Origin: Thalassolituus hydrocarboniclasticus
GTDB lineage: Bacteria; Pseudomonadota; Gammaproteobacteria; Pseudomonadales; Oceanobacteraceae
Direction: 5' to 3'
Length of the DNA: 64,000 bases
Assembly (NCBI RefSeq): GCF_025345565.1
Contig: NZ_CP054475.1
Span: forward strand, 1,890,448-1,954,447
Part shown: positions 1 to 64,000 of the stretch, piece after piece
How positions within the stretch are numbered: position 1 is the first letter of the stretch
Layout of the letters: each line of letters begins with the position of its first letter
The notes under the pieces: generated by a model
The model's database searches: none
What the model was told of the DNA's origin: nothing
What the model saw: only the letters and a program-made list of their open reading frames with translations
Position numbers and translations under genes: made by a program

Positions 1-1
1 G

Positions 2-1663
2 CATATGCTGTCGACGCACAGTTTTAACGCGCTGCTGAAAACGCTGGAAGAGCCTCCGGCGCATGTGAAATTTTTGCTGGCCACTACCGATCCGCAGAAA
101 CTGCCGGTCACGGTGCTGTCACGCTGTCTGCAGTTCAGCCTGAAGAATATGACCCCCGAGCGTATTGTCTCTTATCTGGGCAAGGTGCTTGAGGCTGAAA
201 AGATCGGCTACGAAGAGCCGGCATTATGGCAGCTTGGCCGTGCTGCACAGGGCAGTATGCGTGATGCACTCAGCCTGACCGATCAGGCGATTGCCTATGG
301 TGAAGGGCTGGTCGGCGAAGCTCAGGTTAATGCCATGCTCGGCACCATGGATCGTGGCCGGTTGTTTAAAATGGCTGAAGTTATGGCCAGGGCCGATGCT
401 GCGGAGGTGATGAATGAAGTCGCCGCCATGGCTGAGCATGGACCGGATTATGATGAAGTACTGCAGGGCTTGTTGACCATCTGGCACCGTGCTGCGTTAG
501 GTCAGGTTGTTCCTGATGCCATTGAAAACTCTCAGGGCGATCGTGAAGCTGTACTGCAGCTGGCGCTGGCCATGCAGCCGGAAGATCTGCAGCTGTACTA
601 CCAGATCGCCCTTAGTGGTCGCGCTGACCTGGCTCTGGCACCGGACCCGCGTCAGGGCTTTGAAATGATTCTGCTGCGCATGCTGGCATTCCGCCCGGCG
701 CCTGCGGCTCCGCTGGAGCTGGATCTGGAATCGGCGCTGCAAAAAAAAAAGCGTCTCAGCTCTGAATCTCTGAGTGGTTCCTCTCCTGTTGTAACGGCTG
801 TTGCCTCTCCCGCTTCCCTTGTGGCTGATACGGATGAGGGGGAGCAGGGCCCGGCGGCTGTTTCTGACATTTCACCTGCATCCGACCCTTCAGTGGGTTC
901 TGTGCTGGCCGATGATGAAGATCACCCGGCCGACATCGCCGGCAGCGCAGTGGTTAATGAGTCTGCTGATGCAGGCACTGCGGAAGTGGTTGCAGAACCT
1001 TCCGGCCATGAGTCACAGCAGTCCGCCTTGTTGCATCAATCGGTAACGGCTGGGCCGGAAGATACTGCTGCGGTAAAACCATCAGCTTTAACGGATGTTC
1101 CATCCTCTGCCAATGATTCAACCCCAGGTCTGGCAACCATGATGGATGATGATGGCCCGCAGATTATGCAGGTTGTTGTGGGGCAGGACGAGAACCGCGG
1201 GCCGCTGATCAGTGAAAGCCGCCACGCCGCTGAGCAGGATCTGGCGGTCGGGACACCTTCTGCTGCAGAGGATGATGCCGCGCCAACACCATACACCTGG
1301 TGGCAATGGGTGAATAAACTGAAGCTGGCCGGGCTGCCGATGGCCATTGCCCGTAACAGCGCACTGGTTCAGGTTGATGGTGATCGTTATATCTTTGATG
1401 TTGACCCGGTTCAGGGCGCATTATTTAACGATGGTCAGCGCCTGCGTATTCAGGAAGCCATGCGTGAATGGCTGCCACAGGCGGTGGTCGAAATGGCATT
1501 GCGGCTGCCGCGGGGAGAAACACCGGAACAGCGCCGCCAGCGTGAAGCGGCTGAAGCTCATTATGGGGCGAAACAAGCGATTGAAGCCGACCCGTTAGTG
1601 CAGCGGGTTCTGGCAGAATTTGGCGGATTTGTCATCGACGACACAATCCGTCCGGTAAGTTAA
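2..1663 (+). CDS. dnaX: DNA polymerase III subunits gamma/tau (DnaX), 5' end missing
   Basis: This is the clamp-loader ATPase of the replicative DNA polymerase; tau also links the core polymerases and DnaB. The reading frame is open from base 2, so the N-terminal Walker A part lies outside the window. The fragment opens in the conserved segment with [14 protein letters not shown] and [19 protein letters not shown] (arginine finger SRC region), followed by the domain II/III helices. A low-complexity acidic linker (about residues 250-415 of the fragment) leads to the tau C-terminal domain starting near [11 protein letters not shown]. An A10 run inside the gene (741-750) may produce the short gamma form. 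It heads an operon-like run with ebfC and recR, the usual gammaproteobacterial order. Confidence 0.97.
740..774 (+). other. dnaX slippery run (predicted programmed frameshift or transcript slippage site)
   Basis: Ten consecutive A (741-750) are read CAA AAA AAA AAG in the tau frame. A -1 shift reads GCG TCT CAG CTC and then TGA at 763-765. A +1 shift meets TGA at 771-773. A weak hairpin follows (CTCAG 755-759 with CTGAG 770-774), and a GGAG lies upstream at 715-718. Known dnaX genes make gamma by -1 ribosomal frameshifting (E. coli) or transcriptional slippage (Thermus), so a gamma product ending just after the run is the inference. Confidence 0.7.
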
Positions 1664-1685
1664 ATACAGAAATCGGAGAATCCTT

Positions 1686-2012
1686 ATGATTAAAGGCGGA
1701 ATGGGCAACCTGATGAAGCAGGCCCAGAAGATGCAGGAGCAGTTGCAGCAGGCTCAGGCAAAGCTGGCAGACGCAGAAGTAACCGGTGAATCCGGTGCAG
1801 GACTGGTAAAAGTAACCATGAACGGTCGTCATGATGTAAAACGGGTTGAGCTGGATGACTCCATCATGGAAGAAGATAAAGAAATGCTGGAAGACCTGCT
1901 GGCTGCTGCGGTCAATGACGCCGTGCGCAAAATTGAACAGCAGAATCAGGAACAGATGGGAAAACTGACCGCCGGAATGGGTCTGCCTGCAGGTATGAAG
2001 CTGCCATTCTGA
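1686..2012 (+). CDS. ebfC: YbaB/EbfC family nucleoid-associated protein
   Basis: A 108-residue DNA-binding protein that forms a dimer and coats the nucleoid in the family. It opens with [20 protein letters not shown] and has the long N-terminal helix, the central sheet with [16 protein letters not shown], and the acidic [14 protein letters not shown] segment typical of YbaB. The ATG is preceded by GGAG (1676-1679). It sits between dnaX and recR, an arrangement conserved in many bacteria, and is probably co-transcribed with both. Confidence 0.96.
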
Positions 2013-2013
2013 T

Positions 2014-2619
2014 ATGCAGTTACCAGCACAGTACCGCCAGTTGGTTGAATGCTTTGATGCCTTGCCGGGCATTGGCCCGCGTGCCGCTGCGCGTCTGGCT
2101 CAGTATGTGCTGGAGCAGAATGCCGGTGAGCGTTTGCAGCGGGCTATCCTGAATGCCCGCCAGACTCTGCAGCATTGCAGCAGTTGCCGCAGTTACAGTC
2201 AGGATAACCTTTGTCCGCTATGCGCTGACAAAGCGCGTATGGTATGGCGTTTACTGGTGGTAGCCGGGGTTGATGATCAGGCGCGCTGGGAAGATGCAGG
2301 GTATCGTGGTCACTACTTTATTTTGCACGGACTGTTATCGCCGGTAGCGGGTATTGGTCCGCGTCAGTTGCATCTTGATGATCTGAAGCAGCGGGTTATG
2401 ACTCTGCTGGCGGAGGCCTCTGCCGAGCAGCCTTTGCTGGTGCAGGTGGTGCTGGATTCATCGGTTGAATCTGAAGCGACCGGGCAGTTTGTTGAAGATA
2501 TGCTGGCCGGTATGAATTGCCGTACGCAGCTTTTGCGTCCTGAGCAGCTGGAGGCCGACCTGCAGCGCCTGCGGATTCAGTCGCCCGCGGACCTTGCTGC
2601 TGCAGGAACTGAACAATGA
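2014..2619 (+). CDS. recR: Recombination mediator protein RecR
   Basis: RecR works with RecO (and RecF) to load RecA on single-stranded DNA coated with SSB. The 201 residues match the family length. Visible are the helix-hairpin-helix segment (LPGIGPRAAARLAQY), a four-cysteine zinc motif (CSSCRSYSQDNLCPLC, about residues 54-69), and a Toprim domain with YFILHGLLSPVAGIGP. The start lies one base after the ebfC stop, so translation is probably coupled. Confidence 0.97.
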   Translation: MQLPAQYRQLVECFDALPGIGPRAAARLAQYVLEQNAGERLQRAILNARQTLQHCSSCRSYSQDNLCPLCADKARMVWRLLVVAGVDDQARWEDAGYRGHYFILHGLLSPVAGIGPRQLHLDDLKQRVMTLLAEASAEQPLLVQVVLDSSVESEATGQFVEDMLAGMNCRTQLLRPEQLEADLQRLRIQSPADLAAAGTEQ

Positions 2620-3797
2620 CGCGCCTGAAAATACCGCAGCCGCAATGGGTTACAACGGATACTCAGTTAGAGGATGTTTGCCGTCTCTGGTGTCGGGAAG
2701 CCTATATTGCCGTTGATACCGAATTTGTCCGCACTACCACGTTTTATCCTGAAGCCGGTTTGTTGCAGGTGGCTGACAGTCAGGGCAGTTATCTGATCGA
2801 TCCATTAACCATTACGGACTGGCAGCCGCTGATTGAAGTGCTGCAGCATCCTCTGGTAGTTAAAGTCTTTCACGCCTGCGCTGAAGATCTGGAAGTTTGC
2901 CGTCGTCTGACGGGTGTGGTGCCGTCACCACTGGCGGATACTCAGATTGGTGGCGCCATGGCCGGGCTGGGTGCATCCATGGGGTTTCAGCGCCTGGTTA
3001 AAGAAGTACTGAATATCAATCTGCCGAAAGAAGAAACGCGTTCCAACTGGCTGATGAGGCCATTACGTGAAGAGCAGATCAGCTATGCCGTTGCCGACGT
3101 TCACTATCTCTATCGTCTTTATCCTAAACTGGTGTCGCAACTGAAAAAGCTTGGCCGCCAGGCCTGGCTTGCCGAAGACTGTGAACGCTTGCTGAGCATG
3201 TCGGAGAAGTCTGAAAAGGCTCAGCTGTATTTTCGCCGGGTTAAATTAGCGTGGAAGCTGCGTCCGCAGGAATTATTGCTGCTGCAGCATCTGGTGTTGT
3301 GGCGTGAGCAACAGGCACGTGAGCGTAATGTGCCACGCAACAAAGTCGTTGATGACAACAGTTTATGGAATATTGCGCGTTTTAAAGCGCGCAACCGCGA
3401 TCAGCTGATCAAGGCTGGGATGCGCCCTCAGGCCGTGCGCGAAGATGGCAAGGTGTTGCTGGATATCGTCAGTCAGGTACAGGGGATGGATAAAAGTCTG
3501 TGGCCAAAGCAACTGGATAAACCATTGTCGCCACAGGCCGGGCAATGGCTGAAATTACTTAAGGAGACCGTTACCAGTAAAGCGGAACTACTGAACATTC
3601 CGCCGGATTTGCTGGCACGGAAAAAAGCACTGGAGGCGTTAATCCGCTCCGGATACCCGAATGGTCCGTTTAAACTGCCGGAAAGCCTCAGCGGTTGGCG
3701 TAAAGCGGAAATCGGGGATTATTTAATGATGATTTTGCAGGATCAGACGAGAGTGATCTCGCTGAGAAAACAGAGCAATGACGAAAGTACTGTGTGA
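2616..3797 (+). CDS. rnd: Ribonuclease D
   Basis: A 3'-5' exoribonuclease that trims tRNA precursors. The DEDD-y exonuclease domain is intact: AVDTEFVRTTTF (Asp and Glu of motif I), FHACAEDLEV (motif II), and YAVADVHYLYRLYP (motif III with Tyr). An HRDC domain follows (about residues 205-290) with LLLLQHLVLWREQQARERN. The ATG overlaps the recR stop in ATGA, with AGGAA at 2610-2614 as ribosome site. Length of 393 is close to the family's usual 370-390. Confidence 0.95.
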   Translation: MTRLKIPQPQWVTTDTQLEDVCRLWCREAYIAVDTEFVRTTTFYPEAGLLQVADSQGSYLIDPLTITDWQPLIEVLQHPLVVKVFHACAEDLEVCRRLTGVVPSPLADTQIGGAMAGLGASMGFQRLVKEVLNINLPKEETRSNWLMRPLREEQISYAVADVHYLYRLYPKLVSQLKKLGRQAWLAEDCERLLSMSEKSEKAQLYFRRVKLAWKLRPQELLLLQHLVLWREQQARERNVPRNKVVDDNSLWNIARFKARNRDQLIKAGMRPQAVREDGKVLLDIVSQVQGMDKSLWPKQLDKPLSPQAGQWLKLLKETVTSKAELLNIPPDLLARKKALEALIRSGYPNGPFKLPESLSGWRKAEIGDYLMMILQDQTRVISLRKQSNDESTV

Positions 3798-4062
3798 CGT
3801 TTATAAAACGAAAAAGAAAGATGAAACCTATCTCTATGTTTCCCGCAAAGATGCATTGAGCCGGGTTCCGGAAGCCCTGCTGGAGCAGTTTGGTAAACCT
3901 GAACTGGCGATGACCATGATTCTTACGCCGGAGAAAAAGCTGGCGCGGGCCGATATCGATAAGGTTCTGAAAGCGCTGGATGAGCAGGGTTTCTATTTGC
4001 AGATGCCGCCAGCCAAAGAAACCTACATGCTCGATTTGTTCTGCAAACTGGACAAAGAATGA
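3778..4062 (+). CDS. ycgL: YcgL domain protein
   Basis: A 94-residue protein of the YcgL family, whose biochemical role is not settled. It begins MTKVLCDVYKTKKKDETYLY and has the conserved LTPEKKLARADIDKVL and LQMPPAKE segments. The start lies inside the end of rnd (20-base overlap). The rnd-ycgL-ycgN order is common in gammaproteobacteria. Confidence 0.9.
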   Translation: MTKVLCDVYKTKKKDETYLYVSRKDALSRVPEALLEQFGKPELAMTMILTPEKKLARADIDKVLKALDEQGFYLQMPPAKETYMLDLFCKLDKE

Positions 4063-4499
4063 GCGCGCAGCCGTTCTGGGAACAGAAAACCCTGCACGAG
4101 ATGACTCGCAGCGAGTGGGAATCTCTGTGCGATGGCTGCGGTCTGTGCTGCCTGCATAAGCTGGAAGATGAAGACAGTGGTGAGGTGTACTACACCGACG
4201 TGCACTGTCGTTATATGGACACCAGTAATTGCCGTTGCACCGTGTATCAGGAACGGAACAGCAAAGTGCCTAACTGCGTCTGGCTGAGCCCGGAACAGGC
4301 GGAAAGCTTTTTCTGGCTGCCTGAAACCTGTGCTTACCGTTTGCTGGCAGAAAAGAAACCATTATTTGACTGGCATCCGCTGGTTTCCGGTGATCCCGCA
4401 TCGGTACATAAAGCGGGTATTTCAATTCTGAACAAAGGGATTCCTGATGATCAGATTCCCGAAGATGAGTGGCAGGATCGTATTATATGGAAGGCATAA
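4059..4499 (+). CDS. ycgN: YcgN family cysteine cluster protein (UPF0260)
   Basis: A 146-residue protein with the family's cysteine cluster: CDGCGLCCLHKLEDE (about residues 26-40), then CRYMDTSNCRC and CVWL. These cysteines look able to bind zinc or an iron-sulfur cluster, but the function is unknown. It overlaps the ycgL stop by four bases (ATGA), which argues for coupled translation. Confidence 0.9.
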   Translation: MSAQPFWEQKTLHEMTRSEWESLCDGCGLCCLHKLEDEDSGEVYYTDVHCRYMDTSNCRCTVYQERNSKVPNCVWLSPEQAESFFWLPETCAYRLLAEKKPLFDWHPLVSGDPASVHKAGISILNKGIPDDQIPEDEWQDRIIWKA

Positions 4500-4837
4500 T
4501 TCAGTTCTTACCCTTTTGGGCAGCTTATCTGGTATGCGCCCTGACAGGTTATTGGTGCTGGAACCGGATGTTTTTCTGGTTGGCTGCCGACAGTGACGTG
4601 CGCCGTTTTGTGCGTATGATCGGTGCGGTGTTGTTGTTTACCCCGGCGCCCATCGCTCAGGATTCCAATTACTTTGCTCCTGCTCTGGTGGTATTACCCT
4701 TTACTGCAATCAGTGAGGGCGTGAATACTGCTCTGTATGCGCTGAACTGGTTGCTGGCTGCATTGTGTATCGGTGTACTGGTTTTGGGGATACACCAGCT
4801 GCTGCTCTGGATAAGAGGCCGTTTGCAACCGGAGTGA
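4487..4837 (+). CDS. Small inner-membrane protein of unknown function
   Basis: I do not recognise this 116-residue protein. It has about three hydrophobic segments (residues 5-22, around 45-75 and 88-110) and a short basic tail. I chose the ATG at 4487 because AGGA lies at 4473-4476; a GTG at 4469 would add six residues. It overlaps the end of ycgN and is closed by a strong terminator, so it is probably the last gene of the dnaX-to-ycgN run. Confidence 0.65.
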   Translation: MEGIIQFLPFWAAYLVCALTGYWCWNRMFFWLAADSDVRRFVRMIGAVLLFTPAPIAQDSNYFAPALVVLPFTAISEGVNTALYALNWLLAALCIGVLVLGIHQLLLWIRGRLQPE

Positions 4838-4868
4838 AAATAAGGCGCACATTGTGCGCCTTATTTAT
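4838..4868 (+). terminator. Rho-independent terminator
   Basis: A 13-bp perfect stem (AAATAAGGCGCAC, 4838-4850, with GTGCGCCTTATTT, 4854-4866) around ATT, with A-rich and T-rich flanks. It follows the small membrane gene directly. Confidence 0.9.
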
Positions 4869-5196
4869 TTTCAGTCATGACTGGTCAAACGCTATGGCTT
4901 GATTATTAAATAACCAATCGTTCAGCTTTTTTTCTCCCGTTCCTTTTCTTTTGTCCTGTCATTCAGGAATTTTTCTATCCGGCATTTTTCCCAGTCAGAC
5001 ATTTTTTTTATTCCTTTTCTGGCTAACCCATAAAACTTTGCTAGTTTTAATGCAGGAGTGTTCTGTATTTCTGACGGTTATCCTCCGGTGGCCGGCGCTA
5101 TACGGAACGGTACTTAAACTTGGGGTTTTTCCGTCAGTGGAGTAATCGGATTAGGGGCAGCAAAGACTGCGCTCTAACGGATGAGAGGTTGGAAAC
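4869..5196. other. Gene-free stretch
   Basis: About 330 bases, T-rich between 4920 and 5040, without a convincing gene, hairpin or repeat. A 64-codon open frame inside it (4951-5145) has neither a ribosome site nor protein-like composition. The promoter of the next gene must lie here, but I could not pick one with a good -35/-10 pair. Confidence 0.5.
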
Positions 5197-5865
5197 ATGG
5201 CTAATCATATCTTCATTCTGGCAACTGTGATGCTGTTGGCTGGCATTTTTGGGGGGCTGGTGAATTATTATCTGTATGGGGATAAGGATCCCGATGCAGC
5301 AAGTCTGCCACGTTTTCTTGTGGTGGGTGTGGGTGCGTCCTTTCTGGTGCCGGTGGTGCTGGATATGGTGAACAGTGAACTTGTTCTGGAGAGTCAGGGC
5401 GATCCGTCACGGTTGTTAATTTTTACCGGTTTCTGTTTGATTTCAGCGTTATTGAGCCGCTTCTTTATCGACAATCTGTCTGACCGGATTCTCAATGAAG
5501 CTCAGGTGGCGAAGCAGCGTTCCGAAGAAGTTCAGCAGAACCTGCGCATTATTCAGAGTGAACTGCTGCCATTAATCGATACCGAAACCGAACAGGATTC
5601 CGGTAACGAAGATCCTCAGGTGGTTCAGGTAAATGATGAGCTGGATGTTACTTCAACCCACGTACTGAAAATTCTCTCCAGCGGGCGCTTTATTTTCCGT
5701 TCTCTGGCCGGGGTTTGTCGTGAAGCCAATGAAGAAGAGTCGACCATTCTGAAAACACTGCATGTTTTGGTAACCCGCAGCCTGGCCGGTAAAGTCAGCG
5801 GTAAAAACGGTGTTCGCTGGCACATTACTGAGAAAGGCCGTCGCGTACTCGAATCTAACCTGTAA
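5197..5865 (+). CDS. Membrane protein with three TM segments and a winged-helix-like C-terminus
   Basis: A 222-residue protein with hydrophobic segments near residues 4-26, 38-57 and 71-90, then a polar helical stretch (95-140) and a C-terminal region (about 150-222) with ILKTLHVLVTRSLAGKVSG and WHITEKGRRVLE that looks like a winged-helix fold. It resembles the small membrane proteins sometimes annotated as YEATS-associated three-TM proteins; I hold that assignment loosely. It lies just upstream of a VWA protein gene on the same strand. A membrane-tethered sensor is one possible reading. Confidence 0.6.
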   Translation: MANHIFILATVMLLAGIFGGLVNYYLYGDKDPDAASLPRFLVVGVGASFLVPVVLDMVNSELVLESQGDPSRLLIFTGFCLISALLSRFFIDNLSDRILNEAQVAKQRSEEVQQNLRIIQSELLPLIDTETEQDSGNEDPQVVQVNDELDVTSTHVLKILSSGRFIFRSLAGVCREANEEESTILKTLHVLVTRSLAGKVSGKNGVRWHITEKGRRVLESNL

Positions 5866-5888
5866 CAGCCTTACCCCCGGGAGCAGTT

Positions 5889-8144
5889 ATGATGATTAAT
5901 CGTTGGCTGTCGGGGGTGATGCTTGTATCACTCCTGTCGTTTTGTGCCGCATCTTCTGCGGCCGAATCTCCTGCCAAGCCCTCCGATGTCCGGATTATTA
6001 TCGATATTTCCGGCAGCATGAAAGAAACAGACCCTGAAAATCTGCGCATTCCGGCGCTGAATCTGCTGGTCGAATTATTGCCTGATCAGTCGCAGGCCGG
6101 TGTCTGGACCTTTGGCCGTTACGTCAATATGTTGGTGCCGCTCGCTGCGGTAGATCAGCCCTGGCGTGAAGCGGCAAAGGAGCAGGGGAAGTCGGTTAAT
6201 TCCGTTGGGCTGTACACCAACCTCACCGAGGCGCTCGCTAAAGCCAGCTGGAAAGTGACGCCGGACAGTGGTTTCAATCACAGTGTTATCCTGCTGACTG
6301 ACGGCAAAATCGATATGGCCGAGGCTGGCCAGAATGCTGAGCAGGTTAATTCGGCAGAAAGAACCCGCCTGTTTAATGAAGTCCTTCCCGTTTATGCCGC
6401 AGCCGGTGCCCGTATTCATACGCTGGCATTATCGGATGGTGCGGATAAAGCCTTGCTGCAGCAGATCTCGTTGGAAACCGGCGGTTTGTTTTTGCAGGCA
6501 TCCAGTGCCGATGAATTACTGAAGGCATTTCTGAAGGCATTTGACCGTGCGGTGCCGGTTGAACAGGTGCCGATGGAAGACAACCGCTTTTCTATAGATG
6601 CCAGTGTTAAAGAATTCACCGCGCTTATTTTCCGTAAAGGCGGAGGCAAAGAAACCCGCCTGATGCAGCCTGATGGCACATTGATTTCTTACGCCGATGC
6701 ACAACAGCAGGATGCCGTACGCTGGCATCAGGATGTGAATTTTGACCTGATTACCGTTCAGTCACCGCAGGCTGGCAGCTGGGCTGCAGATGCTGATCTC
6801 GATCCGGATAACCGGGTGCAGATTTTGTCTGACCTTACCCTGAATGTGGAAGGATTGCCGGTCAGTCTGTTTTCCGGCAATCCGATTGAGCTGGCGATAG
6901 CGTTAAAAAATGCGGGTGAGGTGGTTGATGAAGATGCTTTGTTACGGCTGACCGACATCAGCCTGAAAGTCACTGCCCCGGATGGCCGTTCGGGCAGCAA
7001 GTTGCTATCGGATCCGGAAAACCTGCCAACCGATGGTATTTTCCGTGAAGCTCTGACCCGTTTATCGCAGGTGGGTGAGTACCGTTTTGAAATCAACGCC
7101 ATTGGCCGCACATTTCAGCGTCGTCAGGTGCTGAGTTCGACTCTTATGGAGCCTCTTCGGGTTGAAGTTCTGCCGCAGCCGGCCGAACAGCGGGTCGACA
7201 TTCGTGTTATTCCTGAAGGCGCCAATGTGGACTCCGGCCTGAGTCGTGTGATTGCCAAAATCAGCAGCCCGGATGAAAGCTCCATTATTCAGTCAATGGA
7301 ATTCGACGCGGCTCAGCAGGCCTGGTTGCTGAGTCTGAGTGCTGATAAAGGCGCGGGTATCTACGATGTCGTGCTGAATATCCGTGGCGTTTCAAAGGGT
7401 GGGGCGACCTTTAAAAGTAAGCCGGATGATATCCGCATCGAATTCCCACTGATTGATCCGGATGCGCCGCCGGCTGAAAATTCTATGGCAGCAGAAGATG
7501 CATCGGTTTCTGAAAATCCGGCGTCTGTACCTGTGGCTGAATCTCAGTCTGCAGCGATGGCGGAAGGGCAGCAGCCTCCTCAGGCGGAAACGGCAGATCC
7601 TGCCGAGCCTGTGGAAGATAAGGCGCCTGAAGAAAAAGCGCCTGAGCCTGCAGCAGAAGAGACGATAAAGCCCGATCTGGCCAAGCGTTTTGCTGAGCAG
7701 GAAGACATTGCAGAGCCTCCGGTGAAGGAAGAAGAGGGCATTGCCTGGTGGGTTTACCTGCTGTTGGCTTTGGGTAATCTCGCGGTCTTTGGTGGCGCCG
7801 GCTACTGGTGGTTTATGAAGCGCCGTCAGAGTAATGCAGCTGCGGCGGCTGCGCCTGTTTCTCATGACCGGTTGCCCGATGATCTGCCCCATGATGATCT
7901 GAGCGATGACGACTTTGCCGGCGATTTCGATGCCTTTGATGGGGAATCAGAAGAAGAAATCCCGCTGCCGTCATCAGCCCCTTCATCAATGGGGGGGGAT
8001 ACGGATATTAATGTTTCGCTGGATGATGATTTTGATATCGACCCGGATGAAAACCCGGTCGCCGATGACGACTGGGGAGAGTTTGACGCTGATAATGAAT
8101 CGTCTCCGGAATCTGCGGATGATGATGAGAACAAACCTGCCTGA
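5889..8144 (+). CDS. VWA domain membrane protein (TIGR03503-like)
   Basis: A 751-residue envelope protein: signal peptide (residues 1-25), a von Willebrand A domain starting at VRIIIDISGSMKETDP with the metal-binding DxSxS motif and LLTDGKIDM, then beta-rich domains, an acidic proline-rich stretch (about 515-610), one membrane helix (about 617-640) followed by KRR, and a very acidic cytoplasmic tail. The layout puts the VWA domain in the periplasm. GGGAG at 5879-5883 supports the ATG at 5889 (a second ATG follows at 5892). It resembles the conserved family TIGR03503, whose role is unknown. Confidence 0.75.
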   Translation: MMINRWLSGVMLVSLLSFCAASSAAESPAKPSDVRIIIDISGSMKETDPENLRIPALNLLVELLPDQSQAGVWTFGRYVNMLVPLAAVDQPWREAAKEQGKSVNSVGLYTNLTEALAKASWKVTPDSGFNHSVILLTDGKIDMAEAGQNAEQVNSAERTRLFNEVLPVYAAAGARIHTLALSDGADKALLQQISLETGGLFLQASSADELLKAFLKAFDRAVPVEQVPMEDNRFSIDASVKEFTALIFRKGGGKETRLMQPDGTLISYADAQQQDAVRWHQDVNFDLITVQSPQAGSWAADADLDPDNRVQILSDLTLNVEGLPVSLFSGNPIELAIALKNAGEVVDEDALLRLTDISLKVTAPDGRSGSKLLSDPENLPTDGIFREALTRLSQVGEYRFEINAIGRTFQRRQVLSSTLMEPLRVEVLPQPAEQRVDIRVIPEGANVDSGLSRVIAKISSPDESSIIQSMEFDAAQQAWLLSLSADKGAGIYDVVLNIRGVSKGGATFKSKPDDIRIEFPLIDPDAPPAENSMAAEDASVSENPASVPVAESQSAAMAEGQQPPQAETADPAEPVEDKAPEEKAPEPAAEETIKPDLAKRFAEQEDIAEPPVKEEEGIAWWVYLLLALGNLAVFGGAGYWWFMKRRQSNAAAAAAPVSHDRLPDDLPHDDLSDDDFAGDFDAFDGESEEEIPLPSSAPSSMGGDTDINVSLDDDFDIDPDENPVADDDWGEFDADNESSPESADDDENKPA

Positions 8145-8154
8145 TTGAACAATA

Positions 8155-8179
8155 CACCCTCAGTAAAGCGCTGAGGGTG
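8155..8179 (+). terminator. Hairpin without U-tract after the VWA gene
   Basis: CACCCTCAG (8155-8163) pairs with CTGAGGGTG (8171-8179) around a seven-base loop. No T run follows, so this is at best a weak or Rho-assisted terminator. Confidence 0.35.
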
Positions 8180-8219
8180 ATCTCCGGCCGGCACTCTCAT
8201 ATTGCTGGCCGCTAATGCC

Positions 8220-8248
8220 TTGCTGATAAGCACCCCCCTACTTATACT
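8220..8248 (+). promoter_or_regulatory. Predicted sigma-70 promoter for moxR/VWA pair
   Basis: TTGCTG (8220-8225) and TATACT (8243-8248) are separated by 17 bases, 39 bases before the MoxR start. The -10 matches consensus at five of six positions; the -35 only at the TTG. Confidence 0.45.
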
Positions 8249-8287
8249 GCTGACCTATTTTGTCGAATGAATGACTTAGAGGTTTGT

Positions 8288-9130
8288 ATGAAGTTTCAGG
8301 GCACCCAGGAATATGTTGCAACGCCGGAACTGCAGTTAGCGGTTAATGCGGCCATTGCATTACAGCGTCCGCTGTTGCTGAAAGGGGAGCCTGGTACCGG
8401 TAAAACCATGCTGGCTGAACAACTGGCCGAATCGCTGGGTACCGAACTCATCCAATGGCACATCAAAAGTACAACCAAAGCCCATCAGGGCCTGTACGAA
8501 TACGATGCGGTATCACGCCTGCGCGATTCCCAGCTGGGCGTCGACAAGGTTCACGACATTGCCAACTACATCGTTAAAGGCAAGCTGTGGCAGGCGTTTA
8601 CCGCTGATAAGCCAGTGGTGCTGCTGATCGATGAAATTGATAAGGCCGATATCGAATTCCCGAACGATCTGCTGCTGGAACTCGATAAGATGGAGTTCTT
8701 TGTGTATGAAACACAGGAGCGTATCGTCGCCAAGCACCGTCCGATCATTCTGATCACCAGTAACAATGAGAAAGAACTGCCGGATGCGTTCCTGCGCCGC
8801 TGCTTCTTCCATTACATCGACTTCCCGGATCGTGACACCATGAAAGCCATTGTCGATGTGCATTTTCCGCGCATTCAGGCTGAGCTGGTGCGTGATGCAC
8901 TGGATGTTTTCTTCGATGTGCGCAAAGTACCGGGCCTGAAAAAAAAGCCTTCCACCTCAGAGCTTATTGACTGGCTGAAACTGCTGATGGCCGATGAAAT
9001 TGGCCCCGACGTACTGCGCAATGCGGATACCAGCAAGGCCATCCCGCCATTGTACGGCGCTCTGCTGAAGAACGAGCAGGATGTACAGTTGCTGGAAAAA
9101 CTGGCTTTTATGAGCCGTCGCAAAGGCTGA
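8288..9130 (+). CDS. MoxR family AAA+ ATPase
   Basis: A 280-residue AAA+ ATPase of the MoxR group, which act as chaperone-like factors for partner proteins with VWA domains. Walker A is GEPGTGKT (residues 33-40), Walker B is VVLLIDEIDKAD (about 110-121), and sensor 1 is ILITSNNEKELPDAF with the RRC arginine segment behind it. I chose ATG 8288 because of AGAGG just upstream; an in-frame ATG at 8267 would add seven residues. The partner VWA gene starts four bases after its stop. Confidence 0.93.
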   Translation: MKFQGTQEYVATPELQLAVNAAIALQRPLLLKGEPGTGKTMLAEQLAESLGTELIQWHIKSTTKAHQGLYEYDAVSRLRDSQLGVDKVHDIANYIVKGKLWQAFTADKPVVLLIDEIDKADIEFPNDLLLELDKMEFFVYETQERIVAKHRPIILITSNNEKELPDAFLRRCFFHYIDFPDRDTMKAIVDVHFPRIQAELVRDALDVFFDVRKVPGLKKKPSTSELIDWLKLLMADEIGPDVLRNADTSKAIPPLYGALLKNEQDVQLLEKLAFMSRRKG

Positions 9131-9134
9131 TCCG

Positions 9135-10316
9135 ATGCTGATCGATTTCTTTCAGACCGTCCGTAACGCCCGTGTACCCTGTTCGGTGCGCGAGTATCTG
9201 GATCTTGTGCAGGCGGTTAAAGCCCATGTGGTATTTGCCGATCTGGATGAGTTTTATGCGCTCGCCCGGCTTTGCCTGGTAAAAGACGAAAAGCACTACG
9301 ATAAATTCGATAAGGCTTTCGCCGCTTATTTTCAGGGGCTGGATACACTGCCTTCATTTATGGAAGAGGCCAACATTCCGGCTGACTGGATGCGTAAGGA
9401 ATTTGAACGCATGTTGTCAGAAGAGGAAATGGCCAAAATCGAAGCACTGGGTGGGCTGGATAAAGTTCTCGAAGAGTTTAAAAAACGCCTTGAAGAGCAA
9501 CATAAGCGCCATCAGGGTGGCAATAAAATGATCGGTACCGGCGGTACTTCGGCCTTTGGTGGTAACGGTTATAACCCGGAAGGCATCCGCATCGAGCAGG
9601 GTAAGTCGCGCCACAAAAAGGCTGTTAAAGTCTGGGAGCAGCGGAACTATAAAGACCTCGATGACAGTATTGAGCTGGGTATCCGTAATATCAAAGTTGC
9701 GCTGCGCCGTTTGCGTAAATTTGCCCGTCAGGGCTCGGTAGAAGAGCTTGATCTGGGCGATACCATTGCTTCCACTGCCCGCAATGCCGGTTTTCTGGAT
9801 ATCAAAATGGTGCCGGAGCGGCACAACTCGGTCAAAGTGCTGTTGTTTTTTGATATCGGTGGCTCGATGGATCCGCACGTGCGCGTCTGCGAGGAGTTGT
9901 TCTCTGCCGCCCGTACCGAGTTCAAGCATATGGAGATTTTTTATTTCCATAACTGCCTGTATGAGTCGGTCTGGAAAAACAATATCCGTCGTAATAATCA
10001 GCGTACCGATACCTGGGATATCCTGCGCAAATTCGGACCTGACTACAAAGTGATCTTTGTTGGTGATGCCATGATGGCACCTTACGAAGTAACCCACGTC
10101 GGGGGCAGTGTTGAGCACTGGAATGAAGAACCGGGTGCTGTCTGGATGCAGCGTATGGCGGATCATTACGGCAAGCTGGTATGGCTGAATCCTGCACCTG
10201 AGTCTTACTGGGGGCAGGGCGGATCGCTGGGGGCGATCCGCGAAATTGTCAATCAGCATATGTACCCGCTGACCCTGAAAGGGCTGGAAACAGCGATGCG
10301 CTACCTCAGCAAATAG
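9135..10316 (+). CDS. VWA domain protein, CoxE-like
   Basis: A 393-residue soluble protein without signal peptide. The N-terminal half is helical and charged. The C-terminal half holds a VWA domain with FDIGGSMDPHV (Asp at about 240), where the usual DxSxS motif reads DxGxS, and later VIFVGDAMMAPYE. CoxE-like VWA proteins are standard partners of MoxR ATPases and help mature or activate enzymes; the client here is unknown. The gene follows moxR at four bases and is surely in the same operon. Confidence 0.88.
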   Translation: MLIDFFQTVRNARVPCSVREYLDLVQAVKAHVVFADLDEFYALARLCLVKDEKHYDKFDKAFAAYFQGLDTLPSFMEEANIPADWMRKEFERMLSEEEMAKIEALGGLDKVLEEFKKRLEEQHKRHQGGNKMIGTGGTSAFGGNGYNPEGIRIEQGKSRHKKAVKVWEQRNYKDLDDSIELGIRNIKVALRRLRKFARQGSVEELDLGDTIASTARNAGFLDIKMVPERHNSVKVLLFFDIGGSMDPHVRVCEELFSAARTEFKHMEIFYFHNCLYESVWKNNIRRNNQRTDTWDILRKFGPDYKVIFVGDAMMAPYEVTHVGGSVEHWNEEPGAVWMQRMADHYGKLVWLNPAPESYWGQGGSLGAIREIVNQHMYPLTLKGLETAMRYLSK

Positions 10317-10439
10317 GTAGTGGCAATCATTTACCTGTACGTAAGTACCGATTGATTGCAGGGCGCGCTTTATAGGACAATGGCGCGCTGATGGCACGGA
10401 TGCCCACATAACTAAAAAAATGAAAAGGGCTTTAGACCA

Positions 10440-11165
10440 ATGCTGGTCCTGGGGAATCTTTGGTGTCTGCTTACCCGTTGGGTGAAGCAGATGCTCTACA
10501 TCACCACGTTCTGTCTGATCTGTGCTCCGTCATGGGCGCAACAGGAACAACTGTATCTGCGTAAAGGCCCGGGCAGTGCATTTCCTGTTATCTTCGAAGT
10601 CTCTTCTACCGAACAATTACAACCCTTGCGCCTGCAGGGGGACTGGCTGCTGCTCAGTAATGGCCGTCGTCAGGGCTGGCTGCCTGTCGCTCAGGTTCCT
10701 GAATCCTCAGGTCTGAGCCGTGCCCAGCGCTGGTATCTGAAAGATGCTCTGCGTCCGGGGAGTTGGCAGGTACAGGGCGGCTGGAACAGTGAAACAGCAC
10801 TGCAGCTGGGCGTCAGCTATCCACTGGATGAGTATCGTCTGGCGGCGCGCTTTACCCGTGCCAATGCCGGTGAGCAGGTCTGGCAGAGTGCCGAGCTGGG
10901 GCTGGAGCAGGTGTTTTCACGTTATGCGGACTGGTCGTTGCAGGGCTTTGCTGGTCTTGGCGTGGGGATCAATGAACAGGGGAGTCGTCACTGGGATGAG
11001 CAGGGGCGGGAAACCTCAACGGCGCTTTTTACGGTTTCCGGTGATGTTGTCTGGCCACTGGAAAAGCGCCTGGATTTTCGTCTGCGCCTGCAGGCTTCAC
11101 AGGCGCTGGGCGCTGATCAATCTGCACATACGGCCGTTGCGCTGATCTGGAATCTGAGTTTATGA
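10440..11165 (+). CDS. Exported protein with SH3-like domain, possible outer-membrane barrel
   Basis: A 241-residue exported protein. After a signal sequence ending near APSWA, residues 34-90 form a bacterial SH3-like domain (LYLRKGPGSAFPVI, GDWLLLSNGRRQGWLPV). The rest is rich in alternating aromatic/polar strands and ends ALIWNLSL, as in small outer-membrane barrels. AAAGG at 10424-10428 favours the ATG at 10440; an internal ATG at 10491 would leave an uncharged, very short signal. First gene of the envelope cluster that runs to agmX-like; the next gene overlaps it by four bases. Confidence 0.65.
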   Translation: MLVLGNLWCLLTRWVKQMLYITTFCLICAPSWAQQEQLYLRKGPGSAFPVIFEVSSTEQLQPLRLQGDWLLLSNGRRQGWLPVAQVPESSGLSRAQRWYLKDALRPGSWQVQGGWNSETALQLGVSYPLDEYRLAARFTRANAGEQVWQSAELGLEQVFSRYADWSLQGFAGLGVGINEQGSRHWDEQGRETSTALFTVSGDVVWPLEKRLDFRLRLQASQALGADQSAHTAVALIWNLSL

Positions 11166-11767
11166 AATATCTGCTTCTTTGCCTGTTAGTGGCGCCCTGG
11201 TGGGTTAACGCAGAAACCACCGACATCTATCAGCCACGGCTCAAAATCGCCGGGCTGGATAAATCCGAAAATATCAATCGCCGTTATGGCAGTTGGGGTG
11301 TAGGTCTGGCGCAGCAGGCGCAGGATAATCTCAGCAGCCGCAGCGCGCTGAACGTTACCGCTCGCTGGTTTGCCGGTGAACGCTGGTATCTGCTCGGCAG
11401 CGCCCAGATTGCCCCCTTCAATGAAGATGAAGTACGCGACGGCAGTGGCCGGGTTTTGCTGGAGTCCGGCGAACAGGCCAATGTGCTCAATGCCGGAGCC
11501 GGTTACGCTTTTTTGCAGGGTGCTGCCAGTTTCAGCGGTCGTACCAGTTACCCATGGCAAGTGGCGGTTGAAGCCTTGCTGGGCGAGCAATATACCGGTG
11601 ACAGCAGCGGCCGTTACACCGGCCTGGCCTTTTCCTGGCAGTTGCTGGGCGATGATTACTGGTTTGCGACGGAGTGGCGGGCCTACCAGAGTGACGACAG
11701 TCGCCTGGATAAACTGAATGTGAATAAGGGTATGCAATGGGGCGTTTCGTTCGGTTCTTATTTCTGA
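11162..11767 (+). CDS. Probable outer-membrane beta-barrel protein
   Basis: A 201-residue protein with a clear signal peptide (MKYLLLCLLVAPWWVNA) and a mature part of amphipathic strands such as ALNVTARWFAGERWYLLGSA, ending in a terminal aromatic (WGVSFGSYF) typical of outer-membrane barrels. No family recognised. ATGA overlap with the gene before and a 31-base overlap with the gene after show tight coupling. Confidence 0.6.
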   Translation: MKYLLLCLLVAPWWVNAETTDIYQPRLKIAGLDKSENINRRYGSWGVGLAQQAQDNLSSRSALNVTARWFAGERWYLLGSAQIAPFNEDEVRDGSGRVLLESGEQANVLNAGAGYAFLQGAASFSGRTSYPWQVAVEALLGEQYTGDSSGRYTGLAFSWQLLGDDYWFATEWRAYQSDDSRLDKLNVNKGMQWGVSFGSYF

Positions 11768-12258
11768 GTCTGTGCGCGTTCAGCGTGCAGGCCGAAGAGG
11801 TCAGAAATATTGAAACCCTGGCGCCGGGCCAGCTGGTCGACGATTTTTCTATGCCTTCCGCCATTGGCGGTTGGGGGCAGCGTCTGGCAGAGCAGCGTGG
11901 CAAACCGGTAATGCTGGTATGGCTGGATCGTTGCAACCAGTGTCAGGAAGAACTGGTGCGCTATCAGTTGCTGGCAGAAAGCTACGCGCTGGATCAACTG
12001 GTCGCCTGGTTTATCTGGGCGCCGCATAAAAATGACGTGCCGCCGAAAATGCGTTTACCGGTGTTGCTGAATGATCAGTACTGGACGCAAAGCTGGGGCT
12101 TTAATCCCCGTCCGGCGGTCATGCTTATTAATAACGATGGTGTGCTGGATCACCTGATTCTGGGAGATCTGACCGGACACTACGCTGAAACTGAACAAAC
12201 ACTGGCACGGTGGATGGCTGAGCGACAGTTGCAGGCCCGTGTGGAGAGCAGACAATGA
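11737..12258 (+). CDS. Periplasmic thioredoxin-like protein
   Basis: A 173-residue exported protein with a signal peptide (to about residue 19) and a TlpA/redoxin-like fold: PGQLVDDFSMPS, then KPVMLVWLDRCNQCQEELVR with a CxxC pair (about residues 67-70), and later GFNPRPAVMLINNDG with the cis-proline. The residue before the first Cys is Arg, not the usual Trp. It could reduce or form disulfides in the neighbouring envelope proteins, for example the cysteine pair of the TonB-like protein at the end of the cluster; that link is inference. Confidence 0.72.
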   Translation: MGRFVRFLFLSLCAFSVQAEEVRNIETLAPGQLVDDFSMPSAIGGWGQRLAEQRGKPVMLVWLDRCNQCQEELVRYQLLAESYALDQLVAWFIWAPHKNDVPPKMRLPVLLNDQYWTQSWGFNPRPAVMLINNDGVLDHLILGDLTGHYAETEQTLARWMAERQLQARVESRQ

Positions 12259-12767
12259 AAAAATTACCGATGCTGACTTTAGCTGCGCTCTTTTGTGCGC
12301 TGACTGTGCAGGCTGAACCGCAGAATGCCAATATTGCTGCCGATATTGTTCAGGTTAAACGCTCGGTGCTGGAGCTGAATAAAGACCTGTATGAACTTGA
12401 AGAAGACCTGCTCAGTCCGGCAACGACCCGCGCGGCGTTTTATTTTTCACTGACGTACGGTGAGTTTTTCGAGCCGCTTTCGATTGAAGTCAGTGGCTCA
12501 GGCTTCGAAGCTGTGCGTCATATTTATACCGAACGTCAGGTCGCCGCGCTGCGTATGGGGGCCGTGCAGCCACTGGCCAATATTAATCTGGGGCCAGGTA
12601 AACATAATCTGCGTGCGGTGATCCGTGGAGTTGATCAGCTTGGACAAAACCGTGAACTGGTTGTCGAGCAGCAAGTAGAAAAAAGCGATAAACCACTGAT
12701 GCTGGAGTTTGTTGTCAGTGATGTCGCCGAGCAGCAAAGCGCCGCCGCGCAGCTGAAATTCTGGTAA
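12255..12767 (+). CDS. Exported protein of unknown function
   Basis: I do not recognise this 170-residue protein. It has a signal peptide (MKKLPMLTLAALFCALTVQA), a short coiled-coil-like helix (about 27-52: VQVKRSVLELNKDLYELEED), then a beta-sandwich-like region ending LKFW. It overlaps the thioredoxin-like gene by four bases and precedes a large TPR protein, so it is likely a periplasmic part of the same machine. Confidence 0.6.
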   Translation: MKKLPMLTLAALFCALTVQAEPQNANIAADIVQVKRSVLELNKDLYELEEDLLSPATTRAAFYFSLTYGEFFEPLSIEVSGSGFEAVRHIYTERQVAALRMGAVQPLANINLGPGKHNLRAVIRGVDQLGQNRELVVEQQVEKSDKPLMLEFVVSDVAEQQSAAAQLKFW

Positions 12768-12792
12768 CCGGTGTACGGATGACAGCCTCCTG

Positions 12793-14772
12793 ATGCGACT
12801 CTATTTACTGTTTTTTCCGCTGTTTTGCCTGTTGTCGGTTGCCCGTGCTGCCGACGGCGGTGCCACGGCAGATGCTGTTGCTGTGCAGCCGTCAGTGGCG
12901 GCTGTGAATAACAGTCAGCCCGAAAATGCAGAGCAGCGGCTGCTGCGCGGTGCATTTTATTACCATTATTTAACCAATAATTATCAGCAGGCACTGGTCA
13001 GTCTTGATCTTATGCAGAAAGCCTATGGTCAGGCTGAAATCGTTGCCGAAATAACAGTGATGAAGGCGGCCATTCTGTTGGCTCTGGGTCTGGAAGACGA
13101 TGCTGATGCATTATTTGCAGCGGTTGAACAATCTGGTGGTAAAGCGTCAGCAGATGCCTGGTATCACCTGGCAGGACGTTGGCTGGCAAAATCCGAATGG
13201 GAAAAAGCAGAGCGCAGCATCCGCCGGGCACTGCAATTTGAGACGCGACAGAGCGGAACAGGCGCAGATACGTCTGGTGCACTGAATCGCTCATATCAGG
13301 AAGAAGCAAAATTTATTCTGGTCGCGAGTCTGGCTGAGCAGGATCGCGTGCATGAAGCCAATGACGCACTCGCGACTATGAGCCAGAGCGGAATCTGGAG
13401 CGGCTATGCACGTTATAACCAGATACTGTCGCTGATGCGCCTGCACGCCGTCAGCCGCGATCTGGAAAAATTAATCGAAGAAGCCACGTATTATCTGCCG
13501 GATACCTACGAAGGCCATTCCTTAAAAGACAGGATTTTACTGGTTGCCGGTATTTACGCGCTGGATGCCGGTAAATACCGTCAGGCTGAAGCTTATTTGC
13601 GACAAATCAGTCTCGACAGTGCCTTCACCGCTCCCGGATTATTGCAATACGGCTGGTCGCTGGTTGATCAGTGGAAATACGAAGAGGCCATGCAACCATG
13701 GCGGATTCTGCAACAGCGCTTCAGTGAATTTCACCCGGCGGTTATTGAATCCGTACTGGCGGTGCCCCACGCCCTTGAATTACTGAATGCGACAACGCAA
13801 TCGCTGAAAACCTATGAATTTGTTGAGCAGCGTCTGCTCGGCATGCTTGAAACCCTGCGAATGCAGAATTCCCGTGAACAATTAAGTGCCTGGCTGGATG
13901 AGTGGGAATTACAACAGCAGGGGCAGTCCTGGGGCTGGCAGCGGGCGCAGTTAGGCGATATGCCGGATGGTGATTTGTCTCGCACCCTGCAGGATCTGCT
14001 GGACGATCGTGATTTTAATCAGATGACGTCCGCTCTGCATGATCTGAACAGTATGCTGCATGACGTTAAACGTCAGCAGCAGGATCTGCAATTATGGCAG
14101 GCCGTACTTAAACAGCGTCAGCAGAAACTTGCGGGCATGAATGCCAGCAAAAAGCTGCAACAACTGGAATTGCGTCAGGCAGCGCTGACCCGTGATGTTC
14201 TGGCAATACAGCAACGTCTGCAGGCCGAAGATCAAAAAGTGTTTGCCTTTGCATCCAGTGCCGATCAGCAGAATGTTGATCATCTTGCAGCCGTTGTACC
14301 GCGCATCGAATACCTGCAGCGTCTCAATACCCCAACCCGTGATCTGGGTGTTTATAAAGAACGCTGGCGCCGTAGCCGCGGCTTACAGCTGTGGCGTATT
14401 TATGAAGAAAAACCACAGCGGCAATGGCTGGCGCAAAAAAATTACTGGCAGCTGCAGGGTGTTACTTCGGAGCTGCTGGAACAGCTGGAAAATACCCGTA
14501 CAGCACTGAGCTGGGCAGACAGCAGCTGGCAGGGTTTTCCGCAGCGCGTTGCTCAGCAGCAACAGCGGTTAAAACAGCAGGAAACACGGTTGCAACAACT
14601 GCACGACCAGCAGCAGGAACAGATTATTGCTCATGCGCAGCGCCATATGACGGATCTGGATGTAAGAATTACCGATTATCTGGCTCAGGCACGTCTGTCG
14701 ATCGCGCGCTTGTATGATGATTCCTTGCAGCAACAGGTTGTTAGCGGTGCGGTGGAGGGCAGTGATGAATAA
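12793..14772 (+). CDS. Large exported TPR protein with C-terminal coiled coil
   Basis: A 659-residue protein with a signal peptide (to about residue 20). Residues 50-350 carry tetratricopeptide-like helical hairpins (for example ILLVAGIYALDAGKYRQAEA and LQYGWSLVDQWKYEEAM). Residues 410-640 are glutamine-rich and heptad-like, consistent with a long coiled coil. TPR proteins beside ExbB/ExbD genes often scaffold energy-coupled envelope machines. Its end overlaps the next lipoprotein gene by eight bases. Confidence 0.7.
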   Translation: MRLYLLFFPLFCLLSVARAADGGATADAVAVQPSVAAVNNSQPENAEQRLLRGAFYYHYLTNNYQQALVSLDLMQKAYGQAEIVAEITVMKAAILLALGLEDDADALFAAVEQSGGKASADAWYHLAGRWLAKSEWEKAERSIRRALQFETRQSGTGADTSGALNRSYQEEAKFILVASLAEQDRVHEANDALATMSQSGIWSGYARYNQILSLMRLHAVSRDLEKLIEEATYYLPDTYEGHSLKDRILLVAGIYALDAGKYRQAEAYLRQISLDSAFTAPGLLQYGWSLVDQWKYEEAMQPWRILQQRFSEFHPAVIESVLAVPHALELLNATTQSLKTYEFVEQRLLGMLETLRMQNSREQLSAWLDEWELQQQGQSWGWQRAQLGDMPDGDLSRTLQDLLDDRDFNQMTSALHDLNSMLHDVKRQQQDLQLWQAVLKQRQQKLAGMNASKKLQQLELRQAALTRDVLAIQQRLQAEDQKVFAFASSADQQNVDHLAAVVPRIEYLQRLNTPTRDLGVYKERWRRSRGLQLWRIYEEKPQRQWLAQKNYWQLQGVTSELLEQLENTRTALSWADSSWQGFPQRVAQQQQRLKQQETRLQQLHDQQQEQIIAHAQRHMTDLDVRITDYLAQARLSIARLYDDSLQQQVVSGAVEGSDE

Positions 14773-17599
14773 TTTTGCCTTACGCGCTGTGTTTATGTTG
14801 GCGATAGTATCGCTGGCCGGCTGTAGTCTGTTTTCGCAACCGGATGATACGGAAAAAACGCTGGGAAATATTAACGGCCTGAAAGTCCGTTTATTATCTA
14901 ACGACCCGCTGGAAACCAGTCATGATGATGTAATTGATCGTTATCAGCGTTATCTCGATGTTGCTACCGAACCGGAAATGCGCATTCGTGTCGCCCACCG
15001 TATTGCCAGTCTTAAACTGCAGGCCGAAGAAATTGCGCTGGATAAAATACCGGAAGGCACTGACTCCGGTCTGGATGCGAGTGCAACGCGAGAAGAGCGT
15101 GCTCAGGCCATTGCCTCAATCAAAGATTATGAGTCATTGCTTGAAGCTTACCCGGACCGTTCCGATAACGACGCCATGCTTTATCAGCTGGCCAAAGCTT
15201 ACAGCATGGCCGGGCGTATGCAGTCTGCTATTGCCACGCTGGAACAACTGGTTGCCGATTTCCCGCGTTCGGTTTATTACCTTGAAGGGGAATTCCGTCT
15301 GGCGCAATTACTGTACGCGTCCGGTGATTATGAAGGGGCGGAGCAGGCTTATCAGCGCCTGATTGATCGCGGCCCGGACGACAACCAATATTATGTCAGT
15401 GCGGGGTATCTGCAGGGCTGGTCGATCTTTAAACAGGATCGTCTGCAGGACAGTCTGCTGGCCTTTACCCGTTTATTGGATGAACAATATCCGACCGTCG
15501 CGGCATTGTCCGATGCCAAAGGCGGTGAGCTGGATATGCTCAACGACATTCTGCGCATTATGGCCATCATGTTTGATGACCTTGGCGACTGGGAGCAGAT
15601 TGCGCTGTTTTATGATCAGCACGGCAAACGTCATTATGAATATCTGATTTATGACCGGCTGGCGACGCTGTATTACGACAAACAATATTATAAAAGCGGA
15701 GCCTCTACCTTACGTGCCTTTGTTTTGCGCTACCCCGATGATGTGCTGGCACCGGTGTATTACGAGCGCCTGATTGAAGGTTATAAAACCGCGCGCTATC
15801 CAAACCTGATGCGTAAACATAAAGAAATCTATATCGGTATGTTTGGCGTAGGCGGTAATTACTGGCTGAACCATACCGAAGCGGTGCAGCAGAAACTGGA
15901 AAAAACGCTGGCAACTTACATCTGGGATCTGGCGGGCTTTCATCACGCCTGGGGGCAGAACAGCAAAAAGCTGAAAGACAAGCGTGAACGTCTGGGCGAA
16001 GCTGAACGCTGGTATAAAGAATATATCCGCAGCTTTCCAGAGGCTGATGACACGGTTAAAGCTCATTTCCTGTTAGCGGAAGTGGCGTTCGAACTGCAGG
16101 ATTACCCTCTGGCCAAAGATCATTATGAGATCGTGGCTTACCAGTATCCGGGTTATGAAAAAGCAGCTGAGGCTGGCTACGCGGCAATTCTGGCATTTAA
16201 TAAATACCGTCCGGCGAAAACAGAGGCCCTGGCCTGGCGCCAGGCAACGGTTGCCAGTGCAATGCGCTTTGTGCAGGAGTTTCCACAGGATGAGCGTAGC
16301 GGCACCGTGCTGGTAAATACCGCAGAAATGCTGCTGAAAGATAAATATTATCCGCAGGCTCTGACCACTGCACGGCTGGCGTCGCAGGTCGAAGCCGACC
16401 TGCCTGAGCGTTACCGCTATGGTGCGGCGCTGGTACGCGGACATGCCAGTTTTGAACAGGGCCTGTTTGCCGAATCCGAAGAAGCGCTGGGCAAAGCCCT
16501 GACTTACAGCAAACTGGATAAGAAAACCCGGCGTGAGTTACGGGATAAAGTCGCTGCCACGGTTTATAAACAAGGCGAGCAGGCCAAAGAGCAGGGTGAC
16601 CTTACCGCAGCGGTTGGCCACTGGCGCCGCCTGGCAACGGTTATTCCGGAAAGTAGCACCCGCATTATTGCCGAATATGATGCGGCAACCTTATTAATGC
16701 AGATGAAAGATTATGATCAGGCCATTGAAGTACTGTTGCATTTCCGTGAACAGTATCCTGAGCATAAATTAACCGCTGATATTCCAAGTAAACTGATCGT
16801 CGCTTATGAAGATAAAGGCGAGTGGCGCAAGGCCGCGTTTGAATTACAGCGCATCTGGAATGACGGCACAGATCCGGAGCAGCAGCGCATTGCCTGCTAC
16901 CAGTCGGCTGAGTATTTTGAAAAAGGTGGTGATCTGGATAATGCGCTGGTGATGTATAAGCGCTACGCCCACAGCTATAAAAAACCGTTTGATGCAGCCG
17001 TCGAAGCGCACTTTAAACTGAACGAAATTTATGCGGCGCAGAACGATGAAGAAAAACGCCGTTTCTGGCTGGATAAGGTGATAACCCTGCACAATAAAGC
17101 CGGTAAAGATCAGACAGATCGTTCACGTTATCTGGCCGCCAGTGCGGCCTATGAGCTGGGTGAATTCGAACGGGTTAAATATGAAAAAATCGCCATTACG
17201 CTTCCCCTTGATAAAAGTGTGACGCGTAAGAATGCGGTGATGCAGGCCGCGCTGAAGCGTTATACCCAGGCGGTGCAGATTGGCGTACTGGAATACACAA
17301 CATCAGCGACTTATCGCATTGGTCAGTTGTACGCTCAGCTGAGCAAGGCACTGATGGAATCGGAGCGGCCAGGCGGTATGGATGAACTGGAGCTGGAAGA
17401 GTATCAGTTCCTGCTGGAAGAGCAGGCATTTCCCCTGGATGAGGCGGCTATTGAAATTCATCAGACCAATGCCAACCGTACTTACGACGGTCTGTATGAT
17501 GAATGGATTAAAAAGAGTTACCGGTCTTTGGGTACGCTGATGCCTGGCCAGTACAATAAAAATGAAAAGGCGCTGAGTTATGTCGATCAGATTCGCTAG
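14765..17599 (+). CDS. Large TPR lipoprotein
   Basis: A 944-residue lipoprotein. The start at ATG 14765 is set by GGAGGG (14756-14761) and gives a signal peptide with lipobox LAGC (Cys 20) followed by Ser-Leu, which favours the outer membrane. The mature protein is a long array of TPR hairpins (for example YQLAKAYSMAGRMQSAIATL, FRLAQLLYASGDYEGAEQAY, LLAEVAFELQDYPLAKDHY), as in YbgF/BamD-type and Glt-type scaffold proteins. It likely forms the periplasmic scaffold on the outer-membrane side. Confidence 0.78.
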   Translation: MNNFALRAVFMLAIVSLAGCSLFSQPDDTEKTLGNINGLKVRLLSNDPLETSHDDVIDRYQRYLDVATEPEMRIRVAHRIASLKLQAEEIALDKIPEGTDSGLDASATREERAQAIASIKDYESLLEAYPDRSDNDAMLYQLAKAYSMAGRMQSAIATLEQLVADFPRSVYYLEGEFRLAQLLYASGDYEGAEQAYQRLIDRGPDDNQYYVSAGYLQGWSIFKQDRLQDSLLAFTRLLDEQYPTVAALSDAKGGELDMLNDILRIMAIMFDDLGDWEQIALFYDQHGKRHYEYLIYDRLATLYYDKQYYKSGASTLRAFVLRYPDDVLAPVYYERLIEGYKTARYPNLMRKHKEIYIGMFGVGGNYWLNHTEAVQQKLEKTLATYIWDLAGFHHAWGQNSKKLKDKRERLGEAERWYKEYIRSFPEADDTVKAHFLLAEVAFELQDYPLAKDHYEIVAYQYPGYEKAAEAGYAAILAFNKYRPAKTEALAWRQATVASAMRFVQEFPQDERSGTVLVNTAEMLLKDKYYPQALTTARLASQVEADLPERYRYGAALVRGHASFEQGLFAESEEALGKALTYSKLDKKTRRELRDKVAATVYKQGEQAKEQGDLTAAVGHWRRLATVIPESSTRIIAEYDAATLLMQMKDYDQAIEVLLHFREQYPEHKLTADIPSKLIVAYEDKGEWRKAAFELQRIWNDGTDPEQQRIACYQSAEYFEKGGDLDNALVMYKRYAHSYKKPFDAAVEAHFKLNEIYAAQNDEEKRRFWLDKVITLHNKAGKDQTDRSRYLAASAAYELGEFERVKYEKIAITLPLDKSVTRKNAVMQAALKRYTQAVQIGVLEYTTSATYRIGQLYAQLSKALMESERPGGMDELELEEYQFLLEEQAFPLDEAAIEIHQTNANRTYDGLYDEWIKKSYRSLGTLMPGQYNKNEKALSYVDQIR

Positions 17600-18194
17600 C
17601 CTGTTATTGCTGGTTTTATTGCAAATGGGATTGCAGGGCTGCAGCCTGTTGGGTGCTAAGCCTGAAGTGGTCGATTCTGTGCCGCAGGAAAAGCCATTGC
17701 CGCCGGAACTGATCGAGGCCTATAACGCCGGTCTGGAATTGCTGCAGGACGAAGAGTTTGATGCGGCACTGGTTCACTGGCAGACGCTGGCGGAAAAATA
17801 TGCAGAATTTCCCGGCTGCTGGACCAATCTGGCACTGGCGCAATACCGTCTCGAGCAGTTTGATGCCAGTCTGGAAAGTCTGAATAAAGCCGTTGCCCTT
17901 AAACAGGAATTCTGCCCGGCCTATAAAGTACTGGGACTGGTACAGCGTGAATTAGGCCAGTTCGGGGCGGCAGAAGACAGCTATCAGACGGCTCTTCAGT
18001 GTGACCCGGCGGATGTGCAGGTGCATTACAATCTGGGCATTCTCTATGATCTGTATCTGCATGATCTGGTCAAAGCGCTGCAACAATATCAGCTGGCACA
18101 GGGCATGATGAGCGAGCCGGATGAAACGCTGGCGATCTGGATTGCTGACCTCGAACGACGCAGTACCGAGCAGGTCGCAGGGGAGGGTTCGTAG
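17580..18194 (+). CDS. TPR lipoprotein
   Basis: A 204-residue lipoprotein with lipobox LQGC (Cys 21) followed by Ser. Three TPR units follow (about residues 45-165), for example WTNLALAQYRLEQFDASLES and YKVLGLVQRELGQFGAAEDS, and VHYNLGILYDL. It starts 20 bases before the end of the larger TPR lipoprotein gene. It may bridge that protein to other parts of the machine. Confidence 0.75.
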   Translation: MSIRFASLLLLVLLQMGLQGCSLLGAKPEVVDSVPQEKPLPPELIEAYNAGLELLQDEEFDAALVHWQTLAEKYAEFPGCWTNLALAQYRLEQFDASLESLNKAVALKQEFCPAYKVLGLVQRELGQFGAAEDSYQTALQCDPADVQVHYNLGILYDLYLHDLVKALQQYQLAQGMMSEPDETLAIWIADLERRSTEQVAGEGS

Positions 18195-18511
18195 TGATTA
18201 AAGTATTTTCCTGCGCACTGTTGTTACTGTTTTTAAATAACATTGCGCTTGCTGACAATGTGGTTCGCCTTGAAGGTATCTCCATTCAGGGTAACAGCGA
18301 AGAACCGAACGTAATGTACGTAACACCGTGGCGTCCGCCACCGGGAACCGGGCGCTTATATCAGCCGATTAACAGCTATCGTGAACAGTGGCTGCAGAGC
18401 ATTGACCGCGACAGCTTCCGCCGCGAAATGCGTTACGCTGAACGCTATGCGCCAAAGGAGCCGGATCAGGAACGTCTGCGCCAGCTGAGCGGGGGCTCAG
18501 CAGTGCAGTAG
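18194..18511 (+). CDS. Small exported protein of unknown function
   Basis: A 105-residue protein with signal peptide MIKVFSCALLLLFLNNIALA and a basic, proline-containing mature part (YVTPWRPPPGTG, then RREMRYAERYAPKEP). GTG start sharing its first base with the previous stop (TAGTG), after GGGAGGG. No family recognised. The PPG segment and size fit an extended linker or adaptor. Confidence 0.6.
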   Translation: MIKVFSCALLLLFLNNIALADNVVRLEGISIQGNSEEPNVMYVTPWRPPPGTGRLYQPINSYREQWLQSIDRDSFRREMRYAERYAPKEPDQERLRQLSGGSAVQ

Positions 18512-18659
18512 TACTTTTTGGTTTATGCAATAAACAACGTTTTTTGCTGAGCGGTTTAATGGTTAAATCGTCAGTAATGGGAAAGACCCGGAAGGCTGCG
18601 GCATAAGACCGGCCAATAACAATTAATAAGCTAAAAACTACAAACCAGGGGAAGTAACT

Positions 18660-19310
18660 ATGGATACCATCGTACGTTTTTTTCAGGAAGGCGGTACTTT
18701 TATGTACCCGATTGCCATCATTATGGCGATTGGTCTGGCCATTGCTTTTGAGCGTCTGCTGGTGCTGATGAAAGAAAAATCCAGCAACCGCCGCGCCTTT
18801 GAAGAACTGCTGCCTATGCTGCAAAAACGCGACCTGCGCGGTGCGCTGAGCTATGCCACCAGTTCAGAAACCAAAATCGGTGATATTTTCTCTGCTGCTA
18901 TTGCCCGTATTCCAGGCAGTCAGCGTCGTGAAGAAATTGAATATGCGCTGGAAGAAGGTCTGATGGAAGCCATTCCACAGCTGGAAAAACGCACCCAATA
19001 CGTAGCCACCCTGGCCAACATTGCCACGCTGATGGGACTGCTGGGTACCATTATGGGTCTGATCGCAGCCTTTACCGCGGTTGCCAATGCAGCGCCTGCA
19101 GAAAAAGCCGCACTGTTGTCGCAGAGTATTTCTGTCGCGATGAACACCACGGCATTCGGTCTGATGGCAGCGATTCCGTTAATTCTGCTGCACAGCTACC
19201 TGCAATCCAAAACCAACGAAATTGTCGACAGTATTGAGATGGCCGGGGTTAAGTTCCTCAACATCATCACCGAGCGTAAGCCAGGTCAAACTCCAGCAAA
19301 CAGCAACTGA
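18660..19310 (+). CDS. MotA/TolQ/ExbB family proton channel protein (AglR-like)
   Basis: A 216-residue inner-membrane protein that, with ExbD-type partners, turns the proton gradient into mechanical work. Three membrane helices (about 14-34, 112-140, 157-183) and both family signatures are present: LMGLLGTIMGLIAAF and MNTTAFGLMAAIPLI with the expected threonines. CAGGGGAAG just upstream is a strong ribosome site. The 148 bases before it break the tight spacing of the earlier genes, so a separate promoter is possible. The two ExbD genes and a TonB-like gene follow. Confidence 0.92.
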   Translation: MDTIVRFFQEGGTFMYPIAIIMAIGLAIAFERLLVLMKEKSSNRRAFEELLPMLQKRDLRGALSYATSSETKIGDIFSAAIARIPGSQRREEIEYALEEGLMEAIPQLEKRTQYVATLANIATLMGLLGTIMGLIAAFTAVANAAPAEKAALLSQSISVAMNTTAFGLMAAIPLILLHSYLQSKTNEIVDSIEMAGVKFLNIITERKPGQTPANSN

Positions 19311-19323
19311 GATGTAATTTCTG

Positions 19324-19833
19324 ATGAGACGCCAAAGACGAATACAAGAAGAGGCGGAGCTCAACGTTACATCCTTTATGAATCTGATGATCGTACTGGT
19401 ACCAGTGCTGTTGATGAACATGGTGTTCTCACAGCTGGCAGTACTCGATCTTAAGTTGCCATTGGGAGATCAGCCGGGGGCTGTGAATCCTGAGGATGTT
19501 TCGCTCGAAGTGATTGTCCGTAAGCAGGGGTTTGAAATTACCCGAACCTATCAGGAAAAATCTGAATCGCTTGCGACACTGCCGAAAAAAGACGGAGATT
19601 ACGATTACAGTGGTCTGTCTTCTGCGCTCGTGGATATTAAAAAGAATCCGGGCTTTGAAGATAAAAAAGACATCAGTCTGCTGTCGGAAGCCGATGTCGA
19701 TTACCAGACGCTGATTACCGTGATGGACAGCGTACGCATTTACCCGGCGGTTATTGGTGCTTCACTGGTTGATGCGACGTTATTCCCGGAGATTTCTCTG
19801 GGCGATGCGCCGGGCGCGGAGGTGACACCATGA
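19324..19833 (+). CDS. ExbD/TolR family protein, Asp replaced by Asn
   Basis: A 169-residue ExbD/TolR-type protein: short basic N-terminus, one membrane helix (about 17-38) and a periplasmic domain. The family motif LNVTPLIDVMLVLL reads LNVTSFMNLMIVLVP here, so the membrane aspartate that carries protons in ExbD/TolR is Asn 20. It may be a structural partner whose activity depends on the second ExbD. Next gene overlaps by four bases. Confidence 0.85.
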   Translation: MRRQRRIQEEAELNVTSFMNLMIVLVPVLLMNMVFSQLAVLDLKLPLGDQPGAVNPEDVSLEVIVRKQGFEITRTYQEKSESLATLPKKDGDYDYSGLSSALVDIKKNPGFEDKKDISLLSEADVDYQTLITVMDSVRIYPAVIGASLVDATLFPEISLGDAPGAEVTP

Positions 19834-20336
19834 AAATGTCGCGTCGTGCGAAGCGTATGCAGCGCAATCATAAGCGTAATGCCAATAAAAGCGGCCTGAA
19901 TCTGACGGCACTGATGGATATTTTCACCATTCTGGTTTTCTTCCTGATGGTGAACCAGTCCGAAGTGGAAGTGCAGAGCAGTGATGCCATTCAGTTACCG
20001 GCCTCGCTGGCGGATAACAAGCCGAATGAGAACATCACGGTTCTGGTGAGCAAAGACGATATTCTGGTTCAGGGGCGTGCGGTCATCAGTACTGCTGCGG
20101 CCAGTAAAATCAGCGGCGAAGAAATTGCCGAACTGAAAAAAGAACTGGATTATCTGGCTTCGCGCTCTCCGCTGCCGGATGAACAGAAAGCCCAGGGGCG
20201 GCCGGTCACCATTATGGGTGACAAGGACATTCCTTATGCGCTGCTGAAAAAGGTGATGAATACCTGCGCGAAAGCGGAATTCAATAATATTTCGCTGGCT
20301 GTTAATCAGAAACCACCCGCTGCGGGAGGTGCCTGA
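19830..20336 (+). CDS. ExbD/TolR family protein with intact Asp
   Basis: A 168-residue ExbD/TolR-type protein with a very basic N-terminus (MKMSRRAKRMQRNHKRN), one membrane helix containing GLNLTALMDIFTILVFF with the essential aspartate (Asp 30), and a periplasmic domain. It should provide the proton-conducting residue that the first ExbD lacks. ATGA overlap with that gene and one-base overlap with the TonB-like gene. Confidence 0.88.
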   Translation: MKMSRRAKRMQRNHKRNANKSGLNLTALMDIFTILVFFLMVNQSEVEVQSSDAIQLPASLADNKPNENITVLVSKDDILVQGRAVISTAAASKISGEEIAELKKELDYLASRSPLPDEQKAQGRPVTIMGDKDIPYALLKKVMNTCAKAEFNNISLAVNQKPPAAGGA

Positions 20337-21298
20337 TGACCGTTTATTATCGCGCACCACAACTGCCCTGGACCGACAACGGCGACCGTCAGCGCTTTCT
20401 GCCTATTCTGATTGTTTTGCTGGCAGTGGTCATGGTGCTGGGTGTGGTTATTCCGTCTGTTGATCTGCCGGAAAAAGACCGTAAGGATCTGGAGAAATTA
20501 CCGCCGCAGCTGGCCAAGGTGATTGAGCGTAAAAAGCTTGAAAAGCCCAAGCCAAAACCGCTGCCGCCCAAAGTGGAAGAAAAGAAACCGGAGCCTAAGC
20601 CCGAACCAAAACCGGAGCCTAAGCCTGAGCCGAAACCGGAACCACCAAAGCCGAAACCGGTTCCGAAACCCAAGCCCAAGCCGAAGGTAGAAGCGACGAA
20701 GGAAAAGCGTGAGCAAGCCAAAGAAACGGCCAAAAAGAATTTTGGTAACGATGCCTTGTCAGCGCTTAACAGCATCCGCAATCAGGTGCCGATTGCTGCA
20801 TTAAACACCTCCAGCAAGGGGCTGAGTAATGCCGGCAATAAAGCGACCAGTGTCGGTACTGTGGTTGATCGTAACGCCGCAACACGGACTTCCGGTGGTG
20901 TTGATGTTGCATCCTTAACCAATGCGACGGTCGGTGAAAACCTGAGTGATCGTCAGGTGACGGCGGTGGAAATGACGGCAGAACAGGAGGAGGCTGCAGC
21001 GGCTGCTACGACCCGTTCGCAGGAAGAATTGCGTCTGGTGTTCGAGCAGTACAAAGTGCAGTTTGACCGTTTGTACCGCGGCGCTCTGCGTAAGAATCCG
21101 GCGCTGGCAGGTTCTGTGACACTGAAAATGGATGTGCAGCCCAATGGTACTGTATCAACCTGTTCGGTGCTCAAGAGCGAGCTGAACGATGCTGGTCTGC
21201 ATAAGCGACTGGAAATGAAGTGTCGTCAGATGCAGTTCGAAAATCGTCCGGGTATAGATGTAACCACGGTCGAATTTCCGATCCGCTTTATGCCTTAA
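20336..21298 (+). CDS. TonB-like energy transducer with AgmX/PglI-type C-terminal domain
   Basis: A 320-residue inner-membrane-anchored protein: short cytoplasmic start, membrane helix (about 22-42), a Pro/Lys/Glu spacer (about 67-118, made of KPEPKPEP-type repeats) able to span the periplasm as in TonB, a linker, and a C-terminal domain (about 235-320) with YRGALRKNPALAGSVTLKMD and two cysteines (276, 296) as in AgmX/PglI domains of Myxococcus gliding proteins. It most likely carries force from the ExbB/ExbD motor to outer-membrane partners. Confidence 0.83.
   Translation: MTVYYRAPQLPWTDNGDRQRFLPILIVLLAVVMVLGVVIPSVDLPEKDRKDLEKLPPQLAKVIERKKLEKPKPKPLPPKVEEKKPEPKPEPKPEPKPEPKPEPPKPKPVPKPKPKPKVEATKEKREQAKETAKKNFGNDALSALNSIRNQVPIAALNTSSKGLSNAGNKATSVGTVVDRNAATRTSGGVDVASLTNATVGENLSDRQVTAVEMTAEQEEAAAAATTRSQEELRLVFEQYKVQFDRLYRGALRKNPALAGSVTLKMDVQPNGTVSTCSVLKSELNDAGLHKRLEMKCRQMQFENRPGIDVTTVEFPIRFMP
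20540..20692 (+). repeat. Coding Pro-Lys-Glu repeat in the TonB-like gene
   Basis: Short imperfect repeats of codons for KPEP/KPKP units (CCGGAGCCTAAG-like). They encode the periplasm-spanning spacer and are not a mobile or CRISPR repeat. Confidence 0.8.
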
Positions 21299-21316
21299 TG
21301 GCAGGGCGCAACCAAT

Positions 21317-21346
21317 AAAAAAGGCCGCATTTGCGGCCTTTTTTAT
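21317..21346. terminator. Bidirectional terminator between TonB-like gene and maoC
   Basis: Stem AAAAAAGGCCGC (21317-21328) with GCGGCCTTTTTT (21333-21344), loop ATTT. A tract on one side and T tract on the other, between converging genes. Confidence 0.9.
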
Positions 21347-21388
21347 TCTTTCCGGTTCGTATCGTTCCGGATTAACGACAGCACACTC

Positions 21389-21865
21389 TCAACCACCGAT
21401 ACGGATTTCCGGCAGTTTGGGAGCTTTGATGGTCATTTTTTCGGTTGGTGCCATCACGCTGGCTTCACCGCTGGCCACCACTTTGCCGTTCTGATTGCTG
21501 ACCTTGCAGTCAAGGGTTACAACCGGCTTGCTGTCGTGTTTGCTGCTGACGGTTAATTCCACCGTTAATTCATCGCCAATCATCACCGGTTTGCGGAAGG
21601 ATAAATTCTGACCGAGATAAATGGTTCCCGGACCAGGTAAATCCATCGCCAGTGCTGCTGAAATTAATGCCCCGGTGAACATGCCGTGGGCAATCTGCCC
21701 TTTAAACATTGTGGTGGCGGCATATTCGGCATCCAGATGCACAGGGTTGTGATCACCTGAGGCCGCGGCAAACAGAATAAGATCCTGTGAAGTCACTATG
21801 TGCTTGCGCTGACAGCTGTCTCCGACAGTAATTTCATCAAACGGACGATTGGTAATTGTTTCCAT
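21389..21865 (-). CDS. MaoC family (R)-enoyl-CoA hydratase-like protein
   Basis: A 158-residue single hot-dog domain protein. The hydratase motif is clear: AAASGDHNPVHLDAEYA (catalytic Asp and His) and FKGQIAHGMFTGALIS. Such proteins hydrate trans-2-enoyl-CoA to (R)-3-hydroxyacyl-CoA, feeding polyhydroxyalkanoate or fatty acid metabolism. It lies next to a hydrolase gene on the same strand and near fadD, which fits lipid metabolism. Confidence 0.88.
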   Translation of the reverse strand: METITNRPFDEITVGDSCQRKHIVTSQDLILFAAASGDHNPVHLDAEYAATTMFKGQIAHGMFTGALISAALAMDLPGPGTIYLGQNLSFRKPVMIGDELTVELTVSSKHDSKPVVTLDCKVSNQNGKVVASGEASVMAPTEKMTIKAPKLPEIRIGG

Positions 21866-21911
21866 ACAGTTTCCGGGTTAGTTACAACAAGTTGAGTGTG
21901 TGCGCCGCTGA

Positions 21912-22823
21912 TTACAGCGGCAGCGCTTTGAGCCAGTTCAGAATATCCTGAAACACCTCATCAGCATTGGTTTCGTTCAGCATTTCATGCCGGCCTTCAG
22001 GGTACAGCCGCAGGCTGACATTGTCATGACCTGTCTTTTCCAGAAAGGCTTTTAATGCCGGAACACCTTTACCCATCTGACCAACAGGGTCGCGATCACC
22101 GCCAAAAAGATAGACAGGTAAATGCGCCGGGATTTTGCGCAGATTATCGGCCTTGCCGATTTCAATCAGACCACCGAATAAGTCAGTCCATAATTGCAGG
22201 CTGCACAGATGTCCGCAGGCGGCATCGGCCAGATAACGGTCAACCTGTTCGTTGTCGCGGCTCAGCCAGTCAAAATCGGTACGGTTAGGGCGGAACGCTT
22301 TATTGAATGCGCCAAAGGACAGGGCATCCATTACGCCAGACAGGTGTTGTTGCCCCTGACGCAGCTTCAGCAGGCTGGCGACGCTGCGCCCCAGATGAAA
22401 CAGGGCGGACGACTGATGATTGGAGCCGGAGAGAATCAGGCCGGATAACAGGTCGCCATGCCGGATGGCGAAGCCCTGCGCAATAAAGGATCCCATTGAA
22501 TGGCCAAACAGGATGCGTGGTTCTGAACCGCAGACGGCTTGCTGCACCCGCAGGATATCGTCCATCAACAGTTCCCAGCCGCCCATGCCGGCGGCATCTG
22601 CATCGGCGTAGTGGCCGCGCGGGCGGCGCTCACCATGGCCGCGGTGATTATGGGTAACCACCTGATAACCGGCCTGATGCAGGAATTCGGCCAGTGGAAT
22701 GTAGCGGTCGCAGTGTTCTGCCATGCCGTGCATCAGATGGATGGTGGCAACGGGAGAGGAATGTGCCCACAGGCGCGCCTCGAAGGTGGAGTGATCGGCG
22801 GCAGATATAGTTATTTTGTTCAT
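21912..22823 (-). CDS. Alpha/beta hydrolase, lysophospholipase/monoacylglycerol lipase-like
   Basis: A 303-residue serine hydrolase of the Hydrolase_4 type. Visible are the oxyanion segment HLMHGMAEHCDRY, the nucleophile elbow GHSMGS (Ser 109), HNHRGHGE, the acid in LFGGDRDPVG and the histidine in YPEGRHEML. No signal peptide, so it acts in the cytoplasm. Members cleave lysophospholipids or monoacylglycerols; the substrate here is not shown. Probably co-transcribed with maoC (46-base gap). Confidence 0.85.
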   Translation of the reverse strand: MNKITISAADHSTFEARLWAHSSPVATIHLMHGMAEHCDRYIPLAEFLHQAGYQVVTHNHRGHGERRPRGHYADADAAGMGGWELLMDDILRVQQAVCGSEPRILFGHSMGSFIAQGFAIRHGDLLSGLILSGSNHQSSALFHLGRSVASLLKLRQGQQHLSGVMDALSFGAFNKAFRPNRTDFDWLSRDNEQVDRYLADAACGHLCSLQLWTDLFGGLIEIGKADNLRKIPAHLPVYLFGGDRDPVGQMGKGVPALKAFLEKTGHDNVSLRLYPEGRHEMLNETNADEVFQDILNWLKALPL

Positions 22824-22922
22824 TATTTAGTCACTGTTCTGGCGAGAGTTAACCAGCCGTATCAGGCGGCGCTGATACCTTCTCCGTTATGTGTCAAATT
22901 GTAAATAGCTACGGAGCGACTT

Positions 22923-22951
22923 TTGCCGCGATGTGAGAAAACAGGTAAACT
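22923..22951 (+). promoter_or_regulatory. Predicted sigma-70 promoter for fadD
   Basis: TTGCCG (22923-22928) and TAAACT (22946-22951) with a 17-base spacer, about 100 bases before the fadD start. Each hexamer matches four of six consensus positions. Confidence 0.4.
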
Positions 22952-23017
22952 CCGGCTGCTTTTTTGGCCGGTATTTCTACTGGGGAGCCTGAATCCGGCC
23001 AATTCAAAATTTCACAA

Positions 23018-23046
23018 AACCCTGCACATAACGATAATTCAGGGTT
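23018..23046 (+). other. Hairpin in the fadD leader
   Basis: AACCCTG (23018-23024) can pair with CAGGGTT (23040-23046), three bases upstream of the AGGAGG ribosome site. It could influence translation, but no known riboswitch is recognised. Confidence 0.3.
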
Positions 23047-23059
23047 ATCAGGAGGCGGT

Positions 23060-24739
23060 ATGAACGAGCAGTTTTTCCAGGAGCGTTATCCGGAAGGGTA
23101 TCCAAGTACGATTGACCCGGATAAGCACGAATCTTTAGTCGAAATTTTTAACAGTTTCGTAGAACGTTTTGCTGATCGTCCGGCGTTTACCTGTCTGGGA
23201 CAAACCCTGACCTATGCCGAACTGAATAAGCAGAGCGCCGCCTTTGCTGCCTACCTGCAGAATGAAACCAGCCTGCAGGCCGGTGACCGTATCGCAGTGC
23301 AGCTGCCGAACATTCTGCAATATCCGATTGTTGTATTCGGTGCTATGCGTGCCGGTATGGTGGTGGTTAATACCAATCCGCTGTATACCGAACGCGAGAT
23401 GGAACACCAGTTTAACGATTCTGGTGCCAAGGCTCTGGTGGTTCTGGCCAATATGGCTGACAAAGCGGAGCGCGTGTTGCCAAACACTGGCATCAAACAC
23501 GTGATCGTCACCAATGTGGGTGATATGCACGGCACGGTTAAGCGTGTGCTGATCAATACCGTTCTCAAGCATGTTAAAAAAGAAGTTCCTGCCTTTAACA
23601 TTCCGGGTGCCGTTGCTCTGCGCAGTGCGTTAAAAGCGGGTGCAGGAAAGAGCTTCACCGCAGTTAAAGTTGACCGTAACGATGTGGCTGTTCTGCAGTA
23701 CACCGGTGGTACAACCGGCGTTGCCAAAGGTGCAATGCTGACTCACCGCAACCTGATGTCGAACATGATGCAGTGTCATGGTCTGTTCACTATGGTGCTG
23801 GAAGAAGGTAAAGAAACCGTTATCGCACCGCTGCCGCTGTACCACATCTATGCCTTTACTGTGCATTGTATGGTGCTGCTGGAAACCGGTAACCACTCGA
23901 TCCTGATTCCTAACCCGCGTGATATTCCGGGCTTTATCAAAACCCTGCAGGGTGCTGAGTTCAGTGGTTTTGTGGGTCTGAATACCCTGTTCGTTGCGCT
24001 GTGTGGTCAGGAAGCTTTCCGTGCCCTGAACTTCAGCAAACTGAAGCTGACCATCTCCGGTGGTATGGCGCTGACCAAAGATGCGGCAGACCAGTGGCAG
24101 AGCGTTACCGGTTGTGAAATTGCTGAAGGCTTCGGTATGACTGAAACGTCTCCGGTTGTTTCTTTCAATCCGCCAGGCCACATCAAACTGGGTACCATCG
24201 GTATGCCGGTTGCTGGTACTAACTGTAAAGTGATCGACGAAGACGGTAATGAATTACCTCTGGGTGAGCCGGGCGAGCTCTGCGTTAAAGGCCCGCAGGT
24301 AATGAAAGGTTACTGGCAGCGTCCGGAAGCGACCGCCGAAACCATCACCGAAGATGGCTGGCTGAAAACCGGCGATATGGCGGTGATCACAGATGACGGC
24401 TACATGAAGATCGTTGACCGTAAAAAAGACATGATCATTGTCTCTGGTTTCAACGTTTACCCGAACGAAGTGGAAGATGTACTGGTATCTCACCCGGACA
24501 TCGTTGAAGCCGCTGCCATCGGTATTCCGGATCCTAAGAGCTCTGAAGCGGTTAAAGTGTTTATCGTTTCCAAAAACGAAAACCTGACTGCAGCAGAAGT
24601 AAAAGACTGGTGCCGCGAGCGTCTGACCGCTTATAAAGTACCGCGTCACATTGAGTTCCGTGACGAACTGCCGAAGACCAACGTCGGCAAAATCCTGCGT
24701 CGCGAACTGCGTGATGCGGAGCTGGCCAAGCACAACTGA
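23060..24739 (+). CDS. fadD: Long-chain fatty acid-CoA ligase
   Basis: A 559-residue acyl-CoA synthetase that activates fatty acids for beta-oxidation. Motifs in order: YTGGTTGVAKGAMLTHRNL (P-loop, about 215-235), EGFGMTETSPVV, TGDMAVITDDGYMKIVDRKK and GFNVYPNEVEDVL, ending with GKILRR (catalytic lysine). The start at 23060 is fixed by AGGAGG at 23050-23055; the family N-terminus with RYPEGYPSTIDPDKHESL agrees. Single gene between its own promoter and terminator. Confidence 0.96.
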   Translation: MNEQFFQERYPEGYPSTIDPDKHESLVEIFNSFVERFADRPAFTCLGQTLTYAELNKQSAAFAAYLQNETSLQAGDRIAVQLPNILQYPIVVFGAMRAGMVVVNTNPLYTEREMEHQFNDSGAKALVVLANMADKAERVLPNTGIKHVIVTNVGDMHGTVKRVLINTVLKHVKKEVPAFNIPGAVALRSALKAGAGKSFTAVKVDRNDVAVLQYTGGTTGVAKGAMLTHRNLMSNMMQCHGLFTMVLEEGKETVIAPLPLYHIYAFTVHCMVLLETGNHSILIPNPRDIPGFIKTLQGAEFSGFVGLNTLFVALCGQEAFRALNFSKLKLTISGGMALTKDAADQWQSVTGCEIAEGFGMTETSPVVSFNPPGHIKLGTIGMPVAGTNCKVIDEDGNELPLGEPGELCVKGPQVMKGYWQRPEATAETITEDGWLKTGDMAVITDDGYMKIVDRKKDMIIVSGFNVYPNEVEDVLVSHPDIVEAAAIGIPDPKSSEAVKVFIVSKNENLTAAEVKDWCRERLTAYKVPRHIEFRDELPKTNVGKILRRELRDAELAKHN

Positions 24740-24760
24740 GTTGTGTAGGTCTTAATAAAG

Positions 24761-24792
24761 ACGCCCTGTATTTTCGGATACGGGGCGTTTTT
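24761..24792 (+). terminator. fadD terminator
   Basis: Stem ACGCCCTGTAT (24761-24771) with ATACGGGGCGT (24778-24788), six-base loop, then TTTTT. Confidence 0.88.
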
Positions 24793-24851
24793 ATTGGTGG
24801 AGCCGGCGAATTTACTGCCGGACCTGCGTGTTAACAAAAGTGGAGATCCCT

Positions 24852-27800
24852 GTGAGCGCCGACGCTTTTACTGCCGACTGGGCAGCCCTGCATAAAGCCA
24901 TTGACCAATGTTTGCTGAAAGATCAGCACGGCATGCGCCGCAGTGTGCAGCAGTTAAAGAAGCGCTCGCCGGATGATGCCGGTACCCAGGCGCAGCTGGA
25001 AAAACTGCTGCAGCGCATTCAGCGCAGCCAGCAGACGGTAGCGTTGCGCTCTCAGCCTTTACGTATTGCCTATCCGGAAGAGCTGCCGGTCAGCGGCAAG
25101 CGTGACGAGATTCTCACGGCACTGCGTGATCATCAGGTGGTGGTAGTCGCCGGTGAAACCGGTTCCGGCAAAACCACGCAATTACCTAAAATCTGTCTGG
25201 AAGCCGGTTTTGGCCGTCAGGGGCGGATTGCTCATACCCAGCCACGGCGCTTGGCTGCGCGTGCGGTTGCTCAGCGAATTGCTGAAGAACTGGGTTGCGA
25301 GCTTGGTCAGCAGGTCGGTTATCAGGTGCGCTTTACCGACCAGAGCGTCGATGCCAGCCGGGTAAAGCTGATGACCGATGGTATTTTGCTGGCGCAAACC
25401 CAGCACGACCGTTTTCTCAATGAATACGACGCCATCATTATCGACGAAGCGCACGAGCGCAGTCTGAATATTGATTTTTTGCTCGGCTATTTAAAGCAAC
25501 TGCTGCCGCAGCGTCCGGATCTGAAAATTATTATTACCTCGGCCACCATTGATGTTGACCGTTTCGCTCAGCACTTTGCCGATGCCAGTGGTAAAGCCGC
25601 TCCGGTGATTGAAGTATCCGGGCGTACTTTTCCGGTTGAAGTCCGATACCGCTCGTTATTACGGGATGAAGAGGACGCGGATGACCGCACGCTGTTTGAA
25701 GGCGTGGCTGAAGCGCTGGCTGAACTGCGCGAAGAAGATAAAAAATCCGGTCAGCATGGTGATGTGCTGATTTTTATGCCAGGCGAACGGGAAATTCGCG
25801 AGTGCGCCGAATTTTTACGCCGCGCACAACTACCGGCGACTGAAATTCTGCCGCTCTATGCGCGCTTAAGCGGTGCCGATCAGCAGAAAATCTTTAAGCC
25901 TCACGGTGGCCGGCGGGTGGTGCTGGCCACCAACGTGGCAGAAACCTCGCTGACGGTGCCGGGCATCCGTTATGTGATTGACTCCGGCGTGGCGCGCATC
26001 AGTCGCTACAGTTACCGCAGCAAAGTGCAGCGGCTGCCGGTTGAGGCTATTTCTCAGGCCAGTGCCAATCAGCGTGCCGGTCGTTGTGGCCGTACTTCGC
26101 CGGGTATCTGTATCCGTCTGTACGAAGAAGCCGATTTTCTTGCCCGCTCAGAATTTACCGATCCGGAAATTCAGCGCACAAATCTGGCTGCGGTTATTTT
26201 GCAGATGCTGCATCTGAAACTCGGCCGGCTGCAGGATTTCCCCTTTATCGATGCCCCCGACGAGCGCTTTATTAAAGACGGTTTTAATCTGCTGCAGGAA
26301 CTTGAAGCCGTTGATGCCGACGGGAATATGACAACGCTGGGCCGACAGATGGCGCGTCTGCCGGTTGATCCGCGTATTGGCCGGATGTTGCTCGAAGCAA
26401 AGCAGCAGCAATCATTGCGCGAGGTGCTGATTATTGCAGCGGCTTTAACCGTGCAGGACCCGCGTGAGCGGCCACCGGAAAAACAACAGGCTGCGGATGA
26501 AAAACACCGCCTCTGGCAGCATGAAGAATCCGATTTTCTCAGTCTGGTGAATTTATGGTTTGCCTACGAAGAACAGCGTCAGGAAACCTCGCAGGCGCAG
26601 TTGCGTAAATGGTGCAGTAAGCATTTTCTGTCTTTTATGCGCATGCGTGAATGGCGCGATACCCACCGACAGCTGCATGTATTGTGCAAAGAGCTGGAAT
26701 TAAAAGAAAACGCCGAGCCGGCCAGCTACGAAGCCGTACACAAAGCCTTGCTGGCCGGCATGCTCAGCCAGATTGGTTTTAAATCGGAAGGGCAGGAATA
26801 TCTGGGCGCCCGTAACCGTAAATTGTTTATTTTTCCGGCGTCGGGGCAATACAAGAAAAAGCCGAAGTGGATGATGACCGCCGAACTGGTTGAAACCAGC
26901 AAACTGTATGCACGTACGGTGGCGCGTATAGAACCGCAGTGGATAGAGCAGGTCGGCAAGCCGCTGCTGAAATATCAGTATTTTGAACCGCACTGGAATG
27001 CCCAGCGTGGGCAGGTAACCGCTTTTGAACAAAGTACGTTATACGGCTTGATCGTTAATCCGCGCAAACGGGTTAACTATGCGTTAACGCATCCGCAGGA
27101 AGCACGGGAAGTCTTTATTCAGGAAGGTCTGGTAGAGCAGCAGTTGCGCAGCAAACTGCCGTTTTACCGCAAAAATATTGCGCTGCTGAAAGAAGTCACT
27201 GAGTACGAAGAGAAATCCCGCCGCCGTGATCTGGTCATTGACGATGCCTGGCAGGCGGAGTTTTATCGCCGGCATTTACCGCAGGACATTCCGTCGGTCA
27301 GACACCTTGAACGCTGGTATGAAAAAGCCCCGGCGGCGGAGAAAAAAGCACTCGAATTTACCCGCGATCAATTACTCAGTGCGGATGCGGCGGGTATTGG
27401 TGCAAAAGATTTTCCGGCCGAACTGGAATGGCAGGGCATGGCTTTTCCGCTCAGCTATACCTTTGCCCCGGGTACTGATAATGATGGCGTTAGCCTGAGT
27501 GTGCCGGTGGCGATGCTGCAGCAGGTTCCGGATGCCCAGGTTGAGTGGCTGGTGCCTGGCTTTATTGGCGAAAAAGCCGCTCAGCTGATTAAGGGTTTGC
27601 CCAAAGCGGTGCGCAAAAACTTTGTACCTGTACCGAATACGGTAGAAGCCTTTCTGCGTCAGGCGGATGCCTCTCAGGGTGGTCTGTATATTCAGTTGCT
27701 GAATTTTCTTAATAAAACCCAACGTCCGCCGCTGGAGTTATCACAGCTGCTGGAGGTTGAGTTAGCGCCGCATCTGCGCATGAATATCCGGGTGATGTCC

Positions 27801-28769
27801 GATGGTAAGCTGCTGGCGCAGGGACGCGATCTGGCGGCGTTAAAAGCGCAGCTGAGTGATGCCAGTCAGCAGCAGGTACTGACGCTGGCGCATCAGGATT
27901 ATCAGCGCAGCGATATCAGCCAGTGGGATTTTGCCGATTTACCGGAGACTATCCAGACACAGGTGAATGGTTTGCCGGTGCGTGCATTCCCGTGCCTGCG
28001 TCTTAATGGTCAGCAGCTGGAATTAACCGTTGAAGCCAATATTAATGATGCCCGCCGTGCACACCGCACAGGTGTCAGCCGCCTGATCCGCAACGCTCTG
28101 CCGGAACAGGAGCGGATGCTGAAAGCCCATATTCAGAAAACCATGGCCAGCCGCTGGTTGCTGGCAAAAGGTCTGGGCAGTCAGGCTGATATTGCCAATG
28201 ACCTGCTTGAGGCTGCGTTTATTCAGGTGTTTGTGCCTCTGGATGAAGCGCTGCCTTACACTGAGGCTGAATATAAAGCCCGCCTGGAGCGTCGTGCTGA
28301 GCTGATTACCCACGGCGAACGGTTATTGGCGCAATACATTGAGTGGCTGCAGCTACGTCATACCATTCTGAAGCGTATTGGTGGTGCGGTCAGCCTGGAT
28401 CGTGCGATGGCCTACAGCGATGTAAAAGCTCATCTGCAGCGGCTGCTGGCTTCCGGTTTTATGAGCCGTACTCCCTGGGTTCAGCTGCAATGCTACAGCC
28501 GTTACTTACGCGCGATGGAATACCGCATCGATAAATTGCAGGGCAATCTGCCGCGTGACCGGCAGTCGATGATTGAGTATGAGGCGCTGGCAACGCCTTA
28601 TCTTGAATTACTGGCGCGTGTTGATATCGATGACCATCCGCAATTACAGGAATTTGGCTGGCTGCTGGAAGAGTGGCGGGTATCGTTGTTTGCTCAGCCG
28701 CTGGGTACGCGAGAGCCGGTATCGATGAAACGACTGCAGAAGCGTTGGCTGGAAATCCGTGATATCTGA
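24852..28769 (+). CDS. hrpA: ATP-dependent RNA helicase HrpA
   Basis: A 1305-residue DEAH-box helicase, close to the 1300 of E. coli HrpA, which rescues stalled or collided ribosomes. Motifs: GETGSGKTTQLPK (motif I), DEAHERSLNIDFL (II), TSATID (III), TNVAETSLTVPGI, and QRAGRCGR (VI); then the helicase-associated and OB regions and the HrpA-specific C-terminal domain (DUF3418). The GTG at 24852 is preceded by GGAG at 24842-24845; an in-frame GTG at 24828 is less well placed. Confidence 0.96.
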   Translation: MSADAFTADWAALHKAIDQCLLKDQHGMRRSVQQLKKRSPDDAGTQAQLEKLLQRIQRSQQTVALRSQPLRIAYPEELPVSGKRDEILTALRDHQVVVVAGETGSGKTTQLPKICLEAGFGRQGRIAHTQPRRLAARAVAQRIAEELGCELGQQVGYQVRFTDQSVDASRVKLMTDGILLAQTQHDRFLNEYDAIIIDEAHERSLNIDFLLGYLKQLLPQRPDLKIIITSATIDVDRFAQHFADASGKAAPVIEVSGRTFPVEVRYRSLLRDEEDADDRTLFEGVAEALAELREEDKKSGQHGDVLIFMPGEREIRECAEFLRRAQLPATEILPLYARLSGADQQKIFKPHGGRRVVLATNVAETSLTVPGIRYVIDSGVARISRYSYRSKVQRLPVEAISQASANQRAGRCGRTSPGICIRLYEEADFLARSEFTDPEIQRTNLAAVILQMLHLKLGRLQDFPFIDAPDERFIKDGFNLLQELEAVDADGNMTTLGRQMARLPVDPRIGRMLLEAKQQQSLREVLIIAAALTVQDPRERPPEKQQAADEKHRLWQHEESDFLSLVNLWFAYEEQRQETSQAQLRKWCSKHFLSFMRMREWRDTHRQLHVLCKELELKENAEPASYEAVHKALLAGMLSQIGFKSEGQEYLGARNRKLFIFPASGQYKKKPKWMMTAELVETSKLYARTVARIEPQWIEQVGKPLLKYQYFEPHWNAQRGQVTAFEQSTLYGLIVNPRKRVNYALTHPQEAREVFIQEGLVEQQLRSKLPFYRKNIALLKEVTEYEEKSRRRDLVIDDAWQAEFYRRHLPQDIPSVRHLERWYEKAPAAEKKALEFTRDQLLSADAAGIGAKDFPAELEWQGMAFPLSYTFAPGTDNDGVSLSVPVAMLQQVPDAQVEWLVPGFIGEKAAQLIKGLPKAVRKNFVPVPNTVEAFLRQADASQGGLYIQLLNFLNKTQRPPLELSQLLEVELAPHLRMNIRVMSDGKLLAQGRDLAALKAQLSDASQQQVLTLAHQDYQRSDISQWDFADLPETIQTQVNGLPVRAFPCLRLNGQQLELTVEANINDARRAHRTGVSRLIRNALPEQERMLKAHIQKTMASRWLLAKGLGSQADIANDLLEAAFIQVFVPLDEALPYTEAEYKARLERRAELITHGERLLAQYIEWLQLRHTILKRIGGAVSLDRAMAYSDVKAHLQRLLASGFMSRTPWVQLQCYSRYLRAMEYRIDKLQGNLPRDRQSMIEYEALATPYLELLARVDIDDHPQLQEFGWLLEEWRVSLFAQPLGTREPVSMKRLQKRWLEIRDI

Positions 28770-28929
28770 TTTTTTTCTTCCCGACTGTAAGAGGCGGGTG
28801 GGTCCTGCGACTAAGGTTAAGTGCACCGCAAAAGGGTTGAATTAATTACCTTTTCCGGGCACTAATGTGTCAGCTCTGCGTCATCAGGCGTGGGTAAAAA
28901 CGTTCCTAATCTCTGAACAGGACTACATC

Positions 28930-29310
28930 ATGGCTAAAAAAACAATGAAACCCGTTGCTGCTGTACTGGGTACTGCCTTCATCGCTGCACTGGCTCAGGC
29001 TCCTGTGGCCTCTGCGGCTGAAAATCCATTTGCGTCTGCTGAATTGCAGTCTGGTTATAAACTGGCTGCGCACCATGAGGGAAAGTGTGGTGAAGGCAAA
29101 TGCGGTGAAGGTAAATGTGGTGCAGAGAAAACCAAAGCCGAAGGTAAGTGCGGCGAAGGTAAATGTGGTGCCGATAAGGCCAAATCTGAAGGCAAGTGCG
29201 GCGAAGGTAAATGCGGTGCTGATAAGGCCAAGTCTGAAGGCAAGTGCGGTGCCGATAAGACCAGATCTGAAGGCAAATGCGGCGAAGGTAAGTGCGGCGG
29301 CAGCAAGTAA
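28930..29310 (+). CDS. hvfA: HvfA/bufferin-type copper-binding RiPP precursor with ten EGKCG motifs
   Basis: A 126-residue exported peptide precursor: Sec signal (to about residue 29, VASA), a short conserved region (ENPFASAELQSGYKLA), then ten EGKCG motifs with cysteines at 53, 58, 63, 74, 79, 90, 95, 106, 117 and 122, spaced by five or by eleven residues (linker ADKAKS-like). In HvfA of Haemophilus and related bufferins, EGKCG cysteines are converted by an MNIO enzyme into copper-binding oxazolone/thioamide groups. Start ATG follows AGGA at 28919-28922. Heads an operon with maturase (hvfB), partner (hvfC) and DoxX-like (hvfX) genes. Confidence 0.92.
   Translation: MAKKTMKPVAAVLGTAFIAALAQAPVASAAENPFASAELQSGYKLAAHHEGKCGEGKCGEGKCGAEKTKAEGKCGEGKCGADKAKSEGKCGEGKCGADKAKSEGKCGADKTRSEGKCGEGKCGGSK
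29077..29298 (+). repeat. Coding EGKCG repeat array in hvfA
   Basis: Tandem 15- and 33-base units, nearly identical in DNA (GGCAAGTGCGGCGAAGGT-like). The similarity at DNA level suggests recent expansion by slippage or unequal crossing over. Confidence 0.85.
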
Positions 29311-29312
29311 AC

Positions 29313-30191
29313 ATGAAAACAACCTCCCACTTCGTTGCCGGAGCCGGGTTGGGGTTGCGGCGGGCTCTGATGGGCCCGCTGGCCGACGTGCCGGATACCG
29401 CCATTGATTTTATGGAAATTGCGCCGGAAAACTGGATTGGGATTGGCGGCCGTTTTGGCAAACAATTGCGTCAGTTTACCGAGCGTTATGATTTTCTTTG
29501 TCATGGCCTGTCGTTATCTCTGGGTGGCCCGGCTGCGCTTGATGAAGCACTGGTCCGCTCGGTCAAAAGCTTTATGCAGGAGCATGGCATTAAGGCTTAC
29601 AGCGAGCACCTGAGCTACTGCAGTGACGATGGGCATTTATATGACCTGATGCCTGTGCCGATGACGGAAGCAGCGGTTGATTATGTCGCTGAGCGCATTA
29701 TGCGGGTGCAGGATATTCTCGGGCAGCGTCTGATTATCGAAAATGTGTCGACCTATGCTGAACCCGGCAAAGAAATGTCGGAGCAGGATTTTGTCTGTGC
29801 GGTGCTGGAAAAGGCCGACTGCGATCTGCTGCTGGATGTTAATAATGTTTATGTGAACAGTATTAATCATGGGCAGGATGCGCTGCAATATATCCGGGCT
29901 ATGCCAACACAGCGTATCCGCTATCTGCATATTGCCGGTCATTACGATGAAGCCGATGACCTGCTGGTTGATACCCATGGCAACGCGGTTAAAACCGATG
30001 TCTGGGCATTATTGCAACATGCCTATGATTGTCACGGTGTACAGCCGACATTGCTGGAGCGGGACTTTAATTTCCCCGCTGTAGCTGAGTTGCTGGCTGA
30101 ACTTGATGTCATTCGTCAGTATCAGGCTGACGCTGAGCGCGCTGTAAAAAATGGTTCTCTGCTCAGTGGAGGTGTTCGTGTCAGTGGCTGA
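29313..30191 (+). CDS. hvfB: MNIO (DUF692) RiPP maturase HvfB/BufB
   Basis: A 292-residue multinuclear non-heme iron oxidase with a TIM-barrel fold that modifies cysteines of the precursor peptide. Expected metal-ligand segments are all present: FLCHGLSLSL (His 64), YSEHLSY (Glu 98, His 99), IIENVS (Glu 143), LLDVNNVYVN (Asp 175, Asn 178), LHIAGH (His 206, His 210), DTHG (Asp 220, His 222) and LLERD. I chose ATG 29313, two bases after the hvfA stop; there is no strong ribosome site, so it may be translated at a lower level by coupling. Confidence 0.94.
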   Translation: MKTTSHFVAGAGLGLRRALMGPLADVPDTAIDFMEIAPENWIGIGGRFGKQLRQFTERYDFLCHGLSLSLGGPAALDEALVRSVKSFMQEHGIKAYSEHLSYCSDDGHLYDLMPVPMTEAAVDYVAERIMRVQDILGQRLIIENVSTYAEPGKEMSEQDFVCAVLEKADCDLLLDVNNVYVNSINHGQDALQYIRAMPTQRIRYLHIAGHYDEADDLLVDTHGNAVKTDVWALLQHAYDCHGVQPTLLERDFNFPAVAELLAELDVIRQYQADAERAVKNGSLLSGGVRVSG

Positions 30192-30957
30192 GCATAATGA
30201 ACACCTTAAACAGCAGCGGGAATTTGCCGCTCATCTGCGTAATCCGGAGGTGGTCGCCGCGCCCGGAAGTATCGATGAGCGCCGCCTGTCGGTTTACCGT
30301 GAACTGTTTTTTAATAATATTAAAGGCTTTCTGGATACGACGTTTCCGGTCTGTGCGGAAGTGTTGGGTGATTCCCGCTGGCAGGCCTTGGCGCGTGATT
30401 TTTTTGCCAGCTATCGCGCCCAGAGTCCTTATTTTCTGGAAATTCCGCGTGAATTCCTGACCTATCTCGAAACGCATTATCAGCCTGAGGCTGATGATCC
30501 TGACTATTTTTATGAACTGGCCCATTATGAGTGGCTGGAGCTGGCAGTGGATATTGCCGTTGCTGATGATGCTTCCGGGCTGACAAGTGAATTAAGCGCA
30601 GAGAACCTAGCCGCTGGCATTCCCTTATTGGGGGTGGCTGAGGGCTTTCTCTACCAATATCCGGTGCACGAAATTTCGTTACAGAATACATCCCCTGACG
30701 CGAAAGCAACGGCGCTGATCGTTTATCGTGCACCGGATGATCAGGTCCGTTTTATTGAAACCAATCCTTTTACTCTGCAATTACTGGCTCTGTTGAAAGA
30801 ACAAGCGCTCAGTGGCTATGACGCTGTCTGCACGTTACTGCAACAGGCCGGAATCAGTGTCAGCGAGGCAGCAGTTGCCGGTGGCATGGCAATTCTGCAG
30901 CAATGGGCCGGGCAGGGATTAATTACCGGCGTTCAGGCTGCAACCGAAGCGGATTAA
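30178..30957 (+). CDS. hvfC: RiPP maturation partner HvfC/BufC (DUF2063)
   Basis: A 259-residue protein with the DUF2063 N-terminal domain: RRLSVYRELFFNNIKGFLD and FPVCAEVLGDSRWQALARDF, then PYFLEIPREFLTYLE and LAHYEWLELAVD. In studied systems this protein binds the precursor and supports the MNIO enzyme. GTG start with GGAGG at 30168-30172; overlaps hvfB by 14 bases, which points to a fixed maturase complex. Confidence 0.92.
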   Translation: MSVAEHNEHLKQQREFAAHLRNPEVVAAPGSIDERRLSVYRELFFNNIKGFLDTTFPVCAEVLGDSRWQALARDFFASYRAQSPYFLEIPREFLTYLETHYQPEADDPDYFYELAHYEWLELAVDIAVADDASGLTSELSAENLAAGIPLLGVAEGFLYQYPVHEISLQNTSPDAKATALIVYRAPDDQVRFIETNPFTLQLLALLKEQALSGYDAVCTLLQQAGISVSEAAVAGGMAILQQWAGQGLITGVQAATEAD

Positions 30958-30972
30958 CCTGAGGAATATGTT

Positions 30973-31581
30973 ATGTCGTTAGTCAGTTTTCTTGATGCGC
31001 AGTACGACCGGTTAAATTCAACCCGCGCCTTTGATTTTCTGGCCCCTCTTGCTTTACGCCTGTACCTGGCTGCTGTTTTTTGGGTCGCTGGTATGAATAA
31101 AGTGGCGGGTTTCGATAATGTGGTTCAATGGTTTGGCAATGATGAGTGGGGGTTAGGTTTGCCTTTTCCCTGGCTGATGGCCTTTCTGGCGACGGCTGCT
31201 GAAGTGGGCGGTGCGGTTTTGCTGCTGCTTGGGCTTGGCACCCGTTATATTGCCGTGCCTCTTATGATTACCATGCTGGTCGCTATTTTTACCGTGCACT
31301 GGGATTATGGTTGGCAGGCGATTGCGGACCTGAATTCTCCGGGAGCTACGGCCGCGACTGCAGAGGCATTAACCCGTCTGGAGCGGGCGCGTGAAATATT
31401 GCAGGAATACGGTAACTATGCCTGGCTGACGGCGGATGGACGTTACAGCTTTGTGGTGTCGAATAATGGTATTGAGTGGGGAGTAACCTATCTGCTGATG
31501 CTGCTGGTTTTGTTTTTCCAGGGGGCTGGCCGCTGGTTCAGTCTGGACTATTGGATAGAGCAACGCTACCGGGCGCAATAG
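30973..31581 (+). CDS. hvfX: DoxX family membrane protein HvfX
   Basis: A 202-residue inner-membrane protein of the DoxX family with about four hydrophobic helices (LALRLYLAAVFWVAGMNKVA, WLMAFLATAAEVGGAVLLLL, YIAVPLMITMLVAIFTVHW, WGVTYLLMLLVLFF). DoxX-like proteins are regular members of HvfA/bufferin operons; a role in peptide maturation or copper handling at the membrane is proposed. GAGGA lies just upstream of the ATG, 15 bases after hvfC. Confidence 0.88.
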   Translation: MSLVSFLDAQYDRLNSTRAFDFLAPLALRLYLAAVFWVAGMNKVAGFDNVVQWFGNDEWGLGLPFPWLMAFLATAAEVGGAVLLLLGLGTRYIAVPLMITMLVAIFTVHWDYGWQAIADLNSPGATAATAEALTRLERAREILQEYGNYAWLTADGRYSFVVSNNGIEWGVTYLLMLLVLFFQGAGRWFSLDYWIEQRYRAQ

Positions 31582-31678
31582 AGTGTTTCACTGATAATAC
31601 CCGAGAGGTGAGGGCAGCTCTGTTTTTATCGGATCTGAGCTGTTTTAATTATGCAAAATTCACAGCAGAGAATTCAGA

Positions 31679-32413
31679 ATGCGCTCAGCATGGCTATTCC
31701 TTTTTTTCCTGGCGTCTTCAATCAGCTGGGCTGCGGACGATAATGATCCCGATCCGTGGGAGGGGTTTAACCGTTCCATGTTCGCATTTAACGAAAACCT
31801 CGATAAATATGTCGCCAGACCGCTGGCCGAAGGCTATCAGTACATCACCCCTGAGCCTGTCGATCAGTCGGTAACGCATTTTTTCTCGAATCTGGGAGAA
31901 GTTCTGGTTATTGCTAATGATATTGGTCAGTTGAAAATGGGGCAGGCTTTATCGGATACCGCACGCTTTCTGATCAACAGCACGGTGGGGTTTTTCGGTA
32001 TATTTGATGTTGCAACACACATAGGGCTGCCTAAGCACAACGAAGATTTTGGTCAGACTCTGGGCTACTGGGGTGTTGGCAGTGGTCCTTATCTGATGCT
32101 GCCGTTTCTTGGGCCAAGTACGGTTCGGGATGGAGCGGGATTGCTGCTCGATTATGAAAGCGACCTTGGCTATACCGGTGTTGCCAATAATTACGCTCAG
32201 GAGCTGGGGCTGTACACGGTTCGTGGTGTCGATCTGCGTGCTGACCTTCTGGCTTCGGAAGGGTTGATATCCGGCGATCGCTATACCTTTATCCGCAGCT
32301 TTTATCTGCAGCGTCGTGAGTACCTGATTAACGACGGTGTGGTGGTGGATGAGTTTGAAGATGACTTCGACGACTTTGATGATGAGAGCTGGGATGACGA
32401 TTGGGAGGAGTAA
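31679..32413 (+). CDS. mlaA: MlaA/VacJ family protein without lipobox
   Basis: A 244-residue MlaA homologue; MlaA removes misplaced phospholipids from the outer leaflet of the outer membrane and passes them to MlaC. Family motifs are strong: DPWEGFNRSMFAFNENLDKY, LINSTVGFFGIFDVA, EDFGQTLGYWGVGSGPYLML and LPFLGPSTVRDGAG. Unlike E. coli MlaA it has no lipobox cysteine: the signal ends SISWA-ADDND and looks like a signal peptidase I site. The C-terminus is a run of Asp/Glu. It stands alone, away from other mla genes. Confidence 0.92.
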   Translation: MRSAWLFLFFLASSISWAADDNDPDPWEGFNRSMFAFNENLDKYVARPLAEGYQYITPEPVDQSVTHFFSNLGEVLVIANDIGQLKMGQALSDTARFLINSTVGFFGIFDVATHIGLPKHNEDFGQTLGYWGVGSGPYLMLPFLGPSTVRDGAGLLLDYESDLGYTGVANNYAQELGLYTVRGVDLRADLLASEGLISGDRYTFIRSFYLQRREYLINDGVVVDEFEDDFDDFDDESWDDDWEE

Positions 32414-32437
32414 TTCAACCCGCTGTCATTCAGACAT

Positions 32438-32466
32438 AAAAAAACCCGCAGTTGCGGGTTTTTTTA
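32438..32466. terminator. Bidirectional terminator between mlaA and DAHP synthase
   Basis: Stem AAAAAAACCCGC (32438-32449) with GCGGGTTTTTTT (32454-32465), loop AGTT, between converging genes. Confidence 0.92.
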
Positions 32467-32483
32467 TGTTCGCCTGATATTGA

Positions 32484-33557
32484 TCAGGCGTTACGCTTAG
32501 GCAGTATATCCTTCAGCTTGTTGCGCATGCTGCGGATAGCATCTTCTGTTTCTTCCCAGCTGATGCAGCCATCGGTAACCGACAAGCCGTATTCCAGATC
32601 ATCGAGGTTCGCCGGAATATTCTGACGGCCGTGCTTCAGGTTGGATTCAACCATTAAGCCAATAATGGACTTGTTACCTTCCAGAATCTGGTTGGTGACG
32701 TTATCCATGACCAGAGGTTGTAACGCCGGGTTTTTATTGGAGTTTTCATGGCTGCAGTCAACCATGATGTTCTGTGCCAGATCGGATTTGGCCAGCGCCT
32801 GCTCCGCCAGAGAGATATTCACAGAATCGTAGTTCGGCTTGCCGCCGCCGCCACGTAAAACCACGTGACCGTATGGGTTGCCTTTGGTCGAGACGATGGA
32901 CACTTTGCCGCCCTGATCAATACCGAGGAAGCGGTGCGGGTTAGCAACCGACATCAGGGCGTTGGTGGCTACGGTCAGGCTGCCATCTGTGCCGTTTTTA
33001 AAGCCTACGGCGGACGACAGGCCAGAAGCCATTTCGCGGTGCGTCTGGGATTCGGTGGTACGTGCGCCAATGGCCGACCAGGTGATCAGATCCTGCAGGT
33101 ATTGCGGAGATATCGGGTCCAGAGCTTCGGTAGACAGTGGCAGACCGAATTCGGCCAGATCAATCAGCAGGCGGCGGGCAATGTGCAGACCGTCCTGGAT
33201 TTTGAACGTATCGTTCATGTACGGGTCGTTGATCAGACCTTTCCAGCCGACGGTGGTGCGTGGCTTTTCAAAGTACACGCGCATAACCAGATACAGGGTG
33301 TCGCTGACTTCTTCGGCCAGATCGCGCAGACGTGCTGCGTATTCTTTGGCGGCTTCTACGTCATGAATGGAGCAGGGGCCAACGACGATAAAAATACGGT
33401 GGTCTTTGCGGTCCAGAATGTCGCGTACGACCTGACGGCCTTGTTGTACGCTGGCAACAGCGGCTTCGCTGCTGGGCATGTCGGTTTTCAGTTGTTCCGG
33501 CGTGATCAGCGGAACAATCGACTCAATATTGAGATCTTCTACGCGATTGTCAGTCAT
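32484..33557 (-). CDS. aroG: 3-deoxy-7-phosphoheptulonate synthase, class I (DAHP synthase)
   Basis: A 357-residue enzyme that condenses phosphoenolpyruvate and erythrose 4-phosphate, the first step of aromatic amino acid synthesis. Motifs: VGPCSIHD, VMRVYFEKPRTTVGWKG, ARTTESQTHREMASGLS, GFKNGTDGS and VDCSHENSNK. AGGAAG at 33561-33566 (minus strand) sets the ATG at 33557. It is of the AroF/AroG/AroH type; which amino acid inhibits it cannot be read here, so the symbol is provisional. Confidence 0.95.
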   Translation of the reverse strand: MTDNRVEDLNIESIVPLITPEQLKTDMPSSEAAVASVQQGRQVVRDILDRKDHRIFIVVGPCSIHDVEAAKEYAARLRDLAEEVSDTLYLVMRVYFEKPRTTVGWKGLINDPYMNDTFKIQDGLHIARRLLIDLAEFGLPLSTEALDPISPQYLQDLITWSAIGARTTESQTHREMASGLSSAVGFKNGTDGSLTVATNALMSVANPHRFLGIDQGGKVSIVSTKGNPYGHVVLRGGGGKPNYDSVNISLAEQALAKSDLAQNIMVDCSHENSNKNPALQPLVMDNVTNQILEGNKSIIGLMVESNLKHGRQNIPANLDDLEYGLSVTDGCISWEETEDAIRSMRNKLKDILPKRNA

Positions 33558-33570
33558 TCTGCTTCCTGAT

Positions 33571-33590
33571 TGTGGGCGAATGTGGGCGAA
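33571..33590. repeat. Tandem 10-bp repeat in a divergent promoter region
   Basis: TGTGGGCGAA occurs twice in direct succession between the divergent DAHP synthase and DUF72 genes. It may hold a regulator site or be a simple slippage product. Confidence 0.6.
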
Positions 33591-33618
33591 TGTAATTCTG
33601 TTACAATGATGTCCGATT

Positions 33619-34548
33619 ATGACAAATGATAACCCGCTTGCACATCCATTCCCGCTGACAGATGCACGCAATTCTGCGCAATTGTATCTTGGCCTGCCCA
33701 TGTGGTTTATGCCGGGCTGGAAAGGGAACTTACTGACCGGCAATTGCAGTCACTCCGCTGCGCTCGCACAATATTCCCGGGTGTTCAGTTCGGTGGAGGG
33801 AAATACCACCTTTTATGGACTGCCATCCCCTGAGCGTGCAACACAGTGGGCTGCTCAGGTGCCCGATCATTTTCGCTTTTGTTTTAAAGTGCCGAAAAGC
33901 ATCAGTCATTCCGCCAATATCCCCCGGCAGTTACAGAAAGACGGAGCCCTGCTGAAAGACTTTATTACGCCATTGCAGGAACGTATTGGTGTATTGCTGC
34001 TGCAATTACCGGCCAGTTTTGCACCGCAGCGGAGTGCAGAGTTATTCTCAGCCGTGCAGATGCTGCAGCAGCTTGCAGGGTTGCCTGTGGCTGTGGAATG
34101 CCGGCATTCCGGTTTTTTCCAAAAAGATCAGTGTGAGGTAACACTGTTGCGTGAACTCAGCAGCATGAAGGCTGATCGGGTAATTTTTGACAGCCGTGGT
34201 TTGTTTCGCGATGGTTCAATGACTGAAATCGTTCTGCACGCGCAGAGTAAAAAACCGCGCCTGCCGGTACATCCGATCGCTACCGGCAGGCATCCCATTG
34301 TACGGTTTATTGGACATACCAGCTGGCAGCAGAATCTGGTTTATCTACAGCAGTGGCAGGCAAAAATTCAGCAATGGCTGGCAGAGGGCCGGTCGCCGTA
34401 TTTCTTTGTGCATACGGCCGGGAATCATAATTGTCCGGAATTTGCCCGTGATCTGGTCGGCTTGTGGCAGGGGATGATGGCCGACTGGCCAGGGGAGTCG
34501 GAAATGAAAGACTGCCCTGGCGCGGAAACCGCTGACTTGTTTGACTGA
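33619..34548 (+). CDS. DUF72 domain protein (YecE-like)
   Basis: A 309-residue TIM-barrel-like protein of the DUF72/YecE family, function unknown. Family segments: LGLPMWFMPGWKGNL, FSSVEGNTTFYGLPS, FRFCFKVPKSISH, GVLLLQLPASFAP, VAVECRHSGFF and ending with FFVHTAGNHNCPEFARDL. Divergent from DAHP synthase. The start ATG at 33619 has no strong ribosome site; TACAAT at 33602-33607 could be a -10, giving a short or absent leader. Confidence 0.88.
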   Translation: MTNDNPLAHPFPLTDARNSAQLYLGLPMWFMPGWKGNLLTGNCSHSAALAQYSRVFSSVEGNTTFYGLPSPERATQWAAQVPDHFRFCFKVPKSISHSANIPRQLQKDGALLKDFITPLQERIGVLLLQLPASFAPQRSAELFSAVQMLQQLAGLPVAVECRHSGFFQKDQCEVTLLRELSSMKADRVIFDSRGLFRDGSMTEIVLHAQSKKPRLPVHPIATGRHPIVRFIGHTSWQQNLVYLQQWQAKIQQWLAEGRSPYFFVHTAGNHNCPEFARDLVGLWQGMMADWPGESEMKDCPGAETADLFD

Positions 34549-34561
34549 GAAGCCGCGCAGA

Positions 34562-34741
34562 TCAGCGCAGCTTGCTTTGCAGTTCCTTAAACTTCATCAC
34601 TTTATCGGCCTCAAACACCCAGGTGCCCTGAGACTCTTCGCCATCCAGCAGTCCTTCACGGGCATAACGCTTTACCGTGACCGGTTTCAGTTCAAGAATT
34701 TCTGCGACTTTTTCCAAGGATAATTTTTCTGATGTGCTCAC
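34562..34741 (-). CDS. Small helix-turn-helix DNA-binding protein
   Basis: A 59-residue protein of the excisionase/MerR-like HTH type: LSLEKVAEILELKPVTVKRY is the helix-turn-helix, followed by AREGLLDGEESQGTWVFEAD as the wing. GGAGGG on the minus strand (34747-34752) places the start at GTG 34741. The gene converges on DUF72 at 13 bases and stands alone; no phage genes are nearby, so it is more likely a host regulator than a phage excisionase. Target unknown. Confidence 0.75.
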   Translation of the reverse strand: MSTSEKLSLEKVAEILELKPVTVKRYAREGLLDGEESQGTWVFEADKVMKFKELQSKLR

Positions 34742-34852
34742 AAACAGCCCTCCGTATTTTTCTGTAAGCCTAGACGCAATTTGCACGGCCATTGTCCGGA
34801 TAAGGAAATGTCAGGTGGAAATAGCAGATGATCTGCGTCAGCAGGCTGTTTT

Positions 34853-35626
34853 TCAGAAAAAAGCGTACTTGGCACCCAGCATAAGCAGCAGGCCGGCCAG
34901 AACCGGTTTCAGCAGTTCGTCAGGCATTTTACGGCTCAGGTGGCTGCCAACATGGATGGCCGGCAGTGAGCCGATCAGCAGAGCGCCAAGCAGAGCAAAA
35001 TCGACATTGCCCAGGTACATATGGATAAAGCCTGCGCACAGCGTCAGTGGCACAGCGTGGGCAATATCAGTGCCGACAACATGCGTTGAGCGCAGGGTCG
35101 GGTACAGTAACATCAGGATGGCAGTGCCAATGGCGCCCGCACCAACAGAAGACAGGGTAACGAAAACGCCCAGAAAAACTCCCATAACGAAAGTGGCCTG
35201 GGGACGCCACTGGCTCCAGTTACGCGAGTTTCTGTTGCTGGCCCACTGCTGAATCTGCTTGCGCAGCAGAATCACGACTGCAGTTAGCAGCAGCATGATA
35301 CCAAGCGCATTACGCAGAAGATGAGCATAGTTGTCAGGGTGCCGGAACAGGTATTCAAGCAGCAGGCCGGTCAGTAAGGCGCTGGGGATGCTGCCCAACG
35401 CCAGCAGTTTTACCAGAGACCAGCGGACATGGCTTTGCTTGTGATGGCTCCAGGCGCCACCGGCTTTAGTGATGCCGGCGTACATCAGGTCGGTACCAAC
35501 AGCAATCTGGGGAGGAAAGCCAAACAACAGCAGGAGAGGTGTCATCAGGGCGCCGCCGCCGATGCCTGTCATGCCAACAATTAAGCCAACGCCTGCGCCA
35601 GCTGCTATATATAACAAAATATCCAT
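34853..35626 (-). CDS. TSUP family permease (TauE/SafE)
   Basis: A 257-residue inner-membrane protein with about seven to eight hydrophobic helices and the family starts GVGLIVGMTGIGGGALMTP and LGVFVTLSSVGAGAIGTA (two repeated halves). TSUP proteins move sulfite, thiosulfate or organosulfonates. Location next to cysB (divergent, 134 bases) and near cysH supports a sulfur compound as substrate and control by CysB; both are inferences. Confidence 0.87.
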   Translation of the reverse strand: MDILLYIAAGAGVGLIVGMTGIGGGALMTPLLLLFGFPPQIAVGTDLMYAGITKAGGAWSHHKQSHVRWSLVKLLALGSIPSALLTGLLLEYLFRHPDNYAHLLRNALGIMLLLTAVVILLRKQIQQWASNRNSRNWSQWRPQATFVMGVFLGVFVTLSSVGAGAIGTAILMLLYPTLRSTHVVGTDIAHAVPLTLCAGFIHMYLGNVDFALLGALLIGSLPAIHVGSHLSRKMPDELLKPVLAGLLLMLGAKYAFF

Positions 35627-35679
35627 GAAAAATGGTCTAAAGTAGTACAGGAGGCTCTAAGAGAGGCGATTGATGCTAA

Positions 35680-36735
<1,056 letters not shown>

Positions 36736-36753
36736 TGGCTCTGCCACTGTGAT

Positions 36754-36788
36754 AATAAAAAAGCCGCTCAGTGAGCGGCTTTTTTATT
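36754..36788. terminator. Bidirectional terminator between cysB and cysH
   Basis: Sixteen-bp stem AATAAAAAAGCCGCTC (36754-36769) with GAGCGGCTTTTTTATT (36773-36788), loop AGT, between converging genes. Confidence 0.92.
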
Positions 36789-36827
36789 GTTTCCTGCTTG
36801 TTTCTTACTGTTTGTTGCTTTTCAGTA

Positions 36828-37553
36828 TCAGCCTTTGCTGATGATATTGCCGGCGTGTAGGCCACATTCTTTATGGCCGGCACCTTCCCACCACCAGCGG
36901 CCTTCACGTTCGTGCTGGTTGGGCAGGGTTGGGCGGGTGCAAGGCTGGCAGCCGATGCTGACAAAACCCTGTGCGTGCAGCTTGTTGTAAGGCACGTCGA
37001 ATACTTTGATGTATTCCCACACCTGGGCTGAGCTCCACAGAGCCAAAGGGTTGTACTTGGTTAGCTCACCGTTGCGCCCCTGAAACGCACCGTCGGCTTC
37101 GACCAGCTGTACATCGCTGCGGGTGCCGGGACTCTGATCACGGCGCTGGCCGGTGATCCAGGCGTCAAGGGTTGCCAGTTTGGCTTTCAGGGGGGCGATC
37201 TTGCGTACGCCACAGCATTCCTGATGACCATCTTGATAGAAGCTGAACAGACCCTTTTCACGCACGAAGTTCTGCAGTGCAGCCTGCTCTGGCGTACGCA
37301 CATCGATGCTGATGTTGTAGTGTTTGCGCACCGCTTCGATAAATTCGTAGGTTTCAGGGTGCAGGCGGCCGGTATCCAGAGTGAAAATTTCGACATCAGG
37401 CTTAATTTTTACGGCCATATCGATCAGTACAACGTCTTCGGCACCACTGAAGGATACTGCGATCGCATCGTGATTTTCGATGGCGTGGCGGATCAGATCT
37501 TTCGGGCGCTTATCGGCAAATTGCTCATTGAGAGCGGTAAAATCCTGGGTCAT
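36828..37553 (-). CDS. cysH: Adenylylsulfate reductase, assimilatory, 4Fe-4S type (CysH)
   Basis: A 241-residue thioredoxin-dependent reductase that makes sulfite from activated sulfate. It has the nucleotide segment [15 protein letters not shown] and the cluster cysteines ECCGVRK and GCQPCTRPT, as in Pseudomonas and plant-type enzymes that prefer adenylylsulfate (APS); PAPS-type enzymes lack these cysteines. The catalytic cysteine is in KECGLH near the C-terminus. Converges with cysB. Confidence 0.95.
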
Positions 37554-37670
37554 GGTTCTGGCCTAATCGGTTGCTGTGGGCCGGCGTTTTCTGTTGGCTT
37601 GCGCTGATGGCACCAGGGCAGACGCCGTGCATTCTTTGTGGTGGAGATTAGCATGGCATTTTTAGCTCAA

Positions 37671-37696
37671 ATAATAATAAAAAAGAATATTATTAT
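37671..37696. promoter_or_regulatory. A/T-rich inverted repeat in the cysH/thrH divergent region
   Basis: ATAATAATA (37671-37679) and TATTATTAT (37688-37696) form a nine-bp inverted repeat about 120 bases upstream of cysH. CysB sites are A/T-rich and degenerate, so a CysB activation site is possible but not shown. Confidence 0.35.
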
Positions 37697-37797
37697 GCCG
37701 CTATTATGGTGTGTATCTGCAGGGATGTTGTCAATCGGGGTGCATATGGCTAGAGTACGCGCCGAATAACAGTCTTCTGTCTAATTGTGGAGTATTC

Positions 37798-38415
37798 ATG
37801 GAAATTGCGTGTCTTGACCTTGAGGGTGTTCTGGTTCCGGAAATCTGGATTGAGTTTGCCCAAAAAACCGGTATCGAAGAGCTGAAGGCAACGACGCGCG
37901 ATATCCCCGACTACGACGTGCTGATGAAACAGCGCCTGCGCATTCTGGATGAGCATAACCTGAAGATTCAGGATATTCAGGAGGTGATTGCTACCCTGAA
38001 GCCGCTTGAAGGTGCGGTGGAGTTTGTTAACTGGCTGCGTGAGCGCTTTCAGGTGATCATCCTGTCGGATACCTTCTATGAATTCTCTCAGCCGCTGATG
38101 CGCCAGCTGGGTTTTCCGACCCTGTTCTGTCATCGCCTGATCACCGACGAAACAGGCCGTGTGGTTGATTACAAACTGCGTCAAGCCGATCCTAAGCGCC
38201 AGTCAATCCGCGCGCTGCAGACCATTTACTACCGTACTATCGCGGCTGGTGACTCATACAACGACACGACTATGCTGGCGGAAGCTGATGCAGGTATCCT
38301 GTTCCATGCGCCACAGAATGTGATTGATGAGTTCCCGCAATTCCCGGCCGTACACACCTATGAAGACCTGAAGAAGGAATTCATCAAGGCCAGTAACCGT
38401 GATCTGACTCTCTGA
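37798..38415 (+). CDS. thrH: Phosphoserine phosphatase / homoserine phosphotransferase ThrH
   Basis: A 205-residue HAD-family enzyme, first known from Pseudomonas, that dephosphorylates phosphoserine and can move the phosphate to homoserine. Motifs: LDLEGVLVPEIW (nucleophile Asp), ILSDTFYEFSQPLM, DPKRQSI and AGDSYNDTTML. Near-complete agreement with the Pseudomonas ThrH pattern, including RDIPDYDVLMKQRLRILDEH. TGGAG at 37788-37792 sets the start. Confidence 0.96.
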   Translation: MEIACLDLEGVLVPEIWIEFAQKTGIEELKATTRDIPDYDVLMKQRLRILDEHNLKIQDIQEVIATLKPLEGAVEFVNWLRERFQVIILSDTFYEFSQPLMRQLGFPTLFCHRLITDETGRVVDYKLRQADPKRQSIRALQTIYYRTIAAGDSYNDTTMLAEADAGILFHAPQNVIDEFPQFPAVHTYEDLKKEFIKASNRDLTL

Positions 38416-38440
38416 ACAGAAAACGCTCAGAAGCAGTAAA

Positions 38441-38475
38441 AACAACAATGCCGGCAGTTGCCGGCATTGTTGTTT
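38441..38475. terminator. Bidirectional terminator between thrH and pabB
   Basis: Stem AACAACAATGCCGGC (38441-38455) with GCCGGCATTGTTGTT (38460-38474), loop AGTT, then T. Confidence 0.88.
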
Positions 38476-38526
38476 CCGGAGGGTGTCTGATGTCGGGAGG
38501 GACGGATAAGGGCGGCAGATAAGGAC

Positions 38527-39969
38527 TCAGATGGGGGTGTTCAGAATGCGCCCGACCTTACTCTGAATCTCCTGCCATTCATCTTCCCAGGTGGAATCCA
38601 TCACGATACCGCCACCACCCCAGCAGACGGCACCCTCTTTGGTTGCCGCAATGGTGCGGATAAGAATGTTGAAGTCGGCATGGCCGGCATCATCAAAGTA
38701 GCCCAGAACGCCGCAATAAGCTCCACGTGATTCGTGTTCCAGCTCATCGATAATCTCCATGGCCCGGTGTTTGGGCGCGCCCGTGATTGAACCGCCGGGC
38801 AGGGCGTCAAAGATCACATCCACTGCATGCTGATCAGGACGTCTGGTCGCTACGATAGTACTGACCATATGATGCACATTGGCGTGGCTTTCAATATCAA
38901 ACAGTTTGGTTACCTTTACCGAAAAAGGCTCCGCACTGCGACTCAGGTCGTTACGCAGCAAATCCACAATCATCAGATTTTCGGCACGGTTCTTGGGACT
39001 ACCGGCCAGCCATTGACGATTGTATTCATCAACTTCCGCTGTTTCGCCTCTGGCAATGGTGCCTTTGATTGGCTTGGTTTCTATACGATCGCCATCTATG
39101 CGGATAAAGCGTTCAGGGCTGACGCTGAATAACGTTTGTGCTGCTGTCTTCAGATATGCCGAAAAGGGTGCGTTGAAGGTTTGCAGCAGTGATGCCGGGT
39201 TGTGGCCGGTAAGATCCGCCTGACAATGAAAAGGCATGGCCAGATTAACCTGATAGCAATCACCGGCTGCCAGATAGTTACGGGTAGCGCTGAACGCCTG
39301 CCGATATTGTTCCTCACTCCAGGCCGGACGCCAGCTCTGCTTCAGCGGCGGGTTTTCTGTGCCCTCTTTATGGCGGGTAACAGCACTCCGGATATGATCA
39401 ATCAGCTCAGTAACCTGCTTGTCAGGCAAATTACCCGGGTTTTGCAGGGTGCAGCTGTTGTCGGCAAAGTTCAGAAAGATACTCAGTGGATAGTGGAAAA
39501 ACTCCGCCAGAGGGCCTGCTTGTTGGGTGGTAGGCAGTTGCTGCAGGGCTTTGCCTGCGTCATAGCTGATATAGCCGGCCCAGCCGCTGTGGAAGGCGGC
39601 ATGAATGGCGCTGCTGTCAGATTTTCCGTTATTTGGGGGTAAACAGCTTCGCAGGTTGCGCCGCAGCCGATCAAGCTCCACCACGGTAGTTGCCGACAGG
39701 ATCTGATCTGGCAAGCAAGCGAGGACAGCGGTTCCGTAAATCTTAAGGTCGTTATGGTCATATTGCGACAGACTTGCAGCGTGACAGGACTGCAAATCAC
39801 CGGAATACATGAGTATTGGATTATCCAATAAATGGCCTGAAAAAAGGACGTCCAGGGCTGAAAAGGGGAGGTTTTTATGTGTCATTCCGGGCCAGTTTTT
39901 ACAGGGGTTTGTTTCTGGTAACTCTTTGAAAGTAAAGGGTTTTTCATTGTTCTGGGTAGGGGGTTCCAA
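38527..39969 (-). CDS. pabB: Aminodeoxychorismate synthase component I (PabB)
   Basis: A chorismate-binding enzyme of folate synthesis that makes 4-amino-4-deoxychorismate with PabA. The covalent-lysine motif PIKGTIARG marks PabB (anthranilate synthases have Ala there). Other motifs: GDCYQVNLAMPFHC, SPERFIRIDG, ENLMIVDLLRNDL, LPGGSITGAPKHRAMEIIDE and YCGVLGYFD. The start is uncertain: the TTG at 39969 (480 residues) keeps the first family strand (KPFTFKELPE), while ATG 39885 (452 residues) would lose it. Neither has a good ribosome site. Confidence 0.93.
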   Translation of the reverse strand: MEPPTQNNEKPFTFKELPETNPCKNWPGMTHKNLPFSALDVLFSGHLLDNPILMYSGDLQSCHAASLSQYDHNDLKIYGTAVLACLPDQILSATTVVELDRLRRNLRSCLPPNNGKSDSSAIHAAFHSGWAGYISYDAGKALQQLPTTQQAGPLAEFFHYPLSIFLNFADNSCTLQNPGNLPDKQVTELIDHIRSAVTRHKEGTENPPLKQSWRPAWSEEQYRQAFSATRNYLAAGDCYQVNLAMPFHCQADLTGHNPASLLQTFNAPFSAYLKTAAQTLFSVSPERFIRIDGDRIETKPIKGTIARGETAEVDEYNRQWLAGSPKNRAENLMIVDLLRNDLSRSAEPFSVKVTKLFDIESHANVHHMVSTIVATRRPDQHAVDVIFDALPGGSITGAPKHRAMEIIDELEHESRGAYCGVLGYFDDAGHADFNILIRTIAATKEGAVCWGGGGIVMDSTWEDEWQEIQSKVGRILNTPI

Positions 39970-40154
39970 TATTTCGTGTGTTGGCCGGCCATATGCGTGT
40001 AATTAATTGTAAAAAAAGTGGTGGACAACACCAGACCCTCATAATAGATTGTTCGTCAATTCTTGAGGCAATATTGAATTGTCCCGACAGAAAATAAGAA
40101 TAAAGAAATCTGTAATCAGAAACCAACACTTAAAAAATTCACAGAGATTCCGCT

Positions 40155-40237
40155 CAGGCTGCAGGCCTGGTGGTGATGTCGGTGATAGGGCACGGAAAAT
40201 GCCCGCAAACCTAAGAAAAATAATCAGGAGTGTGCAC
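40155..40237 (+). other. Structured leader before the FilA-like gene
   Basis: Two hairpins: CAGGC (40155-40159) with GCCTG (40165-40169), and GGGCA (40188-40192) with TGCCC (40200-40204), then CGCAAACCTAAG (40205-40216) and an A-rich stretch to the ribosome site CAGGAG. Parts recall the conserved CGCAAA segments of c-di-GMP-I riboswitches, but the order does not fit that class. Left unclassified. Confidence 0.35.
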
Positions 40238-41218
40238 ATGAAATTCCTTAAGAAAGCTTCTCTCGCCGCGGCTATCGCAGCAGCCCCATTCGCAGTTAAT
40301 GCTGAAATGGTTGCTCTGGATGACGCTACCATGTCTGCGACCACTGGTCAGGCTGGTGTGACTATCGAAATTGAAATCGGTGGTTCAGGTATCTCCGTTG
40401 GTGAAATCGAATACATCGATGAAGGTTCTGTATCTCTGCAAAACCTGACTGTAAATAACGTAGCCAATATCACTCAGACAATTGACGTGGATGGTGACGG
40501 TAACCTGCTGATCGGCATGACCGGTTCAAATGGTATTCAGATCGGTTTGGGTAACAATGCTGCAGACACTACTGGTGAATTCAGTGCTGTGGCTCTGCGT
40601 AGTGATACTGGTGAAACCACTGAGCTGGTTAACAATCTGGATATGACTGTTAACGTTGGCGCGTCAGAAACTGCGATTCTGAACCTGGCAGCTGCTGGTA
40701 ATGCTTACACTACCAGTTTTGGTGGCAATGCTGCCTGGACTGTTGCTGATCTGGATTCGCGTGCAGGGGATGGTTCAGTTGCCATTCTGTCAAAAAGCTC
40801 CCTCCAGATTACTGATATGAATGCTGGTCTGTTTGGTTACACTGCAGCGCAGGCGGCAACCAAAGCTGATTCTGCTGCTTATGGCGGTAACGGTAACGGT
40901 ATTATTGACGGTGCCGAGCAAACCACAGCTGACTCTTTGGCTACCGGTTCTGCTGTTCAGGTTGGCGGTGTGCAGTTTTATGCCATGGTTGATGATGGCG
41001 CAGGCGGTACCACTAAAGGTGCTGCAACCATTGAGCAGGTAATTTGGGCTGAAGGTGGCTCTGTTGCTCAGGGTGGTGGTGTGTACATTCAGATTGGCCA
41101 GATTGCTGGTACTCTGGAAGTTAACTCAATCTCTATGGGTCAGGCCTCTATCGGTTCTCTTAAAGTTTCCGATATCAATCTGGCTGGCATGACTCAGCGT
41201 ATCTACGGTCACAACTAA
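40238..41218 (+). CDS. FilA-like exported surface protein
   Basis: A 326-residue exported protein with signal peptide MKFLKKASLAAAIAAAPFAVNA. The mature part begins with the repeated family feature ALDDATMSATTGQAGVTIEIE and is rich in Gly, Asp, Asn, Thr and Ala beta repeats. This start is typical of proteins called FilA (putative pilus system) in Acinetobacter and its relatives in Oceanospirillales. ATG 40238 follows CAGGAG; the frame is open further upstream but without a plausible start. A terminator separates it from the next genes, allowing much higher expression. Confidence 0.75.
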   Translation: MKFLKKASLAAAIAAAPFAVNAEMVALDDATMSATTGQAGVTIEIEIGGSGISVGEIEYIDEGSVSLQNLTVNNVANITQTIDVDGDGNLLIGMTGSNGIQIGLGNNAADTTGEFSAVALRSDTGETTELVNNLDMTVNVGASETAILNLAAAGNAYTTSFGGNAAWTVADLDSRAGDGSVAILSKSSLQITDMNAGLFGYTAAQAATKADSAAYGGNGNGIIDGAEQTTADSLATGSAVQVGGVQFYAMVDDGAGGTTKGAATIEQVIWAEGGSVAQGGGVYIQIGQIAGTLEVNSISMGQASIGSLKVSDINLAGMTQRIYGHN

Positions 41219-41244
41219 GTTTTGCTTGGTTTGACGTAAAAAAG

Positions 41245-41268
41245 AAACCCGCTTCGGCGGGTTTTTTT
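41245..41268 (+). terminator. Terminator after the FilA-like gene
   Basis: Stem AAACCCGC (41245-41252) with GCGGGTTT (41257-41264), TTCG tetraloop, then TTTT. Confidence 0.9.
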
Positions 41269-41425
41269 ATTGTCCAGTCAGGGAATTTATTTTACGAAAA
41301 TCGGTAAAAAAGAAGCTGAATTGACACTTTTTGTGTTGGTCGTTTGTGTGATTTTATGTAACATGAGCTTCGACTCACCATAACAATAAAAAGTAATAAG
41401 TCGGAGGGGCCTCGGGCCATCATCT

Positions 41426-42376
41426 GTGTTTATCATTCTTCTAGGTTCCATTATTGGGTTTGCCATGGTCCACGAACTGGCCATAGTGAACGACCGTCAG
41501 CAGGGTGATGCCTTTGTTCGCGTGGCGGTGAACGAACCCTATCAGTATGACCAGTTGGTTAATGTTGAGCCTCTCTCTGTTAAAAAATTCAATAACGTTG
41601 TGCGCCAGGCGTACGATTATTCCTGTGGCTCCGCTGCACTGACCACCTTGCTCGACTTTTATCTGGGTCGTAACTTTCAGGAACGTCAGGTGATGGAAGG
41701 TTTGCTGCGTTTTGGTGAGACAGAACGTATCGTACAGCGTCGTGGTTTTTCTCTGCTGGATATGAAACGTCTGGTTACTGCACTGGGACATCCGTCCGGT
41801 GGATTTAAAGCAGAAGCAAAGGATTTGCTGGAGCTGGACCACCCGGCGATCGCTCCGATTGAATATGCGGGTTTTAAGCATTTTGTGGTTATTCGTGCAG
41901 TCTATGAAAACCGTGTTTATCTGGCCGATCCGGCCCTGGGGAATATCAGCTTCACCCTGAGCCGCTTTCTTGAGGTTTGGGATAATAATGTCCTGTTTAT
42001 TGTTTTCCCTAACGGTCATAAACCAGCCAGTGGCCTGGAGTTGCGTGAAGAAGATATGCGCTATGTGTCCGACTTTATTATTGCGGAAAATGCCTATAAA
42101 GAATTCCCGCTGATGGCGATGAAGTATGAAGATGCCATCAGTAATAAAATTGCCTCTTTGAGCAATAATGCTAAATCGTCGTTTGTTCCTAAGCTGCTTC
42201 CTAAGGTCAATGAAAATGATCCGGATGTGGCCATGCGTGATGAAGACGGTAATGTGCTTTATAAAATCAAAACGGAAAATGCTACTGACGGTGTGAGTTC
42301 GGATGAGTTCAATGTCAGAGTCACCGATGATCCTAATGAGCGTCTGGTTAAAGAACTGCGCTTCAGAAGAAAATAA
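41426..42376 (+). CDS. C39-like cysteine peptidase (FilB-like)
   Basis: A 316-residue protein with an N-terminal hydrophobic helix (no basic residues before it) and a C39-type peptidase domain: RQAYDYSCGSAALTTLL (Gln 61, Cys 67), KHFVVIRAVYENRVYLADPA (His 152, Asp 168). A charged C-terminal extension (about 200-316) follows. C39 peptidases usually cut double-glycine leaders during export; here the peptidase lies beside a FilA-like protein without an ABC transporter. GTG start after GGAGGGG, with a long 16-base gap, so the exact start is uncertain. Confidence 0.82.
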   Translation: MFIILLGSIIGFAMVHELAIVNDRQQGDAFVRVAVNEPYQYDQLVNVEPLSVKKFNNVVRQAYDYSCGSAALTTLLDFYLGRNFQERQVMEGLLRFGETERIVQRRGFSLLDMKRLVTALGHPSGGFKAEAKDLLELDHPAIAPIEYAGFKHFVVIRAVYENRVYLADPALGNISFTLSRFLEVWDNNVLFIVFPNGHKPASGLELREEDMRYVSDFIIAENAYKEFPLMAMKYEDAISNKIASLSNNAKSSFVPKLLPKVNENDPDVAMRDEDGNVLYKIKTENATDGVSSDEFNVRVTDDPNERLVKELRFRRK

Positions 42377-42403
42377 TAACGATACGGGATTTAAGGAAAA
42401 TTC

Positions 42404-43471
42404 ATGTTTATTCGAACCACGCTGATCTCGCTGCCGCTGCTGCTTGCATGGGGGGCTAATGTTAACGCAGACCAGGCTCAGGATCTGTCAAAAGCCCGTG
42501 AAGCGCTGACCAAACAGGATAATGACGCCGACACAGAAAAGGCGCTTGAAGAAGTATTTGAAGCTGCTGAAAAAAATTACTCGCTGCTGAAGCGCGGCGG
42601 TGTGGCGCTGAATTATAACTTTGATTACAGCTACTACGGCGATCAGCGAATTGATCTGGTGATTGAGCCTAATCTGGATTCCGAAGGGCTGCCTACTGGT
42701 TCATCGACCATCCGTAATGCGGATGTATCTCCGGTTGCCAGTCATACCTTCACCAACGCGTTCACCTTTGATTATGGTTTGTTTAACAACCTCACGCTGA
42801 GTGCGCGCTTGCCTCTGGTTGCCAAGTTTGAAACCGAGGATGAACTGACTGCTTACAGTCTTGGAGATATCAGTGGCTCAGTGCGCTGGCAGCCATATGA
42901 GTATGTGCCGGGACAAATCAGTCAGACCGTTTTCGGCTCGCTGAAACTGAAAACCGGTGACAGCCCATACGAAATTGATCTGGATAAAAATCTGTCCACT
43001 GGCTCAGGTACTTACAGCCTGAGCGCAGGCATGAGTGTTTCTAAAGTTCTGGACCCGGTGGTGCTGTTCGGCTCTGGCAGCTACGGCTATAACGTGCCGG
43101 AAAAAGGATTAAATCAAGTGCGTGGCAGCTCGATTCTGGAAGAAGTACATCCTGGCAACAGTTTGTCGTTCTCCATGGGGTTTGCTTATTCACTGTCGTA
43201 TGATGTGTCATTAAGCGCCTCGTTCCAGGGCTCTTTTAATGATCGCACCCGTTTCCAGCTGTACACACCGGCTACGGGTGAAACCCAGAGTTCCATTGCT
43301 GGCAGCCAGATGAGTGGCATCATGAACTTTGCGCTGGGTGTCCGGGTTTCGCCAAAAACCATTGCCAATATTAACGTTGGTTTTGGTATGACCGAGTTAT
43401 CTCCCGATATCATCCTTGGATTATCGTTACCGATCGACATTGAGGGTGTGAAACCTTCGTCTGGTAGCTAA
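42404..43471 (+). CDS. Outer-membrane barrel-like protein (FilC-like)
   Basis: A 355-residue exported protein: signal peptide (to about residue 22), a helical segment (about 24-60, charged and coiled-coil-like), then alternating strands (NYNFDYSYYG, LTLSARLPLV, FGSGSYGYNVP, SLSYDVSLSASFQ) consistent with an outer-membrane beta-barrel. TAAGGAAAATTC precedes the ATG. The position after the C39 gene matches the Fil layout. Function unknown. Confidence 0.65.
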   Translation: MFIRTTLISLPLLLAWGANVNADQAQDLSKAREALTKQDNDADTEKALEEVFEAAEKNYSLLKRGGVALNYNFDYSYYGDQRIDLVIEPNLDSEGLPTGSSTIRNADVSPVASHTFTNAFTFDYGLFNNLTLSARLPLVAKFETEDELTAYSLGDISGSVRWQPYEYVPGQISQTVFGSLKLKTGDSPYEIDLDKNLSTGSGTYSLSAGMSVSKVLDPVVLFGSGSYGYNVPEKGLNQVRGSSILEEVHPGNSLSFSMGFAYSLSYDVSLSASFQGSFNDRTRFQLYTPATGETQSSIAGSQMSGIMNFALGVRVSPKTIANINVGFGMTELSPDIILGLSLPIDIEGVKPSSGS

Positions 43472-43522
43472 TAGCCTATGGCTTCTATAACGATAAAAAT
43501 AACAGGGTTTCGGCGAAGCATT

Positions 43523-45172
43523 ATGCGCATTCTTTTCCTATTGATTATTCTGATGCCAGGGGTGGCCAGCGCGCAGTTGGCTCAGAACCTGTTTCTGGAT
43601 ACCAAGGCCATGTCGCTCGGTAATGCTGTAACGGCAGATCCGGTCGGGATTATGGATATTCATTTTAACCCGGCAGGTCTGACCAAGCTTGAAGGCCGGC
43701 AGATCCAGATTCAGCTGATGAACATCCTGTTGTCGTCTGAGGCGACCTTCAGTCTGCCCGACGATTATGATGCCGATCAGGCGGGGCTTCTGGATATCAG
43801 CAAAGACCCTATTCTGGGTAGTGATGGTCGTGCTGAAAGTCAGGCAACAGCGGCAGCCTATATTCCAGGTATTGGCCTTATGCCGATGACTCTGCCGGTG
43901 CTCACATTGCCAACCGGTGGCGTGTCTATTCAGCCACCGGGTTCAAAATTCACCTTTGCTAACGCGGTGTATGCGCCAATGGCGGCAGGTTTTGCCAAGG
44001 ACGATAATGATCCCGGGCGCTACCAGGCCAAGCAGGTTGCCTTGCAGCGCTTTACTTATTTATCGCCTTCTTTTGGTTATAAAGTGACCGACGAGTTTTC
44101 GGTCGGTGCCAGCTTCCTGTTTTCCCATCAGGCGGTTGCGGTTGTGCAGGATATTCGCGCGCCGAGTGTTTTGATTGGTGTGCTTGAGCAGCTACAGAAT
44201 GCCTTTGGTTGTTTTGATGAGGCAACAGGTGAGCCAACCGGTAATGATCCTCTGGCACCATTGATTACACTTTGTGGTGGTAAGGTGGGTCCTTATGAAG
44301 ACGTGGGCACACTGAAGATTATTACTGAAGAAAGCCTGTCACCATCTTTTAATCTTGGCTTTCTCTGGGAGCCGGCAGATTGGTTTGCCTTTGGTGTGGG
44401 TTATCAGAGCGAGGCAGTATCTCGTCTGAAAGGTACTTATGATCTGGAGTATACCGATGAATTTTCCGGATTCTTCCGTACCTTCCGCTCTTCGATTATT
44501 GGTGCCATTGGCGGAGCTATTTTCTCGCTACCGACTGGTGTCAAAAAAGAAAGTGGCCATGTTTCCACTGAGCTGACTTATCCGCAGCATTTTCAGACCG
44601 GTGTTAAATTACGCTTCCTGGATGATTTCCAATTAAACATGGATGCGGGCTGGACCGACTACGATAAATGGGATGCTCTGGAATTTGAGTTTGATCGTCA
44701 GGTAAGTTTCCTTAGTACGGCTAAAACTCTGGCGCCAACACTGGTAACGGATACGTCCTTGCGTCAACCGCTGAACTATAAAAGCGTCTGGAGTTTTGGC
44801 TTTGGTATGCAGTACGACCTGAACTCACGTATCAAACTGCGTTTGGGTTATGAGCCGCGTAAAAGCTCAATTCCGGATGATTCGCGCAGTATTCAGGCAC
44901 CGCTGGGCTTCGCTAAGCTATACAGTGTTGGCATGGGCTATCAGTGGGATCTGGATACGGTGGTAGATTTGTCGCTGAGTTTCATGCAGTCTAAAGAAAC
45001 CATTCTCGCTGACCCTCAGAATGCTGAGGCTACCGGCGAATACCCTAACTCCAGTGATGCCATCAACCGTAACTGTCTGACATGTACCGTAACCAACCCT
45101 TATCCGGGTCTGGATGTAGACACCAAGCTGACCATCGGTGCAGCAGGTATCAGCTTCCGTACCAAATTCTGA
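43523..45172 (+). CDS. OmpP1/FadL-like outer-membrane protein (FilD-like)
   Basis: A 549-residue barrel protein of the FadL/OmpP1 type. Signal peptide MRILFLLIILMPGVASA, then the FadL-like N-terminal plug start NLFLDTKAMSLGNAVTADP and IHFNPAGLTKLEG (NPAG motif), and a C-terminal strand ending FRTKF. FadL proteins move hydrophobic compounds. I prefer ATG 43523 because it gives a clean signal peptide; ATG 43478 would add 15 residues. Insertions near residues 230-280 with cysteines are unusual. Confidence 0.78.
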   Translation: MRILFLLIILMPGVASAQLAQNLFLDTKAMSLGNAVTADPVGIMDIHFNPAGLTKLEGRQIQIQLMNILLSSEATFSLPDDYDADQAGLLDISKDPILGSDGRAESQATAAAYIPGIGLMPMTLPVLTLPTGGVSIQPPGSKFTFANAVYAPMAAGFAKDDNDPGRYQAKQVALQRFTYLSPSFGYKVTDEFSVGASFLFSHQAVAVVQDIRAPSVLIGVLEQLQNAFGCFDEATGEPTGNDPLAPLITLCGGKVGPYEDVGTLKIITEESLSPSFNLGFLWEPADWFAFGVGYQSEAVSRLKGTYDLEYTDEFSGFFRTFRSSIIGAIGGAIFSLPTGVKKESGHVSTELTYPQHFQTGVKLRFLDDFQLNMDAGWTDYDKWDALEFEFDRQVSFLSTAKTLAPTLVTDTSLRQPLNYKSVWSFGFGMQYDLNSRIKLRLGYEPRKSSIPDDSRSIQAPLGFAKLYSVGMGYQWDLDTVVDLSLSFMQSKETILADPQNAEATGEYPNSSDAINRNCLTCTVTNPYPGLDVDTKLTIGAAGISFRTKF

Positions 45173-45969
45173 TTCTGCTCTGTTCGGCCCTGGTATTTAC
45201 TGCCAGAGCTGAACAGGAATATTTCACCTGGGTGGATGAGCAGGGACGCATTCATAATACTGCCAAGCCACCTTCTGAAAATGCAGAAAAGCCTTTATCT
45301 GAAGTTCAGTCTCAGGAAGACGATTTCTTAACCGAAGAAGAGCTACAGGAAAAGCTGGCAAAAGAAAAAGCCGACAACCCTCCTTTTTTTACCTGGATTG
45401 ATGCGCAGGGGCGCCTGCAAAGTCAGGAAATTCCTCAGGTTGATATCGAAGTTGAGGAGCTTACTCAGTTGCAGGCTGCGGATCATTCTTTATTGCCGCC
45501 ATTGCGTGTCGCGACTGAGATAAGGGATGCCGGATGCTGTGCGCAATATAGTCATCTGTTTAAAGAAATGATTTCCGAATATGATTCGGTTGTTTTTTCA
45601 CAGCCGCAAATGTCGGTGCCTTTTAAAACCCGTTCGGGCGGTAAGCCTGCATGGTATTTTCGACTGGCAGGCGATAATGGTGTCGCGCGCCGCACACTGA
45701 AACTGTATCTGCGTGGAACCGATAAGCCAGAGGAGGGAGCTGCTCCGGTTGCCCTTATAGCGCTGAATAAACAACTGCAGCCGTTGTATTTTATTCCACA
45801 GCTTATTACTCAGCGTTATTTGTCTACCTGGCGTTCAGAGGCATACCGCGAGAGCCTCATCAGTATTCTTGATGCAGAAGTTTCCGCATTCATTATTTAT
45901 TTTCCTGAATCCGTGCCGTCTTCAGCGTCGCTGCAGGTAGAATGGGTGCATGGAAAAACATCAGATTAA
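45082..45969 (+). CDS. Exported MalM-like protein with two DUF4124-like motifs; start uncertain
   Basis: A periplasmic protein. Behind a hydrophobic signal (ILILLCSALVFTARA) come two similar motifs, YFTWVDEQGRIHNT and FFTWIDAQGRLQSQ, of the DUF4124 kind, then a C-terminal domain (AWYFRLAGDNGVARRTLKL, LNKQLQPLYFIPQ) that resembles MalM of maltose operons. The only ATG (45082) lies 91 bases inside the FadL-like gene and gives a long polar n-region; a rare ATT/CTG start at 45166-45175, right at the FadL-like stop, would give a normal signal peptide. Confidence 0.65.
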   Translation: MYRNQPLSGSGCRHQADHRCSRYQLPYQILILLCSALVFTARAEQEYFTWVDEQGRIHNTAKPPSENAEKPLSEVQSQEDDFLTEEELQEKLAKEKADNPPFFTWIDAQGRLQSQEIPQVDIEVEELTQLQAADHSLLPPLRVATEIRDAGCCAQYSHLFKEMISEYDSVVFSQPQMSVPFKTRSGGKPAWYFRLAGDNGVARRTLKLYLRGTDKPEEGAAPVALIALNKQLQPLYFIPQLITQRYLSTWRSEAYRESLISILDAEVSAFIIYFPESVPSSASLQVEWVHGKTSD

Positions 45970-46798
45970 TTGCCGCACTGCAAGCTGTCAGCAGCATGCA
46001 CTTCTGCTTCAGTACCCATCGTTACGCGAAGCTTCCGCGCCGCGCCGTTTATTGTTGCTGCATGGCGCCGGTGTGCCGGGCGAAGTGACCTGGACCTATG
46101 TTGCGAATTATCTCCATGAGTGGGATGAGGTTTTGATTCCGGACTTTGCCGGTATGGGGCGTTCGCGGTTTCTCACCGATAGCGCGCCAAGATTGAGTGA
46201 TTACGTGCTTCAGATTCGCGAGTTGTGTGAAGCACTCGACTGGGCGGAGTTTGATATCGCCGGCTATTCCTTCGGTGGCATGGTTGCCGTGCGTTATCTG
46301 CAGCAATATGGTTCGCGGGGGCTGTGTTTTTTGCTTGAGCCGGCGATGCTGTTTTCGGCTGACTGCGGCAAAATCCGGCAGAAAGCGGATGATTATCTGA
46401 CCGTTGCCGACCGGGTTGAGCACAATCCGCAGGATACCGAAGCCTATTTTACTTTTCTCGATTCAGTCTCCCCGCAGCGTACGCGAAATGACAAAGTTGA
46501 CCGGCTGACGATTGCCCGTTTACAGGAGAATGCTCAGGGCTTTGCTCAGGCGTTGCGGGCGGTCAGTCAGATGCTAATGGATGAATGTGCAACTTACGCA
46601 GGCTGGATCGCACCCTGGGCGGGCATCAGTTTTGTCGGTGGCTTGAGTCATGCGACCATGCAGGGGCGTCATCGTTTACTGGCGGAGCAAAGTGCCGACT
46701 GGCAATGCCATGTTGTAGCGAATGCGGATCACAGTCTGGTGTTTACCAAGCCGCGCACCATTGCCAAAGTGATGAATGAGCGTCGCCAGCAGGGCTGA
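45950..46798 (+). CDS. Alpha/beta hydrolase
   Basis: A 282-residue hydrolase of the alpha/beta fold: LLLLHGAGVPGEVTW (oxyanion segment), DFAGMGRSRF, nucleophile elbow GYSFGG (Ser 107) and NADHSLVF with the catalytic His. No signal peptide. It overlaps the MalM-like gene by 20 bases, so it belongs to the Fil-like operon. Substrate unknown. Confidence 0.8.
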   Translation: MEKHQINCRTASCQQHALLLQYPSLREASAPRRLLLLHGAGVPGEVTWTYVANYLHEWDEVLIPDFAGMGRSRFLTDSAPRLSDYVLQIRELCEALDWAEFDIAGYSFGGMVAVRYLQQYGSRGLCFLLEPAMLFSADCGKIRQKADDYLTVADRVEHNPQDTEAYFTFLDSVSPQRTRNDKVDRLTIARLQENAQGFAQALRAVSQMLMDECATYAGWIAPWAGISFVGGLSHATMQGRHRLLAEQSADWQCHVVANADHSLVFTKPRTIAKVMNERRQQG

Positions 46799-46813
46799 CG
46801 ACGCCAGTCTTCT

Positions 46814-47635
46814 TCAGCTCTGCAGGCGACGCTGCAGGCCGGTCTCAGCCATGATGCGGGTGGAGATTTCCTCAATTGAGCGGTCGGTGGTGCTCAGGAA
46901 CGGAATCTGCTCGCGCTGATACAGCATCTCAACTTCATCAATTTCGTGATAACACTGCTTAAGTGATGCGTAACGGCTGTTGGCGCGGCGTTCATTGCGG
47001 ATCGCGGCCAGCCGGTCCGGGTCGATGGTCAGGCCAAACAGCTTATGACGATGCTGCTCCAGGCTGTTGGGCAATTTCAGATCGGCCATATCTTCTTCGG
47101 TCAGCGGGTAGTTGGCTGCTTTGATACCAAACTGCATCGCCAGATACAGACAGGTTGGCGTTTTTCCGGAGCGCGATACACCCACCAGAATAATGTCGGC
47201 TTCGGCATATTGACGGGTGCGGGCGCCGTCATCGTTGTCCAGCGCGAAGTTTACCGCATCGATGCGTGCCAGATAGCTGGTACTGGTTGTGGGTGAGTGG
47301 GATTTACCCACACTATAGGAGGATTCAACCTGCAGTTCGGCTTCCAGTGGCGCGAGGAAGGCGGCAAAAATATCGATCTTCAGAGCGTTGGCTGAGTCGA
47401 TAATAGTGCGTATTTTTTTATCGACAATGGTGTCGAACACAATGGCCGGAGCGCCGCTGCTTTCTGCGGCCAGGTTAATCTTGGCTACGGCTTTCTCGGC
47501 CTTCTCGATCGAATCGATATACGGCAGGGTGATGCGTTCAAATTCAATGGCTTCAAACTGAGCCAACAGGCTGTTGCCCAGCGTTTCGGCGGTAATGCCG
47601 GTGCCGTCGGAGATAAAATAGGCGGTTCGCTTCAT
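46814..47635 (-). CDS. ppsR: Phosphoenolpyruvate synthase regulatory protein (PpsR/PSRP)
   Basis: A 273-residue bifunctional kinase/pyrophosphorylase (DUF299) that switches PEP synthase off and on by phosphorylating its active-site region with ADP. Motifs: [16 protein letters not shown] at the N-terminus and the P-loop [15 protein letters not shown], then [12 protein letters not shown]. The start at 47635 removes a non-homologous upstream extension. Divergent from ppsA, the standard arrangement. Confidence 0.95.
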
Positions 47636-47758
47636 GTGGAAATTTGTTCCCTCTGCCCTTAGTATTACGCAGCCGTTCGCCGCAGCAGGCGATTTTAGGT
47701 GATTATGTCCTGTGTGGCGAGACAGAACACAGGCGTTGGACATTACAGGAGAAAGACG

Positions 47759-50128
47759 TTGACAGATTACGTACTCTGGTTTGATCAGGTATCCATGGGC
47801 GATGTCGAGCGGGTAGGTGGTAAAAACGCCTCGCTCGGTGAAATGATCAGCAACCTGACCAGCGCCGGAGTTTCCGTGCCCAACGGCTTCGCCACCACCG
47901 CCGACGCCTACCGCGAATTCTTAAGTTACGAAGGTCTGGACAGCCGCATTCAGCAGGCGCTGGATGACCTGAACGTCGATGATATCCGTGCTCTGACCGA
48001 AACCGGCGCCAAAATCCGCAACTGGATTCTGGACGCGCCGCTGCCACCACAGCTGGAAGCGGATGTCCGTACCGCGTTTGCCAAACTGCAGGAAAGCAAT
48101 GAGCAGATGGCCGTGGCCGTGCGCTCCTCCGCAACCGCAGAAGATTTACCCGATGCATCCTTTGCCGGTCAGCAGGAAACCCACCTGAATATCGTTGGCA
48201 TTGATAACGTCCTGCATGCCATCCGCGACGTGTTCGCCTCTTTATTTAATGACCGCGCAATTGCCTACCGTGATCATCAGGGCTTCGACCACCACAAGGT
48301 GGCACTGTCGGCCGGCATTCAGCGCATGGTGCGTTCTGAAACAGCCTCCAGCGGTGTGATGTTTACCCTGGATACTGAATCCGGTTTCGATCAGGTGGTG
48401 TTTGTCACCTCGTCCTATGGCCTGGGCGAAACCGTGGTGCAGGGTGCAGTAAACCCGGATGAATTCTACGTTCACAAGAACAACCTGACGGCCGGACGCC
48501 CGGCGATTCTGCGCCGTAACCTCGGCGCTAAAGCCATTAAAATGGTGTACAACAAAGAAGCCGCCGTTGGTAAGTCGGTAGAAACCCAGCGTGTTGACCG
48601 TGAGTTGCGTCAGGTCTTTTCGGTAACCGACGCTGAAGTCGAAAATCTTGCCCGTCAGGCGATGATTATTGAAAAGCACTATGGTCGTCCGATGGATATC
48701 GAATGGGCCAAAGATGGCGATGATCAGAAGCTTTATATCGTTCAGGCCCGTCCTGAAACCGTGAAGAGCCGCGCCAGCAAAAACGTGATGGAGCGTTATC
48801 TGCTGAAAGAAACCGGCAACGTGCTGGTTGAAGGCCGTTCCATTGGTCACCGCATTGGTAAAGGTAAAGTACGCGTCATTAAAAGCATCGATCAGATGGA
48901 TCAGGTGCAGGAAGGTGATGTGCTGGTTGCCGATATGACCGACCCGGACTGGGAACCAGTAATGAAGCGCTCAGCGGCTATCGTAACCAACCGTGGTGGC
49001 CGTACCTGTCACGCCGCGATCATTGCGCGCGAACTGGGTATTCCGGCGGTGGTCGGCTGTGAAGATGCCACCTCCAAGCTGCAGGATGGCCAGGATGTTA
49101 CCGTTTCCTGTGCGGAAGGTGACACCGGTTTTGTTTACGAAGGTGCTCTGGATTTTGATATCCGCACCAACAGCGTCGATCAGATGCCGGATCTGCCATT
49201 CAAAATCATGATGAACGTCGGCAACCCGGATCGTGCCTTCGACTTCCAGGGCCTGCCGAATGCTGGTGTGGGTCTGGCGCGTCTCGAATTTATTATTAAC
49301 CGCATGATCGGTGTGCATCCGAAAGCCTTGCTGAACTTCGACAATCTGCCGGAAGAAGTGAAGCCGACCGTTGAACGCCGTATTTCCGGTTATGCCGGTC
49401 CGGTGGATTTCTACGTCGAAAAACTGGTGGAAGGTATTTCCACGCTGGCGGCGGCATTCTGGCCTAAGCGCGTGATCGTGCGTCTGTCTGACTTCAAATC
49501 CAACGAATACGCCAACCTGATTGGCGGTCGTCTGTACGAGCCGGAAGAAGAAAACCCGATGCTGGGCTTCCGGGGTGCATCGCGCTACATCTCGAAAAAC
49601 TTCCGCGACTGTTTCGAGCTTGAGTGCCGGGCGATGAAAAAAGTCCGCAACGAAATGGGCTTTACCAACGTCGAGATCATGGTGCCCTTTGTACGTACCG
49701 TGGGCGAAGCCGAGCAGGTCGTTAACCTGCTGGAAGAAAATGGCCTGAAGCGCGGCGAGAACGATCTGAAGCTGATCATGATGTGCGAGCTGCCAGCCAA
49801 TGCCATTCTGGCCGAGCAATTCCTCGAATTTTTTGATGGTTTCTCCGTCGGCTCCAACGACCTTACTCAGTTAACCCTGGGTCTGGACCGTGACTCCGGT
49901 ATCATTGCGCACCTGTTCGATGAGCGTAATGAAGCCATTCTGGCACTGCTGGAAAATGCCATTAACGCCTGTAAGAAAGCCGGTAAATACATCGGTATCT
50001 GTGGTCAGGGGCCATCGGATCATCCGGACTTCGCCAAGTGGCTGATGGAGCACGGTATCGACAGCGTGTCGCTGAACCCGGACTCGGTACTGGATACCTG
50101 GTTCTTCCTGGCGGACAAAAATTCCTGA
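47759..50128 (+). CDS. ppsA: Phosphoenolpyruvate synthase
   Basis: A 789-residue enzyme (E. coli 792) that makes PEP from pyruvate and ATP for gluconeogenesis. Start is TTG 47759, set by AGGAG at 47747-47751 and the family N-terminus [19 protein letters not shown]. Motifs: [20 protein letters not shown] (ATP binding), [19 protein letters not shown] (phospho-histidine, His 418), and the PEP-binding barrel ending [20 protein letters not shown] and [14 protein letters not shown]. Regulated by PpsR encoded opposite. Confidence 0.97.
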
Positions 50129-51100
50129 ATGAAAAGCAGCAGTGAATTATTTCCGGTGAGCCTGCTCAGAGCGGATGTTCTGGGCGACCTCACCGAAGAC
50201 GTCTATCTGGTAAAACACAACCGCGATCCGGACCGCAGCGTCCAGATCGCGGTTTCGCATCTTGGCCTGCGCTCCCGTGGCGGACACAGCGGCCAGCCAT
50301 TGATTCTGCTGCATGGCAGCTTTACCAATCGCGGCTTCTGGCTGTCCGATAAGGGGGAAGGGCTGGCGCGCTATCTGCTGGAGCAGGGTTTTGATGTCTG
50401 GCTGATGGAACAGCGTGGTCATGGCCTGTCACCGCGTAATCACGATTATGTGCGCAATACGCTGGAGCGCTATGTGCTCAGCGATATTCCGGCGGTGAAC
50501 GATTTTGTGCAGGAACAGAGCGGGCAGAAGCCGGTCTGGATCGGTCATTCGCTGGGTGGTGTGATTATTTCCAGCAGCGTGGCCGCCGGTCGCCTGCATG
50601 CGGATAACAGCCGTGCCATGGTGTTGCTCGGCACTCAGGTGGTGCGCCGGCCTTGGTATCTGTGGTTGCCACTGACCAGCCTGGTGCTGCGCCTGTTGGT
50701 AAAAAGCAAAGCCGAGCTGGATGGCCGTAAGCTGGGCATTGGCCCGGAAAATGAGCCAGCGGGTCTGGTGAATGAATATCTGGCGCGTCACAGCCTGTTT
50801 GGCCGCTGGCAGATCCGCAGTGAAAAACTCAGGCTGCTGCCAGCCTGGAAACAGGGGGCTGATCTGCCGTTGCTGGCGGTTGCCGCGGCGGCGGATAAAT
50901 CCGACCCGGCGAAAGCCTGTCTGCGCTTTGCCTCCCTGTATGGCGGTGCGCAGAAAGACAATCTGCTGCTGGGCAAAACCGAAGGCTTCAGCCGCGATTA
51001 CGGCCATGTCGATATGGTGGTCAGCAAAGAGGCAGCGACGGAAGTCTGGCCGCGCATTCAGCACTGGCTGAATCAGCTTGGCCAACAGGCTGGCGCCTGA
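50129..51100 (+). CDS. Alpha/beta hydrolase
   Basis: A 323-residue hydrolase: LILLHGSFTNRGFW, VWLMEQRGHGLSP, nucleophile elbow GHSLGG (Ser 141) and a C-terminal histidine in RDYGHVDMV. The ATG follows the ppsA stop without a gap, so translation is likely coupled. Distantly like esterase/lipase-type hydrolases; the substrate is unknown. Confidence 0.8.
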   Translation: MKSSSELFPVSLLRADVLGDLTEDVYLVKHNRDPDRSVQIAVSHLGLRSRGGHSGQPLILLHGSFTNRGFWLSDKGEGLARYLLEQGFDVWLMEQRGHGLSPRNHDYVRNTLERYVLSDIPAVNDFVQEQSGQKPVWIGHSLGGVIISSSVAAGRLHADNSRAMVLLGTQVVRRPWYLWLPLTSLVLRLLVKSKAELDGRKLGIGPENEPAGLVNEYLARHSLFGRWQIRSEKLRLLPAWKQGADLPLLAVAAAADKSDPAKACLRFASLYGGAQKDNLLLGKTEGFSRDYGHVDMVVSKEAATEVWPRIQHWLNQLGQQAGA

Positions 51101-51101
51101 G

Positions 51102-51782
51102 ATGAGCACGCGGCGCCTGTTGCTGGCCGGCGGTACCGGACTGATTGGCCGTGCCTTGCTGGACAATCTGTTGCTGACCGATTGGGCTGGGCACATAGTG
51201 TTGCCTGTGCGTCAGCCACAACAATGGTGCGCCGCACATCCGCAACTGGCGGCAGATAAACGCATTCAGGTACTGACTTATGACGAACTGTTTGCCAGCC
51301 AGCAGCCTGTTGATCTGATGTTCTGCGCGCTGGGTACGACCCAGGCCAAAGCCGGTAAAGCCGGGTTGCGGCAGGTGGATTATCAGCTGGTTATTGAGTG
51401 TGCGTCCTGGGCTAAACGGCAGGGCGCTGAACTGGTGTCTGTGGTCAGTGCACTGGGCGCCAACCGCCGTTCGCCATTTTTCTATAACCGCGTCAAAGGC
51501 GATATGGAGCAGGCGCTGGAGCAGATGAATCTGCCCCGGCTGCAGATCTGGCAGCCGTCGCTGTTGCTCGGTGAGCGCGATGAGTTTCGTCTGGCCGAAC
51601 ACCTGAGTGGCTGGATATTACGTCTGCCACTGTTTGGTAATGTGCAGGCACTGGCCGGTGAACGTATTGCCCGCGCTATGGTTGCTGCGGCCGCTGGTTC
51701 TGCGGCGGAGTCTGGTTTGAATCAGGAATCATCCGTTATGCGCTATCGCGTGCGTGACATTAAACGTCTGGCCAGAGTCTGA
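51102..51782 (+). CDS. NAD(P)-binding SDR-like protein
   Basis: A 226-residue atypical short-chain dehydrogenase-like protein: Rossmann start LLLAGGTGLIGRALL, central FCALGTTQAKAGKAG, VVSALGANRRS, and the YNRVK (YxxxK) pair. The pattern resembles the oxidoreductase HTATIP2/YbjT-like group often called NAD(P)H-binding protein. One base after the hydrolase stop. Confidence 0.8.
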   Translation: MSTRRLLLAGGTGLIGRALLDNLLLTDWAGHIVLPVRQPQQWCAAHPQLAADKRIQVLTYDELFASQQPVDLMFCALGTTQAKAGKAGLRQVDYQLVIECASWAKRQGAELVSVVSALGANRRSPFFYNRVKGDMEQALEQMNLPRLQIWQPSLLLGERDEFRLAEHLSGWILRLPLFGNVQALAGERIARAMVAAAAGSAAESGLNQESSVMRYRVRDIKRLARV

Positions 51783-51840
51783 ACAGGCCTAGGCAGACAA
51801 CAGAATTTTATTATCCTCCATCACAAGTAAGGACAAAGAA

Positions 51841-52332
51841 ATGACTCAGTACGTAACTCCGGATCTGTGCGATGCCTACCCTGAACTGATTCAGGTGGTT
51901 GAGCCAATGTTCAACAACTACGGTGGCAACGAGTCTTTTGGTGGCGAAATCGTTACCGTTAAGTGCTTTGAAGATAACTCCAAGGTAAAAGAGCTGGTTG
52001 ATACCGACGGCAAAGGCAAAGTGATGGTTGTGGACGGCGGCGCCTCCATGCGTCACGCGCTGCTGGGCGATATGCTGGCTGAAAAAGCGGCGAAAAACGG
52101 CTGGGAAGGCATCATCGTTTACGGTTGCATCCGTGATGTCGACGTGATCATGCAGACCGATCTGGGTGTGCAGGCGCTGGCGACTCACCCGCTGAAAACC
52201 GACAAACGCGGTCTGGGTGATGTGAACGTTACCGTTAAATTCGGTGGTGTTGAATTTGTACCGGGTCACTTTGTGTATGCCGACAACAACGGCATCATCG
52301 TGTCTCCCCAAGCGCTGAGCATGCCGGAGTAA
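51841..52332 (+). CDS. rraA: RraA family regulator of ribonuclease E
   Basis: A 163-residue RraA protein, which binds RNase E and lowers its activity in E. coli. Motifs: [42 protein letters not shown] and [11 protein letters not shown]. Some family members are oxaloacetate/HMG aldolases, but the length and these motifs fit RraA. The target RNase E is encoded about 11 kb downstream. The last 14 bases are part of a tandem repeat. Confidence 0.93.
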
Positions 52333-52381
52333 GACGTTGGGCATGCCGGAGTAAGACGTTGGGCATGCCGGAATAAGGCGG
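52319..52381. repeat. 22-bp tandem repeat at the rraA stop
   Basis: A unit starting GCATGCCGGAGTAAGACG is present at 52319-52340 and 52341-52362, with a shorter, diverged copy at 52363-52381. The first copy holds the rraA stop codon. It looks like slippage duplication of the gene end. Confidence 0.85.
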
Positions 52382-52405
52382 TCTTATACGCATCTGAGTA
52401 CGAAT

Positions 52406-52435
52406 AAAAAGCCGGCATAACGCCGGCTTTTTTTG
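52406..52435. terminator. Bidirectional terminator between rraA and the FAD oxidoreductase
   Basis: Stem AAAAAGCCGGC (52406-52416) with GCCGGCTTTTT (52422-52432), loop ATAAC, between converging genes. Confidence 0.9.
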
Positions 52436-52458
52436 TATCTGGCATTTGTTGTGGCCAG

Positions 52459-53742
52459 CTACCAGGCGCGCGAGCTGCCAATCAGGTGCGCTACGCGCAG
52501 GGAGCTTTCAACGGCACCGTCGAGCAACGGAATGCCATCGCACAGATAAGAGCCGGTCAGCAGAATCCGCTGACTGGCGTCCTGATGACGCAGCTCGCGT
52601 ACCGCCTGACGGCTCTGTAGGGTTACCAGTGGCCGGCTGAAAGTAACATCGGCGAGCACGCTTTGCGGATTGGCCGCACGCAGCGGGTTCCACACCTGCA
52701 GAATGGCCGGGCCGTTGCGCAGATGACCAATGGCTTTGGCCAGGTCGACGGTGGCTTCCGGGCGGTTCTCGTCACCCGGTAAGAAATAACTGACCGGCGC
52801 CAGCGGCATCAGGCTGGCGGGCAGCAGCGAGGTATCGGTGTGCAGCTGCATGCGCGATTCAACCACCGGGATCTGCTGCAGCTGCTGGCAGCGTGGCTGG
52901 GCGCTGGGCAGTTTGCTCAGAATCTGGCTGGCGTGATGCGGCTGGGTGGCGATCACCACGCGGTCAAACACATCGGTTTGTGCGTCGCTGCAGACGCGCA
53001 CGTCGTCGTTGCCTTCTTCTATATGGTCAATGGCCGTTGCGGTACGCAGGCTGACGCTGCTTTCCAGCAGTTGCGCGACCACTTCGTCGACGCCGCCACT
53101 GGCACGCATCAGACCGTCTTTCATTACGCCGCAGGTCAGGTAGTTGATCAGAATATCCGCCGGATAGGCCAGTACGTCGTCGTAGTCACAGGTGCACACG
53201 GTCGCCAGTGCCGGCAGTAATATCTGACGGCAGTAATCGTTGTCGAGACTGTGCTGCTGCAGAAAGCCGCCGAAGCTCTGCTGATCCGTATCCGGGTTGC
53301 TTTTATGTTGCTGCAGTGTGTTAAACAGGTTGAGGTGCTGGGCGAGCAGTGGACCGTTCAGCAGCTTGGGAAAGCTCAGGCTGCGTTTGCCCAGCTGCAG
53401 GTTGCCGTAATGAAAAAACAGGCGGTTGTCGGCATCGGCGTAAGCGGCGGCATGGTCGGTAGTTTCGGTGCGCACGCCTGCATCACGGTACAGACGCAGC
53501 AGGCTTGGATAGTACGCCGGAGTGAAAACCCGCAACGGAATATCAATGGATGTACTTTTGTCAGCCCAGGGAATGTCTACGCTGTAGATGCCCATGCCCG
53601 GCTTCGCGGCGCGCTCATAGAGCGTGACATCGTGGTCGCGACTCAGCAGCCAGGCGGCGCTGAGGCCGGCAATGCCGGAGCCGATGATGGCGATACGCTG
53701 GCGATTAATAGGAGTGGATGAGGCGGCGGGTTGAGCGGGCAT
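52459..53742 (-). CDS. NAD(P)/FAD-dependent amine-oxidase-like oxidoreductase
   Basis: A 427-residue flavoprotein: the FAD-binding start IAIIGSGIAGLSAAWLLSR with DVTLYERAAKPGM, a central substrate domain, VVIATQPHHASQIL and a C-terminal FAD contact LTGSYLCDGIPLLDGAVES. Related proteins beside cyclopropane fatty acid synthase genes are thought to act on lipids; here no such neighbour is seen. Substrate unknown. Confidence 0.85.
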   Translation of the reverse strand: MPAQPAASSTPINRQRIAIIGSGIAGLSAAWLLSRDHDVTLYERAAKPGMGIYSVDIPWADKSTSIDIPLRVFTPAYYPSLLRLYRDAGVRTETTDHAAAYADADNRLFFHYGNLQLGKRSLSFPKLLNGPLLAQHLNLFNTLQQHKSNPDTDQQSFGGFLQQHSLDNDYCRQILLPALATVCTCDYDDVLAYPADILINYLTCGVMKDGLMRASGGVDEVVAQLLESSVSLRTATAIDHIEEGNDDVRVCSDAQTDVFDRVVIATQPHHASQILSKLPSAQPRCQQLQQIPVVESRMQLHTDTSLLPASLMPLAPVSYFLPGDENRPEATVDLAKAIGHLRNGPAILQVWNPLRAANPQSVLADVTFSRPLVTLQSRQAVRELRHQDASQRILLTGSYLCDGIPLLDGAVESSLRVAHLIGSSRAW

Positions 53743-53846
53743 GAAGGCACTTTCCTGTGAAATCTGCGCCGAGGTTAGCGCAAAGCCCGGGCATATCCCA
53801 GAGTTTGCGCTGTCAACTTTGCGGTTTTATGGGCTGCTCTCGGTGA

Positions 53847-53856
53847 TTGTATACAA
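53847..53856. promoter_or_regulatory. GntR/FadR-type operator, perfect palindrome
   Basis: TTGTATACAA, extended to a 14-bp perfect palindrome GATTGTATACAATC (53845-53858), lies 80 bases before the gntR start. FadR-subfamily GntR proteins bind such TNGTNNACNA palindromes, so this is probably the autoregulatory operator of the prp operon. Confidence 0.65.
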
Positions 53857-53919
53857 TCTTAGTCTTAATTCGCTTGAAATCTGATTTTATCGGCGTAATC
53901 TAGCCGGACTTAAAGGGTA

Positions 53920-53929
53920 TTGTAGACAA
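53920..53929. promoter_or_regulatory. Second GntR-type operator, one mismatch
   Basis: TTGTAGACAA differs from the upstream site by one base and lies six bases before the gntR ATG, overlapping the ribosome-site region. The spacing of 73 bases (about seven helical turns) would place two regulator dimers on one face of DNA. A weak -35/-10 pair (TTGAAA 53874-53879, TAATCT 53896-53901) lies between the two sites. Confidence 0.55.
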
Positions 53930-53934
53930 AGCTG

Positions 53935-54603
53935 ATGAGCGACAATCAAACGCTGGCCGATAAAGTGTTCGCGGAACTGACTACCGCTATTGTGCGTGGT
54001 GAGTTGCGTCCGGGCACCAAATTGTCGGAACAGACACTGGTTGAGCGCTATGGCGGCAGCCGCGCGCCGATGCGCGAAGCCATTCAGAAGCTTGAAGCCC
54101 GTCATCTGGTGGTGCGCATTCCCCATGCCGGTGCCCGCGTGGTATCGCTGAGTCTGGCCGAGCTGCGGGATATCTACGAAGTGCGTCTTGAACTGGAAAG
54201 CATGGCCTGCCGTCTGGCGGCACTGCGCATGAGCGATGACGAGATTCAGGAGCTGTACGGCCTGCTGCAGGAGCATGAAGCCTCTATCGCGGCTGAGCAG
54301 GGGCAGGCTTATTACCAGAAGGCCGGTGATCTCGATTTTCATTACCGCATCATCAAGGGCAGCAAAAATCACCGTTTACATCAGATGTTGTGCGGCGAGT
54401 TGTACCACATCGTGCGCATGTACCGTTATCAGACCAGTACCAGCGCCAAGCGCCCGCTGCAGGCCCTGCAGGAACACCAACGAATTGTTGAAGCTATCTC
54501 GGCGCGTGATGCCGAGCTGGCTGAATTACTGATGCGACGTCATATTCAGGCATCGCTGACCAATCTGGAAAATCGATTAGCTGAAGAGGAGGGTCACTCA
54601 TGA
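53935..54603 (+). CDS. GntR family (FadR subfamily) regulator of the prp operon
   Basis: A 222-residue regulator. N-terminal winged [23 protein letters not shown] and [21 protein letters not shown]-terminal FCD domain (about 80-215) with [17 protein letters not shown] and [14 protein letters not shown]. In Pseudomonas-type bacteria a GntR of this kind heads the methylcitrate operon and responds to a pathway intermediate. Overlaps prpB by four bases. Confidence 0.92.
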
Positions 54604-55478
54604 CTCCAGGTCAGAAATTCCGTAAAGCACTGGCGGATAATAAACCGCTGCAAATTGTCGGCACCATTAACGCTTATGCGGCGATGATGGCGGAGCGCAT
54701 TGGTCATCAGGCCATTTATCTGTCCGGTGGCGGCGTGGCAAACGCCTCTTACGGTCTGCCGGATCTGGGCATGACCTCGCTGAACGATGTGGTGGAAGAC
54801 GTGCGTCGCATCACTTCTGCCAGCAGCCTGCCTTTGCTGGTTGATATCGACACCGGCTGGGGCGGCGCGTTTAACATCACCCGCACTATCCAGCAGATGG
54901 AAAAAGCCGGCGCTGCAGCCGTGCATATTGAAGATCAGGTGATGCAGAAGCGTTGTGGTCACCGTCCGAACAAAGAAATCGTCTCTCAGGCAGAAATGGT
55001 TGACCGTATCAAAGCCTGTGTCGATGCCCGTAACGACGAAAGCTTCTTTATCATGGCCCGTACCGATGCGTTCGCGCAGGAAGGTCTGGATGCCGCTATC
55101 GAACGTGCTCAGGCCTGTGTGGCAGCCGGTGCTGATGGTATTTTCGCTGAAGCAATCAAAACCGAAGATGATTACCGTAAATTCTCTGCAGCACTGGATG
55201 TACCACTGCTGGCGAACATCACCGAGTTTGGTCAGACCGAACTGTGGAACCGCGAGCAGCTGGGTGAGTGGGGCGCGGCCATGGTGCTGTACCCGCTGAG
55301 CGCTTTCCGTGCGATGAACAAAGCCGCAGAAACCGTGTATAAAAGCATTCTGGCTGAAGGCGATCAGCGTAAAGTGGTCGATATCATGCAGACCCGCATG
55401 GAGCTGTACGATTACCTGAACTACCACGATTTTGAGCAGAAGCTGGATGCGTTATTCGCAGAAGGTAAAAACAAGTAA
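54600..55478 (+). CDS. prpB: Methylisocitrate lyase
   Basis: A 292-residue enzyme that splits 2-methylisocitrate into pyruvate and succinate, the last step of the methylcitrate cycle. Motifs: [29 protein letters not shown] (Mg-binding Asp) and the catalytic [19 protein letters not shown] directly upstream. Length matches E. coli PrpB (296). Confidence 0.96.
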
Positions 55479-55493
55479 TACATCCACCCGTCG

Positions 55494-55512
55494 GACGGGC
55501 TCAGAGCCCGTC
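55494..55512 (+). other. Hairpin between prpB and prpC
   Basis: GACGGGC (55494-55500) with GCCCGTC (55506-55512), loop TCAGA, no T tract. It may set relative mRNA levels inside the operon; a full terminator is unlikely. Confidence 0.45.
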
Positions 55513-55531
55513 GCAACCAGATGAACATCCG

Positions 55532-55552
55532 CGTCTGACGTCTGACGTCTGG
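55532..55552. repeat. 7-bp triple repeat before prpC
   Basis: CGTCTGA repeats twice and then as CGTCTGG, about 23 bases before the prpC start. Probably slippage; no function seen. Confidence 0.5.
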
Positions 55553-55575
55553 CGCTCTGCTAAGGGGAAATAACA

Positions 55576-56706
55576 ATGGCAGCAGCAAAACAACTCAGTG
55601 GTGCCGGCCTGCGTGGTCAGGTTGCCGGTAAAACCGCACTGTCGACCGTGGGTAAATCCGGTTCTGGTCTGACTTATCGTGGCTATGACGTTAAAGATCT
55701 GGCCGCCCAGTGTGAATTTGAAGAAGTGGCGTACCTGATTCTGAAAGGCAAGCTGCCGAATCAGGCTGAGCTGGACGCCTACAAAGCCAGGCTGAAATCC
55801 ATGCGCGCTCTGCCGCAGGCGTTAAAAGAAGTACTGGAACGTATTCCGGCTTCCGCGCACCCGATGGACGTGATGCGTACCGGTTGCTCCATGCTGGGTA
55901 ATCTCGAAACCGAAGAAAGCTTTGAGCAGCAGCAGGATGCGACTGACCGTATGCTGGCGCTGTTCCCGGGCATGATCAACTACTGGTACAACTTCAGCCA
56001 TAACAATGGCAAACGTATCGAGGTTGAAACCGCTGCAGATTCTATCGCTGAGCAGTTCCTGTGGACCCTGCATGGCGAAAAGCCTTCTGAACTGCACACG
56101 CAGGTGATGCACGCGTCATTAACGCTGTATGCCGAGCACGAATTTAACGCCTCGACCTTTACCGCCCGTGTCTGTGCTTCCACCCTGAGTGATATGCACT
56201 CCTGTGTAACCGGCGCTATTGGTTCCCTGCGTGGCCCACTGCACGGCGGCGCCAACGAAGCGGCGATGGAACTGATTGAAGGCATGAACGATCCGGAAGA
56301 TGCTGAGCAAAAACTGCTGGGTATGCTGGAGCGTAAAGAAAAAATCATGGGCTTTGGCCACGCGATTTACTCTGAATCTGACCCGCGTAATGCCGTGATT
56401 AAAGAATGGTCTGAAAAACTGGCCAAGGCGAACGGCGATACCTCGCTGTACGACATTTCCGTACGTTGTGAAGCCGTTATGTGGCGCGAGAAGAAACTGT
56501 TCTGTAACGCCGACTTCTTCCACGCCTCGGCCTACAACTACATGGGTATTCCAACCAAGCTGTTCACCCCGATTTTCGTATGCTCCCGCCTGACCGGCTG
56601 GGCAGCGCACGTGATGGAACAGCGCGCCGACAACCGCATTATCCGCCCAAGCGCGGAATATACCGGTGAAGAGTTCCGCCCTGTAGCACCCATCAGCGAG
56701 CGTTAA
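55576..56706 (+). CDS. prpC: 2-Methylcitrate synthase
   Basis: A 376-residue citrate-synthase-like enzyme joining propionyl-CoA and oxaloacetate. Motifs: LSTVGKSGSGLTYRGYDVKD, GSLRGPLHGGANEAAMELI and IMGFGHAIYSESDPRN (catalytic histidines), and HASAYNYMGIPTKLFTPIF with ICSR-like VCSRLTGW. The N-terminal part is of the short, methylcitrate type. AAGGGGAAA upstream of ATG. Confidence 0.95.
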   Translation: MAAAKQLSGAGLRGQVAGKTALSTVGKSGSGLTYRGYDVKDLAAQCEFEEVAYLILKGKLPNQAELDAYKARLKSMRALPQALKEVLERIPASAHPMDVMRTGCSMLGNLETEESFEQQQDATDRMLALFPGMINYWYNFSHNNGKRIEVETAADSIAEQFLWTLHGEKPSELHTQVMHASLTLYAEHEFNASTFTARVCASTLSDMHSCVTGAIGSLRGPLHGGANEAAMELIEGMNDPEDAEQKLLGMLERKEKIMGFGHAIYSESDPRNAVIKEWSEKLAKANGDTSLYDISVRCEAVMWREKKLFCNADFFHASAYNYMGIPTKLFTPIFVCSRLTGWAAHVMEQRADNRIIRPSAEYTGEEFRPVAPISER

Positions 56707-56796
56707 TCAATACAGACCACTTGCACCCCATGCAGGTGGTCTTTCTTGTTTGAGCGAATTTTTGAGCGCTGCTAAGAGCGCTTTGTGAGAGAGAGC

Positions 56797-59394
56797 ATGA
56801 ACACCGAATTCCGTAAACCACTGGCCGGCACCGCACTGGAGTACTTTGATACCCGTGCCGCGGTCGATGCTATTAAGCCCGGCAGCTACGACGGCCTGCC
56901 GTACACCTCCCGTATTCTGGCTGAACAGCTGGTGCGCCGCTGTGAGCCTGAACTGCTGACCGATGCCCTGAAACAGCTGATCGAGCGCAAACGCGATCTG
57001 GATTTTCCTTGGTATCCGGCGCGTGTTGTGTGTCATGACATTCTCGGTCAGACCGCGCTGGTCGATCTGGCTGGTCTGCGTGATGCCATCGCTGAAAAGG
57101 GCGGAGATCCGTCCAAAGTCAATCCGGTGGTGCAGACTCAGCTGATCGTTGACCACTCGCTGGCGGTTGAATGCGGCGGTTTTGATCCGGATGCCTTCGC
57201 CAAAAACCGCGAGATTGAAGAGCGCCGTAACGAAGACCGTTTCCACTTTATTAACTGGACCAAAACCGCATTCGACAACGTCGATGTGATCCCGGCCGGT
57301 AACGGCATCATGCACCAGATCAACCTGGAGAAAATGTCGCCGGTGGTTCAGGCGCGCAATGGTGTAGCCTATCCGGATACCTGTGTCGGTACCGACTCCC
57401 ACACCCCGCACGTCGATGCGCTGGGTGTTATTTCTGTTGGTGTGGGCGGTCTGGAAGCCGAAACCGTGATGCTTGGCCTGCCATCCATGATGCGTCTGCC
57501 GGACATTGTTGGTGTTGAGCTGAAGGGCAAGCGTCAGCCTGGCATTACCGCCACCGATATCGTGCTGGCACTGACCGAGTTCCTGCGTAAAGAGCGCGTG
57601 GTCGGTGCTTATGTGGAATTCTTCGGTGAAGGTGCGTCCAGTCTGACCATCGGTGACCGGGCAACTATTTCCAACATGACACCGGAATACGGCGCCACTG
57701 CTGCGATGTTCTACATCGACGAACAAACCATCGACTACCTGAAGCTGACTGGCCGTGAGCCGGAGCAGGTCGCTCTGGTTGAGCAGTTCGCTAAAGAAAC
57801 GGGTCTGTGGGCGGATGCACTGAAAACCGCAGAATACGAGCGCGTGCTGAGCTTCGACCTGTCGAGTGTTGGCCGTAATATGGCTGGCCCGTCTAACCCG
57901 CATGCCCGTGTATCAACGGCTGACCTGGCCGCCAAAGGTATTGCCGGTAATCTGGATGCCGCCAAAGCGCAGGAAGCCGAAGGTCTGATGCCGGATGGTG
58001 CGGTCATCATCGCCGCCATTACATCCTGTACCAATACCTCTAACCCGCGCAACGTGGTCGCCGCCGGTCTGCTGGCTAAGAAAGCCAACGAACTGGGCCT
58101 GATCCGCAAACCATGGGTTAAGTCTTCTTTTGCACCTGGCTCCAAAGTCGCCGAGCTGTACCTGAAAGATTCCGGCCTGCTGCCAGAACTGGAGAAGCTG
58201 GGCTTTGGTATTGTGGCTTTCGCCTGTACTACCTGTAACGGTATGTCCGGTGCGCTGGACCCTGTGATTCAGCAGGAAATCATCGACCGTGACCTGTATG
58301 CCACGGCAGTGCTGTCCGGTAACCGCAACTTCGATGGCCGTATTCACCCGTACGCCAAGCAGGCATTCCTGGCGTCGCCGCCACTGGTCGTGGCCTACGC
58401 CATTGCCGGTACCATTCGTTTTGATATCGAAAAGGATGTGCTTGCGGTCGTTGATGGTAAAGAAATCCGCCTGAAGGATATCTGGCCATCGGATGAAGAA
58501 ATCGACGCCATCGTTAAAGAAAGCGTGAAGCCGGAGCAGTTCCGTCAGATCTACATCCCGATGTTCGATCTGGGTGCCAAAGAGAAAGCCATCAGCCCGC
58601 TGTACGACTGGCGTCCGATGAGCACCTATATCCGTCGTCCACCTTACTGGGAAGGCGCACTGGCCGGTGAGCGTACGCTGAAAGGTATGCGTCCTCTGGC
58701 TGTGCTGCCGGACAACATCACCACCGACCACCTGTCGCCATCCAACGCCATCATGATGGACAGTGCGGCGGGCGAATATCTGCACAAAATGGGTCTGCCG
58801 GAAGAGGACTTTAACTCTTACGCAACCCACCGTGGAGACCACCTGACGGCCCAGCGTGCAACCTTCGCCAACCCGAAACTGCTGAATGAAATGGTGCTGG
58901 ATGAAAACGGCAACGTGAAGCAGGGTTCTCTGGCGCGCGTTGAGCCGGAAGGCAAGGTGATGCGTATGTGGGAAGCGATTGAAACCTACATGAACCGCAA
59001 GCAGCCGCTGATTATCGTGGCCGGTGCCGATTATGGTCAGGGATCTTCCCGTGACTGGGCGGCCAAAGGCGTGCGTCTGGCGGGTGTTGAGGCGATTGCT
59101 GCCGAAGGCTTCGAGCGTATTCACCGCACCAATCTGATCGGTATGGGCGTACTGCCGCTGGAGTTCAAGGCCGGCACCACGCGTAAGACTCTGGGCCTGG
59201 ATGGTACTGAAACCTACGACGTGAAAGGCGATCTGAGCCCGCGTTGCGATCTGACACTGGTGATTACCCGTAAAGATGGTGAGGTAGTTGAAGTACCGAT
59301 GACCTGTCGTCTGGACACCGCCGCGGAAGTGGATGTGTACAGTGCCGGTGGGGTATTGCAGAAGTTCGCTCAGGACTTCCTGCAGGGCGAATAA
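56797..59394 (+). CDS. acnD: Fe/S-dependent 2-methylcitrate dehydratase AcnD
   Basis: An 865-residue aconitase-type enzyme that dehydrates 2-methylcitrate to 2-methylaconitate and needs PrpF for the pathway; this pair replaces PrpD. Cluster cysteines: AAITSCTNTSNPRN and FACTTCNGMSGALD; also CVGTDSHTPHVDALGV and the C-terminal ADYGQGSSRDWAAKG. GAGAGAGAGC precedes ATG 56797; an in-frame ATG at 56785 would add four residues. Confidence 0.95.
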   Translation: MNTEFRKPLAGTALEYFDTRAAVDAIKPGSYDGLPYTSRILAEQLVRRCEPELLTDALKQLIERKRDLDFPWYPARVVCHDILGQTALVDLAGLRDAIAEKGGDPSKVNPVVQTQLIVDHSLAVECGGFDPDAFAKNREIEERRNEDRFHFINWTKTAFDNVDVIPAGNGIMHQINLEKMSPVVQARNGVAYPDTCVGTDSHTPHVDALGVISVGVGGLEAETVMLGLPSMMRLPDIVGVELKGKRQPGITATDIVLALTEFLRKERVVGAYVEFFGEGASSLTIGDRATISNMTPEYGATAAMFYIDEQTIDYLKLTGREPEQVALVEQFAKETGLWADALKTAEYERVLSFDLSSVGRNMAGPSNPHARVSTADLAAKGIAGNLDAAKAQEAEGLMPDGAVIIAAITSCTNTSNPRNVVAAGLLAKKANELGLIRKPWVKSSFAPGSKVAELYLKDSGLLPELEKLGFGIVAFACTTCNGMSGALDPVIQQEIIDRDLYATAVLSGNRNFDGRIHPYAKQAFLASPPLVVAYAIAGTIRFDIEKDVLAVVDGKEIRLKDIWPSDEEIDAIVKESVKPEQFRQIYIPMFDLGAKEKAISPLYDWRPMSTYIRRPPYWEGALAGERTLKGMRPLAVLPDNITTDHLSPSNAIMMDSAAGEYLHKMGLPEEDFNSYATHRGDHLTAQRATFANPKLLNEMVLDENGNVKQGSLARVEPEGKVMRMWEAIETYMNRKQPLIIVAGADYGQGSSRDWAAKGVRLAGVEAIAAEGFERIHRTNLIGMGVLPLEFKAGTTRKTLGLDGTETYDVKGDLSPRCDLTLVITRKDGEVVEVPMTCRLDTAAEVDVYSAGGVLQKFAQDFLQGE

Positions 59395-59423
59395 CGAAGC
59401 TGATTTCCTCGTTAACGCTTCCG

Positions 59424-59459
59424 AAACGCCGCAAAATATAGTTTTGCGGCGTTTTAAAA
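59424..59459 (+). terminator. Terminator-like hairpin inside the prp operon (acnD-prpF)
   Basis: A 13-bp perfect stem AAACGCCGCAAAA (59424-59436) with TTTTGCGGCGTTT (59442-59454), loop TATAG, then T and A tracts. If active it would lower prpF expression relative to acnD. Confidence 0.75.
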
Positions 59460-59469
59460 AATCCAAAGT

Positions 59470-59490
59470 AGGGTGGGCACTGCCCACCTT
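59470..59490. repeat. REP-like palindromic element
   Basis: AGGGTGGGCACTGCCCACCTT: GGTGGGC (59472-59478) with GCCCACC (59482-59488) around ACT, preceded by GTA. GTAGGGTGGGC...GCCCACC is a form of short repeat scattered in many proteobacterial genomes. Confidence 0.6.
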
Positions 59491-59540
59491 TCTTTTAAGG
59501 GCATCGACGTTTTCAGTAACGTCCTGAAAGAGAAATAATT

Positions 59541-60713
59541 ATGTCCAAACAAATTAAAATCCCCGCGACTTATATGCGTGGCGGCACATCGAAAGGTGTA
59601 TTTTTCAGCCTGACCGATTTACCTGAGGCGGCTCAGGTGCCGGGAGAGGCGCGCGACAAAATTTTGCTGCGCACCATCGGTAGTCCTGACCCATACGGGC
59701 AGCAGATTGATGGTATGGGCGGTGCGACTTCCAGCACCTCTAAAACCGTTATTCTGGCAAAAAGCGAACAGCCGGATCACGATGTGGATTATTTGTTCGG
59801 CCAGGTGTCGATTAATAAGCCTTTTGTGGACTGGTCAGGTAACTGCGGTAATTTAACCGCCGCCGTTGGGGCCTTTGCCATTTCTAAGGGTCTGGTCGCC
59901 GCTGAGCGTATTCCGCACAACGGTATTTGCGTGGTGCGTATCTGGCAGAAAAACATTCAGAAAACCATTATCGCCCATGTACCCATCACCGATGGTGATG
60001 TGCAGGAAACCGGCGATTTTGAGCTCGACGGCGTAACCTTTCCGGCAGCGGAAGTGGTGATCGAGTTTATGGATCCGGCCGACGGTGAAGGCTCTATGTT
60101 TCCCACCGGTAATGTCGTCGATGATCTCGAGGTTCCGGGCATTGGTACCTTTAAAGCCACCATGATTAATTCCGGTATTCCGACCATTTTTGTCAATGCG
60201 GCGGATATTGGTTACAAAGGCACCGAGCTGCAGAAAGACATTAATTCCGATGCCGAAGCGCTGGCGAAATTTGAAACCATGCGTGCTTACGGCGCGGTAA
60301 AAATGGGTTTAATTGCCGATATTTCCGAAGCGGTTGCTCGCCAGCACACGCCGAAAATTGCTTTCGTGGCGCCAGCAACGGATTACGAAGCATCCAGTGG
60401 CAAACAGATTTCTGCAGCCGATATTGATGTGTGCGTACGTGCGTTATCCATGGGGAAATTACACCATGCGATGATGGGTACAGCGTCGGTGGCCATTGCA
60501 ACGGCGGCGGCGGTGCCTGGTACGCTGGTGAATCTGGCAGCCGGCGGTACCGAACGTGACTCCGTAACCTTTGGTCATCCGTCCGGCACGCTGCGGGTCG
60601 GTGCAGCGGCAGCGCTGGTTGATGGTGAATGGACCGCAACCAAAGCCGTGATGAGCCGCAGTGCGCGGGTGATTATGGAAGGTAATGTTCGTATTCCGGA
60701 CGATACTTTCTGA
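59541..60713 (+). CDS. prpF: 2-Methylaconitate isomerase PrpF
   Basis: A 390-residue isomerase of the diaminopimelate-epimerase-like fold that moves the double bond of 2-methylaconitate made by AcnD. Motifs: ATYMRGGTSKGVFF at the start (catalytic Lys/Ser region), DGMGGATSSTSKTV, WSGNCGNLTAAVGAFA and NSGIPTIFVNA. AGAGAAATAATT before ATG. Separated from acnD by a terminator-like hairpin and a REP-like repeat. Confidence 0.95.
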   Translation: MSKQIKIPATYMRGGTSKGVFFSLTDLPEAAQVPGEARDKILLRTIGSPDPYGQQIDGMGGATSSTSKTVILAKSEQPDHDVDYLFGQVSINKPFVDWSGNCGNLTAAVGAFAISKGLVAAERIPHNGICVVRIWQKNIQKTIIAHVPITDGDVQETGDFELDGVTFPAAEVVIEFMDPADGEGSMFPTGNVVDDLEVPGIGTFKATMINSGIPTIFVNAADIGYKGTELQKDINSDAEALAKFETMRAYGAVKMGLIADISEAVARQHTPKIAFVAPATDYEASSGKQISAADIDVCVRALSMGKLHHAMMGTASVAIATAAAVPGTLVNLAAGGTERDSVTFGHPSGTLRVGAAAALVDGEWTATKAVMSRSARVIMEGNVRIPDDTF

Positions 60714-60737
60714 TTAATAGCTGATGTTGCAGCTATA

Positions 60738-60766
60738 AAAAAACCGGCCAGCGGCCGGTTTTTTAT
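60738..60766. terminator. Bidirectional terminator after prpF
   Basis: Stem AAAAAACCGGCC (60738-60749) with GGCCGGTTTTTT (60753-60764), loop AGC, between converging genes. Confidence 0.92.
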
Positions 60767-60781
60767 TTTATAGATTCGCCG

Positions 60782-62677
60782 TCAGAGCGCCCGCTGCTGA
60801 TCGCGCAGAGCATCTTCAACAGCAAAGCGCATATATTGATCGTTCTGTGGGACGCGCTTAAGAAAATTCACAATGTCAGTATCTGGCTGCATTTTCCCTA
60901 AGGTTTCAACCATGCGGCGCTGCACCAGAGGTTCGTAGGTGGAAATCATCGACATCATCTTTTCCTGCACACCTCTGCCTAATTTAATCAGGGCGTTTTG
61001 TGCCTCTTCCGGAATTTTATGATCCAGATCGCCGAGGCTCTCTATTAATAATTCCTGCGCGCGTAAATCCTGGGTGCGTATGTTCCCCAGTACGGTGATC
61101 AGATGACGTTTCATGGTGGTGCGGTAAGGGCCGCTGGCCTGTACGCGCACACGTTCCAGTTTACGGATAACGAGGTCTTCTGCAGCCGCAGCGCGCGTTC
61201 CGTAAGCCACCAGATATTCGCCATAGGCATTCAGCTCCATGGCATTGCCGTCACCGAATAACCGGTCAGCACATTCTCTCGGCGTACAGGCTTCAGAATC
61301 CGGCAGGTTGTAACGGATAAACCACAGGTTCTTCTGCACTTCATTAATGCGCTGGCCTTTGATGATCTGAGCAAATAACTTCGGATAGCGCCCGAGCATA
61401 TTCTCGATGAGTGCAGCCTGCTGCTGATTTTCTTCAGCGTTACGTTCCAGTGTTGTCAGCAGATAGTAGAGCTGCTTGGCACTGTTGTCGTTGAGGATGT
61501 CTTTTTGCTCGTTCAGCTTTTCCAGCAGCAGGTTAAAACTGCTGCTGGCCAGTTCCAGCTCGCTGCCGTCCTTCAGCTGGTTTTTATAAAAATCAGTCAT
61601 GGGTTTAACCACGTCATTAATGTCCGGCAGCTCGCCGCTGTATTGCTGAAATAATTCAGCGCCGATGGCCGGCTGGCGATAAGTAGTGGCTTTAATAATG
61701 CGTGCGGTCAGCTCTCCGGCGCTCAGGGCGGGGTTGCCGACTTTTCCTTTTCCTGCCGCCCGAATCAATGACTGCAATTGATTTTTCAGTTGTAGCGCAG
61801 TTTGTGGCTGGTAGCTGGGCTTACCGCTGCGCGTATCATCGGGGGATTTATCGCTGTAATTGGATAACGCTGACAGCAGGGGCTGCAGGCGGTCTTCCGG
61901 CAGGCGTTGCAGGCTGGCAAGCATCGTTTCCCATTCAGCTGGTGTGATGCCGTTATCTTTAATAATGGCGTATTTTGCGATGCCTGGCAGATATTCGGAC
62001 AGATTATGCGGTGCAATCTGCGCCAGCTGGACAAACAGATACTCGCGGTAGCCTTCGGCAGGATAACGGCTCTGGGTGAGGGAGTAGAGCACATTATATT
62101 GCCAGTCGTTGCAGTCGTTATCGAATGGTGCTTTTAATGCAAAAGCGACCAGTTCGGTATTTTTATCCGGGCTTGGGGCTTTTTGTAATGTGATTTTTAC
62201 CTGCTCACGTACGGCGTCACAGGGGTTTTTACCACCGCTGCCAATAATGGTTGCAATCTGGGTGCTTAAACCATCGGGGTCGACTTCAATTTCCGCTTTC
62301 AGGTAGAAACTTTCGCCGTCCCATTTTTCTTCAAGAATTTTTGTTTTGGTCAGCGCGCTGGCAAATGTCTGGTAGTTGGCCTGCACGGTACGGCTGAATT
62401 CTTCTTTATCGAGGGTTTCAGTGTTGCTGAAGCTGGATTGTACCTGTACGCCGACTTCTTCAATTAACAGAACCTGAAGTTGCTGCAGAGCGGCTTTGCG
62501 GGCGGAAACCTTTGAATCATTTTCGCTGGCGTTGTAGGTGTACTCACGCACCATGGTCATCGACTCGGCACTGGCGCTCTGACTGAATATTGTGCAGATG
62601 ATCAGTGCCAGCAGCAGCTGTAAATAAGGCCGCTTGGCTGAATATGCGACGGGCATGATTGATAGGGCTTTGGCCAT
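60782..62677 (-). CDS. Exported protein with HEAT-repeat-like C-terminus, function unknown
   Basis: A 631-residue exported protein. ATG 62677 is preceded by AGGA on the minus strand and gives a signal peptide ending FSQSASA; the longer upstream frame has no ribosome site. Residues 40-150 (REYTYNASENDSKVSARKAA, then NTETLDKEEFSRTVQANYQ) resemble the N-terminal domain of FlgT/LPP20-like proteins. The C-terminal third has helical repeats (RKLERVRVQASGPYRTTMKR, LGDLDHKIPEEAQNALIKLG, VQRRMVETLGKM) like HEAT repeats. No neighbour suggests a role. Confidence 0.65.
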   Translation of the reverse strand: MAKALSIMPVAYSAKRPYLQLLLALIICTIFSQSASAESMTMVREYTYNASENDSKVSARKAALQQLQVLLIEEVGVQVQSSFSNTETLDKEEFSRTVQANYQTFASALTKTKILEEKWDGESFYLKAEIEVDPDGLSTQIATIIGSGGKNPCDAVREQVKITLQKAPSPDKNTELVAFALKAPFDNDCNDWQYNVLYSLTQSRYPAEGYREYLFVQLAQIAPHNLSEYLPGIAKYAIIKDNGITPAEWETMLASLQRLPEDRLQPLLSALSNYSDKSPDDTRSGKPSYQPQTALQLKNQLQSLIRAAGKGKVGNPALSAGELTARIIKATTYRQPAIGAELFQQYSGELPDINDVVKPMTDFYKNQLKDGSELELASSSFNLLLEKLNEQKDILNDNSAKQLYYLLTTLERNAEENQQQAALIENMLGRYPKLFAQIIKGQRINEVQKNLWFIRYNLPDSEACTPRECADRLFGDGNAMELNAYGEYLVAYGTRAAAAEDLVIRKLERVRVQASGPYRTTMKRHLITVLGNIRTQDLRAQELLIESLGDLDHKIPEEAQNALIKLGRGVQEKMMSMISTYEPLVQRRMVETLGKMQPDTDIVNFLKRVPQNDQYMRFAVEDALRDQQRAL

Positions 62678-62780
62678 GGATCGTCCTTGCTGAAAATGTC
62701 TGATTCGGGGCTGGGGCATGGGTGGGATATTACTGATAACTGTCTCGTCAGTCAGCACTGAAACGTTTTTGCAGGCTATA

Positions 62781-62805
62781 AAAAAACCGCCCGGAGGCGG
62801 TTTTT
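62781..62805 (-). terminator. rne terminator
   Basis: On the minus strand CCGCC-TCCG-GGCGG is followed by TTTTTT. It lies about 40 bases after the RNase E stop. Confidence 0.85.
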
Positions 62806-62847
62806 CAGTCAGCAACCGACGGCGACGTAAGCTGTCGCCTGTCGGTG

Positions 62848-64000
62848 TTACTTGTTGTGCTCGCCGGCTTCTGCTGCTGTTTCAGCTTCAGTTACCGTAG
62901 TGGTTTCTGTCGCTGGTTCAGCGTCAGCTGCAACCACAGGCTCGGCAGCTGGCTCTGCAACGTCTTGCCCGGCTGGTGCTGATACCTGTTCTGCACTGTC
63001 CGCATTGCGGCGGTTGCGCGGATCGTTCGGTGCGCGACCACCTGGGTTGCGACGGCGTCCGCGGCGCGAGCTGCGATCATTACCCTGGGTTGCCGTGGCG
63101 ACTTCTTCCTGAGAGGTCGTTACTTCCGCTTCGGTTGCTTCCGCTTCGGTTGCTTCTGCCGAGGCTTTTTCCGCGGCGGCTGGTTTTTCTTCAGCAACCG
63201 TCACTTCAGGCAGGGAGGCCGTGTCTTCTGCTGGCTGAGCGACAGTGTCCTGCACTTCAGTTGCTTCAGTCGCCTGTACTTCTGCTGTTTGTGTTTCAGC
63301 AGCAGGGGCCTGAGCCTCTGCTGTCTGGGCTTCTGCTGCAGGAGTTTCAGTTGCCGGAGCTTCTGCGGCAGTTTCCTGAGTGGCGGTAGTTTCGGCAGTT
63401 ACTGATTGCTCAGCGGTTTCTGCTTTTGCTTCGCTGACTTCGGCGTTTACTGATTCAGTGTTCGCTGTTTCAGTATTTGCTGCTTCGACAGCAGTTTCTG
63501 CTGCGTTGGCGTCAGAATTGTCCGCAGCACCGTTTTTGGCCGGACGGTCGTCACGGTTACGGTTACGGCGACGGCTGTTGCGCGAACGGCGGGTTGTTTT
63601 TTCACCATTCTCATCAGCGTTGTTTTCGCTGCCCGCATCCGTGCTGTTATCGGCATTGGCAGGAGTTGCTGCATTTTCGCTTACAGCACTATCTGCAACT
63701 ACCACAGCCTGTTCTTCAGCAGCCTGTTCGTTGCTGTTTTCTTCAGTGCTGGCAGCATTCGCCTGGCTGTTGTTGCGCTCGCCGCGTTCATTGCGGTTGC
63801 GACGACGGCGACCTTCCGGACGACCTTCGCTGTTGCGGTTACCGGTTTCAGCGGTTTCGCTCGTAGTTACGTTGCTCGTTTCGGTTTCGGTTACTTCAAC
63901 CTTGTCATTACGGACTTCGTTGCGTGGTGCGCGGTTGCCGCTGCGGTCACGGCGTGGTGCACGTGGCTCGTTGCTGGCTTCGGCTTCATTACGCTCGGCG
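62848..64000 (-). CDS. rne: Ribonuclease E, C-terminal part (N-terminus outside window)
   Basis: The last about 384 codons of a long frame that runs off the window edge without a start. The part nearest the edge is arginine-rich (RAPRRDRSGNRAPRN, GRPEGRRRRNRNERGERNN, TRRSRNSRRRNRNRDDRP), as in the RNA-binding, degradosome-scaffolding tail of RNase E. Then comes a long Ala/Glu/Thr-rich spacer and the late basic patch RRGRRRNPGGRAPNDPRNRR that closes many Pseudomonas-type RNase E proteins; here a further acidic tail of about 45 residues follows. The catalytic half is not visible, so the name rests on tail composition. Confidence 0.75.
   Translation of the reverse strand, partial: AERNEAEASNEPRAPRRDRSGNRAPRNEVRNDKVEVTETETSNVTTSETAETGNRNSEGRPEGRRRRNRNERGERNNSQANAASTEENSNEQAAEEQAVVVADSAVSENAATPANADNSTDAGSENNADENGEKTTRRSRNSRRRNRNRDDRPAKNGAADNSDANAAETAVEAANTETANTESVNAEVSEAKAETAEQSVTAETTATQETAAEAPATETPAAEAQTAEAQAPAAETQTAEVQATEATEVQDTVAQPAEDTASLPEVTVAEEKPAAAEKASAEATEAEATEAEVTTSQEEVATATQGNDRSSRRGRRRNPGGRAPNDPRNRRNADSAEQVSAPAGQDVAEPAAEPVVAADAEPATETTTVTEAETAAEAGEHNK

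Follow-up and report, generated by a model that had tools for sequence, protein, structure and literature searches.

The window, the 64,000-nucleotide stretch of the Thalassolituus hydrocarboniclasticus genome analysed here, contains at 28930-31581 four genes whose sequences identify the locus as an HvfABCX operon of the oxazolin/Buf_EGKCG/captophorin class, and as an ordinary member of that family. The initial annotation had given the same coordinates and had described the family as known, correctly in both respects. The features of the locus and its two syntenic anchors, which lie outside the system, are as follows.

24828..28769, + strand: hrpA-like helicase gene, upstream anchor (Pfam matches)
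28786..28813, + strand: promoter-like element 1, TGTAAGA-N15-CGACTA, putatively of ECF-sigma type
28838..28865, + strand: promoter-like element 2, TGAAT-N18-ACTAA
28930..29310, + strand: hvfA precursor gene, ATG start, 126 aa; signal-peptide-like N-terminus, NPFxxxxLxxGY leader segment, ten EGKCG motifs
29313..30191, + strand: hvfB, MNIO (DUF692) maturase gene (NF003818, PF05114, phmmer)
~30178 (GTG, predicted start)..30957, + strand: hvfC, gene of the DUF2063 partner with an RRE-like domain (NF050145, PF09836, PF22106)
30973..31581, + strand: hvfX, gene of a DoxX-family membrane protein (NF050144, PF07681)
31679..32413, + strand: mlaA lipoprotein gene, downstream anchor (PF04333, 252.8 bits)

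All four proposed gene identities held up, as the HvfA repeat, HvfB, HvfC and HvfX scored above the NCBIfam cut-offs. The HvfA repeat reached 111.9 bits against NF050137 (cut-off 19.5), so the EGKCG repeat is not due to chance, whereas the whole precursor scored 65.4 bits on the full-length HvfA equivalog NF050188, below its cut-off of 95, and is thus an HvfA-family precursor but no strict equivalog. HvfB matched NF003818 with 432.6 bits (cut-off 360), PF05114 with 340 bits (cut-off 25) and 3bww_A with a phmmer E of 3.5e-69. HvfC reached 261.4 bits on NF050145 (cut-off 142), with PF09836 (DUF2063) and PF22106 matched, and HvfX 230.3 bits on NF050144 (cut-off 80) and 86.4 bits on PF07681.

The tight operon structure proposed earlier is borne out by a gap of 2 nt between hvfA and hvfB, an overlap of about 14 nt between hvfB and hvfC, and a gap of 15 nt between hvfC and hvfX. 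A gene for HvfC was present at 80/80 related loci taken from genome contigs, and the whole-genome search returned a single MNIO match. The hrpA gene adjoins hvf in relatives and mlaA where hvf is absent; mlaA directly follows hrpA in L098, L100, L101 and L102. Because mlaA keeps its place beside hrpA where hvf is absent, it is unlikely to be a member of the operon. We discarded a phage origin, as neither HvfA nor HvfB had a PHROGs match, and we took the long ORFs overlapping hvfA on both strands to be by-products of repeats with a length that is a multiple of three.

Precursor repeats and maturation chemistry

Recounting confirmed exactly the reported motif pattern of HvfA: ten EGKCG motifs and ten cysteines, with spacings of 5, 5, 11, 5, 11, 5, 11, 11 and 5. 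By eye, the N-terminus combines a basic start, a hydrophobic stretch and an AxA-like site, and the leader motif NPFxxxxLxxGY occurs in 59/79 precursors. By homology, the proposed periplasmic Cu(I)-binding role of HvfA is likely.

The initial annotation had considered the peptide expanded and had singled out its copy number and module pattern for attention, but both turned out to be ordinary. Among the 80 loci, 56 had an ORF with at least three EGKCG motifs (one of them, L058, a 28-residue fragment); these contained 3-16 motifs, with at least ten in 12/56 and exactly ten in 6/56. The 30 loci from the same family included 27 with such an ORF, which carried 5-12 motifs, and ten were present in 9/27, counting the window's own locus. 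In the pooled precursors, with three near-duplicate pairs kept in, spacing 5 appeared in 79/80 and spacing 11 in 28/80. About 2,000 EGKCG proteins have been reported, including a member with 58 cysteines (PMC12452194). On the counts in relatives and this 58-cysteine member, we rejected an unusually expanded precursor.

The chemistry originally assumed, oxazolone/thioamide formation on each cysteine, has been superseded by the reassignment of the EGKCG modification to 5-thiooxazole (PMC13097082, PMC13419390). Nor does one copper ion per modified cysteine agree with the related fontiphorin, which carries seven thiooxazoles and bound up to four Cu (PMC13097082). In the maturase FonB, the substrate is read by Arg15, Arg16, Asp249 and Phe250 (PMC13097082). 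The corresponding residues of HvfB, R16, R17, D251 and F252, are conserved in 106, 106, 107 and 106 of 107 rows, respectively, and represent the Arg-Arg and Asp-Phe of the Lys-Cys group; they were matched to the FonB numbering by motif and not through an alignment with FonB.

Promoter-like elements and a candidate sigma factor

The addition made by our analysis is regulatory: conserved promoter-like elements lie upstream of an operon of known type. Two promoter-like elements, each with fixed spacing, precede hvfA. Element 1 has two copies in the 4.07-Mb genome, one before hvfA and the other before a spondin-domain gene. Its exact form precedes hvfA at 6/78 loci, compared with an average of 0.0 over 100 runs of a Markov null, and in family genomes it is also found upstream of msrP and redoxin genes. 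Across 44 genomes, 13/19 exact sites precede hvfA, spondin, redoxin or msrP genes. The number of sites reveals no enrichment, with 19 exact sites versus 14 for the reversed pattern in these genomes, whereas their location does separate the two, since 15/19 sites are in promoter position family-wide compared with 1/14 for the reversed pattern; without the six hvfA sites, the count is 9/13. The reversed pattern differs from element 1 in composition as a control, because with at most one mismatch it has 21 sites in the own genome and element 1 only two, both exact. By labels assigned by eye, 6/19 element 1 sites precede none of the proposed genes. Three of them lie within hrpA (L146-L148), the L145 site falls in an ORF of unknown function, and those of L144 and L157 are upstream of a LysR-type and a sensor-like gene, respectively. 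Five Microbulbifer loci (L007, L013, L018, L060 and L063) also have an element 1-like site ahead of hvfA.

The pattern of element 2, written as [TG]GAA[CT]-N18-[AT]CTAA, occurred in 11/78 upstream regions (null mean 0.29, maximum 2), statistics that are partly post hoc because the pattern was drawn from the same sequences. With other spacings from 13 to 23, it was found in 0 or 1 regions, and the site before hvfA is its sole match within the window. We take element 2 to resemble an RpoE/sigma-E promoter. Between 28700 and 31800, one sigma-70 promoter (shuffle mean 3.2) and two terminators (shuffle mean 4.1) were predicted, none of either kind upstream of hvfA. An RNA element in the hvfA leader was rejected, with no Rfam match and a fold z-score of -1.57.

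The genome encodes an ECF sigma factor (TIGR02943, 243.1 bits, cut-off 162.2) and a small zinc anti-sigma factor (NF052368 antisigmaE, 76.3 bits, cut-off 50). Element 1 precedes hvfA at 11/17 family loci with a TIGR02943 ECF and at 0/10 without; the other six ECF-positive loci lack it. In 6/10 loci without the RpoE2-like ECF, from several lineages, element 2 occurs alone with exact spacing. Within Thalassolituus, the ECF is present in 5/5 hvf-bearing and 0/4 hvf-less genomes, so that operon and sigma factor are both absent from 4/9 genus genomes. Family-wide, the association of hvf with the ECF is not significant (20/35 versus 2/9, p 0.13, uncorrected for relatedness). One exact element 1 site (L145) sits in an ECF-negative genome, and the anti-sigma pattern lies beside only 11/22 ECF orthologues.

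The candidate assignment of the TIGR02943 sigma factor to the hvfA promoter is based on the correlation across loci. The reported neisserial sigma-E promoter has the consensus GTMAGBWTT, 12-13 nt, CGTCTAAH (PMC2893595). Compared by hand, element 1 agrees with it at GTAAG and CGnCTAA and in their 21-nt distance, and departs from it by one base, the third of the -10, which is T there and A here. The sigma factors described as controllers of the corresponding operons in Haemophilus and Neisseria resemble the TIGR02943 ECF. In both regulons, the ECF sigma factor is partnered by a small anti-sigma factor with an HxxxCxxC motif, and the targets include a DoxX/MNIO/DUF2063 operon and methionine-sulfoxide reductases (PMC2893595, PMC7907618). 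Unlike in those regulons, the sigma gene is not adjacent to hvf here (29 kb versus 1919 kb in the genome).

Proposed roles: copper sink or oxidant defence

The best explanation of the locus is an HvfABCX captophorin copper sink that is probably under two envelope-stress ECF-type promoters, a reading that we hold with good confidence. The analysis shows which genes are present, how many motifs the precursors carry, what is conserved, the promoter-like elements and the co-occurrence, whereas modification, copper binding, export and the sigma-factor assignment are the predicted parts. HvfA would be synthesised with a Sec-type signal peptide and delivered in the cytoplasm by HvfC, through its DUF2063 and RRE-like domains, to HvfB, a presumed multi-iron oxidase turning up to ten EGKCG cysteines into 5-thiooxazoles. 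The modified peptide would then reach the periplasm, where its thiol groups may hold Cu(I) at several sites, probably with fewer Cu than motifs. HvfX may act as a membrane accessory. Element 1 would be read by the RpoE2-like sigma factor, held by the zinc-finger anti-sigma factor, and element 2 possibly by RpoE. With such promoters, the copper sink would rise under oxidation or stress of the envelope.

The operon has several known counterparts. It shares four gene families in one operon and EGKCG repeats with oxazolin (HvfA/HvfBCX) of Haemophilus influenzae, which has six modified cysteines (PMC13419390) against ten motifs here, with HvfA below the full-length equivalog cut-off. With the captophorins fontiphorin and gonophorin, which are 5-thiooxazole metallophores, it has in common the EGKCG repeats, an MNIO with a DUF2063 partner and the substrate-reading residues; fontiphorin has seven thiooxazoles, against up to ten predicted here. 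MmrABC/bulbicupramide of Microbulbifer likewise has EGKCG cassettes with short and long spacing and element 1-like sites before hvfA, but it has 5-8 cysteines, and, as a point against the copper-sink reading, its authors saw no expression without copper or even with copper added (PMC12538549). The 58-cysteine Buf_EGKCG protein of Pseudoalteromonas piscicida, although far longer, is also built of units with two EGKCG each, of 17 residues (PMC12452194) compared with 16 here.

The label "bufferin-type" in the initial annotation fits the gene set, as bufferin operons likewise combine precursor, MNIO, DUF2063 and DoxX genes (PMC12452194), but it is loose. A bufferin operon in the strict sense (Buf1/Buf2) is very improbable and is refuted by the family scores: in the suggested comparison of the maturase with both families, HvfB, above the HvfB cut-off, reached 260 bits on the BufB equivalog NF050167 (cut-off 310), and the precursor carries EGKCG repeats and matched no Pfam family, DUF2282 included. 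We also consider it unlikely that the extra motifs are neutral products of slippage, with few EGKCG modified and a repeat number drifting like a minisatellite. Tandem periods of 48, 33 and 15 bp in hvfA would suit such drift, as would the module pattern of 3-2-2-1-2 versus 2-2-2-2-2 in L084 and the 8, 10 and 10 motifs of the three closest genus mates. However, the ten motif copies show 18 differences from their own consensus, 18/18 synonymous, where 20% of all single changes and 33% of transitions would be expected to be so, although these differences are not independent because the copies have common ancestry. Moreover, all six cysteines are modified in both oxazolin and MmrA (PMC13419390; PMC12538549), and fontiphorin has its seven thiooxazoles (PMC13097082).

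A more serious alternative, which we still rate clearly below even, is that the peptide serves mainly not in copper homeostasis but in shielding the envelope against oxidants, reactive chlorine/bromine species among them. It could do so as a sulphur-rich scavenger that is itself sacrificed, or it could keep redox-active copper out of reach under oxidative stress. Element 1 is common to msrP, AhpC/TSA-type redoxin genes and the spondin-domain gene, and the Microbulbifer system protected weakly against copper (PMC12538549). The equivalent operon is reported to be induced by HOCl through RpoE2 in H. influenzae (PMC7907618) and to be under sigma-E in Neisseria (PMC2893595). Against this alternative, N. 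meningitidis sigma-E expression was reportedly unchanged by the oxidants tried (PMC2893595). Captophorins and oxazolin, on the other hand, do bind copper, and bufferins improve growth under copper stress (PMC12452194; PMC13097082), as the copper-sink reading would have it. Somewhat short of an even prospect, in our view, is that the EGKCG captophorin of this marine lineage is an envelope-defence module triggered by oxidant, with copper not primary. It would answer both to an RpoE2-like ECF, which would also govern MsrP, AhpC/TSA-type redoxins and a spondin-domain lipoprotein, and to an RpoE-type promoter. Alongside this reading, we considered the joint absence of operon and sigma factor in Thalassolituus and the occurrence of element 2 alone in several ECF-less lineages. 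In the parts of the literature available to us, we found no link of hvf to the spondin-domain gene and these redoxins.

These results touch on the question of what purpose the very common EGKCG copper-binding peptides serve, to which they matter mildly. The ties of the promoter to methionine-sulfoxide repair, to redoxins and to one sigma/anti-sigma pair make the choice between an oxidant and a copper trigger testable in a marine bacterium.

The hvf operon and its repeated precursor

The precursor, MNIO maturase, DUF2063 partner and DoxX membrane protein lie where the initial annotation had placed them, as the ORF coordinates in the window confirmed.

28930-29310, plus strand: hvfA, 126 residues, ten EGKCG motifs, ten cysteines

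The hvfB gene starts 2 nt past the hvfA stop, its end is overlapped by hvfC (GTG at 30178 being the chosen, inferred start), and hvfX follows after a 15-nt gap. In NCBIfam, the HvfA repeat scored 111.9 against NF050137 (cut-off 19.5), HvfB 432.6 against NF003818 (360), HvfC 261.4 against NF050145 (142) and HvfX 230.3 against NF050144 (80); HvfA stayed below the cut-off of the full-length HvfA equivalog NF050188 (65.4 versus 95). The best solved relative of HvfB is 3bww_A, a Histophilus somni MNIO (PMC13097082). The gene identities are near certain, and the initial annotation correctly recognised a known and widespread system. Other long frames cover hvfA (28955-29407, plus; 28979-29461 and 29055-29504, minus) and are attributed to the repeats running in multiples of three.

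Motif number and module pattern had been singled out as the unusual features. Successive EGKCG motifs are spaced by 5, 5, 11, 5, 11, 5, 11, 11 and 5 residues, giving blocks of 3-2-2-1-2 with the linkers AEKTKA, ADKAKS, ADKAKS and ADKTRS, and Tandem Repeats Finder returned periods of 48, 33 and 15 bp. All 18 differences from consensus among the ten 15-bp motif copies are synonymous, where only 5/15 transitions (33%), and 20% of single changes overall, would leave the residue unaltered; selection thus maintains EGKCG as the DNA drifts, although the shared ancestry of the copies precludes a p value. Among the best 80 of 345 loci retrieved with HvfB, an ORF carrying three or more EGKCG motifs was present in 56 (range 3-16; one ORF is a 28-residue fragment), 12 of them with ten or more and six with exactly ten. 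Within the organism's own family, HvfB at ≥58% identity occurs in 35 of 44 genomes, and 27 of 30 fetched loci hold such an ORF, with 5 (one), 7 (two), 8 (11), 9 (three), 10 (nine, own included) or 12 (one) motifs. When both sets were pooled into 80 precursors, three near-duplicate pairs left in, the 5-residue spacing occurred in 79, the 11-residue spacing in 28 and three adjacent motifs in five. About 2,000 EGKCG proteins of 31-506 residues, one with 58 cysteines, are described in PMC12452194. By the relatives' counts and this 58-cysteine member, copy number and pattern are ordinary.

Chemistry, copper and distribution

The oxazolone/thioamide assumed initially has been superseded by a 5-thiooxazole (PMC13097082, PMC13419390), assigned to fontiphorin, oxazolin and gonophorin (PMC13097082); the original authors likewise reassigned the modification, according to PMC13419390. 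A Microbulbifer precursor was reported with a loss of 4 H per cysteine on all six cysteines and with bound Cu(I), its expression being undetected with or without copper and its protection weak (PMC12538549). Since fontiphorin bound up to four Cu (PMC13097082), ten cysteines need not equal ten Cu. The motif-reading residues of FonB, Arg15, Arg16, Asp249 and Phe250 (PMC13097082), have the counterparts R16, R17, D251 and F252 in HvfB, conserved in 106, 106, 107 and 106 of 107 rows. By homology, the hvf product likely forms thiooxazoles and binds copper.

HvfB is the only MNIO found in the 4.07-Mb genome, and the EGKCG family matches hvfA alone. Among the best 80 of 345 loci, the nearest named HvfB relatives are from Thalassobium (92% identity) and Thalassolituus alkanivorans (91%); hvfC was found in all 80 and hvfX in 29 by tblastn with our HvfX. 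In L105, L106, L107, L109, L112 and other relatives' loci, mlaA follows hvfC with hvfX undetected by this search. The operon sits between hrpA and mlaA, which both flank hvf in eight of 25 other-genus loci (L108, L111, L112, L114, L120, L122, L123, L124); one anchor is visible in most of the remainder, the flanks being only 1.5 kb. In the genus mates G002, G005, G006 and G008 (L098, L100, L101, L102), where HvfB was not found at ≥58% identity, hrpA is directly followed by mlaA. Because hvf is present in other genera, this suggests an old presence and later loss.

Distant MNIO genes were seen in two of these hvf-less genomes: G005:C14:179209-181412 has one (40% identity), with an ECF gene (39% identity) some 0.9 kb away, and looks like a separate bufferin-type cluster, and G006 holds three (C70, C71, C51; L087, L088, L089; 33-38%). 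One hvf locus, its HvfB 65% identical, came from a MAG named as a Halobacteria archaeon (L009, JABDRC010000359.1) and is probably binning contamination.

Element 1 and a candidate ECF sigma factor

Alignment of the hvfA upstream regions revealed a promoter-like element shared, with unchanged spacing, by genus mates and by another genus.

28786-28813: element 1, TGTAAGA-N15-CGACTA, promoter-like

The exact form precedes hvfA in 6 of 78 loci (null mean 0.0), and the looser TGTAA-N15..19-CG[AT]C in 17 of 78, five Microbulbifer among them (null mean 0.57, maximum 3 in 100 runs). Our genome has two exact sites, before hvfA and at G000:C1:984746-984773 (L128:1501-1528), 28 bp before a gene (L128:1557-2270) for a lipoprotein-like protein of 237 residues (Pfam Spond_N, 139 bits). 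Look-alikes of this gene with element 1 were seen in L151 and L154. Ten looser sites occur in the genome: those of hvfA and the Spond_N gene are clear of long ORFs and followed by an ORF, another is 85 bp upstream of an rpsL-like ORF with a long antisense frame overlapping, one is outside ORFs without a following ORF, and six fall within long frames.

The 44 family genomes contain 19 exact sites: six before hvfA, three before spondin genes (one checked by Pfam, two judged alike by eye), three before redoxins of the AhpC/TSA type (SelL_rel_redox as best NCBIfam match, 58-79 bits, under the cut-off of 120), one before msrP (synonym yedY; 486.3 bits versus 207), and six elsewhere. The number of sites alone proves nothing, since the reversed pattern yields 14. 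The position is informative: 15/19 exact sites versus 1/14 reversed sites lie outside ORFs of ≥150 residues and ≤150 bp before a same-strand ORF (Fisher p 6e-5, kinship ignored), and 9/13 do so without the six hvfA sites that gave the pattern.

A candidate for reading element 1 is an RpoE2-like sigma factor.

G000:C1:29211-29795 (L133:1265-2040, about 29.0-29.8 kb): TIGR02943 ECF and anti-sigma pair, genes overlapping

The ECF scored 243.1 against TIGR02943 (cut-off 162.2), and the 64-residue anti-sigma factor, with HTLICSGC, 76.3 against NF052368 (50). By eye, the pair directly follows a trkH-like gene. ECF orthologues at ≥57% identity occur in 22 of 44 family genomes, the next matches dropping to 40%, and the anti-sigma pattern stands beside 11 of the 22. 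Within the genus, the ECF is present in 5/5 hvf-bearing and 0/4 hvf-less genomes (p 0.008, kinship ignored); across the family the association is not significant (20/35 versus 2/9, p 0.13, kinship ignored). After three of the 30 loci were dropped because the hvfA ORF was not recognised, element 1 preceded hvfA in 11/17 loci from ECF-positive and 0/10 from ECF-negative genomes (p 0.001, kinship ignored), six ECF-positive loci thus lacking it. All 13 exact sites that precede hvfA or a spondin, redoxin or msrP gene are from ECF-positive genomes; L145, an exact site outside this set, is from an ECF-negative one.

In Haemophilus influenzae, the MNIO/DUF2063/DoxX operon is reported as RpoE2-dependent and HOCl-inducible (PMC7907618), and in Neisseria meningitidis sigma-E is described as controlling the equivalent operon and msrAB, with HxxxCxxC in the anti-sigma factor MseR (PMC2893595). 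Our pair is of the same kind, sharing HxxxCxxC. The neisserial promoter, GTMAGBWTT, 12-13 nt, CGTCTAAH (PMC2893595), resembles element 1 by hand count: GTAAG to CG spans 21 nt in element 1 against 21-22 nt in the neisserial promoter, with a single base separating CGACTAA from CGTCTAA.

Element 2 and proposed envelope-stress control

28838-28865: element 2, TGAAT-N18-ACTAA, promoter-like, between element 1 and hvfA

Element 2 appears to resemble RpoE (sigma-E) promoters. The pattern [TG]GAA[CT]-N18-[AT]CTAA occurs in 11 of 78 upstream regions (null mean 0.29), whereas the other spacings between 13 and 23 gave 0 or 1 each; only this sharp spacing is independent support, because these sequences also supplied the pattern. 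The carriers are four Thalassolituus-type loci, L006 and six of the ten loci that belong to ECF-negative genomes (L103, L104, L110, L113, L115, L117); the element is found also in genera without the TIGR02943 ECF.

Buf1 clusters are reported to contain sigma genes (PMC12452194), and the Caulobacter sigma-F regulon is described as including DUF2282, DUF692, DUF2063 and DoxX genes and YedY (PMC3511200); further papers concern the regulation of related systems (PMC3240639, PMC3420878). A limited literature search found no description of the Thalassolituus hvf operon or of the spondin/redoxin link. Across these related systems, coupling to methionine-sulfoxide repair is a recurrent theme, so the regulatory idea extends an established principle and does not introduce one. 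The new part of our analysis, beyond the known operon, is the regulation of hvf, for which the evidence supports the hypothesis of double control by envelope stress.
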